From contig JANXAW010000017.1 of NCBI GenBank assembly GCA_025061985.1, positions 1 through 38,288 on the forward strand: a stretch of 38,288 nt of DNA. Reading direction: 5' to 3'. Position numbers and translations under genes: made by a program. This DNA comes from Fimbriimonadales bacterium. GTDB lineage: Bacteria > Armatimonadota > Fimbriimonadia > Fimbriimonadales > GBS-DC. This document shows, in pieces, positions 1 to 38,288 of this stretch. Position 1 is the stretch's first letter; each line of letters opens with the position of its first letter. The notes under the pieces are model-generated. The model did no database searches. It saw only the letters and a program-made list of their open reading frames with translations, and was not told the DNA's origin.

Positions 1-480
1 CTCCATCCAGCGTTCGAACGAGCCAAAGGCGCGCTCGATGGCTGCGCGCAGCTCGCGACTTGGCTCCGAGCCACCACCGCCGATGTTCTCAAAGTACAGC
101 TCGTGGTTCTTCACCCCGCCGAGGGCGAAGGTGTAGTCCACCTTCAGCGAGCGGATGAGGCTATAGGTCTGGTTGCCCTTGCTGAACTCCTCGGAGGTGA
201 GTTGGGCTAACGCGCGTCGGATTTCGTTGGTCTTGTTTACGTATCCCTGATACAGCTTGTAATGCTCTTCGTGGGTCTTGCGAGAAATACCGAACTTTTC
301 GGTTTGGAACACCTTCTCTGGTAGGGGCTTAGCGACATACTCAACGACTTGAATCTCAGCCATCGTAGATACCCTCCTGTTTGCAGATTGTGCGAGTGCG
401 TGGGGAGCTAGCGCTGCGAGCGCGGCAGCGGTTGCTGCCTGCTGCAGGAACTCCCGTCGCGTAAGGCGCTCATCGCCCAT
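1..480 (-). CDS. Tat-exported Fe/Mn superoxide dismutase-like protein (3' end outside window)
   Basis: This is the N-terminal 160 residues of an Fe/Mn superoxide dismutase, which converts superoxide to peroxide and oxygen. The start at 480 gives a twin-arginine signal: LTRREFLQ at residues 6-13, an alanine-rich hydrophobic stretch and an ALA-type cleavage site near residue 30. The mature part has two likely metal-ligand histidines, H73 in THEEHYKLY and H126 in KNHELYFENIGG. These match the SOD subfamily with an LHELYF-like second helix rather than the classic HTFYW form. A second in-frame ATG at 363 would give a cytoplasmic enzyme. The start at 480 is preferred because it supplies the Tat signal and lies 9 nt after a GGTATAAT box. 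The two C-terminal metal ligands lie outside the window and cannot be checked. The predicted site of action is the periplasm or cell surface. Confidence 0.88.
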   Translation of the reverse strand, partial: MGDERLTRREFLQQAATAAALAALAPHALAQSANRRVSTMAEIQVVEYVAKPLPEKVFQTEKFGISRKTHEEHYKLYQGYVNKTNEIRRALAQLTSEEFSKGNQTYSLIRSLKVDYTFALGGVKNHELYFENIGGGGSEPSRELRAAIERAFGSFERWME

Positions 481-489
481 AGTGACGGG

Positions 490-497
490 ATTATACC
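490..497 (-). promoter_or_regulatory. -10 box GGTATAAT of the SOD gene
   Basis: GGTATAAT on the minus strand ends 9 nt before the ATG at 480, so transcription should start at or within a few bases of the start codon. No TTGACA-like -35 is seen 17 nt upstream. Confidence 0.65.
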
Positions 498-504
498 CGC
501 AAGT

Positions 505-1809
505 TTACTGGTCGTGGCGTATTACATCCTCGTAGGTCTCGCGGACGACAATCAGGCGTGCCGTGCCTGCGCGCACGGCAACCATCGCAGGGCGCGGGTA
601 GCGATTGTAGTTGCTGCTCATGGAGTAGGCGTAGGCACCCGTGGTAAGTATAGCAATCAAGTCGCCCGCACGCGTTTCGGGTAGCAGGGCGCAGTCGATA
701 ATCGGGTCTGTTTCACAATGTTTGCCCATGATTCGGTAGGGGCGGTCGTGCGGTGCGCTGGCGCGGCTTACATGGCGGGCTGTGTAGCGTGCGCTGTAAA
801 GCTGGGGGCGCGGGTTGTCGGAGATGCCTCCATCTACGATGAGGTACTCGCGGGGTAGGTGCGGATGGTCGTGCGGTACGCGCTTGACCGCGCCCACGCG
901 GTAGAGGGTGATGCCCGCTTCGGCAATTAGTGAACGCCCTGGTTCTACGGCAAGCGCAGGCTCTGGAAAGTTATGCTGTTGGCAGGCAGTGCGCAACGCC
1001 TGCACAAGCGTTTCTGCGTAGGCTTGGATAGAGGGGAGCTGGTCATCGGGTGTGTAGCGCGCGGCAAGCCCGCCGCCGAGGTTCAGCAACGGTGCAGTGT
1101 AGCCGAGCTGCTGGCGCACGGCTGCTGCAAAAGCCACCATCGCATGCGCGGCTGCCTGAAACGCGCTCAGGTCGCTTATTTGCGAGCCGATATGGCAATG
1201 GAAGCCCTTCAAGTGCAGCTCAGGCGCGTTCAGCACCTGCTCAGTTGCGAGCAGGGCATCGCCGTTGAGCCAATGAAAGCCGAACTTGCTGTCGCGTTGC
1301 CCCGTGCGGATAAGGGGGTGCGTGTCTGCCTCCACCTCAGGCGCAATGCGGATGAGCACGGGCACTGTACGGTTGTGCGCGTGGGCGAGGGCGCGCAGGC
1401 GTGCAATCTCTTCAAAGTTGTCCAGCACAATCGCTCCGATGCCCGCTTCCAGCGCCATGCGTAGCTCGTCGTCAGTCTTGTACACGCCGTGTAGGTGGAT
1501 ACGCTCGCGTGGAAAGCCTGCTTGTAGCGCGGTGTACAGCTCCCCGCCAGATGCCACATCCAATTCCAGCCCCTCTTCAGCAATGATTTGGCAGATGGCG
1601 CGGTTGAGGGCAGCTTTGCCTGCGTAGATAATCGTCACATCTTGCTTGAGCGCAGCAAAGGTGGCGCGGTATTCCCGACAGCGGGCACGAAGCGCTTCCT
1701 CATCCAGCACATACAGGGGTGTACCGAACTGCTCTGCTAACGCAACCGCATCGCAACTGCCAATCTCCAAGTGTCCCTGCGCGTTCACGCATTGCGTGCC
1801 CAACCACAT
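505..1809 (-). CDS. lysA: Diaminopimelate decarboxylase
   Basis: A 434-residue PLP enzyme of fold type III that decarboxylates meso-diaminopimelate to L-lysine, the last step of lysine synthesis. The PLP lysine is K65 in YAGKAALN. The phosphate-binding glycine loop is LNLGGGLA, followed by EPGRS. The C-terminal half holds the substrate/dimer cysteine motif GKHCETDPI and then TGAYAYSMSSNYN. Length is normal for LysA. The start at 1809 sits 9 nt after a GGTATACT box, so the transcript may be leaderless. The gene is followed by the SOD gene on the same strand, but that gene has its own promoter. Ornithine or arginine decarboxylases share this fold, but the motifs and length fit LysA best. Confidence 0.93.
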   Translation of the reverse strand: MWLGTQCVNAQGHLEIGSCDAVALAEQFGTPLYVLDEEALRARCREYRATFAALKQDVTIIYAGKAALNRAICQIIAEEGLELDVASGGELYTALQAGFPRERIHLHGVYKTDDELRMALEAGIGAIVLDNFEEIARLRALAHAHNRTVPVLIRIAPEVEADTHPLIRTGQRDSKFGFHWLNGDALLATEQVLNAPELHLKGFHCHIGSQISDLSAFQAAAHAMVAFAAAVRQQLGYTAPLLNLGGGLAARYTPDDQLPSIQAYAETLVQALRTACQQHNFPEPALAVEPGRSLIAEAGITLYRVGAVKRVPHDHPHLPREYLIVDGGISDNPRPQLYSARYTARHVSRASAPHDRPYRIMGKHCETDPIIDCALLPETRAGDLIAILTTGAYAYSMSSNYNRYPRPAMVAVRAGTARLIVVRETYEDVIRHDQ

Positions 1810-1818
1810 CGGCGGGGG

Positions 1819-1826
1819 AGTATACC
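1819..1826 (-). promoter_or_regulatory. -10 box GGTATACT of lysA
   Basis: Minus-strand GGTATACT ends 9 nt before the lysA ATG. No convincing -35 or Shine-Dalgarno sequence is present. Confidence 0.65.
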
Positions 1827-1876
1827 CTGCTGCAAGGCGCGTACTTGAGGCGAAAGTGCAAGGGGCTTACTGAATG

Positions 1877-2716
1877 CTACTGCTGTCGCAGGTGGATTTC
1901 CTCGGCTGGTTCCTCGACAGGCATGCGGTAGATTTCGTTGATCGCTTGCTCGTAGGCGCGGATTTGCTGGCGCAGCGGCTCCAGCAAAGCGTCCGTAGAA
2001 GGGGAAACGCTTTTCGGCGCGGCGCTGAGGCGAATGGTTTCCATCAGCAGGTTCTCGATACTGGTGGCGATCATTGCGCTTTCGTTTTCGAGGGTCTGGA
2101 GCGTGCGCTCGAGGTTGCGGAAGCTTGCCAGTTCGCGGGCTTTTTGGCGGTAGGCACGCTGCAGGGTGGCTTCAATGTGGGCGTCGCGATTCTGCTCGAG
2201 TTTGCGCCCAAGGGCGTTTAGCTCGCGTTCCAGTTTGGCGCGGTAGGCGCGCCAAGTCCACTCGGAGCGGTGGAAGCTGCCCCACGCGCCCTCACGCAAA
2301 AGCTCCAGCGCTACCATTAGGTGATCTTGCCACGATAGCCCGCGGCGTGCCTGTTGCTCAATCTGCAAGCGCAGTTTGGTAGCTTTGTGGCGCAGGTCAG
2401 CGTCTTTTGCCAAAATCTCGTCCAGTTCGGGGTAATGGGCTTTGACGCCTGTCATCTGTTGAAGGTTAGCGCGGATTTGCTGCACCATTTGGCGCAGGCG
2501 TTGATGTTCCTCGCGGTAGTGGGGAAGCATTTGGGGCAGGCGTCGCTTCCAAAGCCAAGCGCCAACCCCTCCCACAAGGGCGCCGCCGCCTACTAGCCCA
2601 ATCAGGGTAACTGCAGCTGATGCCAGCGTTGGTCCCCCCGTGACCAACAGCCACGCTGCTGCAAGGAAGACGCCCGCCGCAGCGCCCAACAGCGCCCCCA
2701 AGCCGACCCGCAACAT
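1877..2716 (-). CDS. Hypothetical membrane protein with long coiled coil
   Basis: A 279-residue protein that I do not recognise. Residues 1-55 form two hydrophobic, Gly/Ala-rich membrane segments, ending in a basic WKRR boundary. The remaining ~220 residues are charged and helical, rich in Glu, Arg, Gln and Leu, and look like an extended cytoplasmic coiled coil (for example the stretch of ELNALGRKLEQ and LERTLQTLENE). No enzymatic motif is visible. The start at 2716 lies 11 nt after a GGTATAAT box. The gene is divergent from the TPR/PilZ/GT2 operon, sharing a 59-bp intergenic region with it, so a role in the same envelope process is possible but unproven. Confidence 0.75.
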   Translation of the reverse strand: MLRVGLGALLGAAAGVFLAAAWLLVTGGPTLASAAVTLIGLVGGGALVGGVGAWLWKRRLPQMLPHYREEHQRLRQMVQQIRANLQQMTGVKAHYPELDEILAKDADLRHKATKLRLQIEQQARRGLSWQDHLMVALELLREGAWGSFHRSEWTWRAYRAKLERELNALGRKLEQNRDAHIEATLQRAYRQKARELASFRNLERTLQTLENESAMIATSIENLLMETIRLSAAPKSVSPSTDALLEPLRQQIRAYEQAINEIYRMPVEEPAEEIHLRQQ

Positions 2717-2727
2717 CGTTGGTATGG

Positions 2728-2735
2728 ATTATACC
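2728..2735 (-). promoter_or_regulatory. -10 box GGTATAAT for the coiled-coil membrane protein
   Basis: Minus-strand GGTATAAT ends 11 nt before the ATG at 2716. It lies back to back with the plus-strand box at 2748-2755. Confidence 0.65.
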
Positions 2736-2747
2736 TACGTGAAAAGA

Positions 2748-2755
2748 GGTACAAT
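2748..2755 (+). promoter_or_regulatory. -10 box GGTACAAT of the TPR-PilZ-GT2 operon
   Basis: GGTACAAT lies 20 nt upstream of the ATG at 2776. A GGGGAG Shine-Dalgarno sequence lies between them, so this transcript has a short leader. Confidence 0.6.
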
Positions 2756-2775
2756 AGCCAGCGGTGGGGAGCCAG

Positions 2776-3885
2776 ATGACGACGAACGGTGCGACCGACA
2801 CGCGCGCGCAACTGGAGCGCCTGATGCGTGAGGCAATGGGGTTGTACGAACAGGGGCGGTTGGAGGAGGCATTGCTAGTGTGCGAAGGCGCGCTAGCCAT
2901 CGACGAGCGATTTGTGCCTGCCCTATCGCTCAAGGGGCTGATTCACGAGCGGCGCGGGCAGATTCGCGAGGCAATTGAGGCGTACGAGCGCGTCAAGGCA
3001 ATCAACCCGCTCAGCGTCTCCGAACGCGCGCGCTTGGAGGCGTTGCTGCACCAGCAGCGTGCAGCCGTGCGCATGTCGAGCACGCGCCCCCTATGGCAAG
3101 AGGCGATGCCCGCAGTAATGGCGTTTTTGGGCGCGGGGCTGGTGCTGCTCATCGGCCTGGTGTTGGTGTTGCGGTGGTCGGCGCCCGCTACTCCACCTCC
3201 AGCGCAAGGGGCAGCTACTCCTGAACCCGCGGTTGCCCAAAGCGCGCCTGCGCCGCGCGTACCACCACCCGCAGAAACATCGCCACCGCCTGCTCAGCCG
3301 CAGCCGATCGTTCCTCCCGTGGTGGTAGACCCGTCGCGTGTGGCGCTTGCGCCTGCAGAGCCGCGTTCAAGACTACGCGGCGCCATCCCCGACTTGCCTG
3401 CGCCTGAGTCGCCTCCAGCGGCTGCCCCGAAAACAGAAAGCACGCCCCCTCCGAAGAAAGATGCCTCTCCTACTCCCGCAGCCACTCCAAGCGAAGTGAT
3501 GCCCGATGTGAAGGTGGAGGAGACTGAACGGGGCGTGTACCGAATCGTGGTACGACGCGCTGACGGCGCTTCCTCAAATCGTTCCTCTGCGGAGCGTAGC
3601 GCAAACGACGCACTCAGTCAAGCGCAGGCGCACCAACGCGCAGGCAACTACCGCGAAGCCATTCAGGCGTACCTACAAGCCCTGCCAAGCGCGCCCAACC
3701 CCGCCGAAATCCACCAGCAAATCGCCATCTGCTATCTGCGCTTGGGTGAGAAAGCGAATGCACGCACTCACTTCCAGCAGGCAATCGCCGAGTACGAACG
3801 CCAAATCCAAGCAGGGCGCGACGTAGAAGCGGCGCGTCAGGGCATCGCCGCCTGTCAAAACGGCTTGCAACTATGCAACGAGTAG
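2776..3885 (+). CDS. Membrane-anchored TPR protein with Pro-rich linker
   Basis: A 369-residue protein. Residues 12-80 form two TPR-like helical repeats (EQGRLEEALLVCEGALAID, then RGQIREAIEAYERVKAINP). A single membrane segment follows at about 112-133. Residues ~137-235 are rich in Pro, Ala and Ser. A second TPR block lies near the C terminus (AGNYREAIQAYLQALPSAP and LGEKANARTHFQQAIAEYE). The protein therefore probably has TPRs on both sides of the inner membrane, a typical scaffold design; its partners are unknown. The ATG at 2776 is chosen because GGGGAG lies a few bases upstream. An in-frame GTG at 2764 would include the Shine-Dalgarno sequence in the coding region. It is the first gene of the operon and overlaps the next gene by 13 nt. 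Confidence 0.8.
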   Translation: MTTNGATDTRAQLERLMREAMGLYEQGRLEEALLVCEGALAIDERFVPALSLKGLIHERRGQIREAIEAYERVKAINPLSVSERARLEALLHQQRAAVRMSSTRPLWQEAMPAVMAFLGAGLVLLIGLVLVLRWSAPATPPPAQGAATPEPAVAQSAPAPRVPPPAETSPPPAQPQPIVPPVVVDPSRVALAPAEPRSRLRGAIPDLPAPESPPAAAPKTESTPPPKKDASPTPAATPSEVMPDVKVEETERGVYRIVVRRADGASSNRSSAERSANDALSQAQAHQRAGNYREAIQAYLQALPSAPNPAEIHQQIAICYLRLGEKANARTHFQQAIAEYERQIQAGRDVEAARQGIAACQNGLQLCNE

Positions 3886-5366
3886 GCAGAAGTGCGTGCC
3901 GAAGTATGCCACTACGCGCGTGGGGGGCGTTGATAGTAGGAGTTGTGAGCCTCAGCCTTGCCAGTGCCCAGCCGAAGCTGCTAATTTTCGTCGAACGCGC
4001 CCCGCTAACCCAACACAACGACCAGCCATACGACCCCAACGTTGACCTCAAGCCTCACCTAACGCCCTTCTTGCAGGAGCTGCGCAAAGTGCAGGTGGAG
4101 TGGTACGATCCTGCGCACCCAATCGCGCGCGAGTTCGCCCAGCGTCGCGACCTACGCGAGGAGCAGCTACGTGACCCTAACCCGATTCTAAGGGCACAGC
4201 TGGCACGCGCGTGGGGCGCCACCTATGTGATGACCGTTCGTTGCACGCGCGCCCCCGCAACCGCGCAGTATGACTATGCCTTTACTGTGTGGGAGCTAGG
4301 CAAACGCGCTCCCGTATGGCAAGCCCGCGGCTTCCAGCAGGTGGCAACTGGATCAGCGAGCAGAAACGAAATCGCTGCCTTGCAAACCCTGGGGCGCACG
4401 ATTGCCCTACGACTGGATAGCGAACTCTGGAAAGACCTGCCGCGCTTGGCAGCGCAGGTTGTCACGCCACCTACTCGCCCTACTCCTCACGAGCCAGAGC
4501 CACTACCCACAGACCCCAAACAGCAAGCAGAGCAGCTGCTGCGCGACGGCAAGTATCACGAAGCAGTCTTGCCTTTGCGCACCTTAGTGAATGCGGAGCC
4601 TGAGAACCCCACATGGCGCGTGCACCTGGTGCGCGTCTACCGCCGTTTGGGGTTGCTCAGCCAAGCGCGTCAAGCGCTGGAAAGCGCAACACAGCTGCTT
4701 CCCGACGACGAGACGCTGACGCTGGAGTGGGTAGGTCTGTTAGAGGCAGAGGGCAACCTCGCGGAGGCAATCGCGCGTCTCCAAACCGCTATGCAGCGAC
4801 GCGATACTGAACCCCTACGCCTGAGGCTGTTCGATCTGCAACTGCAAGCAGGGGATGCTCAGCAAGCAGCGCGCACATTAGAACCGTTGCTGAGCCAAAC
4901 CGGTGAGGCGGTGCAGTTTCGCCGCTACCTGCTGCGCGGGGCATTCCGCCAGTTAGAAGACTTGCCTATGGAGACCCACGCGCTAGCTGAGGCTTATGCT
5001 GCACTTTGGCTTCAGGTTGCCCAAGGGCTGATGACAGACCTTTCGAGCGAGCTGCTAGATATCCGTCGCCTTGCGAACAGCCCCCGACCCGACTGGAACG
5101 CGTTGCGCGAGCGCAGTGAGCGTGCCGTGCTGCTTGCGCTCAACATTGGGCAGTGGCTGGAGCGGGCGCAGCCGACGGAAGCTACGCGCACATTGCTCGC
5201 CCACGCACGCTTTGCCAGCCAGCTGCTGGTGCAAGCGGCGCAGCATATGGCACGATATGTGCTGTTGCGTAAGACAGAGGAGTTGGAGCGCGCCAGCCTG
5301 CTGCGCATCGAGGCGATGCGCGAACTGGAGGCAGCTAAAAACGCGCTCCCCAAACGCACGCTATGA
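3873..5366 (+). CDS. Exported TPR-repeat protein
   Basis: A 497-residue protein with an N-terminal signal sequence (hydrophobic core WGALIVGVVSLSLASA, cleavage likely after ASA). After it comes a ~150-residue globular region resembling penicillin-binding-protein-activator or CsgG-like N domains in general style only; I do not assign it to a family. TPR repeats run from about 210 to 340 (DGKYHEAVLPLRTLVNAEP, LGLLSQARQALESATQLLP, EGNLAEAIARLQTAMQ). The C-terminal ~150 residues are helical. An alternative start is the ATG at 3906 (MPLRAWG), which also keeps the whole signal peptide; the choice is uncertain. The gene overlaps its upstream neighbour by 13 nt and its downstream neighbour by 4 nt (ATGA), which implies translational coupling. 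It is probably a periplasmic partner of the preceding membrane TPR protein. Confidence 0.78.
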   Translation: MQRVGRSACRSMPLRAWGALIVGVVSLSLASAQPKLLIFVERAPLTQHNDQPYDPNVDLKPHLTPFLQELRKVQVEWYDPAHPIAREFAQRRDLREEQLRDPNPILRAQLARAWGATYVMTVRCTRAPATAQYDYAFTVWELGKRAPVWQARGFQQVATGSASRNEIAALQTLGRTIALRLDSELWKDLPRLAAQVVTPPTRPTPHEPEPLPTDPKQQAEQLLRDGKYHEAVLPLRTLVNAEPENPTWRVHLVRVYRRLGLLSQARQALESATQLLPDDETLTLEWVGLLEAEGNLAEAIARLQTAMQRRDTEPLRLRLFDLQLQAGDAQQAARTLEPLLSQTGEAVQFRRYLLRGAFRQLEDLPMETHALAEAYAALWLQVAQGLMTDLSSELLDIRRLANSPRPDWNALRERSERAVLLALNIGQWLERAQPTEATRTLLAHARFASQLLVQAAQHMARYVLLRKTEELERASLLRIEAMRELEAAKNALPKRTL

Positions 5367-6013
5367 CGGATGGGAATGCGTTGGTGGTTGGGTTAGGGCT
5401 AGCGGCAGCGGGGGGTGTTTTGCTCGCCCTTATAGGGCGTCGGTGGGAGCTGCAGCCCACGTTTGAGCCGCATACGCGCGTGGAGCTGCGCGTAGGCACG
5501 CAGACTTACGCTACGCTACTGGCAGAGGCTGACTCTAAGCATATTGCGCTCGTACCTCCTTTGCGGCGTGGGTTGCCCCTTGCCTTTGAGGCAGGCACGC
5601 TTGCTACCCTCCGCATCGCCACTGAAAGGGGGCTGTATGAGGCAACCATTCAGTTCGCGGGGCGTAGCACGCAGCTACGCCCGTTGCTCCACGCCCGCCT
5701 TGTAAGTCGCTGGCACCACCTGCAGCGGCGACGCTACGAGCGAGTGGTGTTGCCCGATGAGGTGCAGGTGGTGCTGCGCTACGCGGGCGAGGAGTGGATT
5801 GGTTGGGCGCACGATGTAAGCATAGGCGGCATTTGCCTCTACGCACCAGTCGCCACGCCCACAAACACAACTGTACAAGTGGAGCTACCGCACGCCTTGA
5901 AAGGCTTGTGTCAAAGCAGGGCGGAGCGAATGGCGCGTGTGGTAGCTTGCGAACGCGCCCCACATCGCTACGGCTACGCTTACCGCCTCCGACTCGCCTT
6001 CGCCGATGGCTAA
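5363..6013 (+). CDS. PilZ-domain c-di-GMP-binding protein
   Basis: A 216-residue protein with one N-terminal membrane segment (residues ~6-25), a YcgR-like N-terminal beta domain (~35-110) and a C-terminal PilZ domain (~118-214). The PilZ c-di-GMP signature is complete: the RxxxR motif is R123-R127 in RRRYER, and D151-S153-G156 forms DxSxxG in DVSIGGICLY. Proteins of this family bind the second messenger cyclic di-GMP and control motility or polysaccharide synthesis. The membrane anchor and the position between exported TPR proteins and a glycosyltransferase suggest control of surface glycan assembly (inference). It starts within the upstream stop codon (ATGA) and overlaps the GT2 gene by 8 nt. 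Confidence 0.85.
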   Translation: MTDGNALVVGLGLAAAGGVLLALIGRRWELQPTFEPHTRVELRVGTQTYATLLAEADSKHIALVPPLRRGLPLAFEAGTLATLRIATERGLYEATIQFAGRSTQLRPLLHARLVSRWHHLQRRRYERVVLPDEVQVVLRYAGEEWIGWAHDVSIGGICLYAPVATPTNTTVQVELPHALKGLCQSRAERMARVVACERAPHRYGYAYRLRLAFADG

Positions 6014-6968
6014 CCGCCCCGATGTATCGGTCATCATCGTCAGCTACAACACGCGCGAGTTGTTGCGCGCGTGCCTTTGCTCGCTGCTGCACCAAGAAGG
6101 CGATTGCCCCCGTCTGGAAATCGTTGTCGTAGACAACGCTTCTACTGACGGCAGTGCAGCGATGGTTGCTAGCGAGTTCCCCCAAGTGCGCCTGATTGCC
6201 AATCACGACAATCGCGGGTTTGGGGCGGCGTGCAATCAGGGCTTAGCAGTGGCGCAGGGGCGATACGCGCTCATTCTCAACGCCGATGTGCGTGCCGAAC
6301 CGTCGGCGCTTAGCCGACTGGTGGCGTTTATGGACACGCATCCCAGTGCCGTTGCCTGCGGTGGGCAGTTGCGCTACCCCGACGGGCGCGTTCAGCCCTC
6401 GTGCGCACGCGAGCTAACACTCTGGTGGGTGTTCTGCGAACAAACGCTACTGGCAAAACTCTTCCCCCGAACGCGCCTGTTTGGGGGCTACTGGCGCACG
6501 GAGTGGGACTTTAGCAGCACCATCGAAACCGAGCAGGTGATGGGCGCCTGCCTGATGTTGCGACGCGGTGCGCCCATCGCCCCACCTCCTGAGCCACCTG
6601 CAGGCGTGGAGTTCCCCACTTTCGATGAGGCTTACTTCCTGTACTGCGAGGACTCGGATTTGTGCTACCGCCTGCGATTAGCAGGGGGCAAGATTTACTA
6701 TGTTCACGATGCTGTGTTTATCCACCACTTAGGCGCAAGTGGCGAAGCACAGCGCGCGGAGATGGTGTGCTATTACAACCGCGGGAAGGTGCGCTATTTT
6801 CGCAAGTTTCACGGAGCGTGGCAGGCGATGCTTTGTCGGCAGCTCAATCGGTTGGGCGCGCTACTGCGCGTGCTAATTGGGGCAGGAGGCGTAGTACTGA
6901 GCTTGGGCAAGAACGCGCGGGCACGCCAGTACGCAGCAAACTTTTGGAAGGTGCTTTGGTGTTCGTAG
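6006..6968 (+). CDS. Family 2 glycosyltransferase (WbbL/rhamnosyltransferase-like)
   Basis: A 320-residue GT-A fold glycosyltransferase that transfers a sugar from a nucleotide sugar. The N-terminal VSVIIVSYNTRELL strand, VVDNASTDGS, the NRGFGAACNQG loop and the DxD-like LNADVR (metal/nucleotide site) are typical of the GT2 branch that includes WbbL-type rhamnosyltransferases. EAYFLYCEDSDLCYRLR further on contains the ED catalytic-base region. The C terminus is basic with one weakly hydrophobic stretch, suggesting membrane association. The acceptor cannot be told from sequence. It is the last gene of the TPR-PilZ-GT2 operon, overlapping the PilZ gene by 8 nt. Confidence 0.9.
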   Translation: MANRPDVSVIIVSYNTRELLRACLCSLLHQEGDCPRLEIVVVDNASTDGSAAMVASEFPQVRLIANHDNRGFGAACNQGLAVAQGRYALILNADVRAEPSALSRLVAFMDTHPSAVACGGQLRYPDGRVQPSCARELTLWWVFCEQTLLAKLFPRTRLFGGYWRTEWDFSSTIETEQVMGACLMLRRGAPIAPPPEPPAGVEFPTFDEAYFLYCEDSDLCYRLRLAGGKIYYVHDAVFIHHLGASGEAQRAEMVCYYNRGKVRYFRKFHGAWQAMLCRQLNRLGALLRVLIGAGGVVLSLGKNARARQYAANFWKVLWCS

Positions 6969-6987
6969 GCGAGTAAGAGAAGGCACG

Positions 6988-6995
6988 GGTATACT
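6988..6995 (+). promoter_or_regulatory. -10 box GGTATACT of pyrH
   Basis: GGTATACT ends 1 nt before an ATG at 6997 and 10 nt before the in-frame ATG at 7006. A polymerase using this box should start near 7002, which favours 7006 as the start codon. Confidence 0.65.
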
Positions 6996-7005
6996 CATGC
7001 GCACG

Positions 7006-7740
7006 ATGGGGCATTCCAATACCGAGCCGCGTTGGCGTCGCGTGCTGATCAAGCTCAGCGGAGAGGCGTTTGCAGGCGAGCAAGGCGTTGGACTGAACCC
7101 CGAAGCGATTGACTACCTCGCTCGCGAGGTGATCTCAGCGCATCAGCTGGGCGTGCAGACGGCAGTTGTGGTGGGGGGTGGCAACCTTGTGCGCGGCGCT
7201 GCGCTTGCCACCACAGGCATTGAGCACGCCACCGCGGACTACATGGGAATGCTGGCGACGGTTATCAACGCGCTGGCACTCCAAGCCGCGATCGAGCGCT
7301 ACGGCGTAGATACCCGCGTACAATCTGCGATTGCGATGCAGGCAGTTGCGGAGCCGTTTATTCGTCGGCGTGCCATTCGCCACCTTGAGAAGGGGCGCAT
7401 TGTCATCTTAGCAGCAGGCACAGGTAACCCCTTTTTCACAACGGATACGGCTGCCTCGCTGCGCGCCGTGGAGCTAAACGCCGACGCCTTGCTCAAAGCC
7501 ACGAATGTCGACGGTGTGTACGATCGCGATCCGCGCAAGTATCCCGACGCCGTGCGCTTTGAAACCCTCTCCTTTGAGGAAGCGCTGCAACGCCAACTGC
7601 GGATTATGGACTTGACTGCCTTCACGCTTTGCATGGAACGCACTCTGCAGGTTGTCGTATTCAATATCTGGGAGCCAGGCAACCTGCGCCGAATCCTTTT
7701 GGGCGAGCCAATCGGCACGACCATTCGAAGCTCACGCTGA
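7006..7740 (+). CDS. pyrH: Uridylate kinase
   Basis: A 244-residue amino-acid-kinase-fold enzyme that phosphorylates UMP to UDP with ATP. The motifs are complete: RVLIKLSGEAF (ATP lysine and glycine loop), VVVGGGNLVRG, the UMP region GMLATVINALALQ, AAGTGNPFFTTDTAA, and ALLKATNVDGVYDRDP. Length matches the bacterial hexameric enzyme. The start at 7006 (MGHSNTEP) is chosen over 6997 because 6997 lies only one base past the -10 box and would precede the expected transcription start. The gene leads a pyrH-frr-uppS operon, a very common bacterial order; rpsB-tsf, often found upstream, is absent here. Confidence 0.95.
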   Translation: MGHSNTEPRWRRVLIKLSGEAFAGEQGVGLNPEAIDYLAREVISAHQLGVQTAVVVGGGNLVRGAALATTGIEHATADYMGMLATVINALALQAAIERYGVDTRVQSAIAMQAVAEPFIRRRAIRHLEKGRIVILAAGTGNPFFTTDTAASLRAVELNADALLKATNVDGVYDRDPRKYPDAVRFETLSFEEALQRQLRIMDLTAFTLCMERTLQVVVFNIWEPGNLRRILLGEPIGTTIRSSR

Positions 7741-7759
7741 TTTTGAAGGAGGCACCGCC

Positions 7760-8347
7760 ATGGGAAAGCACGAGCCGAGCACACCTGCTACTCCAGATGC
7801 GCTTTTCAAGGACGCAGAGGAGCGCATGAAGCACGCGATTGAACATCTGCGACAAGACCTTGCGGGCTACCGTACGGGGCGTGCAAACCCCGCGATGGTC
7901 GAGCGTTTGATGGTCGATTACCACGGCACCCCGATGCAACTGCAGCACATCGCTTCTATCACCGTGCCTGAGCCACGCCAACTGCTCATCCAGCCTTGGG
8001 ACCAGACTGCGCTGGCAGCCATTGAGAAGGCAATTCGCAACTCCGACTTGGGCGTTAACCCCGTGAACGATGGGCGCTCGTTGCGCATCACGCTGCCGCC
8101 ACTTACTGAAGAGCGACGCCGGGAGCTGATCAAGCAAGTGCATAAGCGCACAGAAGAGGCACGCGTAGCCGTGCGCAACATTCGGCGCGACTTGCACGAA
8201 CACCTGCGCCAACTGCACAAAAACAAACAAATCTCTGAAGATGAACTCAGGCGTTACGAGCAGCAGATGGAGAAGCTCACCCACAAGTACATTGAAGAGA
8301 TTGACAAAATCCAGAAAGCCAAAGACGAGGAGTTGATGGAGGTCTGA
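7760..8347 (+). CDS. frr: Ribosome recycling factor
   Basis: A 195-residue protein that, with EF-G, splits post-termination ribosomes. It shows the family pattern throughout: an N-terminal helix, LAGYRTGRANPAMVERLMVDYHGTP, LIQPWDQTALAAIEKAI, NPVNDGRSLRITLPPLTEERR, and the long C-terminal helices ending in KAKDEELMEV. The start is set by a GAAGGAGG Shine-Dalgarno sequence just upstream of 7760. There is an extra ~10-residue Pro/Thr-rich N terminus compared with the usual ~185. It lies 19 nt after pyrH and 9 nt before uppS, so it is co-transcribed. Confidence 0.96.
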   Translation: MGKHEPSTPATPDALFKDAEERMKHAIEHLRQDLAGYRTGRANPAMVERLMVDYHGTPMQLQHIASITVPEPRQLLIQPWDQTALAAIEKAIRNSDLGVNPVNDGRSLRITLPPLTEERRRELIKQVHKRTEEARVAVRNIRRDLHEHLRQLHKNKQISEDELRRYEQQMEKLTHKYIEEIDKIQKAKDEELMEV

Positions 8348-8356
8348 AGCGGGCGG

Positions 8357-9124
8357 ATGCAAGTTATTGATTGGCGTGCGGAGGCGGTGCGGCGCGGCAT
8401 AGACCTAGCGCGCTTGCCTCGCCACATTGCACTGATTATGGATGGGAATGGACGGTGGGCACGCGCACGCGGGCTGCATCGCTTAGTCGGGCATGCGAAT
8501 GGGCACGGCACAGTACGACGCTTGGTGCTAGGCTGCGCTGAGCTGGGCATTGAGGTACTGTCGCTCTACACCTTCAGCACCGAGAACTGGCGTCGCCCGC
8601 GAGAAGAGGTAGAGGGGCTAATGCGCCTGTTGGAGCGTTCTGCTCGCGAGGAGCTGCCCGTAATGATGCGCAACGGCGTGCAGATTCGCTTCAGCGGGCG
8701 ACTCCACGAACTGTCGCCTCAGCTACAGCAGGTTCTGCGCCGTGCCGAGCAACTGACTGCTCACAACCGACGGATTATTTTGCACCTTGCGGTCAACTAC
8801 GGCGGGCGTGCCGAACTGGTAGACGCGATGCGCGCTATCGCTCGTGAGGTACAAGCAGGGCGCCTCTCGCCCGACGCCATTGACGAGCAAACGATACAGG
8901 CACACCTTTACCAGCCTGATTTGCCCGACCCTGACCTACTCATCCGCACGGCGGGCGAGCAACGCACCAGCAACTTTTTGCTGTGGCAAGCTGCCTACAC
9001 AGAGCTGTACATCACACCCGTACTGTGGCCCGATTTTACGATGGAGCACCTGCTAGAGGCGATTTTGGACTATCAGCGTCGGCAGCGCAAGTTCGGCGCC
9101 GTGCCAGAGCCAGTAGCGGGCTAA
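8357..9124 (+). CDS. uppS: Isoprenyl (undecaprenyl) diphosphate synthase
   Basis: A 255-residue cis-prenyltransferase that makes the undecaprenyl-PP lipid carrier for peptidoglycan and other glycans. The motifs are HIALIMDGNGRWA (catalytic D29), ELGIEVLSLYTFSTENWRRP, VNYGGRAELVDA and the pyrophosphate region DLLIRTAGEQRTSNFLLWQ. The usual family form of the last motif is SGExRxSNFLLWQ; here an Ala replaces the first Ser, a minor variation. The protein ends in ELYITPVLWPDF and a short tail. It is the last gene of the pyrH operon. Its stop lies 2 nt from the end of the convergent gcvPA, with no terminator visible between them. Confidence 0.94.
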   Translation: MQVIDWRAEAVRRGIDLARLPRHIALIMDGNGRWARARGLHRLVGHANGHGTVRRLVLGCAELGIEVLSLYTFSTENWRRPREEVEGLMRLLERSAREELPVMMRNGVQIRFSGRLHELSPQLQQVLRRAEQLTAHNRRIILHLAVNYGGRAELVDAMRAIAREVQAGRLSPDAIDEQTIQAHLYQPDLPDPDLLIRTAGEQRTSNFLLWQAAYTELYITPVLWPDFTMEHLLEAILDYQRRQRKFGAVPEPVAG

Positions 9125-9126
9125 AG

Positions 9127-10479
9127 TCAGCGCTCCAGCACAGCGCGCATCGCCTCAGCAAAAGTCTCTATCTCCTCGCGCGTGCGCGTCTCCGTCACGC
9201 ACACCAGCAAGTGGCGCTCCATAGAGGCGTCGTACTCGCCCAAGGGCAGCCCTGCGATGATGTTGTGCTCCAGCAAGGCGTCGCACACTGCTTGCGCAGA
9301 GCGCGGCAGCTCCAGCACAAACTCCTTGTAGAAGGGCGTGTTAGGGTACTTCAGGCGCACATCCGGGATTTGGGTCAGCAGGCGTGCGGCGTAGTGGGCT
9401 TTCTGAGTGCAGGTTTCGGAGAGTTCGCGAAAGCCTGCCTTGCCTAGCGCCGCCATAAACACCGTGCTGGCTAACGCGCACAGCGCCTCGTTGGTGCAGA
9501 TGTTGGAAGTCGCTTTCTCGCGGCGGATGTCTTGTTCGCGGGTGCGCAGGGTCATCACAAAGCCGCGCCTGCCTTCCACATCCGTGGTTTGCCCCACGAT
9601 GCGCCCAGGGATGCGGCGTAGGTGCTCCTGCTTGCAGGCGAACAGCCCCAGCATCGGTCCGCCGAAGCCCATCGCGTTGCCTAGACCTTGCCCTTCGCCC
9701 ACCACGATGTCGTAGCCATACTCGCCTGGGGGTTTCAGCACGCCCAGCGCAATCGGGTCGACGCACGCAATCGCGAGTGCGCCCACCTGATGCGCCGTCT
9801 CTGCCACGGGCGCAAGCGGCTCAATTAGCCCGAAAAAGTTCGGGTATTGCACAATTGCGCAGGCAGTCTGCGCATCCACAGCCGCACGAAGGGCGTTCGG
9901 CTCCGTAACCCCCTCCTCGGAAAGGGGCACTTCCACCAGCTGGCGACTGTTCGTCCACAAGTAGGTGCGCAACACTTGGCGGTAATGCGGATGTACGCCC
10001 TGCGACACGACCACCTTGGAACGCCCTGTAATGTGGCACGCCATCAGCGCCGATTCTGCCAAGGCAGTAGAAGCGTCATACATCGAGGCGTTCGCCACAT
10101 CCATCCCCGTCAGCTCGCACACCATCGTCTGGAATTCAAAGATGCTTTGCAGCAGCCCTTGGCTTGCTTCTGGCTGGTAGGGCGTGTATGCAGTTAGAAA
10201 CTCGCCCCGACTGATGATGGCGTTCACCACTGCGGGGATGAAGTGGTCGTAGGCGCCCGCACCCAAGAAGCTGATGTAGCGCGTAGTGTCGGCGTTCTTG
10301 GCAGCGAGCTGGCTGAGGCGTTTGAACAGCGCGTGCTCGTCCAACGCGGGCGGAATAGGCAGCGGTCCCTCAATGTACAGGTCGCTAGGAATGTCCTGAA
10401 ACAGCTCGCGGATGGACGCCACGCCAATCGTCTCCAGCATCTGCTGGATGTCTTGCTCCGTATGCGGAATGTAGCGCAT
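9127..10479 (-). CDS. gcvPA: Glycine dehydrogenase (decarboxylating) subunit 1
   Basis: A 450-residue N-terminal-type subunit of the split P-protein of the glycine cleavage system, which decarboxylates glycine and loads the aminomethyl group on GcvH. Characteristic stretches are MRYIPHTEQDIQQMLETIG, SFLGAGAYDHFIPA, FLTAYTPYQPEASQG, EFQTMVCELTGMDVANASMYD and the late SNICTNEALCAL. This subunit lacks the PLP lysine, which is on GcvPB; no gcvPB or gcvT is in the window. The ATG at 10479 is chosen because GAGGTGG lies 9 nt upstream; a TTG at 10488 overlaps that spacing. It is transcribed with gcvH, which ends 14 nt upstream. Confidence 0.94.
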   Translation of the reverse strand: MRYIPHTEQDIQQMLETIGVASIRELFQDIPSDLYIEGPLPIPPALDEHALFKRLSQLAAKNADTTRYISFLGAGAYDHFIPAVVNAIISRGEFLTAYTPYQPEASQGLLQSIFEFQTMVCELTGMDVANASMYDASTALAESALMACHITGRSKVVVSQGVHPHYRQVLRTYLWTNSRQLVEVPLSEEGVTEPNALRAAVDAQTACAIVQYPNFFGLIEPLAPVAETAHQVGALAIACVDPIALGVLKPPGEYGYDIVVGEGQGLGNAMGFGGPMLGLFACKQEHLRRIPGRIVGQTTDVEGRRGFVMTLRTREQDIRREKATSNICTNEALCALASTVFMAALGKAGFRELSETCTQKAHYAARLLTQIPDVRLKYPNTPFYKEFVLELPRSAQAVCDALLEHNIIAGLPLGEYDASMERHLLVCVTETRTREEIETFAEAMRAVLER

Positions 10480-10493
10480 AAGCTTCAACCACC

Positions 10494-10874
10494 TCAGATT
10501 TGGCGATAGGCTCGGTACTCCTCGGCGGTCATTAGTCGCTCTACTTGGCTGGGGTCGGTCATGCGGATTTTGATCATCCAGCCCTTGCCATAGGGGTCTT
10601 GGTTGATGGTCTCCAATGCGGCTTGGAGTGCTTGGTTGACCTCAATCACCTCGCCTTCCACGGGGGCATACAGGTCAGAGGCAGCTTTGACCGATTCGAT
10701 AACACCGAAGCTCTCGTCAACTTGCAGGTAGCGCCCAGGCTCAGGCAGCTCCAGAAACACGATATCGCCTAGCTCTGACTGGGCATAGTCCGTGATACCA
10801 ACGACGGCAACCTCGCCTTCAACGCGCACCCATTCGTCGCTGCGCGTGTAGCGCAACTCAGCTGGTATATTCAT
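10494..10874 (-). CDS. gcvH: Glycine cleavage system H protein
   Basis: A 126-residue lipoyl-carrier protein that shuttles the aminomethyl intermediate between P, T and L proteins. The lipoylation site is the lysine in ESVKAASDLYAPVEGEV. The N terminus IPAELRYTRSDEWVRVEGE and C-terminal GKGWMIKIR are family hallmarks. The start is ATG 10874, preceded by GGAGGGA. An upstream in-frame extension to 10931 would run through the -10 box and is rejected. It is the first gene of a gcvH-gcvPA operon. Confidence 0.95.
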   Translation of the reverse strand: MNIPAELRYTRSDEWVRVEGEVAVVGITDYAQSELGDIVFLELPEPGRYLQVDESFGVIESVKAASDLYAPVEGEVIEVNQALQAALETINQDPYGKGWMIKIRMTDPSQVERLMTAEEYRAYRQI

Positions 10875-10893
10875 TGTGTCCCTCCAAACAGGT

Positions 10894-10901
10894 ATTGTAC
10901 C
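10894..10901 (-). promoter_or_regulatory. -10 box GGTACAAT of gcvH-gcvPA
   Basis: Minus-strand GGTACAAT lies 19 nt upstream of the gcvH ATG, with GGAGGGA between. The leader of about 12 nt is far too short for a glycine riboswitch. Confidence 0.6.
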
Positions 10902-10950
10902 CCTTGACGTCGGCACGCTGTTTTGCCTCAAGGCGCGGGCAGAGAAGTTA

Positions 10951-11056
10951 GGTTCCTTTCTGAACTCACCCTCCCTCCTTCAGGTTCCCCTCACGGAGTG
11001 GGAGGGAACCGAAAGGAAAAAGCAAACACTCGGTTCCCCCTTTCCAAGGGGGAACC
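10951..11056. repeat. Composite inverted-repeat element with two hairpins
   Basis: This lies between divergent gcvH and the GH57 gene. Hairpin 1 (10983-11010) has GGTTCCC/GGGAACC outer arms, an A bulge, a CTCAC/GTGGG inner stem (one G-U pair) and a GGA loop. Hairpin 2 (11032-11056) has perfect 11-bp arms, GGTTCCCCCTT and its complement, with a TCC loop. TTCCTTTC at 10953-10960 can pair with GAAAGGAA at 11011-11018 and close hairpin 1. CCCTCCC at 10969-10975 can pair instead with GGGAGGG at 11000-11006. The two hairpins share arm sequences, so they can swap partners. It could be a dispersed miniature repeat or a structured RNA; the sequence alone does not decide. There is no gene in 10902-11141. 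Confidence 0.6.
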
Positions 11057-11141
11057 TGAAAGAGGGGGGTTTCAATCTCGCCAGCAGCGCAAACGCCAGC
11101 GCACTGCAAGAGCTGGCAAAGACGCCCGCAATCGCGTGGTA

Positions 11142-11149
11142 GGTATACT
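11142..11149 (+). promoter_or_regulatory. -10 box GGTATACT of the GH57 gene
   Basis: GGTATACT ends 7 nt before the ATG at 11157. No Shine-Dalgarno sequence is present, so the mRNA is probably leaderless. Confidence 0.65.
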
Positions 11150-11156
11150 CTGACCG

Positions 11157-12845
11157 ATGGCGCGTCCGCTGGGCTATTGGGTGCTGGTGCTGCACACGCA
11201 CATTCCGTATGTGCTCACGCACGGCAAAGCGCCCCACGGCACCGATTGGCTCAGCGAGAGCCTCGTTGAGTGCTACCTGCCCCTGTATGATCTCACCCAG
11301 CGGCTGGCAGCCCAGGGAATTGCCGCACGCTACACAATAAGCTTTACCCCCATTCTGCAAGAGCAGTTAGCCGACGCTGACTTCCGCGCGGAGGCGTTTG
11401 GCTACATAGACGCCAAGCTTGACGCAGCCAACGACGATATGCGCACTTTTCTGCGTCAGGGTGCACGCCATATGGCGGGGTTAGCCTACCTATGGCGTGA
11501 GTATTTCAGCGCGCGGCAAGCCCTCTACTCGCAACTAAATGGCGATTTGCTAGGTGCGTTCCGTCGTCTACAGGAGGCAGGGCTGATAGAGGTTATCACC
11601 AGTGCCGCCACGCACGGCTATTTGCCGTTGATTGGGCGCGATGAGTGCGTGCGGGCACAAGTGCAAATGGGCGTAGACACCTATCGGAAGCATTTTGGCG
11701 TGGCGCCACGGGGCTTCTGGCTGCCCGAATGCGCCTATCGCCCTGCCTACCGCTGGTTGCCCCCTGTGGCAAGTGATGTGTTGCCTGCTGTGGAGCGCGC
11801 AGGTATTGAGCAATTCCTTAGCGAGGCGGGCATCCGCTACTTCTTCGTGGATACGCACATGCTACGCGGCGGAATGCCGCTGGGCACTTATTGGGATCGT
11901 TTCCCCGCGTTGCGCCGAATTTACGAGCAGTTCGCTACGCAGTATCGCTTTGAGCAAACCGAGCGCACGCCTTATCGCGCCTATGCCGTGCCCGCGCCTG
12001 AGCCGCTGGCAGTGTTCGCCCGCGATCCTGCCACCACCCTGCAAGTATGGAGCGGGGAACACGGCTACCCTGGCGATGCCCGCTACTTGGAGTTCCACAA
12101 ACAGCACTACCCTGGGCGCCTACGGTATTGGCGCGTCAGCGAGAACAAAGCCGATCTGGGCGCCAAACAGCCTTATGTGCCCTACGACGCCTTCGAAGCC
12201 GTGCAAAGCCACGCGGATCACTTTGTAGGGTTGCTCAAGCACACGCTGTGGGCACATCGCCAAGCCACAGGTAGCCCTGGTGTGATGGTGTCTATGTACG
12301 ACACGGAGCTGTTTGGGCACTGGTGGCACGAGGGACCCGAATGGCTCTATGCCGTGATTCGGCGCATAGCGACCGACCCCGATGTGGAAATGCTTACCGC
12401 CGCTGAGTATCTGGAGCGTTTCCCGCCTGAGGAGGTGGTGTTTTTGCCCGAAGGCTCGTGGGGCGAGGGCGGCTCGCACTACATTTGGCTCAACGAGCAT
12501 ACGGTCTGGGCGTGGGATGCCATCTATCGTGCAGAAGCGCGCTTCCTGAGCCTACTGCGCCGCTATGGGGCGGACGAAGCCCTGCGCCCCTACCTTCAGC
12601 AGCTAGCACGCGAACTGCTGCTTCTGGAATCGTCGGACTGGATGTTTCTCATCACCACGGGCACGGCACGCGATTATGCTGAAGCACGTCTTACAGACCA
12701 CCAGCGACGCTTTGAGCAGATTGCAACCGTGGTGGAGCACTTAGCAGCGGGCAAGGAGCCACCTGCCGAAAGCCTGCAAGCCTACCACGAGAGTGTCATA
12801 CGCGATCGGGTGTTCGCCAACATTGACCCGCGCCTGTGGAGCTAA
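11157..12845 (+). CDS. GH57 family 1,4-alpha-glucan branching enzyme
   Basis: A 562-residue glycoside hydrolase family 57 protein of the branching-enzyme (DUF1957-containing) type. It forms alpha-1,6 branches in glycogen or maltodextrin. The N-terminal HTHIPYVL motif opens the (beta/alpha)7 barrel. The catalytic nucleophile is E191 in GFWLPECAY, and the acid/base is D382 in SMYDTELFGHWW. VDTHM near 231 and WSGEHGYPGD near 298 are further conserved sites. The length fits the ~520-570 residue thermophile branching enzymes better than GH57 amylases. The product is cytoplasmic, with no signal peptide. It is a single-gene transcript, followed by a tRNA gene. No other glycogen gene is in the window. 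Confidence 0.92.
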   Translation: MARPLGYWVLVLHTHIPYVLTHGKAPHGTDWLSESLVECYLPLYDLTQRLAAQGIAARYTISFTPILQEQLADADFRAEAFGYIDAKLDAANDDMRTFLRQGARHMAGLAYLWREYFSARQALYSQLNGDLLGAFRRLQEAGLIEVITSAATHGYLPLIGRDECVRAQVQMGVDTYRKHFGVAPRGFWLPECAYRPAYRWLPPVASDVLPAVERAGIEQFLSEAGIRYFFVDTHMLRGGMPLGTYWDRFPALRRIYEQFATQYRFEQTERTPYRAYAVPAPEPLAVFARDPATTLQVWSGEHGYPGDARYLEFHKQHYPGRLRYWRVSENKADLGAKQPYVPYDAFEAVQSHADHFVGLLKHTLWAHRQATGSPGVMVSMYDTELFGHWWHEGPEWLYAVIRRIATDPDVEMLTAAEYLERFPPEEVVFLPEGSWGEGGSHYIWLNEHTVWAWDAIYRAEARFLSLLRRYGADEALRPYLQQLARELLLLESSDWMFLITTGTARDYAEARLTDHQRRFEQIATVVEHLAAGKEPPAESLQAYHESVIRDRVFANIDPRLWS

Positions 12846-12875
12846 GAAAAAGCCCCGCCCGCTGACCGCCACATC

Positions 12876-12904
12876 TTGCATGCAGCGCTGGGATAGGGTA
12901 TAAT
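12876..12904 (+). promoter_or_regulatory. Promoter of tRNA-Thr (TTGCAT-N17-TATAAT)
   Basis: TTGCAT at 12876-12881 and TATAAT at 12899-12904, preceded by GG, are separated by the ideal 17 nt. The expected start near 12911 is just upstream of the mature tRNA 5' end. This is the only promoter in the window with a clear -35. Confidence 0.8.
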
Positions 12905-12915
12905 CTTTATCGCGA

Positions 12916-12990
12916 GCCGACATAGCTCAGCGGTAGAGCGACGCACTCGTAATGCGTAGGTCGTGGGTTCGAATCCCACTGTCGGCTCCA
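12916..12990 (+). tRNA. tRNA-Thr (anticodon CGT), CCA encoded
   Basis: This is a complete 75-nt cloverleaf. The acceptor stem is GCCGACA/TGTCGGC. The D arm is GCTC-AGCGGTA-GAGC. The anticodon stem is ACGCA/TGCGT with loop CTCGTAA. The T arm is GTGGG-TTCGAAT-CCCAC. The discriminator base is U, followed by an encoded CCA at 12988-12990. Anticodon CGT reads the ACG threonine codon. Confidence 0.96.
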
Positions 12991-13016
12991 GCCTATCCCC
13001 TCCTTTCCCCACAGCA

Positions 13017-13024
13017 GGTATAAT
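13017..13024 (+). promoter_or_regulatory. -10 box GGTATAAT of secDF
   Basis: GGTATAAT lies 30 nt upstream of the TTG start, with a strong GGAGGAG Shine-Dalgarno sequence at 13041-13047 between them. Confidence 0.65.
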
Positions 13025-13054
13025 AGCCCTCAGGCAAACAGGAGGAGCACAGCC

Positions 13055-15802
13055 TTGACCAGACAGTTCATCTATCTGGGTGTTGTTGTGCTGCTGGCGG
13101 CGTTAGCAGGCTACTATTTCGCCACAACGCCCGTGCGCCGCGGGTTGGATGTGCAAGGCGGGTTGCGGATGACCCTGCGTGCCGAAATCGAAAAACTAAG
13201 CGAAGAAGAACGCCGACTTTGGACCCCCGAGCGCATGCGCCTTGTGATGGACATCTTGCGCAAACGAATCGACTCGCTGGGGGTGATTGAGCCAACAATT
13301 TACCAAAAAGGCGACACAGAAGTTGTCGTAGAGTTGCCTGGCTTTACTAATGAGCAAGAGGCGCGCGAGCTGCTCCAAACGACCGCTCGCTTAGAGTTCC
13401 GCTACCTCAAGGATGTGCGCACCGAGAAACGCCCGATGGGGCGGTACGAAATTATCGTCGAGCAAGTCGGCGATGACGAAGTAGTAAAGTTCCGCGATTT
13501 AGCTAGCCCCGAGGGCAAGGTCATTGAGCCAGGCACCCCTGAGTACCAGAAAATCATTGAGTCGTCTCCTCTCATCGTTACAGGCGACAACCTCCAGCGT
13601 GCGGAGGTAATCAGCCAGACCTTCAACCCGCAAGTGCTGTTGATTCTTGACCGCGAGGGTCAGGACAAGTTTGCACGCGCGTCTTCGCTCTACCTCAGAG
13701 AGCATATCGCAATCTTGTTAGACGGCAAGATTATTTCCGCGCCTATTGTCGAGGCACCGAACTTACGCGAGCCTGTGATTCAGGGTAGGTTCACGCTGAA
13801 GGAAGCGGCGCGCCTGCGCGACCTGCTCAACGCTGGTGCGCTCCCTGTGAGCTTGTCGGTGGAGTCTGTAACGCGCGTGGAGGCGATTTTGGGCGCGCAG
13901 GCGTGGGAGCGAATGATCCAAGCAGGCGCGATTGGGTTCGCTTTGGTCGTGCTGTTTATGATTTTCTACTACTTGCTGCCCGGTTTCATTGCCTCAATCG
14001 CGCTGGGGCTGTATGTGCTGTTTGCGTTAGCGATTTTCAAGTTGGTGAATGTGACGTTCTCGCTACCTGCGATTGCGGGGCTAATCATCTCCATCGGTAT
14101 GGCGATTGACGCCAACATCCTCATCTTTGAGCGGCTCAAAGAGGAGCTGCGTTTGGGCAAGACGCTTTTGGCAGGCTTGGACGCTGCCTTCAAGCGCGCC
14201 TTTCCTGCGATTTTCGACTCGAACCTCAGTACGATTATCGTTTGCGTGATTCTGTACCAGTTTGGCACGGGACCCGTACAAGGCTTTGCGACCACGCTCG
14301 GGATTGGTGTGGCAATTAGCTTCTTCACAGCGATCTTCTGCACGCGCGCGATGCTGTATTCGCTGGTTGGGTTAGGCGTGCATCCAAGTGAGCGGTTGTT
14401 TGGCTTGCGCCGCCAGATCGGTCAGGAGGTGGGCGAGCAGTTAGGTACAGCCAGAGACAAGTTTGACTTTGTGAACAAGCGCGGGCTGTACTACGCAATC
14501 AGCGGCGTGGCGATTCTGATTGGCTTGGTGTTTGTGTTTGGGTTGCGCGGGCTAAAGCCGGGCATTGACTTTGCGGGGGGTAGCGAGCTGGTGCTGCAAA
14601 AGCGCGTGCCGGGGCTGCAGGTAAATCCTCAGAACGCGCCTGCTCAGCCGCAGGTAGGTACTCCGACGCCCGCAGGCAGCGCGCCCCAAGCGAACGCCCC
14701 CAATCGCGAGCAGGCACAGCCTCAGAACGCGCCACAAGCCACCCAACCTACTGCAGGGCAGGCGCAGCCTGCGCCTGCAAGCCCACCTGCTCCGCAGACT
14801 GGAGGTGGCAAGCCCGCTACTGAGCTGCCGAAACAACCTGCGCGTTCACCACAGCCACCTGTGCCTGTGATCCCTGTGTCGCAACTGCCACCGATTGAGG
14901 CGAGCCTCGCGCAAGTGCAGAGCTTGCTCCGTCAAGCAGGCTTTGAGAAGGTGGGCGTGCTATTTGCCGAGGGCAACCGCCAGTTGATTGTGCACGTTGC
15001 CGAGATGGGCCCCGACACGCAGCAAAAGGTGCTGGAGGCACTCAAGCCCTTGGGCGACTTGCAAGTGGTTAGCTACGCGGCGATTAGCCCGCGCGTACGC
15101 GCCGAGACCATCCAGCGCGCGACTATAGCAGTGACCCTATCACTGATAGCAATCTTGCTCTACATTGCCCTGCGCTTCTCGATTGAGGGTGGCTGGAGCG
15201 GCTTCAAATTCGGGATTGCGGCGACTATCGCTCTGGCGCACGATGTGCTGATTATGGTCGGTGGCGCAGGGGCGTTGGGCTACTTCTTGGGTTGGGAAAT
15301 CAACTCGCTGTTCATTACCGCGTTGCTAACGCTGGTAGGCTACTCCATCAACGACACCATCGTGGTGTATGACCGTGTGCGCGAGAACTTGCGCCAGCGG
15401 GCACGCGGGGAGACCTTCGCCACCGTTGTGAACCGCAGCTTGAACCAAACGCTTGCTCGCTCTATCAACACCAGCCTAACTTTGCTCCTGGTGGTGCTGG
15501 CGCTAGCGATTTGGGGTTCGGTGACGCAAGACCTGCGCTTCTTCTACGTGGCGATGCTGATTGGTATTGTCGCAGGTACTTACTCGTCCATCTACATCGC
15601 GAGCCAGCTGATGATTAGCTGGCAGAGCGCGCGCGAGAAGTTGCACCAGCGTCAGGAAGCGGCAGCGAGGGCGACCGCTATCCCTGCGCAGCCAACGCAG
15701 ACGGCGCAGCTCACGACCCCGACAGCCCCCACCGCCTCGGGCGAGACAGTGCGCAAAAAGCACCGCGCCCAGCATGTGGGCAAGCGTAAGCGACGCTACT
15801 GA
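13055..15802 (+). CDS. secDF: Fused protein translocase subunit SecDF
   Basis: A 915-residue fusion of SecD and SecF, an RND-type, proton-driven factor that pulls preproteins out of the SecYEG channel. The SecD half has a first membrane helix (~4-22), the signature GLDVQGG (30-36), a large periplasmic P1 domain and five helices near 285-440. The SecF half begins with a helix near 488-506 and GIDFAGGSELV, followed by helices near 685-870. Its small periplasmic domain is interrupted by a ~90-residue Pro/Ala/Gln-rich low-complexity segment (about 520-612), which is not usual for SecF. The C terminus is highly basic (KKHRAQHVGKRKRRY). The start is TTG at 13055, 7 nt after GGAGGAG. The stop overlaps the MFS start by 1 nt. 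Confidence 0.94.
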   Translation: MTRQFIYLGVVVLLAALAGYYFATTPVRRGLDVQGGLRMTLRAEIEKLSEEERRLWTPERMRLVMDILRKRIDSLGVIEPTIYQKGDTEVVVELPGFTNEQEARELLQTTARLEFRYLKDVRTEKRPMGRYEIIVEQVGDDEVVKFRDLASPEGKVIEPGTPEYQKIIESSPLIVTGDNLQRAEVISQTFNPQVLLILDREGQDKFARASSLYLREHIAILLDGKIISAPIVEAPNLREPVIQGRFTLKEAARLRDLLNAGALPVSLSVESVTRVEAILGAQAWERMIQAGAIGFALVVLFMIFYYLLPGFIASIALGLYVLFALAIFKLVNVTFSLPAIAGLIISIGMAIDANILIFERLKEELRLGKTLLAGLDAAFKRAFPAIFDSNLSTIIVCVILYQFGTGPVQGFATTLGIGVAISFFTAIFCTRAMLYSLVGLGVHPSERLFGLRRQIGQEVGEQLGTARDKFDFVNKRGLYYAISGVAILIGLVFVFGLRGLKPGIDFAGGSELVLQKRVPGLQVNPQNAPAQPQVGTPTPAGSAPQANAPNREQAQPQNAPQATQPTAGQAQPAPASPPAPQTGGGKPATELPKQPARSPQPPVPVIPVSQLPPIEASLAQVQSLLRQAGFEKVGVLFAEGNRQLIVHVAEMGPDTQQKVLEALKPLGDLQVVSYAAISPRVRAETIQRATIAVTLSLIAILLYIALRFSIEGGWSGFKFGIAATIALAHDVLIMVGGAGALGYFLGWEINSLFITALLTLVGYSINDTIVVYDRVRENLRQRARGETFATVVNRSLNQTLARSINTSLTLLLVVLALAIWGSVTQDLRFFYVAMLIGIVAGTYSSIYIASQLMISWQSAREKLHQRQEAAARATAIPAQPTQTAQLTTPTAPTASGETVRKKHRAQHVGKRKRRY

Positions 15803-16992
15803 TGAGACCGCGCGTTATCACGCCCGAAGCCGATGCGGGCACAAAGCGCCGCGCACTGGTGGCGGTGTTCCTAACGATTTGTGTGAGCCTCATCGGCTTC
15901 GGGATTGTGATCCCCTTATTGCCGTTTTATGCTCAGCAGTTCAACGCTTCGCCGTTTGAGATAGGGGTGTTGTTTGCTGCGTTTTCAGCGGCACAGTTGC
16001 TGGCTGCGCCGATTTTGGGGGAGTGGTCTGACCGCTACGGGCGTCGCCCCGTGCTGATTCTGAGCTTGCTTGGCTCGGCAGTGAGCTACGTTATGCTGGC
16101 GTTAGCGCCAAGCATGCTCTGGCTCTACCTTGCGCGCCTGTTAGACGGCTTTACGGGGGGCAACATCGTCACTGCACGCGCGTACATTGCTGACATCAGT
16201 GAGCCGGAGAAGCGTGCGCACAACTTCGGGCTAATCGGCGCTGCGTTTGGAATTGGTTTCATCTTGGGTCCTGCGTTGGGGGGTGGATTGGCGCGGTTCG
16301 GCTTGGCGACGCCTGCGTGGTTTGCGGCAGGGCTATCGCTCCTGGCAGCGCTGTATGCGCTATGGGCGCTGCCCGAAACCGCGCATCTGACCTCGGCAAA
16401 GCGCCCCTCGCCATGGCGCGCGATGCCCACGATACTCACGCGCAGCCCTGCTGCGCGCCTGCTATGGGTGAACTTCGTCCTGTGGGTAGGCTTCTCGGTG
16501 TATCAAACTACCTTCCCTTTGTTTGCTGCAACGCGCTTTCGCTTAGGACCGCAGGAGATTGGCTATGTGCTGGGGGTAGTGGGGCTAATGGGGGTGCTTT
16601 CACAAACCGTGTTGGTGGGGCGTGTGGTGCAAGCGCTGGGTGAGAAACCGACGCTTCTATTAGGGCTGGCGTTGAACATTGTCGGTTTAGGTGGGGCGGC
16701 GTTCACGCATGCGTTACCGATGTTCTACCTGCTGGTGAGCATTGCTACAGTGGGCGGCTCGTTAGGGCTGCCGTGCCTGACCAGTTTGATTAGCCAGTCG
16801 GCAGCTGCTGACGAGCAGGGGCGGATTCAAGGCGTGTCGGGCGCGCTGGAGAGCTTGGCACGGATTGTGGGACCCATCATGGGCAACGGCATGCTGGGCT
16901 ACAACGACGCCTTGCCGTATGGGTTCAGCGCGTTGCTGCTTGTTGTGGCAAGCCTGCTGATAGCGGGCGTCTCTTCGCGCCGCCGCGAGTAA
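15802..16992 (+). CDS. MFS transporter (TetA-like drug exporter family)
   Basis: A 396-residue major facilitator superfamily permease with about 12 membrane helices. MFS motif A between helices 2 and 3 is GEWSDRYGRRPVLI. Motif C of drug:proton antiporters is present as GFILGPALGG in helix 5. GFGIVIPLLPFYAQ in helix 1 is typical of the TetA/multidrug group. It would export a small molecule in exchange for protons; the substrate is unknown. Its ATG overlaps the secDF stop by one base, so it is translationally coupled to secDF, an unusual pairing. The next gene, at 17040, has its own promoter. Confidence 0.9.
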   Translation: MRPRVITPEADAGTKRRALVAVFLTICVSLIGFGIVIPLLPFYAQQFNASPFEIGVLFAAFSAAQLLAAPILGEWSDRYGRRPVLILSLLGSAVSYVMLALAPSMLWLYLARLLDGFTGGNIVTARAYIADISEPEKRAHNFGLIGAAFGIGFILGPALGGGLARFGLATPAWFAAGLSLLAALYALWALPETAHLTSAKRPSPWRAMPTILTRSPAARLLWVNFVLWVGFSVYQTTFPLFAATRFRLGPQEIGYVLGVVGLMGVLSQTVLVGRVVQALGEKPTLLLGLALNIVGLGGAAFTHALPMFYLLVSIATVGGSLGLPCLTSLISQSAAADEQGRIQGVSGALESLARIVGPIMGNGMLGYNDALPYGFSALLLVVASLLIAGVSSRRRE

Positions 16993-17009
16993 TCGCTGAC
17001 CGTGCGTTC

Positions 17010-17017
17010 GGTATACT
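17010..17017 (+). promoter_or_regulatory. -10 box GGTATACT of the SRPBCC-larB operon
   Basis: GGTATACT lies 22 nt upstream of the ATG at 17040, with GGAGG at 17026-17030 between them. Confidence 0.6.
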
Positions 17018-17039
17018 ACCGTAGCGGAGGACGACGGCG

Positions 17040-17471
17040 ATGCCCAGAATCGAGAAATCTGTGAGTGTCAACGCACCAGTGGAGAAGGTGTTTGAGGTGC
17101 TGCAGCAAGTCGAGTCGTTTGCGCAGTTTCTGCCCCATACGCGCCAAGCGCAAGTGTTGGAGCGCACTGACACTGGCGCGTTGGTGGAATGGGAAGTTGT
17201 AGCCCCTGGCGTGGGAATGCCTGTGCGGTGGAAGTCGCGCTACACTTTCGACACAGCCACTCACACGGCTACCATGCAGCCTGAGGGCGATGCGCTGGTG
17301 AAGCTTACCTGCGAGTGGCGCGTGGAGCCTGAAGGTGCGGGCAGCAAGCTCACAGCAACCGTAGACTACACGGCGAATGTGCCCCCGATCTTCACCAGCG
17401 TAGCGCAAAACGCCGTCAACACCATCATCCAAGACTGGCTAAACGGCTTCAAGCAGCGCGCGGAGGGCTAA
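17040..17471 (+). CDS. SRPBCC/START-like (polyketide cyclase family) protein 1
   Basis: A 143-residue single-domain SRPBCC protein, a helix-grip fold with a hydrophobic ligand cavity. The N-terminal pattern VNAPVEKVFEVLQQVESFAQFLP is typical of the cyclase/dehydrase (COQ10-like) branch. The middle is beta-rich, and a long C-terminal helix ends the domain (QNAVNTIIQDWLNGFKQRA). No catalytic residue can be assigned; members bind lipids, polyketides or quinones. It is followed 2 nt later by a paralogous gene, then by larB, so all three are probably one operon. It is cytoplasmic, with no signal peptide. Confidence 0.85.
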   Translation: MPRIEKSVSVNAPVEKVFEVLQQVESFAQFLPHTRQAQVLERTDTGALVEWEVVAPGVGMPVRWKSRYTFDTATHTATMQPEGDALVKLTCEWRVEPEGAGSKLTATVDYTANVPPIFTSVAQNAVNTIIQDWLNGFKQRAEG

Positions 17472-17473
17472 GC

Positions 17474-17935
17474 ATGCCACGAGTGGAGCTGGAGCTGGTC
17501 ATCCACGCCCCCCGAGAAACCGTCTACGCCGTCGCACGCGAGGTGGAGGCGTTCCCAGAGTTTATGCCCGATGTGAAGTCGGTGAAAGTCCTCGAAAAAA
17601 GCGAGGATGGCAGCCGTACTGTTACAGAATGGGTCGCCTACGCCTCGCAGCTCAAGCTCCAAGTCAAGTGGACAGAAGAAGACCTTTGGAACGATGCGAA
17701 CTACACTTGCCACTTCCGGCAGCTCAAGGGCGATTATGACCAGATGCAGGGGCTGTGGGAGTTTCTGCCGCATCCCGAAGGCACGCTCTTCCGCAGCACA
17801 CTGGATTATGAGCTGCGCCTGCCCTTATTGGGCGCGCTAGTGCAAAAAGTGGTGCACCACCTCGTGACGCTGAACTTGAAAGGGATTATGGAGGGCATCA
17901 AAGCGCGGGCGGAGGCGAAAGCGCGTGGAAATTGA
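17474..17935 (+). CDS. SRPBCC/START-like (polyketide cyclase family) protein 2
   Basis: A 153-residue paralogue of the preceding gene with the same architecture: VIHAPRETVYAVAREVEAFPEFMPDVKSV at the N terminus, then beta strands with TVTEWVAYASQLKLQVKW, and a C-terminal amphipathic helix (KGIMEGIKARAEAKARG). The FPEFMPDVKSV pattern is the COQ10/RatA-like signature. Tandem duplication followed by divergence is the likely origin. The gene overlaps larB by 11 nt, indicating coupled translation. Ligand and role are unknown. Confidence 0.85.
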   Translation: MPRVELELVIHAPRETVYAVAREVEAFPEFMPDVKSVKVLEKSEDGSRTVTEWVAYASQLKLQVKWTEEDLWNDANYTCHFRQLKGDYDQMQGLWEFLPHPEGTLFRSTLDYELRLPLLGALVQKVVHHLVTLNLKGIMEGIKARAEAKARGN

Positions 17936-18683
17936 ACGCATCCGCGCACTTTTGGAAGCGGTTGCGCAAGGCACGCTTTCAGTAGACGCTGCGCTAGAGG
18001 CATTGCGCGACCTGCCGTTCCAAGACTTAGGCTTCGCGCAGATAGACCACCATCGCGCGCTGCGCAAAGGCTTCCCCGAAGTAGTGTTTTGCCAAGGCAA
18101 GACGCCTGAGCAGGTTGCGGAAATCGTGGTGCGGCTGGCGGAGCGCGGGCGTGTTCTGGCTACTCGCGCAACAGAGGCGCACTATGAAGCCGTGCGTGCG
18201 CGCCTGCCTCAGGCAGTGTATCATCCGCAAGCGCGGGCGATTACCGTCGGCGCACCCCCACCTGCCCCTGAACAGCCCTACGGCGTTGTGTTGGCAGCGG
18301 GCACTGCCGACATCCCCGTTGCAGAGGAGGCTGCGCTCACGGCGCGGATGATGGGCGTGCGCGTGGAGACACGCTACGATGTGGGCGTGGCAGGGCTGCA
18401 TCGGCTGCTTGTGCATTTGCCCCTGCTTCACGGCGCGAAGGCAATCGTGGTGGTGGCGGGTATGGAGGGCGCGCTGCCGAGCGTAGTGGGTGGGTTGGTG
18501 CGTTGCCCTGTAATCGGCGTGCCTACCAGCGTGGGCTACGGGGCGCACTTAGGCGGGCTTGCGCCCTTACTCGCGATACTCAATAGCTGCGCGCCAGGCG
18601 TGGTGGTGACGAACATCGACAACGGCTTTGGCGCAGGCTACTGCATGGCGCTGATTGTGCAAGGCGCGCTCAGTCGGGAATGA
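17925..18683 (+). CDS. larB: LarB family nickel-pincer cofactor biosynthesis protein
   Basis: A 252-residue protein of the LarB family, which carboxylates and hydrolyses nicotinic acid adenine dinucleotide in the first step of nickel-pincer nucleotide (NPN) synthesis. It has the LarB N-terminal segment (LRDLPFQDLGFAQIDHHRALRKG, then FPEVVFCQGKTPEQVAEIV) and a C-terminal PurE/AIR-carboxylase-like domain: VLAAGTADIPVAEEAALTA, VVVAGMEGALPSVVGGLV, PVIGVPTSVGYGAHLGG and NIDNGFGAGYCMALI. The start is GTG 17925, inside the second SRPBCC gene. The larC and larE genes, needed to finish the cofactor, are not in the window. The 3' end overlaps the convergent dehydrogenase by 14 nt. Confidence 0.9.
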   Translation: MEIERIRALLEAVAQGTLSVDAALEALRDLPFQDLGFAQIDHHRALRKGFPEVVFCQGKTPEQVAEIVVRLAERGRVLATRATEAHYEAVRARLPQAVYHPQARAITVGAPPPAPEQPYGVVLAAGTADIPVAEEAALTARMMGVRVETRYDVGVAGLHRLLVHLPLLHGAKAIVVVAGMEGALPSVVGGLVRCPVIGVPTSVGYGAHLGGLAPLLAILNSCAPGVVVTNIDNGFGAGYCMALIVQGALSRE

Positions 18684-19704
18684 GGATGCTCTTGGCAGTC
18701 GCGCGTTGCTCCATCGCGTGAAACGCCGCGCGCCACTCTGTGAGGGGGAAGGTGCGTCGCAGTGGCGCAAGGCGCAGCTTGCCTGCTCCCATTAGCGTTA
18801 GCACGCGCTCCCAAGTTGCCCAAGTGTGGCTGAAAGTGCCTTGCAATCGGAGGTTCTTGCCCACCAGCGGGTCTAAACTAAAGCCCAGCGGTTCTGGTCC
18901 CCAACCGACTTTGGTGATTTGCCCATCGGGGCGCGCCACGCGCAAGCACGGCTCCAGCACTTCCGAGCGCCCCACGGCGTCAATGACTAAATCTGCGCCC
19001 AGCCCGTCGCCCTCACGCTTGACGATGGCTTCCACATCATCCTTGTCGGCGCAGAGAACGAGGTCAGCTCCAACGGCTTCAGCAACCTGCAAGCGCACGC
19101 CATCGGTGCTTAGCCCCACCAAGATGGCTTTGCGCGGGCTGTGAAGTTGCGCCATTTGCAGACACAGCAAGCCTATGGGACCACTACCAAACACCACCAC
19201 GAGGTCGCCGGGTTTGAGGCGCGAGCATTCGATGACCGCGTGGGCAGCGACGCAGCATGGCTCGGTCATCGCGGCGTCCTCAAAGCTCAGGTTGTCGGGC
19301 AGGCGGTGGAGCAGGCGGGCAGGCACGCGCACATAGCGCGCCATTGCGCCATTCACGCCGTAGCCAAAGCCCAACCGATGCGGGCAGAGGTTGTAGCGCC
19401 CCGTGCGACAGTAAACGCATTCTTCGCAAATCACGGCGGCGGTCTCGCACACCACGCGGTCGCCCACACGCCACCCCTGCACGCCTTCGCCTACCGCCTC
19501 AATGACACCCGCGAACTCGTGCCCCAGCACCACAGGCGTGTTCACATGCCACGATTGAGTGCCGTGATACTGGTGCAAATCCGAGCCGCACACGCCTACG
19601 GCACGCACGCGCACCACCACCTCGCCTGCACGAGGCATCGGCTCGGCTATCTCGCGCAACTCTACACTGCATGGCGCAAGGGCATATTGCACGACCGCTT
19701 TCAC
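18670..19704 (-). CDS. Zinc-dependent medium-chain alcohol/sorbitol-type dehydrogenase
   Basis: A 344-residue MDR-family NAD(P)-dependent dehydrogenase. Catalytic zinc ligands are C39 in GVCGSDLHQYHG and H62-E63 in GHEFAGV. The structural zinc loop has four cysteines, C93, C96, C99 and C107. The Rossmann fingerprint is VVFGSGPIGLLCLQM. The arrangement is like sorbitol or threonine dehydrogenase, but the substrate cannot be named. The start is GTG 19704 (VKAVVQYALA), 10 nt after a GGTACACT box; in-frame ATGs further upstream would run through the promoter and a hairpin. The gene is transcribed divergently from pcm and converges on larB with a 14-nt overlap. Confidence 0.88.
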   Translation of the reverse strand: MKAVVQYALAPCSVELREIAEPMPRAGEVVVRVRAVGVCGSDLHQYHGTQSWHVNTPVVLGHEFAGVIEAVGEGVQGWRVGDRVVCETAAVICEECVYCRTGRYNLCPHRLGFGYGVNGAMARYVRVPARLLHRLPDNLSFEDAAMTEPCCVAAHAVIECSRLKPGDLVVVFGSGPIGLLCLQMAQLHSPRKAILVGLSTDGVRLQVAEAVGADLVLCADKDDVEAIVKREGDGLGADLVIDAVGRSEVLEPCLRVARPDGQITKVGWGPEPLGFSLDPLVGKNLRLQGTFSHTWATWERVLTLMGAGKLRLAPLRRTFPLTEWRAAFHAMEQRATAKSILIPD

Positions 19705-19714
19705 AGCCACCTGA

Positions 19715-19722
19715 AGTGTACC
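19715..19722 (-). promoter_or_regulatory. -10 box GGTACACT of the zinc dehydrogenase
   Basis: Minus-strand GGTACACT ends 10 nt before the GTG at 19704. It supports this GTG over upstream start codons. Confidence 0.55.
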
Positions 19723-19729
19723 TGCTGGC

Positions 19730-19750
19730 GCGCCCATACAGGATGGGCGC
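19730..19750. promoter_or_regulatory. Inverted repeat in the -35 region of the dehydrogenase promoter
   Basis: Perfect 8-bp arms GCGCCCAT and ATGGGCGC are separated by a 5-nt loop. The repeat lies immediately upstream of the -10 box at 19715-19722, in the divergent spacer with pcm. It could be an operator; no regulator gene is adjacent. Confidence 0.4.
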
Positions 19751-19813
19751 CACACCTTCTGCGTGTACGGCACACTAACAGGAATCTCATCAAGTACGCC
19801 TAACGCGTATTCT

Positions 19814-20500
19814 ATGCCCGTTGACGGCATCGACTACCAGGCGCAGCTGGAGGCTCTGCTGGAGCAGATTCGCGCCAAAGGCGTGCGGGATGCCCGCGTG
19901 CTGGAGGCAATTCGCCAAACGCCGCGCCATCTGTTTGTGCCCGAAAGCCATCGCCACTACGCTTACATTGACCACGCGCTACCGATTGGGGAAGGGCAGA
20001 CAATTTCCCAGCCCTCGCTGGTTGCCCAGATGACCCAACTGTTAGAGCTGCAGGGCGACGAAAACGTGCTGGAAATCGGCACGGGTTCAGGCTATCAGAC
20101 GGCGATTTTGCGCCGCCTGTGCACGCGCCTGACAACGATCGAGCGCTTCCCGCGCCTTGCGTTGCAAGCCTATCGCAATCTGCAGCAGCTAGATTTGCCC
20201 CCAATCACTTTCGTGATCGGGGATGGCACTTGTGGCTTCCCGCCCTACGCGCCTTACGATCGGATCTTGGTGACGGCAGGTGCGCCGCCCAAAGTCCCTC
20301 AGCCACTCCTTGACCAACTTAGCCCGAATGGAGGTAAACTTCTGCTACCTGTAGGCTCGCGCCAATACCAAGTGCTAACACGCATCACCAAGCACGGGCA
20401 ACGGATCCGTTCCAAAACCTTCGGTGAGTGCGTGTTTGTGCCCTTGGTTGGCAAATACGGCTGGAAGCCAGACGAGGTGGACGGATGGCACACACTGTGA
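19814..20500 (+). CDS. pcm: Protein-L-isoaspartate O-methyltransferase
   Basis: A 228-residue SAM-dependent methyltransferase that starts repair of isoaspartyl residues in aged proteins. It shows ETISQPSLVAQM-like substrate loop GQTISQPSLVAQMTQLLEL, SAM motif I VLEIGTGSGYQTAIL, and the late DRILVTAGAPPKVPQPLLDQL with GGKLLLPVG. Length is typical (about 210-230). The ATG at 19814 (MPVDGIDYQAQ) is preferred; an in-frame GTG at 19763 would add 17 residues that do not look like the family. No good promoter box is visible directly upstream. It overlaps the enoyl-CoA hydratase gene by 16 nt. Confidence 0.93.
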   Translation: MPVDGIDYQAQLEALLEQIRAKGVRDARVLEAIRQTPRHLFVPESHRHYAYIDHALPIGEGQTISQPSLVAQMTQLLELQGDENVLEIGTGSGYQTAILRRLCTRLTTIERFPRLALQAYRNLQQLDLPPITFVIGDGTCGFPPYAPYDRILVTAGAPPKVPQPLLDQLSPNGGKLLLPVGSRQYQVLTRITKHGQRIRSKTFGECVFVPLVGKYGWKPDEVDGWHTL

Positions 20501-21270
20501 CGATTGAGCGCACACCGCCGATTACGCGCATCACGCTGAACCGCCCTGAGGTGCACAACGCTTTCAACGAAACGCTGATTGCGGAGCTAACGGAAGCGTT
20601 CGAGGCGTTGCGTGACGACGACGCCACGCGCGTGGTGGTCTTGCAGGGCGCGGGGAAGTCGTTTTGCGCAGGGGCGGACTTGAACTGGATGGGCAAGATG
20701 GTCAATTACAGCTTCGCTGAGAACTTAGAGGACGCGCGGGCGCTGGCACGGATGTTTGAGACGCTTGACCACTGCCCCAAGCCCGTGGTGGGACGCATTC
20801 ACGGGGCGGCGATTGGTGGGGGCGCAGGACTGGTTGCGGTGTGCGATGTAGCAATCGCAACGCCTGCTGCCCAGTTTGCCTTCAGTGAGGTCAAGTTGGG
20901 GCTGATTCCAGCGGTCATCGCGCCATATGTGCTGCGCAAAATCGGCTACGGCAACGCGCGTGCCCTGTTCATCACGGGCGAGCGGTTTAGCGCGGAGACG
21001 GCGCTTCGGATTGGTCTTATCCACCGCCTTGTGCCTGAAGAGCAGCTGGATGCCGAAGTAGATGCTGTGGTGCAGAACTTGCTCCAGAACGGCCCGAATG
21101 CAATGACCGCAGCGAAGATGCTGCTGCACGCAGCGCTAACCCTGCCGCACGATGAGTTCCGCTCGTTGACGATTGCGCGGATTGCTGAGTTGCGCGTCAG
21201 CGAAGAGGGGCAGGAAGGCATTCGCGCCTTCTTGGAAAAGCGCAAGCCTAAGTTTGGAGGTGGCGCATGA
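20485..21270 (+). CDS. Enoyl-CoA hydratase/isomerase family (methylglutaconyl-CoA hydratase-like)
   Basis: A 261-residue crotonase-fold protein that hydrates an enoyl-CoA. The first oxyanion-hole loop is KSFCAGADLNWM and the second is IHGAAIGGGAGLVAVCD. SEVKLGLIPAVIAPYV places the catalytic glutamates in the region typical of the methylglutaconyl-CoA hydratase branch of leucine breakdown, but other hydratases cannot be excluded. The start at 20485 follows GAGGTGG and lies within pcm. The stop overlaps the pfkA start by 4 nt (ATGA), so pcm, this gene and pfkA form a translationally linked group despite unrelated functions. Confidence 0.88.
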   Translation: MAHTVTIERTPPITRITLNRPEVHNAFNETLIAELTEAFEALRDDDATRVVVLQGAGKSFCAGADLNWMGKMVNYSFAENLEDARALARMFETLDHCPKPVVGRIHGAAIGGGAGLVAVCDVAIATPAAQFAFSEVKLGLIPAVIAPYVLRKIGYGNARALFITGERFSAETALRIGLIHRLVPEEQLDAEVDAVVQNLLQNGPNAMTAAKMLLHAALTLPHDEFRSLTIARIAELRVSEEGQEGIRAFLEKRKPKFGGGA

Positions 21271-22235
21271 GCCTTCGGCGCATCGGCGTACTGACCAGCG
21301 GTGGCGATTCGCCTGGCATGAACGCTGCTATCCGCGCTGTGGTGCGCACCGCGCTTTACTACGGACTGGAGGTCTATGGCATCAAGCGCGGGTATGCGGG
21401 GCTTCTGGCAGAAGAGATTGAGCCGATGAGTTCCATTTCCGTAGGAGGCATCATCAACCGTGGGGGCACGATTTTGCGCACCGCCCGCTGCGAGGAGTTC
21501 AAAACCCCCGCTGGACTGCAGAAAGCTGCCGCAATCTTGGACAAGCACGGCATCGATGCGCTGGTGATTATTGGGGGCGATGGCTCCATGCGCGGAGCCG
21601 TGGAGCTAAGTCGCATCTGCCCCGTGAAGGTGATGGGCATCCCTGGCACGATTGACAACGACATTCCCGGTACCGACTACTCTATCGGCTTTGACACGGC
21701 GGTCAACACCGCGCTGGAGGCGATTGACAAGGTGCGCGATACCGCCTATTCGCACGAGCGCGTGTTCGTGATTGAGGTAATGGGGCGCCACAAGGGCTTT
21801 ATCGCGCTGGAAGTTGGGCTGGCAGGCGGTGCCGAAGCGATTCTCATCCCCGAAGTGCCCTACGACTTAGCGGACTTGCTGGACAAGCTGCACGAAAGCT
21901 ACAAGCGCGGCAAAACCTCCAGCATTATCGTGGTGGCGGAGGGCGCAGCGCGCGCCGAGGATGTGAAAAAGTTTCTGCAGGAGCACACGCCCTATCACTT
22001 GCGAGCGTTGGTGTTGGGGCATATGCAGCGCGGCGGTTCGCCCACGGCATTCGATCGCGTGTTGGCAACGCAGTTAGGGCACTACGCCGTGCGTCGCCTT
22101 TTGGATGGGCACACCAACGAGATGGTCGGCCTCGAAGGCGGACGCCTCGTCAGCGTGCCGATTGAGTACATTCAGACCACTGTGAAAACAATTGATGTGC
22201 GCAAGTTGGAACTCGCGAACATTATGGCGACATAG
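21267..22235 (+). CDS. pfkA: ATP-dependent 6-phosphofructokinase
   Basis: A 322-residue phosphofructokinase A-type enzyme that phosphorylates fructose 6-phosphate in glycolysis. It has GVLTSGGDSPGMNAAIR at the N terminus and GGDGSMRGA at 103-111; glycine rather than aspartate after GGDG-S is typical of ATP use rather than pyrophosphate. The catalytic GTIDNDIPGTD has D130 as the probable base. VIEVMGRHKGFIAL binds fructose 6-phosphate, and LGHMQRGGSPTAFDR is near the C terminus. Length matches the bacterial tetramer. GGAGGTGGCGC precedes its ATG. zwf, for the competing pentose phosphate branch, lies nearby on the other strand. Confidence 0.95.
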   Translation: MSLRRIGVLTSGGDSPGMNAAIRAVVRTALYYGLEVYGIKRGYAGLLAEEIEPMSSISVGGIINRGGTILRTARCEEFKTPAGLQKAAAILDKHGIDALVIIGGDGSMRGAVELSRICPVKVMGIPGTIDNDIPGTDYSIGFDTAVNTALEAIDKVRDTAYSHERVFVIEVMGRHKGFIALEVGLAGGAEAILIPEVPYDLADLLDKLHESYKRGKTSSIIVVAEGAARAEDVKKFLQEHTPYHLRALVLGHMQRGGSPTAFDRVLATQLGHYAVRRLLDGHTNEMVGLEGGRLVSVPIEYIQTTVKTIDVRKLELANIMAT

Positions 22236-22261
22236 TTGCGTAAGATGCAGGGTGAGTGCCG

Positions 22262-22822
22262 ATGGCGAAGGCAAAGACGCGCCCCATGCCCTCTCGTAAG
22301 CGCAAACTGACGGAAGAAGCGTTTATGCGCTTGCCCGACGATGGGCGCAAGTATGAGCTGGTGGACGGAGTGGCGAAGGAAGTGCCTGCAGGGGTCAAAC
22401 ACGATGTGATTGGCATTGAGCTGGCGGTGCGCCTGAAGCCCTATCTCAAGGAGGTTGCATACATCGCAGGCGCCCAAGCGGGCTTTCGGATGACTTCGGG
22501 CAACATTCGCTCGCCCGATCTTTCAGTGATTTTCAAGCAGAGCCTGCCCGAAGGCAAGCTGCCTGAAGGCTTTGGCGACCGCGCCCCCGATATCGCGATA
22601 GAAATCGTCTCGCCCAACGAAGATATGCCCGACTTGATGCGCAAAATCGGCGAGTACTTTGAGTCGGGCGCACAACAGGTGTGGCTGCTGTTCCCTGAAC
22701 AGCGACGCGTGGTGCTCTACAACGCGCCCTTCGAATCCGTTGTGCTGAACGCGGATGACATCCTCACCACGCCCCTCATCCCTGGATTGCAGATTCGCGT
22801 AGGCGAACTCTTTGAGGTTTGA
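22262..22822 (+). CDS. Uma2 family (DUF820) PD-(D/E)XK nuclease-fold protein
   Basis: A 186-residue Uma2 protein. The fold is a restriction-endonuclease-like PD-(D/E)XK core: YELVDGVAKEV near the N terminus, RSPDLSVIFK carrying the PD aspartate, and DIAIEIVSPNE carrying the ExV strand. LMRKIGEYFESGAQQVWLLFPEQRRVVLY completes the domain. The family is often multiplied in cyanobacteria, Chloroflexota, Armatimonadota and Planctomycetota. Its biological role is not established. The start is ATG 22262; a GTG two codons upstream is possible. It lies 26 nt after pfkA. Confidence 0.88.
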   Translation: MAKAKTRPMPSRKRKLTEEAFMRLPDDGRKYELVDGVAKEVPAGVKHDVIGIELAVRLKPYLKEVAYIAGAQAGFRMTSGNIRSPDLSVIFKQSLPEGKLPEGFGDRAPDIAIEIVSPNEDMPDLMRKIGEYFESGAQQVWLLFPEQRRVVLYNAPFESVVLNADDILTTPLIPGLQIRVGELFEV

Positions 22823-22883
22823 CCGCGCGCTGGCGCAGGAGGCGGCTCCCCAACCGCGAACTTTGGGGCAAGGAGGGATGCCT

Positions 22884-23657
22884 ATGCGAGCGTTGTGGTG
22901 CATCGGCGCATGCGGGCTGCTGATAGGCATTGGCGTGGTGGCAGCGCAGCAGTGCATGACGGGAATTCGGGCAAAGCGGCTGACGGTCATTACCGACTCA
23001 CAGCAGCGCGCGAAGGAGATCCGCGCAGAGCAGGCGGAAATCGTCATCGACTCGATTCGGCTGAAAGCGAAGCGAATCGTCAAGCTCCGCCTGTTCAACG
23101 GGCGCGATTTGAGTGGTTGGAAAGCTTACTTAGCCGATCCGAACGCCAAGATGGAAGATGTGTGGCGCGTGGAAAACGGCATTCTGATTTGCAAAGGCAC
23201 TCCGTTGGGCTACCTCTACACTGAGAAAGACTACAAGAACTACATCCTGCGCTTGGAGTGGCGGTGGGCACCGGGCAAGCAACCGGGCAACAGTGGCGTA
23301 CTGCTGCGTGTGCACGGGGAGCATAAGATATGGCCCCGCTCGGTGGAGGCGCAGCTGATGTACATGAATGCGGGCGACTTCTGGCTCATCGACGGCGCGC
23401 CGCTGGAGACCGACCCCGCGTTTGTGGATAAGAACGCTCCGCGCCATCGCATACGCAAGAAAAACGCCGAGAAGCCCGCCCCTGAGTGGAACCAGTACGA
23501 GATTATCGTGTACAACGATCGCATCATCCTGCGCGTGAATGGCGAGACGGTCAACGAAGGCACGGGTGCAGAGGTCGTTGCGGGCAAAATCGCGCTGCAA
23601 TCCGAGGGTGGGGAGATTCACTTCCGCAACATCGAGCTGATAGTGCTGGAGGACTAA
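22884..23657 (+). CDS. Secreted DUF1080 (3-keto-disaccharide hydrolase-like) protein
   Basis: A 257-residue protein with a signal peptide (residues 1-22, hydrophobic CGLLIGIGVVAA). The concanavalin-like DUF1080 domain runs from about 67 to 256: LFNGRDLSGWKAY, VWRVENGILICKG, LRLEWRWAPGKQPGNSGVLLR, SVEAQLM and WNQYEIIVYNDRIILRVNG. Family members bind or hydrolyse sugars, including 3-keto-glycosides; substrate is unknown here. Residues ~26-66 form an unusual charged stretch (for example IRAKRLTVITD and IRAEQAEIVID) with alternating hydrophobics, like a short beta-repeat. The start is ATG 22884, 6 nt after GGAGGG; an ATG at 22878 is too close to it. Confidence 0.85.
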   Translation: MRALWCIGACGLLIGIGVVAAQQCMTGIRAKRLTVITDSQQRAKEIRAEQAEIVIDSIRLKAKRIVKLRLFNGRDLSGWKAYLADPNAKMEDVWRVENGILICKGTPLGYLYTEKDYKNYILRLEWRWAPGKQPGNSGVLLRVHGEHKIWPRSVEAQLMYMNAGDFWLIDGAPLETDPAFVDKNAPRHRIRKKNAEKPAPEWNQYEIIVYNDRIILRVNGETVNEGTGAEVVAGKIALQSEGGEIHFRNIELIVLED

Positions 23658-23874
23658 GAGGCGAGCGACTCGCCGCCATCGTCATTCCGAGCGCAACGAG
23701 GAATCTCAAACCCCTCGCTTCGCTCGGGGTGACAAAAGAAAGGGCAGTGGTTGGCGCAATAGCGACTAAAGTCGCGCCCTGTGCAAACGAAGCCCGCCTA
23801 CACGGGCTACTGACAGTGCTGGTAGCTCACCAACGATAGGCACGAAGACGGTTGATTACGCCTCGGAAGTCTCT
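23658..23874. repeat. Intergenic cluster of extragenic palindromic repeats
   Basis: This lies between convergent DUF1080 and zwf genes. It holds a hairpin just after the DUF1080 stop (GGCGAG/CTCGCC, 23660-23674). Next is a segment starting GTCATTCCGAGCGCAACGAG that pairs poorly with a later CTTCGCTCGGGGTGACA, resembling a widespread dispersed repeat type. Two more hairpins follow: GCGACT/AGTCGC at 23762-23775 and AGCCCG/CGGGCT at 23791-23808. No gene is seen. The hairpins may serve as a bidirectional terminator, though there is no T run. Confidence 0.6.
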
Positions 23875-25338
23875 TTAGGTCGTCGGTAGGGCAGGGCGCA
23901 GGGGGCGCCACTGGTGGTGCTCGGAGTCTAAAATCCGCACGGCTTCGGGGGGTCCCTCGCTGCCTGCGGGGTAGGTGGAAAGCGGGCTGTCGCCACTTTG
24001 CCATGCCTTGAGGATGGGGTCTAACACGCGCCACGCCCACTCCACCTCGTCAAATCGCAAAAAGTGCTGGCGGTTGCCCTCCAAGGCGTCCAGCAGGAGC
24101 GTGGTGTAGGCGTCGAAGCCCTCTTGCCCCGCCTCGCGGTAGGGGGCACGCAGCACAATCGTGCGCGGCTTCAGCTCCAGCCCGAGCTTTTTGGCTTGCG
24201 CCACCAAGTAGATTGCCTCAGCGGGCTTCATCTCAAAGATAAACCAGTTCGGCTCCAGCCGATCCAGTGGCGTTTCGCGAAACAGGTGCAACGGGGGCAC
24301 TTTGAACTGGATGGCGATTTCGCTGCGGTCGGCGGCGAGGCGTTTGCCCGTGCGCAAGTAAAACGGCACGCCCCGCCAACGCCAGTTGTCCACGTACAGC
24401 TTGATCGCGGCGTAGGTTTCGGTCGTGGAGTTGCGAGGGATGCCTTCTTCCTCGAGGTAGCCGGGCACGCGCTCGCCGTTGATTTCGCCTGCGGTGTATT
24501 GGGCGCGCACAGCGAAAGCATTCACCGCACTGCGCGGGATCGGGCGCACGCTTTTGAGCACCTTCACCTTCTCGGTGCGCAGGTCGTCATACACCAGACT
24601 GCTGGGCGGTTCCATCGCGGTGAGCGCAAACAGCTGCATCAGGTGGTTTTGGATCATATCGCGGAGGGCGCCTGCTTGGTCGTAGTAGCTCGCGCGCCCC
24701 TCCAGCCCTGAGGTCTCCGCTGCGGTGATTTGCACATGCTCCACATAGTTGCGGTTCCACAGCGGCTCCAGCAGCAGGTTCGCGAAACGGAACACCAAAA
24801 TGTTTTGCACAGTTTCTTTACCCAAGTAGTGATCGATGCGAAAGATTTGTTCCTCGTGCCAGTGTTCGCGCACTTGGCGGTCGAGGGCTTGGGCGCTCTC
24901 AAGGTCATAGCCGAAGGGCTTTTCGATGATGAGCCGACGGAAGCCGTGCGTTTCGTCGTGGTAGCCCGCGTGTGCCAGCAGTTGGCTGGCGGTGGCAAAC
25001 ACGCCAGGGGGCAGGGCGAGGTAGAACAGGGCGTTGCCGCGCACATACTCGCCCAGTTGGCAGATGCCCTGCTCGTCCAGCCCACCTTGCACATAGGCGA
25101 TAAAGCGCTGGCAGAACTTCTCCCAGCCGTCCAGCGACTTGCCCGCCTTGCGCAGCTCGTGTTCCACTTCGTTGAGGTATTGGGGCAGGGTGTAGGGGCG
25201 TCGGGCGTAGAGCAGGATGCGCACATGCTCTGGAAGCAGGTGGGCACGGCACAGTTGGAGCAGGGCGGGTAGCAGCAGGCGGCGCGTGAGGTCGCCCGTT
25301 GCGCCGAAAATCACGATACAGGTCTCGCGCGTGTCCAT
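23875..25338 (-). CDS. zwf: Glucose-6-phosphate 1-dehydrogenase
   Basis: A 487-residue enzyme that oxidises glucose 6-phosphate to 6-phosphogluconolactone with NADP, opening the oxidative pentose phosphate pathway. The nucleotide motif GATGDL is at 12-17, EKPFG at 139-143 and the active-site RIDHYLGKE at 167-175. Later hallmarks are [36 protein letters not shown] and [14 protein letters not shown]. Length is normal. The ATG at 25338 lies 10 nt after a GGTATCCT box, which sits at the very end of the broken HEAT locus. No 6-phosphogluconolactonase gene is adjacent. Confidence 0.95.
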
Positions 25339-25345
25339 CGCATGC

Positions 25346-27255
25346 CTAAGGATACCGTACCAGACGCGCTACCGTTTGGGAAGGGAGAGCTCCACGATGT
25401 CGCGTGCGCGCCACGGCGGGCAGGGCGGCTTGGGCGGCGGTAGCTGTAGTCCAGTCGTTGCCTAAAGCCCTCGTTCCGTGGCGGTCAATCGCAGCGGGGT
25501 AGGGCAGCTCGCGCGACAGCACCAGCAGCGCGGCGTCCAGCGCAGGCGCGAGCCACTCCACCTGCTCCGCCGCATACACCCGCGCCGCACGGGCGAGGTC
25601 TTCGCAGCCCTTCGAACAAATTGATTGTTGTCGTCCAAGAGCTGTTCAATCTCCCGCGCGCTGTTGGTGCTAGCAACCGCGCACAGTGCTTTACAAGCTG
25701 CCTTGCGGACAAGGGGGCTTCGATCCCTCAGAGCTTGAATCAGGCTAGGCGTCGCCTCGTGGGCGTGAGCAGCAGCAACCGCTTCACATGCCCATTTTCG
25801 TACGAAGCTGTCGGGATGCCTTATCAACGTCGTCAGCTCGTTGCGTGCGTCTGAATCGCTATCCAAGGAAACCAGCGCTTCCAAAGCGGCACATCGCACA
25901 AGCGCATCGCTGTCATAACGCATTTGCCGAAATGTCTCTAACTTTCGGGTGCCAGCAACTTTCGCCAATGCGCGTAGCGCTTCTGCACGAACGAAGCGGT
26001 TCGCTTCGCTGAGGTGCCTCAGTAGAGAATGCTCGATCACTGCACGCATCTGACTATCAAGCTCGCTTTCGGCAGCTATCCGACGTATTACCCGACCAAA
26101 CACCAGCTTTTATCAAGTTGTCGCGTGAGTCAAGAGCATTCACAAGACTTGGCAAAGCAAGAACACCTATGCGCCTGAGAGCCTCTGCTGCTAGCCATCG
26201 CTGCTCAAAATTTTCGCTGTTTAGCAAGTTAACCAGCGTCGGTACAGCAGGAGTACCACTTCGAGACAAAGCGATGCACGCAGACCAACGAACCATCTTG
26301 CTTGTGTCGCCCAACCTCTCAGCCAAGATGGGTATTCCCTCTACGCTCCCCAAGTGTCCGAGACTCCAGCAAGCGGTACGACGCACTTCCTCGTCGCTTA
26401 CTCGTATGCGCGCTAAGGAAGCAATCTCACTTGCGTAGTCTGAAGCTCGCAACCTCCCCAAAGCCCAGCATACTGCACGCTCTGTCCACCGTCTTTCCTC
26501 ACTACGAGCTGACAGGATTGTTCTGAGGGTGTCTCGATCTAACGGCGGGCGAATATTCCCGATTGCCCATACTGCCGTGCGAACAAGTTTTCGCCGCATC
26601 TGCCTTCCTGATCCTCCAACGCCTCAATCAGTGCGGGCGTGGCGCGGGCATCACCGATGTTACCCAACGCTTTTGCTGCGGCAGGGCGCACGGACCCCTG
26701 CTCATCCCTCAGTGCCCTAATCAGTGCGGGCACGGCGACGGTTCCCAGTACCACCACCTCTTGGCGCACTGCCTCAGCAGGCAACGCCCGCAGCAACACC
26801 TGTCACTGCGCCCGCTGCGCCAGGGTTTGCACCGCTTGGGTTAGTAGAAAGTCGGTCGCTCCCAGCTGCTGCAACGCTTGCCGAGCCTCCGCAAGCAGTT
26901 CAGCGTGAACCCTCAGCGCAGGCACGGCGCGGGCATCGCCAATCTTGCCCAACGCCTCTGCCGCCGCACGGCGTACCTCCCAGTTCCCATCCCTCAGCGC
27001 TTCAATCAGCGCGGGCACGGTAGGCGCGCCTGCAAGCGCCGACTGCTCCGCAACCGCCAGCTTCAGCTGATTGCGGTTCTTGCGCGCATAGTGGCTGCAG
27101 GACGCCATCAAGCCAAACGCCCGACCCAGCAACACCTCGCAAGGAATGTACGCCACTTGCCACTCGCCCCAGCTGAGGATGCGCAAGCGAATACGATGCT
27201 GCTGCCCCTCCACGCAGGGCACAACGACCTCCACTTCCACTGCCTGCTGCTCCAT
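25346..27255 (-). pseudogene. Broken HEAT/PBS-lyase-repeat protein gene (mosaic)
   Basis: Read from 27255 downwards, this locus encodes HEAT repeats in several disconnected frames. Piece 1 (27255-26806) has a unique ~70-residue N terminus and then HEAT units such as VPALIEALRDGNWEVRRAAAEALG. An in-frame TGA at 26803-26805 interrupts it; repeats continue in the same frame to about 26600 (VPALIRALRDEQGSVRPAAAKALG). A frameshift near 26600 moves to MRRKLVRTAVWAIGNIRP (to about 26105). A second shift leads to a third frame (VFGRVIRRIAAES, to about 25600). A third shift leads to a different C-terminal piece (EDLARAARVYAAEQVEWL, to 25346). The middle ~25600-26600 is visibly less GC-rich than the ends. 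The start at 27255 has a good AGGAGGG Shine-Dalgarno sequence. A decayed or recombined gene is likelier than several small real genes; sequencing error is possible at single shifts. Confidence 0.7.
25349..25356 (-). promoter_or_regulatory. -10 box GGTATCCT of zwf
   Basis: Minus-strand GGTATCCT ends 10 nt before the zwf ATG. It is a one-base variant of the common box, hence lower confidence. Confidence 0.45.
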
Positions 27256-27590
27256 CGCCGCCCTCCTGCGTTGCACGCTTGTGCTGGGCGGTTTCTATTT
27301 TCAACGCTTGTCGCTACTGCGCTGCCGTGTGCGGATTTTTTCCAGAGCTTTTTTCCGAAGGGCACAGGAACCACGCCCCTACTGGCGCGACAGCATTCCT
27401 GCTGCCACTGTCAACGCTTACCACTAAACACTTTCTCCGAACAAACCCAGCCCACCCGCATCTGCTACCCGATCAGCCTACACAGTCGTTGGAGCAAGCC
27501 CGTTGTGTACTTTTCCCCGTGGGCGCAAAGCGTTTTTCAGCGGTGGGGAGGGGCGCGGTTGCGCACCCTGTATGGCAGTGCTACGGCAAA
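27256..27590. other. 335-bp stretch without a recognisable gene
   Basis: This lies between the tgt stop and the start of the HEAT locus. It is less GC-rich than the flanking genes. Plus-strand open frames cross it but show no family resemblance and no ribosome binding site. A TTGACA-like hexamer occurs on the minus strand near 27410, but no partner -10 is evident at 17 nt. It may be decayed sequence belonging to the adjacent pseudogene. Confidence 0.5.
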
Positions 27591-28664
27591 TCACAGCTGG
27601 CCTGTGCGGATAGCTTCGCGGATACGCGCCATCCAGCGCGCGTAGAACGCTAAGTTATGGTAGGTTGCTAGTCGGTAGCCCAGCATCTCTTCCGCGCGGA
27701 ACAGGTGGTGGATGTACGCCAGCGAGTAGCGCTGGCACACCCAGCAGTCGCATTCGGGATCCAGCGGTTCTTGGGCTTCGGCGTATTTGGCGTTGCGCAG
27801 GTTCAGTCGCCCACGAGAGGTGTAGACGGCGCCGTGGCGCGCCACGCGCGTGGGCAACACGCAGTCAAACATATCCACGCCTTGCTGAACGGCATACAGG
27901 ATATCTTCGGGCGTGCCTACGCCCATTAGGTAGCGCGGTTTGTCGGCGGGCATGCGGGGTGCCACCAGCGCCACAATCCGTTGCGTCTCCTCCACTGGCT
28001 CGCCCACTGAGACGCCACCAATCGCATAGCCAGGCAGTTCTAGGGCGGTGATTTGCTCAAGGCTCATCAGGCGCAGGTCTTCGTAGGTGCCTCCTTGGAT
28101 GATGCCAAACAGGGCTTGCTGCGTGGGCTTGGCTTGCCACGCCTGTTTGCAGCGGATTGCCCAGCGATAGGTGCGCTCAGTGGCACGCGCGACTTCATCA
28201 TACGAGGCGGGGTAGGGCGGGCACTCGTCAAACGCCATTATAATGTCGCTGCCCAAGTTCTGCTGGATTTGGATAGCGCGTTCGGGCGTGAACCGATGCT
28301 CAGAGCCGTCGATGTGCGAGCGGAAGGTGACGCCGTCGTCGTCAATCTGGCGCAAACTGGCAAGGCTGAACACCTGATAGCCCCCGCTATCGGTGAGGAT
28401 TGCCCCGTGCCAGCTCATAAACCGATGCAGCCCGCCCAGCCGTGCAATCCGCTCGTCGCCGGGACGCAGGTACAAGTGGTAGGTGTTGCCCAAGATGAGC
28501 CGGTAACCCAGCTGCTCCAGTTCGTCTTGGCTGAGCGTTTTGACAGTTGCCTGCGTGCCCACGGGCATAAACACGGGCGTTTCGATGGTGCCGTGTGGTG
28601 TATGCAGTCGCCCAAGCCGTGCGTGCGAGCGCGTGGAGCGCGCAACTACCTCAAACGCAATCAT
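27591..28664 (-). CDS. tgt: Queuine/preQ1 tRNA-ribosyltransferase
   Basis: A 357-residue tRNA-guanine transglycosylase that swaps guanine 34 for preQ1 in tRNAs with GUN anticodons, leading to queuosine. D92 in TDSGGYQVFS and nucleophile D267 in DMFDCVLPTRVARHG form the active site. GGVSVGEP is the base-binding loop. The zinc site is C305, C307, C310 and H336 (CDCWVC and TYHNL). It is about 15 residues shorter than many bacterial enzymes but has all key sites. The ATG at 28664 overlaps the gspE stop by one base (TGATG), so translation is probably coupled; a GTG one codon earlier is possible. Confidence 0.95.
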   Translation of the reverse strand: MIAFEVVARSTRSHARLGRLHTPHGTIETPVFMPVGTQATVKTLSQDELEQLGYRLILGNTYHLYLRPGDERIARLGGLHRFMSWHGAILTDSGGYQVFSLASLRQIDDDGVTFRSHIDGSEHRFTPERAIQIQQNLGSDIIMAFDECPPYPASYDEVARATERTYRWAIRCKQAWQAKPTQQALFGIIQGGTYEDLRLMSLEQITALELPGYAIGGVSVGEPVEETQRIVALVAPRMPADKPRYLMGVGTPEDILYAVQQGVDMFDCVLPTRVARHGAVYTSRGRLNLRNAKYAEAQEPLDPECDCWVCQRYSLAYIHHLFRAEEMLGYRLATYHNLAFYARWMARIREAIRTGQL

Positions 28665-29926
28665 CACTCTTCATACACGCCCGCGTAGACGGCTTGGATT
28701 ACCTCGTGCGGGGTGGTCAGCCCGCGCAGTACCTTGTCGCGCCCGTCATCCAACATCGTGCGGAAGCCTTCTTTGAGCGCGATTTGCAGAATCTGGTCGC
28801 CCGAAGCGCGCGAGACAATCGCCTCGCGAATGGCGGGGCTAATTCGCAGCAGCTCAAAAATGCCCGTGCGCCCGCGATAGCCCGTGTTCATACAGTTCTT
28901 GCAGCCCTTGCCAATCCAAAACCGTGCCTGCGAAAGCACTTCCTTCGAGATTTTGAGCGCAGCGATTTCGTCGGCGGTAGGTTGATAAGGCACGCGGCAG
29001 TCGGGGCAAATCAGGCGCACTAAGCGTTGCGCCATCGCGCACTGCAAGGTCGCCGCAATCAGGTAATCCTCCGCACCCATATCCATCATACGGCTGATGG
29101 TCTCGATGGCGTTGTTCGTGTGGAGGGTGGATAGCACCAAGTGCCCCGTGAGCGCGGCTTGGATGCCGATTTGTAGCGACTCGCGGTCGCGAATCTCGCC
29201 AATCATAATCACATCGGGGTCGTGGCGCAGCATCGCGCGCAGGGCACGCGGGAAAGTGATTTTCTCTGTGACCTGCACCTGCATCACATTGTCGGGGAAC
29301 TCGTACTCAACGGGATCCTCCACCGTGACGATGTTGCGGTGCACGCGGTCGAGCGTGTGCAGCGAGGCGTAGAGCGTGGAGGTTTTGCCAGAGCCAGTGG
29401 GTCCTGTTACCACCAGCATTCCGTAGGCGGTTTGCAGGGCGCGTCGCCAGTTCGCCAGCACCTCTGGAGGCATGCCAAGCGCATCCAGTTTGACCTGCAT
29501 TCGGGCAGGGTCAAGCAGGCGTATTGCGATGCGTTCCCCGTTTAGCGTGGGGATGCACGATACGCGCGCGCTCAGCCGCCGATCCATGTACTCCATATCG
29601 ATGCGCCCGTCTTGGGTGTCGCGCTTCTCGTCTAAGTGCATGTTCGCTGCGAGTTTGACGCGGCTAATCATCGCCTGAATTAAGTCGGGCTGCGTGATGA
29701 CATCGTACTCGTGCAGTAAGCCGTCGATGCGGAACCGAATGCGGAGGGCATTGCGCTCAGGGTGCATATGGATGTCTGAGGCGCCGCGCTCCAAGGCTTC
29801 AATAAACATTTGGTCAACGCGCTGCACGGCGAGGGAAAGCTCTTCGCCGCCCATTTCGCGGGAGATGCCCCCGTGACGCATCAGAATGCGAAACACACGC
29901 CCTGAACCGCGCATACCTGCGTACAT
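28664..29926 (-). CDS. Type IV pilus assembly/type II secretion ATPase (PilB/GspE family)
   Basis: A 420-residue hexameric secretion ATPase. It has the N2 domain (ASDIHMHPERNALRIRFRIDG), Walker A GPTGSGKT (175-182), the Asp box VEDPVEYEF, Walker B DPDVIMIGEIRD and the His box LSTLHTNNA. The zinc-binding tetracysteine of the PilB/GspE class is complete: C307, C310, C342 and C345. The full N1 domain that many PilB proteins carry is missing, so it is a short form. It would power pilus extension or secretion from the cytoplasmic side. No other pilus or secretion gene is in the window. The start has GGAG about 9 nt upstream. It is the first of two overlapping genes with tgt. Confidence 0.92.
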   Translation of the reverse strand: MYAGMRGSGRVFRILMRHGGISREMGGEELSLAVQRVDQMFIEALERGASDIHMHPERNALRIRFRIDGLLHEYDVITQPDLIQAMISRVKLAANMHLDEKRDTQDGRIDMEYMDRRLSARVSCIPTLNGERIAIRLLDPARMQVKLDALGMPPEVLANWRRALQTAYGMLVVTGPTGSGKTSTLYASLHTLDRVHRNIVTVEDPVEYEFPDNVMQVQVTEKITFPRALRAMLRHDPDVIMIGEIRDRESLQIGIQAALTGHLVLSTLHTNNAIETISRMMDMGAEDYLIAATLQCAMAQRLVRLICPDCRVPYQPTADEIAALKISKEVLSQARFWIGKGCKNCMNTGYRGRTGIFELLRISPAIREAIVSRASGDQILQIALKEGFRTMLDDGRDKVLRGLTTPHEVIQAVYAGVYEE

Positions 29927-29968
29927 GGGTTCTCACTCCTGCAGGTGATTAGACGGTTGAGGCAGCCA

Positions 29969-29976
29969 AGTATACC
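29969..29976 (-). promoter_or_regulatory. -10 box GGTATACT of the PilB/GspE-tgt operon
   Basis: Minus-strand GGTATACT lies immediately after the stop codon of the upstream gene and 42 nt before the ATG at 29926. This gives a leader of about 35 nt with a GGAG ribosome site. Confidence 0.6.
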
Positions 29977-30672
29977 TCACTTTTGGGCAGGGGTGTTCCA
30001 GGTTTGCTCGGAGACGGGCACATTTGGGGTTGCCTCGAACTCCATTACCAGCACCAGCGCGCCTGGCTGCTCGTCGATTTTGACCTCGGTGCGGATGCGC
30101 AGCACACGCATCAGCCCCGTGCTTTTGTCCAGAGTGATCTCTATGCCGTCTTCTTTGCCGCGTTCGTTGCGGATGCGCCCCGCAAGCACCACTTGCTTCT
30201 CGTCCTCCGTAGCCACTTTGAGGCTGGTGATTTGTTTGCGGAACTTCTCTTGGCTGTTTTTGCCACCCAGCACAAACACGAGGTCATAGGTAGGTAGCAC
30301 GCCCGCCTCGCTGAGCATTTCCAACAGCGCGATTCCAGAGTTGGCTACTGGCTTTGTGCCTTGCTCGTAGCGGAAGGTTTGCCCGTCCGATGTGTAGCGT
30401 TGCCCTTCGCCAGGGGCGTTCGCATCCTTGACCAGCAAGTGTAGGCGTGCAGGCGGCTGCACGGTGTAGGCGTACACATAGCGTTGAACAGGCTGTCCGT
30501 CTGGGTAGCGTGCGTTCACCATCAGCACGGTGAGGGTAGTCTTGCTTTGCAGGGTTTGCAGTTGGCTGTAGGCTTGAAAGGCTTTCTGGAGCCAATCGTC
30601 GGCGGGTTTTTCGATTTGCGCTGCACCGAGTGCGATGCTCCCCAGCGCCACAACAATCCACACGGCTCGCAT
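29977..30672 (-). CDS. Exported DUF2092/LolA-like protein
   Basis: A 231-residue protein with a signal peptide (RAVWIVVALGSIALGAAQ, cleavage near residue 18). The body reads as a LolA/LolB-like half-barrel of the DUF2092 type: an N-terminal helix (LQKAFQAYSQLQTLQSKTTLTV), beta strands with RYVYAYTVQPPARLHLLV, RYTSDGQTFRYEQGTKP, and DGIEITLDKSTGLMRVLRI. Related proteins carry or sense lipids in the periplasm; the exact role is unknown. The ATG at 30672 lies 9 nt after a GGTACACT box. It is divergent from the GT-C-like gene, with 36 bp between them. Confidence 0.8.
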   Translation of the reverse strand: MRAVWIVVALGSIALGAAQIEKPADDWLQKAFQAYSQLQTLQSKTTLTVLMVNARYPDGQPVQRYVYAYTVQPPARLHLLVKDANAPGEGQRYTSDGQTFRYEQGTKPVANSGIALLEMLSEAGVLPTYDLVFVLGGKNSQEKFRKQITSLKVATEDEKQVVLAGRIRNERGKEDGIEITLDKSTGLMRVLRIRTEVKIDEQPGALVLVMEFEATPNVPVSEQTWNTPAQK

Positions 30673-30681
30673 AGCAGGGAA

Positions 30682-30689
30682 AGTGTACC
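30682..30689 (-). promoter_or_regulatory. -10 box GGTACACT of the DUF2092 gene
   Basis: Minus-strand GGTACACT ends 9 nt before the ATG at 30672, so the transcript may be leaderless. The complementary strand shows no equally good box for the divergent gene. Confidence 0.55.
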
Positions 30690-30708
30690 CTGAGCGCGAA
30701 CAGCGACG

Positions 30709-32043
30709 GTGGTGCGCCGTTGGATTGTTGGATTAGGGCTGCTTTTGGCACTTAACCTAGTAGCCGTCGGGCGATGGCACTTCGACGACGGTCTCTACGA
30801 GAGCTTTGAGAACCACGACACGCGCACCATTCTGAAACGCTTGCAGCAGCCCCACTCGGTGTGGGAATGGTTTGTGGGGGATTGGGTGTTGGGGAACGGC
30901 TTCTATCGCCCGTTGCCCAGCGTGCTGTACCAGCTGGATTACTGGCTTTGGGGCGACCACTTGCTGCGCTGGAAGTTGACAAATGGGGTCTTGGCGGTGC
31001 TAAATGCGCTGCTGGTGGTAGCGCTTGGGTACGTGCTAGCGCAGCGGCGCGACTTTGCGTTGACGGTGGGGCTGATTTTCACGCTGTGGCAAACGGGTTT
31101 CCTACCGCCATTACCTCCGTGGCTGAGTTGGGTGGCACTAGCAGGGGGCATTGTGTGGGGCTGGTACACTGGCAACTGGCGAAGGGGCGCGCTTGTAGGT
31201 GCCTTTGCTCTCGCGGCGCTCGTCGAGCTTCGCTTTATCCCCAACTTGGCAGACTTGCATCAGCAAAGCTTTGCCTACCGTGCGGTTGGCTGGATTCCGG
31301 GGCGCACGGCGACTTTGATGACTGCCTTTGTGCTGGTGGCGCTGATTGGAACAGGCTTGCTTGCGCGCACAGGCAAGGCTCGTTGGGGAGCGTTGGGCTT
31401 GCTTGGGTGCATCGGGGCGTTGCTAAGCTACGAGCAAGCGATTGTGGTGCCTGTGCTGATGGCGCTTGTGGGGTGGGTGTGTCGCTCAGGGGATGCGGTC
31501 TCTGAAGCGCCGGGCAGGCTTCGCCTCCCTTGGCGAGCGCTCGCGCTAAGCGGGCTTTGTTTGCTGTTGCTGGTGCCATACGCCCTGTTCTATCGCACGC
31601 ACATTCCAAGCGGCACGGACTATCATCAGCAGCGCTTCAAACGGCTTCGAACCTTGCCGATAGCAGCGTTGAACTGGTTAGTGCCGCCAGCACCAGAGGT
31701 AGTGCTGCAGATAGGGCTGGTGCGTACAGCACCATTGACGCTCGCCTTCCCTAGCTTTTGGGCAGCGCAGTTGGCAGCAATCGCCTACTTAGCTGCCCTG
31801 CGAGAAGGCTTGCGCCGGCGCGAGGCGCTTCTGGGTTGGCTGGGATCCGTCATCGCTTACGCCCCCCTAATGCCTGTGCTACCTCTGATGCACTACTACT
31901 ATCTCCCCGCGGCACTGCGTGCGTTGTGGATAGGTATACTGCTGCTATGTCTGCTTACACCGCGCCCGACGCAAGGGGTTATTTTGGTCGGTATGGGGGA
32001 CGCTTCGTGCCCGAAACCCTCATCCCTGCGCTTGAGGAATTGA
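30709..32043 (+). CDS. Polytopic membrane protein, GT-C glycosyltransferase-like
   Basis: A 444-residue integral membrane protein with about ten hydrophobic segments. After the first helix comes [14 protein letters not shown], followed by [18 protein letters not shown]. An acidic DD pair in the first external loop followed by an RPL...LDYxLWG stretch is the arrangement of GT-C fold transferases that use polyprenyl-phosphate sugars (PMT/TMTC-like). This is a remote resemblance, not a firm assignment. The start is GTG 30709 or GTG 30712; neither has a clear ribosome site. Its last 97 nt overlap trpB in another frame, and the trpB promoter lies inside it. Confidence 0.65.
31933..31940 (+). promoter_or_regulatory. 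-10 box GGTATACT of trpB
   Basis: GGTATACT ends 6 nt before the trpB ATG at 31947. It lies inside the coding region of the upstream membrane protein gene. Confidence 0.6.
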
Positions 32044-33143
32044 CGGAGGCGTATCTTGCTCTCAAAGACGACCCTGACTTCCAACGCGAGCTGAACTACT
32101 ATCTGGTGACCTACGCGGGGCGCCCCACGCCGTTGTATTTTGCGGCGAATTTGAGCCGTGCGCTGGGGCATCAGGTTTATCTCAAGCGCGAAGACCTCTG
32201 CCACACGGGGGCGCACAAGATCAACAACGCCTTAGGGCAGGCGTTGCTAGCGAAGCGGATGGGCAAAAAGCGCATCATCGCCGAAACAGGCGCGGGGCAA
32301 CACGGCGTGGCAACAGCAACCGCTTGCGCCCTGCTGGGACTGGAATGCGAGGTGTACATGGGCGCAGAAGATATGCGGCGCCAGGCACTGAATGTGTTCC
32401 GCATGCAGCTGCTGGGGGCACGGGTGATTCCCGTGGAGAGTGGCACCGCCACCCTCAAAGATGCCACCAGTGAAGCCATCCGCGACTGGGTGACGAACGT
32501 GCGCACCACGCACTACATCATCGGCTCGTGCGTAGGACCGCATCCATATCCGATGATGGTGCGCGATTTTCAATCGGTAATCGGGCGCGAAGCGCGCGAG
32601 CAAATCCTCGCCTACACAGGAAGACTGCCCGATGTAGTCATCGCCAGCGTGGGTGGCGGTAGCAACGCCATAGGCATCTTCTACCCGTTTATTGAAGATG
32701 AAAGCGTGCGCTTGATTGGCGTGGAAGCGGGCGGGCGCGGACTGGAGACGGACGAGCACGCCGCTAGCTTAGTAGCAGGCGAGTTTGGCGTGCTGCACGG
32801 CTCCGCCAGCCTCGTGCTGCAAACCGAAGACGGACAGATTCGCCTCACGCACTCGGTCTCGGCAGGGTTAGACTATCCGGGCGTTGGTCCCGAACACGCT
32901 TACCTAAAAGAAATCGGGCGCGCCGAGTACTATGTGGCAACCGACGAGGAGGCGTTGAGTGCGTTTGTGTGGCTGGCACGGCACGAGGGCATCATCCCTG
33001 CGTTGGAGTGTGCGCACGCGCTGGCGTATCTGGCGAAGCTGGCGCCTACCTTACCCCCCAACAGCATAATTATCGTCAACCTATCGGGGCGAGGCGATAA
33101 AGATGTAGCGCATGTGGCGCAATTGCTCACACAAACCTCCTAA
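31947..33143 (+). CDS. trpB: Tryptophan synthase beta chain
   Basis: A 398-residue PLP enzyme that condenses indole with serine to give tryptophan. It is of the TrpB1 type: [15 protein letters not shown] at the N terminus, the PLP lysine K91 in [38 protein letters not shown] for the phosphate, and [11 protein letters not shown]. Length is normal. The ATG at 31947 is fixed by the family N terminus; the frame stays open further upstream but that part is not TrpB-like. trpA, normally next to trpB, is absent; the downstream gene is unrelated. The gene begins within the preceding membrane protein gene, with its own promoter. Confidence 0.96.
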
Positions 33144-33156
33144 GCCCCTTGCACAA

Positions 33157-33164
33157 GGTATACT
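33157..33164 (+). promoter_or_regulatory. -10 box GGTATACT of the PQQ-propeller gene
   Basis: GGTATACT lies 51 nt upstream of the ATG at 33216, giving a leader of roughly 44 nt that ends in GGGAGGT. Confidence 0.6.
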
Positions 33165-33215
33165 CAAGGCGTACGCATCGCAACTTTCGCGCGTCAGATG
33201 CACAGGGAGGTCCGT

Positions 33216-34724
33216 ATGCGGCGAGTCTGGTGGTGGCTGGCGTTAGGCACGGTGTGGGCGGTTGCAGAGGCGCAGATACCTGCAGCGACTTGGCGATTCT
33301 TCGGCAACCCCGCCCCCAACAACCCTGCGCTGCCTGGGGTCGGTAAGCAGACCATCTACTATCCCTGCCTGAACCGCCTCTACGCGGTCAACATGGAGGA
33401 TGGCACGCTCAAATGGCAGTACCCTGCCGATGCGCCGCTCAATACCACGATTTTGGGGCAACCCGTAGAGGGCGAGGGTTTGGTGTACATCGGCACCAGC
33501 AATGGCAATGTTTTAGCGTTAGATGCGCAAACGGGTAGCTTGCGTTGGGTGTTCACTGCTGACAGCGCGCCTACAGCGCGTCCGCTACTGCGCGATGGCG
33601 TATTGTACATCGGCACAGGGCGCGGCGAGGTGTACGCGTTGAATGCCCGCAGTGGAGAACCTGTCTGGCGTGAACCCTACCGCGCTGATGACTACATCGC
33701 AGGTCAGCTGGTGACCGATGGCGAAACGCTCTTTTTCGGCACGAACGGCGGCCTGGTTCACGCGATTAGCTTAGCGGGAGGGCGCCGTCGCTGGGTGTTG
33801 CGGTTGCCTGCGCCTAACTACGACTCGCAGCCTGTGTTGGCGGGAAATACTTTGTTCCTCACTTCCAGCGACTCGGTGATTGCGCTCAACCCTGCCAGTG
33901 GGGCTGCACGCTGGACGCGCCGGTTCAATACGGACTTCCGACTGGCGCCCGCTGCGGACGAGAACTACGTGGTGGTGCTGACGCGCGAAAATCGGATGTT
34001 TGTGTTTGACCACTCAGGCAGGATTGTGGCGGGCGACAAGGAGCCGATAGAGGTTCGCTATGAACCGCTCGTGGCACCTGAGATTCATGCGGGCAAGTTG
34101 TGGGTAGCGACGCGGCGCGGCACCATCCTATGCTACAGCTTGCCTGAGGGCAAGCTGGTTTGGATGTACACGCTGCGCCCGCCTGAGGGCACGGTAGACG
34201 CCAACAATCGGCGGGTGGCGTACTTGGCGCTTACGGGCAAGCCCGTGTTTATCCCCAACGGCTTTGTGGTGGCCACGGGCGAGGGCAACTTGACGGCATT
34301 CCAGTACGGCTGGGTGGACCGCACGATGCCGCAGGTGGTGCGCACGACGCCTGCTATTGGCGAGTTGCTTTCGGGGCAGTTGCCGTTGGACTTCTTTGCA
34401 CGCATCCGCGATGACGGCACGGGTATCAATCCCGACAGCGTGCAGTGGCTACTCAACGATGAGCCGCTGCCCGCGGAGTATGAGCCGTCGTTGGGTGAAC
34501 TGACAGTGCGCCTACGCGCGGGCACGGCAGCTAAACCCCTGCCCGACGGGCGCCACACGATGACCATCATCGCCTCCGACTGGGCAGGCAACACCCTGCG
34601 CTACACTTGGGCAATCTACATCGACAACAGCCTGCGACGCGCACCTGCCCGCTCGCAACAACAGCAACCGCCCAGGCAGCCCGGTGGGCGCGGAGGAGGA
34701 GGCGGGCGTGGTCCCGACTTCTGA
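33216..34724 (+). CDS. Secreted PQQ-like beta-propeller repeat protein
   Basis: A 502-residue exported protein. The signal peptide is MRRVWWWLALGTVWAVAEA. At least five PQQ-type blades follow, with repeated motifs such as LYAVNMEDGTLKWQYP, VLALDAQTGSLRWVF, VYALNARSGEPVWRE and VIALNPASGAARWTRRF. It resembles BamB-like or enzyme-free propellers; no PQQ cofactor residues can be asserted. A C-terminal Ig-like region (about 375-475, with LPLDFFARIRDDGTG) is followed by a Gln/Pro/Gly-rich tail ending GGRGGGGGRGPDF. The ATG at 33216 is set by GGGAGGT just upstream. The Gly-rich tail DNA supplies the ribosome binding site of the next gene, which it overlaps by 17 nt. Confidence 0.88.
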   Translation: MRRVWWWLALGTVWAVAEAQIPAATWRFFGNPAPNNPALPGVGKQTIYYPCLNRLYAVNMEDGTLKWQYPADAPLNTTILGQPVEGEGLVYIGTSNGNVLALDAQTGSLRWVFTADSAPTARPLLRDGVLYIGTGRGEVYALNARSGEPVWREPYRADDYIAGQLVTDGETLFFGTNGGLVHAISLAGGRRRWVLRLPAPNYDSQPVLAGNTLFLTSSDSVIALNPASGAARWTRRFNTDFRLAPAADENYVVVLTRENRMFVFDHSGRIVAGDKEPIEVRYEPLVAPEIHAGKLWVATRRGTILCYSLPEGKLVWMYTLRPPEGTVDANNRRVAYLALTGKPVFIPNGFVVATGEGNLTAFQYGWVDRTMPQVVRTTPAIGELLSGQLPLDFFARIRDDGTGINPDSVQWLLNDEPLPAEYEPSLGELTVRLRAGTAAKPLPDGRHTMTIIASDWAGNTLRYTWAIYIDNSLRRAPARSQQQQPPRQPGGRGGGGGRGPDF

Positions 34725-35484
34725 AATCGCAACGGGCACTTTGGCGCCCGTCGCCATCCGCGCTGAGAACCTGACTAAAGAGTTCAAACTGGCGCATCAC
34801 GCCTACGCCTCGCTCAAGGGGATGCTCCTGTCGTTCCTGCCCCGCCGCATTGAGCGACTGGTCGCCTTGCGCAACGTAAGCTTTACCATCCGCAAAGGCG
34901 AAACAGTGGGCATCATCGGGCAAAACGGGTCGGGTAAAAGCACCTTGCTGGGCATCATCGCGCGCGTCTATAAGCCCACTTCTGGCACGATTGAGGTCAA
35001 CGGGCGGGTGGCACCGCTGCTGGAACTGGGCGCAGGCTTCCATCCCGACCTCACAGGGCTGGAAAACATCTACTTCAACGGCGTTATCTTGGGGCTGACC
35101 CGCAAACAGGTAGCAGAGCGGCTGGACGCGATCGTGCAGTTCGCCGAGTTAGAGGGCTATCTCGATGCACCAATTCGCACCTATTCCTCGGGGATGCTGA
35201 TGCGCTTGGGCTTTGCCATCGCGGTGCACGTGGACGCAGACATTCTGCTGGTAGATGAAGTATTAGCCGTAGGCGACGCACGCTTCCAGCAAAAATGCTA
35301 CGACAAAATCCTCCAGTTCCAGCGCGAAGGACGCACGATTTTATTCGTCTCGCACGATATGGAGGCGGTAAGGCGCGTGGCACAGCGCGTTCTGTGGCTG
35401 GACAAAGGCATCCTTCGCGCTGACGGCGATGCCCATACGGTCATCAGCGCCTACTTGGAATCCGTGGGCTCTTCGAGTATTTAG
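34708..35484 (+). CDS. ABC transporter ATP-binding protein, polysaccharide-export (Wzt/TagH) type
   Basis: A 258-residue ATPase of the ABC family that energises export of O-antigen or teichoic-acid-like polymers. NLTKEFKL and ALRNVSFTIRKGETVGIIGQNGSGKST carry the typical N terminus and Walker A (about 71-79). VAPLLELGAGFHPDLTGLENIYFNG is diagnostic of the Wzt/TagH subfamily. The signature is YSSGMLMRLGFAIA and Walker B ILLVDEVLAVGD. No C-terminal carbohydrate-binding domain is present. The start is GTG 34708, 5 nt after a run of GGAGGAGGAGG; GTG 34684 is also in frame. The partner permease (Wzm/TagG) is not in the window. Confidence 0.9.
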   Translation: MVPTSEIATGTLAPVAIRAENLTKEFKLAHHAYASLKGMLLSFLPRRIERLVALRNVSFTIRKGETVGIIGQNGSGKSTLLGIIARVYKPTSGTIEVNGRVAPLLELGAGFHPDLTGLENIYFNGVILGLTRKQVAERLDAIVQFAELEGYLDAPIRTYSSGMLMRLGFAIAVHVDADILLVDEVLAVGDARFQQKCYDKILQFQREGRTILFVSHDMEAVRRVAQRVLWLDKGILRADGDAHTVISAYLESVGSSSI

Positions 35485-35501
35485 CCACGCTACACACTTT
35501 A

Positions 35502-35509
35502 GGTATGCT
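35502..35509 (+). promoter_or_regulatory. -10 box GGTATGCT of the marR-psuG operon
   Basis: GGTATGCT ends 9 nt before the GTG at 35519. It is a one-base variant of the common box. Confidence 0.5.
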
Positions 35510-35518
35510 TAAAAACAG

Positions 35519-36097
35519 GTGAGACGGGTGAAGGAGACGGTCAAATTGCCGATTGCACTGACGGACGAGCTGCTTAGCCACGCGGAGCTGGTCGCGCGTG
35601 TGTTCCTGCAGGCGATGTACACCTCCATCGGCGAAAAACTGCTGGAGGAGTTGGCAGAGTCTGACCTCACTTACTCGCAGATGCAGGCATTGCGCTACCT
35701 AAACACGCATAAGCGCGTCACTGTAGGGGATTTGGCAGAAGGGCTGAACATCTCGTACCCGTCTGCGACGAACATGGTGCATCGCTTGGAGCGTAAGGCG
35801 CTGATTCGGCGCGTGGCAAACCCGCGCGATCGGCGTCAAGTAGGGCTGACGCTAACCGAGGCAGGGCGCGAGCTGATTCAGCGCGTTGACCACGAGCGGC
35901 GCCAACGCTTCGCAGCGATTTTAGCCCGCATGAGCCAAGCGGAGCGCCAAGCCTTCATCAACGGGCTGAGCGCGTTCATCCGTGCAGGCGTGGAAACGGG
36001 GATGCTCAAGGCGTACGATGTGTGCCTCCAGTGCGGCACCGACGCCGACCCCAACTGCCCCTTAGTGGAGATGCACGCGGTTGAGGCGTGTCGGTAG
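35519..36097 (+). CDS. MarR family transcriptional regulator with C-terminal Cys cluster
   Basis: A 192-residue winged-helix regulator. The helix-turn-helix spans about 50-95 (LTYSQMQALRYLN, then VTVGDLAEGLNISYPSATNMVHRLERKALI). The wing is RRVANPRDRRQVGLTLTEAG. Residues 115-165 form the dimerisation helices. The C-terminal tail has C169, C172, C180 and C191 in CLQCGTDADPNC and EAC, an arrangement that could bind zinc or sense redox state (inference). The GTG at 35519 is chosen because it sits 9 nt after the -10 box. psuG starts 9 nt after the stop, so the two are probably co-transcribed. Confidence 0.88.
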   Translation: MRRVKETVKLPIALTDELLSHAELVARVFLQAMYTSIGEKLLEELAESDLTYSQMQALRYLNTHKRVTVGDLAEGLNISYPSATNMVHRLERKALIRRVANPRDRRQVGLTLTEAGRELIQRVDHERRQRFAAILARMSQAERQAFINGLSAFIRAGVETGMLKAYDVCLQCGTDADPNCPLVEMHAVEACR

Positions 36098-36106
36098 GAG
36101 GCGGCT

Positions 36107-36970
36107 GTGCGCATACGCACGCTTGAACCAGCGCGCGTGGCGTTAGAGTCAGCGGTCATCACGCACGGCTTGCCCCGCCCGCAAAACCTTGAAGCCGCTC
36201 GGCAAATGCAAACAGCCATACGCGCTGCAGACGCAGTGCCCGCTATCGTTGCCGTGCTAAGCGGCACACCCTGCATCGGTATCTCCGATGACGAACTGGT
36301 GGAGTTAGCCAACCACCCCGCCCCTTCCAAAATCGCGTTGCATAACCTCAGTCTGGCGTGCGCTATGCGTTGGACAGGGGGCACAACAGTTTCCGCCACC
36401 GCCTACTTAGCCCACCGCGCAGGCATTCAAGTGATGGCTACAGGGGGCATCGGGGGCGTGCATCGGGACGGGCGCGACATTAGCAGCGACTTGCCCACGC
36501 TGGCACGCACACCAATCCTTGTGGTGTGCTCAGGGGCGAAAGTGATTTTAGACCTGCCTGCCACCCGTGAGTGGCTGGAGACCCACGGCATTCCTATTGT
36601 CGGCTACCAAACCGACGAACTGCCTGGCTTTTATGTAGCGCGCACGGGGCTGCGCGTAGACGCTACGGTGGAGGATGTGGACGCGCTAATTGCGCTGTGG
36701 GAAGCTCACCAAGCTATGGGTACGGCGATGCTGGTCGTGCAGCCACCCCCTGCAGCGCATGCTTTTAGTGAGCCAGAGATGCGCGCGCTCCTTGAGCAAG
36801 CCCTGCACGAAGCAGAGCAGGCAGGCATCCGAGGAAGCGCGACCACGCCATGGCTTCTTGCGCGCCTTGCGCAGCTAAGTGGCGGGCGCACCGTGCAAAC
36901 CAATCTTGCTCTACTGTGTGCCAACGCCTCACTCGCGGGGCAGCTCGCCGCTCGCCTCTCCACACGTTAG
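36107..36970 (+). CDS. psuG: Pseudouridine-5'-phosphate glycosidase
   Basis: A 287-residue enzyme that reversibly cleaves pseudouridine 5'-phosphate to uracil and ribose 5-phosphate. The family hallmarks are VALESAVITHGLPRPQNLEAARQ at the N terminus, PAIVAVLSGTPCIGI, TTVSATAYLAHRAGIQVMATGGIGGVHR (substrate loop) and the ISSDLPTLARTPILVVCSGAK region. The start is GTG 36107, preceded by GGAGGCGG. The usual partner kinase psuK is absent; the regulator upstream is the only operon neighbour. It is slightly shorter than the ~310-residue E. coli enzyme. Confidence 0.93.
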   Translation: MRIRTLEPARVALESAVITHGLPRPQNLEAARQMQTAIRAADAVPAIVAVLSGTPCIGISDDELVELANHPAPSKIALHNLSLACAMRWTGGTTVSATAYLAHRAGIQVMATGGIGGVHRDGRDISSDLPTLARTPILVVCSGAKVILDLPATREWLETHGIPIVGYQTDELPGFYVARTGLRVDATVEDVDALIALWEAHQAMGTAMLVVQPPPAAHAFSEPEMRALLEQALHEAEQAGIRGSATTPWLLARLAQLSGGRTVQTNLALLCANASLAGQLAARLSTR

Positions 36971-36977
36971 GTATACT
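36970..36977 (+). promoter_or_regulatory. -10 box GGTATACT of the Gfo/Idh gene
   Basis: GGTATACT begins on the last base of the psuG stop codon and lies 72 nt upstream of the TTG at 37050. The leader of about 65 nt carries AAGGAGGA at 37033-37040. Confidence 0.6.
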
Positions 36978-37049
36978 TTTGCCACTTAGGCGTCTTTGAG
37001 GAAGCAGCCTGACCCATAGAAACCCTTAAGTCAAGGAGGAGTGGTAAAG

Positions 37050-38123
37050 TTGAGCAAGATAGGTGTTGGGTTTATAGGGGCTGGTGGCATTGCACAAGGG
37101 CAGCATATGCCTGCTTATGCGCGCTTATCAGACCGCGTGGAGCTGGTGGCCGTAGCCGATGTAAATGAGCGCGCAGCCCGTACCGCTGCCGAGCGGTTCC
37201 GCATCCCGCATGTCTATACAGACTACCGCGACTTGCTGCGCCATGAAGAAATCGACTTGGTCGTGGTGGCGGCTCCGAACTTTGTGCATCGTGATGCGAC
37301 TATTGCTGCGCTGGAGGCGGGCAAGCACGTGCACTGCGAGAAGCCGTTAGCGCGTAATGCCCGCGAAGCGCGCGAGATGGTGCGTGCAGCCCGTCAAGCA
37401 GGCAAGCTGCTACATGTGTCGCTGCAGTGGCGTTTCTCGGGTGCGGCGCAGTTCCTCTACAAGTACATTGTGGAGGAGGGCAGCGTGGGCGAGATTTATT
37501 ACGCGCGGGCACATGCACTCCGCCGACGCGGTATCCCTGGCTGGGGCGACTTCATTGACAAGGAAAAGCAGGGAGGCGGACCGTTGCTCGACATCGGGGT
37601 GCATATTTTGGACGCGACGCTTTGGCTGATGGGATACCCCAAACCTGTATCGGCGTTTGGGGCAACCTACACCAAGTTTGGCAACCGCCCCGATGTGGTC
37701 GGGCTAATGGGGCAATGGGATTACACGCGCTTTACTGTGGAGGACTTCGCCGTGGGGCTGATTCGCCTCGAAAACGGCGCTACCATCACGATTGAGGCGA
37801 GCTTTTGTGCCAATATCCAAGGCGACGAGTTCAATGTGCTGCTTTTGGGCGACAAGGCGGGCGTGTTCGCAGACCCGCTTAGCGACAAACCCGTGCGCAT
37901 CTTTTCGGAGTACAACCGCACCCTCTACGACATCCAGCCCACAAACATTCCGAATGTCAACTCCTATCAGGCAAATGTGGAGGCGGTAGTAGATGCGGTG
38001 CTGAACAATAAGCCTGCCCCGATCCCAGGCGAACATGGCTTCTACCTCAACGCGATTATCGACGCAATCTACGAATCGGCGGAGATGGGGCGCGAGGTGC
38101 TTGTAGATACCTCGTTGGACTGA
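37050..38123 (+). CDS. Gfo/Idh/MocA family oxidoreductase
   Basis: A 357-residue NAD(P)-dependent oxidoreductase. The N-terminal Rossmann fold has GVGFIGAGGIAQGQHMPAY and ends in VVVAAPNFVHRDATIAAL and CEKPLARNAREA, where the EKP lysine is the conserved catalytic residue. The C-terminal domain (DIGVHILDATLWLMGYP) carries the DxGxHxxD pattern. Members act on sugars, inositols or similar polyols; the substrate is not predictable. The start is TTG 37050, 9 nt after AAGGAGGA; the in-frame GTG at 37041 touches the Shine-Dalgarno sequence. The following MFS gene begins 9 nt downstream, suggesting uptake and oxidation of one substrate (inference). Confidence 0.9.
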   Translation: MSKIGVGFIGAGGIAQGQHMPAYARLSDRVELVAVADVNERAARTAAERFRIPHVYTDYRDLLRHEEIDLVVVAAPNFVHRDATIAALEAGKHVHCEKPLARNAREAREMVRAARQAGKLLHVSLQWRFSGAAQFLYKYIVEEGSVGEIYYARAHALRRRGIPGWGDFIDKEKQGGGPLLDIGVHILDATLWLMGYPKPVSAFGATYTKFGNRPDVVGLMGQWDYTRFTVEDFAVGLIRLENGATITIEASFCANIQGDEFNVLLLGDKAGVFADPLSDKPVRIFSEYNRTLYDIQPTNIPNVNSYQANVEAVVDAVLNNKPAPIPGEHGFYLNAIIDAIYESAEMGREVLVDTSLD

Positions 38124-38132
38124 GGCACCCAT

Positions 38133-38288
38133 GTGAGGGCGTTGTCAGCGTTTTGGGCGTTGGTGGTGATGGCGGGCTTCGCCGAGTTGGGCTACGTTAC
38201 GCTCAACATCTCGGCGATGCCCGTTTATTTACGCGAGGTGGTGGGGCTGGGCGAAGCAACGATTGCTGCGGTCGGCTCTATGTTTTTG
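38133..38288 (+). CDS. MFS transporter, N-terminal part (runs off window)
   Basis: The first 52 residues of a membrane transporter, starting at GTG 38133 and open to the window end. The first helix (LSAFWALVVMAGFAELGYVTL) and the start of the second (ATIAAVGSMFL), joined by AMPVYLREVVGLGEA, look like the first two helices of a major facilitator. It follows the Gfo/Idh gene by 9 nt and is probably in the same operon. The substrate is unknown, and family assignment rests on this short part only. Confidence 0.65.
   Translation, partial: MRALSAFWALVVMAGFAELGYVTLNISAMPVYLREVVGLGEATIAAVGSMFL

Follow-up and report, generated by a model that had tools for sequence, protein, structure and literature searches.

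A HEAT-repeat locus broken in several frames beside zwf in a Fimbriimonadales genome as the probable remains of two adjacent operon genes

The window, which is the whole stretch of 38,288 nucleotides analyzed here, carries on its minus strand between tgt and zwf a set of HEAT fragments in two frames, split by a TGA and by frame changes and followed by a tail in other frames. The locus very probably represents the remains of adjacent HEAT and DUF2201-VWA genes of one operon, the HEAT gene being a chimera older than the split between this genome (G000) and its relative G006, with decay coming only after that split. A sequence-only reading had proposed that HEAT genes of different origin recombined here; this view is corrected to the remnant of two dead genes, with an identity for each part (Table 1). 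The locus is an ordinary pseudogene pair, made by ordinary gene decay, and it is the intact operon behind it that has been little studied.

The window corresponds to contig C26 in a genome of 1.35 Mb that is split into 44 contigs and 65.9% complete. It has full-length open frames for zwf, tgt, a T2SSE ATPase, SecDF and others, which argues against a generally error-rich contig. An Rfam scan of the window gave a single match, a tRNA at 12916-12987, with nothing at the HEAT/VWA locus, and a promoter and terminator scan gave no signal exceeding chance. The stretch 30709-33143 was considered as a second broken locus and rejected, the open frames being long there.

Table 1. Features of the tgt-zwf interval and its two neighbors, in window coordinates; L040 and L041 are the G006 loci with the HEAT gene and the VWA gene
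Feature	Position	Strand	Remarks
zwf (glucose-6-phosphate dehydrogenase)	23875..25338	-	intact downstream neighbor; G6PD_N + G6PD_C
VWA/DUF2201 relic piece 3, from residue 464, stop TAG 25371-25369	25369..25439	-	44/50 to L041:1828-1877 over 25439-25390
VWA/DUF2201 relic piece 2	25424..25475	-	47/52 to L041:1359-1410; residues 308-325; 778 nt missing before it
VWA/DUF2201 relic piece 1	25476..25603	-	122/128 to L041:453-580; residues 6-48 (G006 protein numbered from L041:438)
Fusion point of truncated HEAT gene to VWA gene 5' end	25603..25604	-	DNA comparison with G006
HEAT pseudogene, low-GC array	25604..26610	-	85% to L040:2109-1092; HEAT_2 E = 1.2e-23, 1.3e-32
One extra base relative to G006 (~26098)	26095..26101	-	shifts frame
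Deletion junction, ~205 nt missing relative to G006	26610..26611	-	AGGAAG microhomology (6 nt, both sides); frame shifted
Spacer (non-HEAT, native), then second HEAT unit	26611..26914	-	protein alignment with G016 H1/H2 and G010
In-frame TGA	26803..26805	-	Trp at that position in G010 and both G016 copies
HEAT pseudogene 5' part: ATG at 27255, conserved ~70-aa head, first HEAT unit	26915..27255	-	86% identity to G006
tgt (queuine tRNA-ribosyltransferase)	27591..28667	-	intact upstream neighbor; PF01702 E = 2.7e-163

The DNA search took in the window's own genome and 60 relatives, 61 in all, and 16 of them have DNA matches to the HEAT locus. By far the best match outside the window is in G006 (Fimbriimonadales MAG SKW266), a member of the same genus, whose contig C202 (JAOAES010000342.1) carries an intact 627-aa HEAT frame at L040:2674-794. 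Two segments of the window align to it, 27268-26915 to L040:2687-2334 with 85.8% DNA identity and 26610-25604 to L040:2109-1092 with 85.0%, so the suggestion that intact homologues be sought for the segments paid off for these two. The flanking genes are 79-83% identical between G000 and G006, hence the 85% of the HEAT part fits ordinary descent. The two HEAT copies have in common the head, the low-GC array, the composition, and an AGGAGG immediately upstream of the ATG; they differ in that the G006 frame is intact, has no spacer, and retains its last 298 coding nt, HEAT homology in the window stopping that far short of the gene end, at 25604. One scan of the HEAT protein against named genomes returned G006's own record as the sole match.

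That the separated segments still encode HEAT repeats was read correctly from the letters: four fragments, taken singly, exceed the Pfam HEAT_2 cut-off (E = 7.1e-11 for the ORF 27255-26806, then 1.3e-10, 1.2e-23 and 1.3e-32), which places them in the HEAT repeat family (PF13646/PF02985/PF03130). The TGA is also there as described, the frame being open on either side of it (27294-26806 and 26802-26542), and it falls within a spacer set between HEAT units, the second of which is 76% identical to the first. Nor is the segment around the TGA foreign: the spacer is native to the gene family, missing from G006 but found in G010 and in both G016 homologues. It was recognized by protein alignment alone, a DNA search with 26925-26600 giving HEAT-unit matches and short hits. 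Because the units resemble one another, the exact homologue in relatives of the unit at 26736-26611 is uncertain.

There are 6 breaks in total, namely one stop, one 1-nt indel, and 4 deletion or fusion junctions. The frame changes reported near 26600, 26100, and 25600 are all present, but a one-base indel accounts only for the one near 26100; the others are junctions, with ~205 nt missing at 26611/26610 and a gene fusion at 25604/25603. The two further breaks, which the earlier reading did not have, are both in the tail, at 25476/25475 and 25439-25424.

The last segment had been called not HEAT-like, and indeed 25645-25349 read in one frame has no Pfam match. It is a DUF2201/VWA relic, consisting of 3 collinear pieces, each in a different frame, with 88-95% DNA identity to one gene on G006 contig C358 (L041). 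That gene is intact and matches DUF2201_N, a putative metallopeptidase (E = 2.6e-29), and the VWA-like DUF2201 (E = 4.1e-18), whereas the window keeps ~230 of its ~1460 nt. The 433 nt missing between pieces 2 and 3 are lost at a 16-bp imperfect repeat common to both. The HExxH and DxSxS motifs define the DUF2201 family (PF13203 + PF09967); in the G006 member they are HExxH at residue 74 and DTSGS at residue 350, both falling in parts deleted from the window. The window's tail is tied to this family through its DNA identity to the intact member. The frame traced in the earlier reading indeed ends with a stop at 25348-25346, leaving 7 nt to zwf, but the relic's own TAG is 30 nt before zwf. Since the 4 HEAT fragments pass HEAT_2 separately and the tail is collinear with a single intact gene, the pattern is not chance.

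VWA piece 1 has a higher identity to G006 than the HEAT part (95% against 85%; approximate Fisher p = 0.0007, on rounded counts entered from BLAST identities), a gap not expected from plain descent at a single rate. Stronger conservation of piece 1 or a later exchange may be the cause.

The lower GC of the middle is real, at 0.545 (26610-25604) against 0.651 (27255-26915), 0.645 (26914-26611), and 0.711 (25603-25372). On this dip, and on the array's best match outside G006 being only 34% identical, unlike the head, one could build the case that the breaks arose when HEAT genes of different origin recombined. We consider that improbable. G006 carries the same mosaic as an intact 627-aa frame, with GC of 0.669 in the N-terminal, 0.528 in the middle, and 0.515 in the C-terminal part, and the dip therefore predates the decay. 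Deletion junctions account for two of the 3 frame changes, the neighboring VWA gene rather than a HEAT gene supplied the last segment, and the spacer segment is native. What stands of the mosaic idea is the HEAT gene's own composition; what falls is its connection to the breaks. The head is common to several relatives, the HEAT genes of G010 and G016 have more even GC, and a search of 291 phylum genomes found only weak relatives of the low-GC array outside G006 and the window. We infer that the gene is an old chimera, an operon-type head joined to an array of another HEAT lineage, older than the G000/G006 split. Across 439 codons the window and G006 copies give a dN/dS of 0.28, which means that constraint applied during most of their divergence, and the chimera was apparently a working gene before it decayed.

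Decay, as the earlier reading had it, is borne out by an intact homologue in a relative together with several independent disabling changes; G006 has intact frames of both the HEAT and the VWA gene, and constraint looks relaxed on this branch. At 50 head sites conserved among the outgroup, there are 5 amino-acid departures private to the window and none private to G006; a looser threshold with 79 sites gives 8 and 1. Six outgroup HEAT heads, with duplicate loci removed, were used for polarisation at the 50 sites, and the numbers are small. For VWA piece 1 the departures are 2 in the window and 0 in G006, from a polarisation round in which some outgroup loci were repeated (one G014 locus 3 times, one G012 locus twice). 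These small counts all point one way, toward relaxed constraint on the window branch.

A sequencing or assembly artefact, in which one or two intact genes were misassembled or miscalled, might be suspected in a fragmentary genome (44 contigs, 66% complete). Miscalled bases would not, however, join two genes that are operon neighbors in relatives while also making internal deletions of 778 and 433 nt; the excess of changes at conserved sites is on the window branch, and the long genes next to the locus are open. No indel correction could restore the missing VWA motifs or give the locus a uniform composition, and we regard an artefact as very unlikely. Programmed frameshifting or stop read-through to a working protein might appeal to the still recognizable HEAT segments and the overall constrained change ratio, but it would have to cope with 6 breaks of differing kinds and a VWA part with neither HExxH nor DTSGS, and the HEAT genes of G006, G010, and G016 require no recoding; its chances are close to nil. 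It is similarly hard to believe, at about the level of the artefact, that the cell still makes and uses a short 150-aa protein from the 5' piece (27255-26806, comprising the head and the first HEAT unit). It does have an open frame, the AGGAGG before its ATG, and a HEAT_2 match, but the polarised changes at conserved sites fall within this very piece.

The decayed pair has its model in relatives. HEAT then VWA on the same strand is found on 4 contigs of 3 relatives (G007 C26 and C32, G010, G016), an AAA+ gene precedes HEAT in G010 and G016, and the window keeps the HEAT-then-VWA order and strand. In several loci a longer antisense frame masked the VWA gene in the ORF labels, and VWA positions were taken from separate analyses. 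The G010 and G016 operons resemble the window in this order and strand and differ from it in being complete and in having post-head HEAT arrays of another repeat type. G014 has the AAA+ gene and the HEAT head arranged in another order. Two observations weigh against the operon origin: in the closest relative, G006, the HEAT and VWA genes are on different contigs (C202 and C358), and the AAA+ partner was not found in G000, although that genome is only 66% complete.

With a limit of E <= 1e-19, a search of 30 other genomes finds VWA relatives in 8; only C-terminal VWA pieces are seen in G001 and G011, and the C-terminal half in G009. A phylum survey with DUF2201_N matched 34 of 151 genomes, and HEAT-like sequence lies within the fetched flank in 3 of the 30 DUF2201_N loci returned and scanned. 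None of the 12 fetched zwf loci has VWA beside zwf. In G009, VWA is ~4.2 kb upstream of zwf on one contig, with ORFs between them that might mark the ancestral order of the window; one of these ORFs (HgmA_N) has its G000 homologue on another contig, C44. No relative of the VWA protein was found among viral contigs.

From these comparisons the following course of events is proposed. The starting point would be co-directional neighbors in an AAA+ ATPase / HEAT-repeat / DUF2201 metallopeptidase-VWA operon, which we infer was functional when intact in this lineage, with a HEAT gene already chimeric (operon-type head and lower-GC array) before this lineage parted from G006. The window copy would have lost function only later: a Trp codon would have mutated to TGA, a single base would have been inserted, and deletions, in some cases between short repeats, would have excised part of the HEAT array and removed the HEAT 3' end. 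HEAT would thereby have been fused to the VWA gene, most of which would also have been lost. The order of these events is likewise conjectural.

For the intact system, we propose from 3 proteins presumably made together an ATP-driven machine, in which the AAA+ ATPase would act on the VWA-domain metallopeptidase as its partner and the HEAT array would serve as scaffold or client-binding arm. With the VWA motifs gone, the proposed system cannot work as such in the window. The AAA+ partner in G010 scores 24.9 against AAA_3, which we take to be the MoxR-type AAA+ model, below its cut-off of 27, and 28.8 against AAA_5, above its cut-off of 22. PADLOC gave matches to HEAT-containing or AAA models only and none for VWA; NCBIfam gave none at cut-off for the AAA+ or HEAT proteins and none for VWA or Rep. 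The open-licence PMC literature yielded no published description of an AAA+/HEAT/DUF2201 operon. The nearest likeness is to the MoxR-vWA ternary conflict systems described in eLife in 2020 (PMC7159879), which also pair an AAA+ ATPase with a vWA protein; that paper lists HEAT repeats, and in rare cases metallopeptidase domains, among vWA effector-position domains. The present operon differs in having HEAT as a separate gene and an AAA+ protein below the AAA_3 cut-off, and we do not assign it to the VMAP ternary systems.

The comparisons outline a small Fimbriimonadales operon family of AAA+, HEAT, and metallopeptidase/VWA genes with a conserved head, differing arrays, and repeated decay. We would go further only as speculation that we ourselves doubt: that this is a hitherto undescribed system, perhaps one of conflict or client recognition, that evolves fast by joining its constant head anew to HEAT arrays unrelated to one another, with rearrangement driving both diversification and frequent loss. 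If that were true, the rearrangements would be the array swap in the G000/G006 ancestor, the partial tandem duplication in G016/G007, the spacer and array differences, and the decayed heads of the window and G009. The G009 head is at ~1495-1725 of L099 (contig C10) and has two stops; its decay suggests repeated loss.

Several features of the related loci were seen along the way. The duplication in L046 (G016 C16) is at 4994-8656, in the order HEAT1, a truncated VWA N-terminus fused into an AAA+ C-terminal copy, HEAT2, full VWA. Between L043 735-3586 and L046 8900-6049, from G007 C32 and G016 C16 and thus from different genera, 2,852 nt are 99.5% identical, the similarity breaking off inside a REP-like repeat; this would be either recent transfer or binning contamination. 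The VWA genes of L041, L042, L044, L045, and L046 vary in the low-complexity linker that joins the metallopeptidase domain to the VWA domain, and in L046 this linker contains 42-nt tandem repeats. On G006 C202, a gene for a replication-associated (Rep) protein (PF23343) at L040 3-764 is convergent with HEAT, 26 nt from the HEAT end and at the contig edge, perhaps an insert between HEAT and VWA. The AAA+–HEAT interval of the same contig contains, at L040 3515-4824, a ribbon-helix-helix (antitoxin-like) ORF flanked on each side by a PIN-domain (toxin-like) ORF. The idea that paired repeats on either side of the G016 operon are the ends of a mobile element was dropped; related copies are in G010, G006, and G009 loci, and the repeats are accordingly taken as REP-like. 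Such short palindromic repeats are scattered through these genomes, for example at window 23751-23808, L040 3341-3397, and L046 3102-3430 and 8704-8900.
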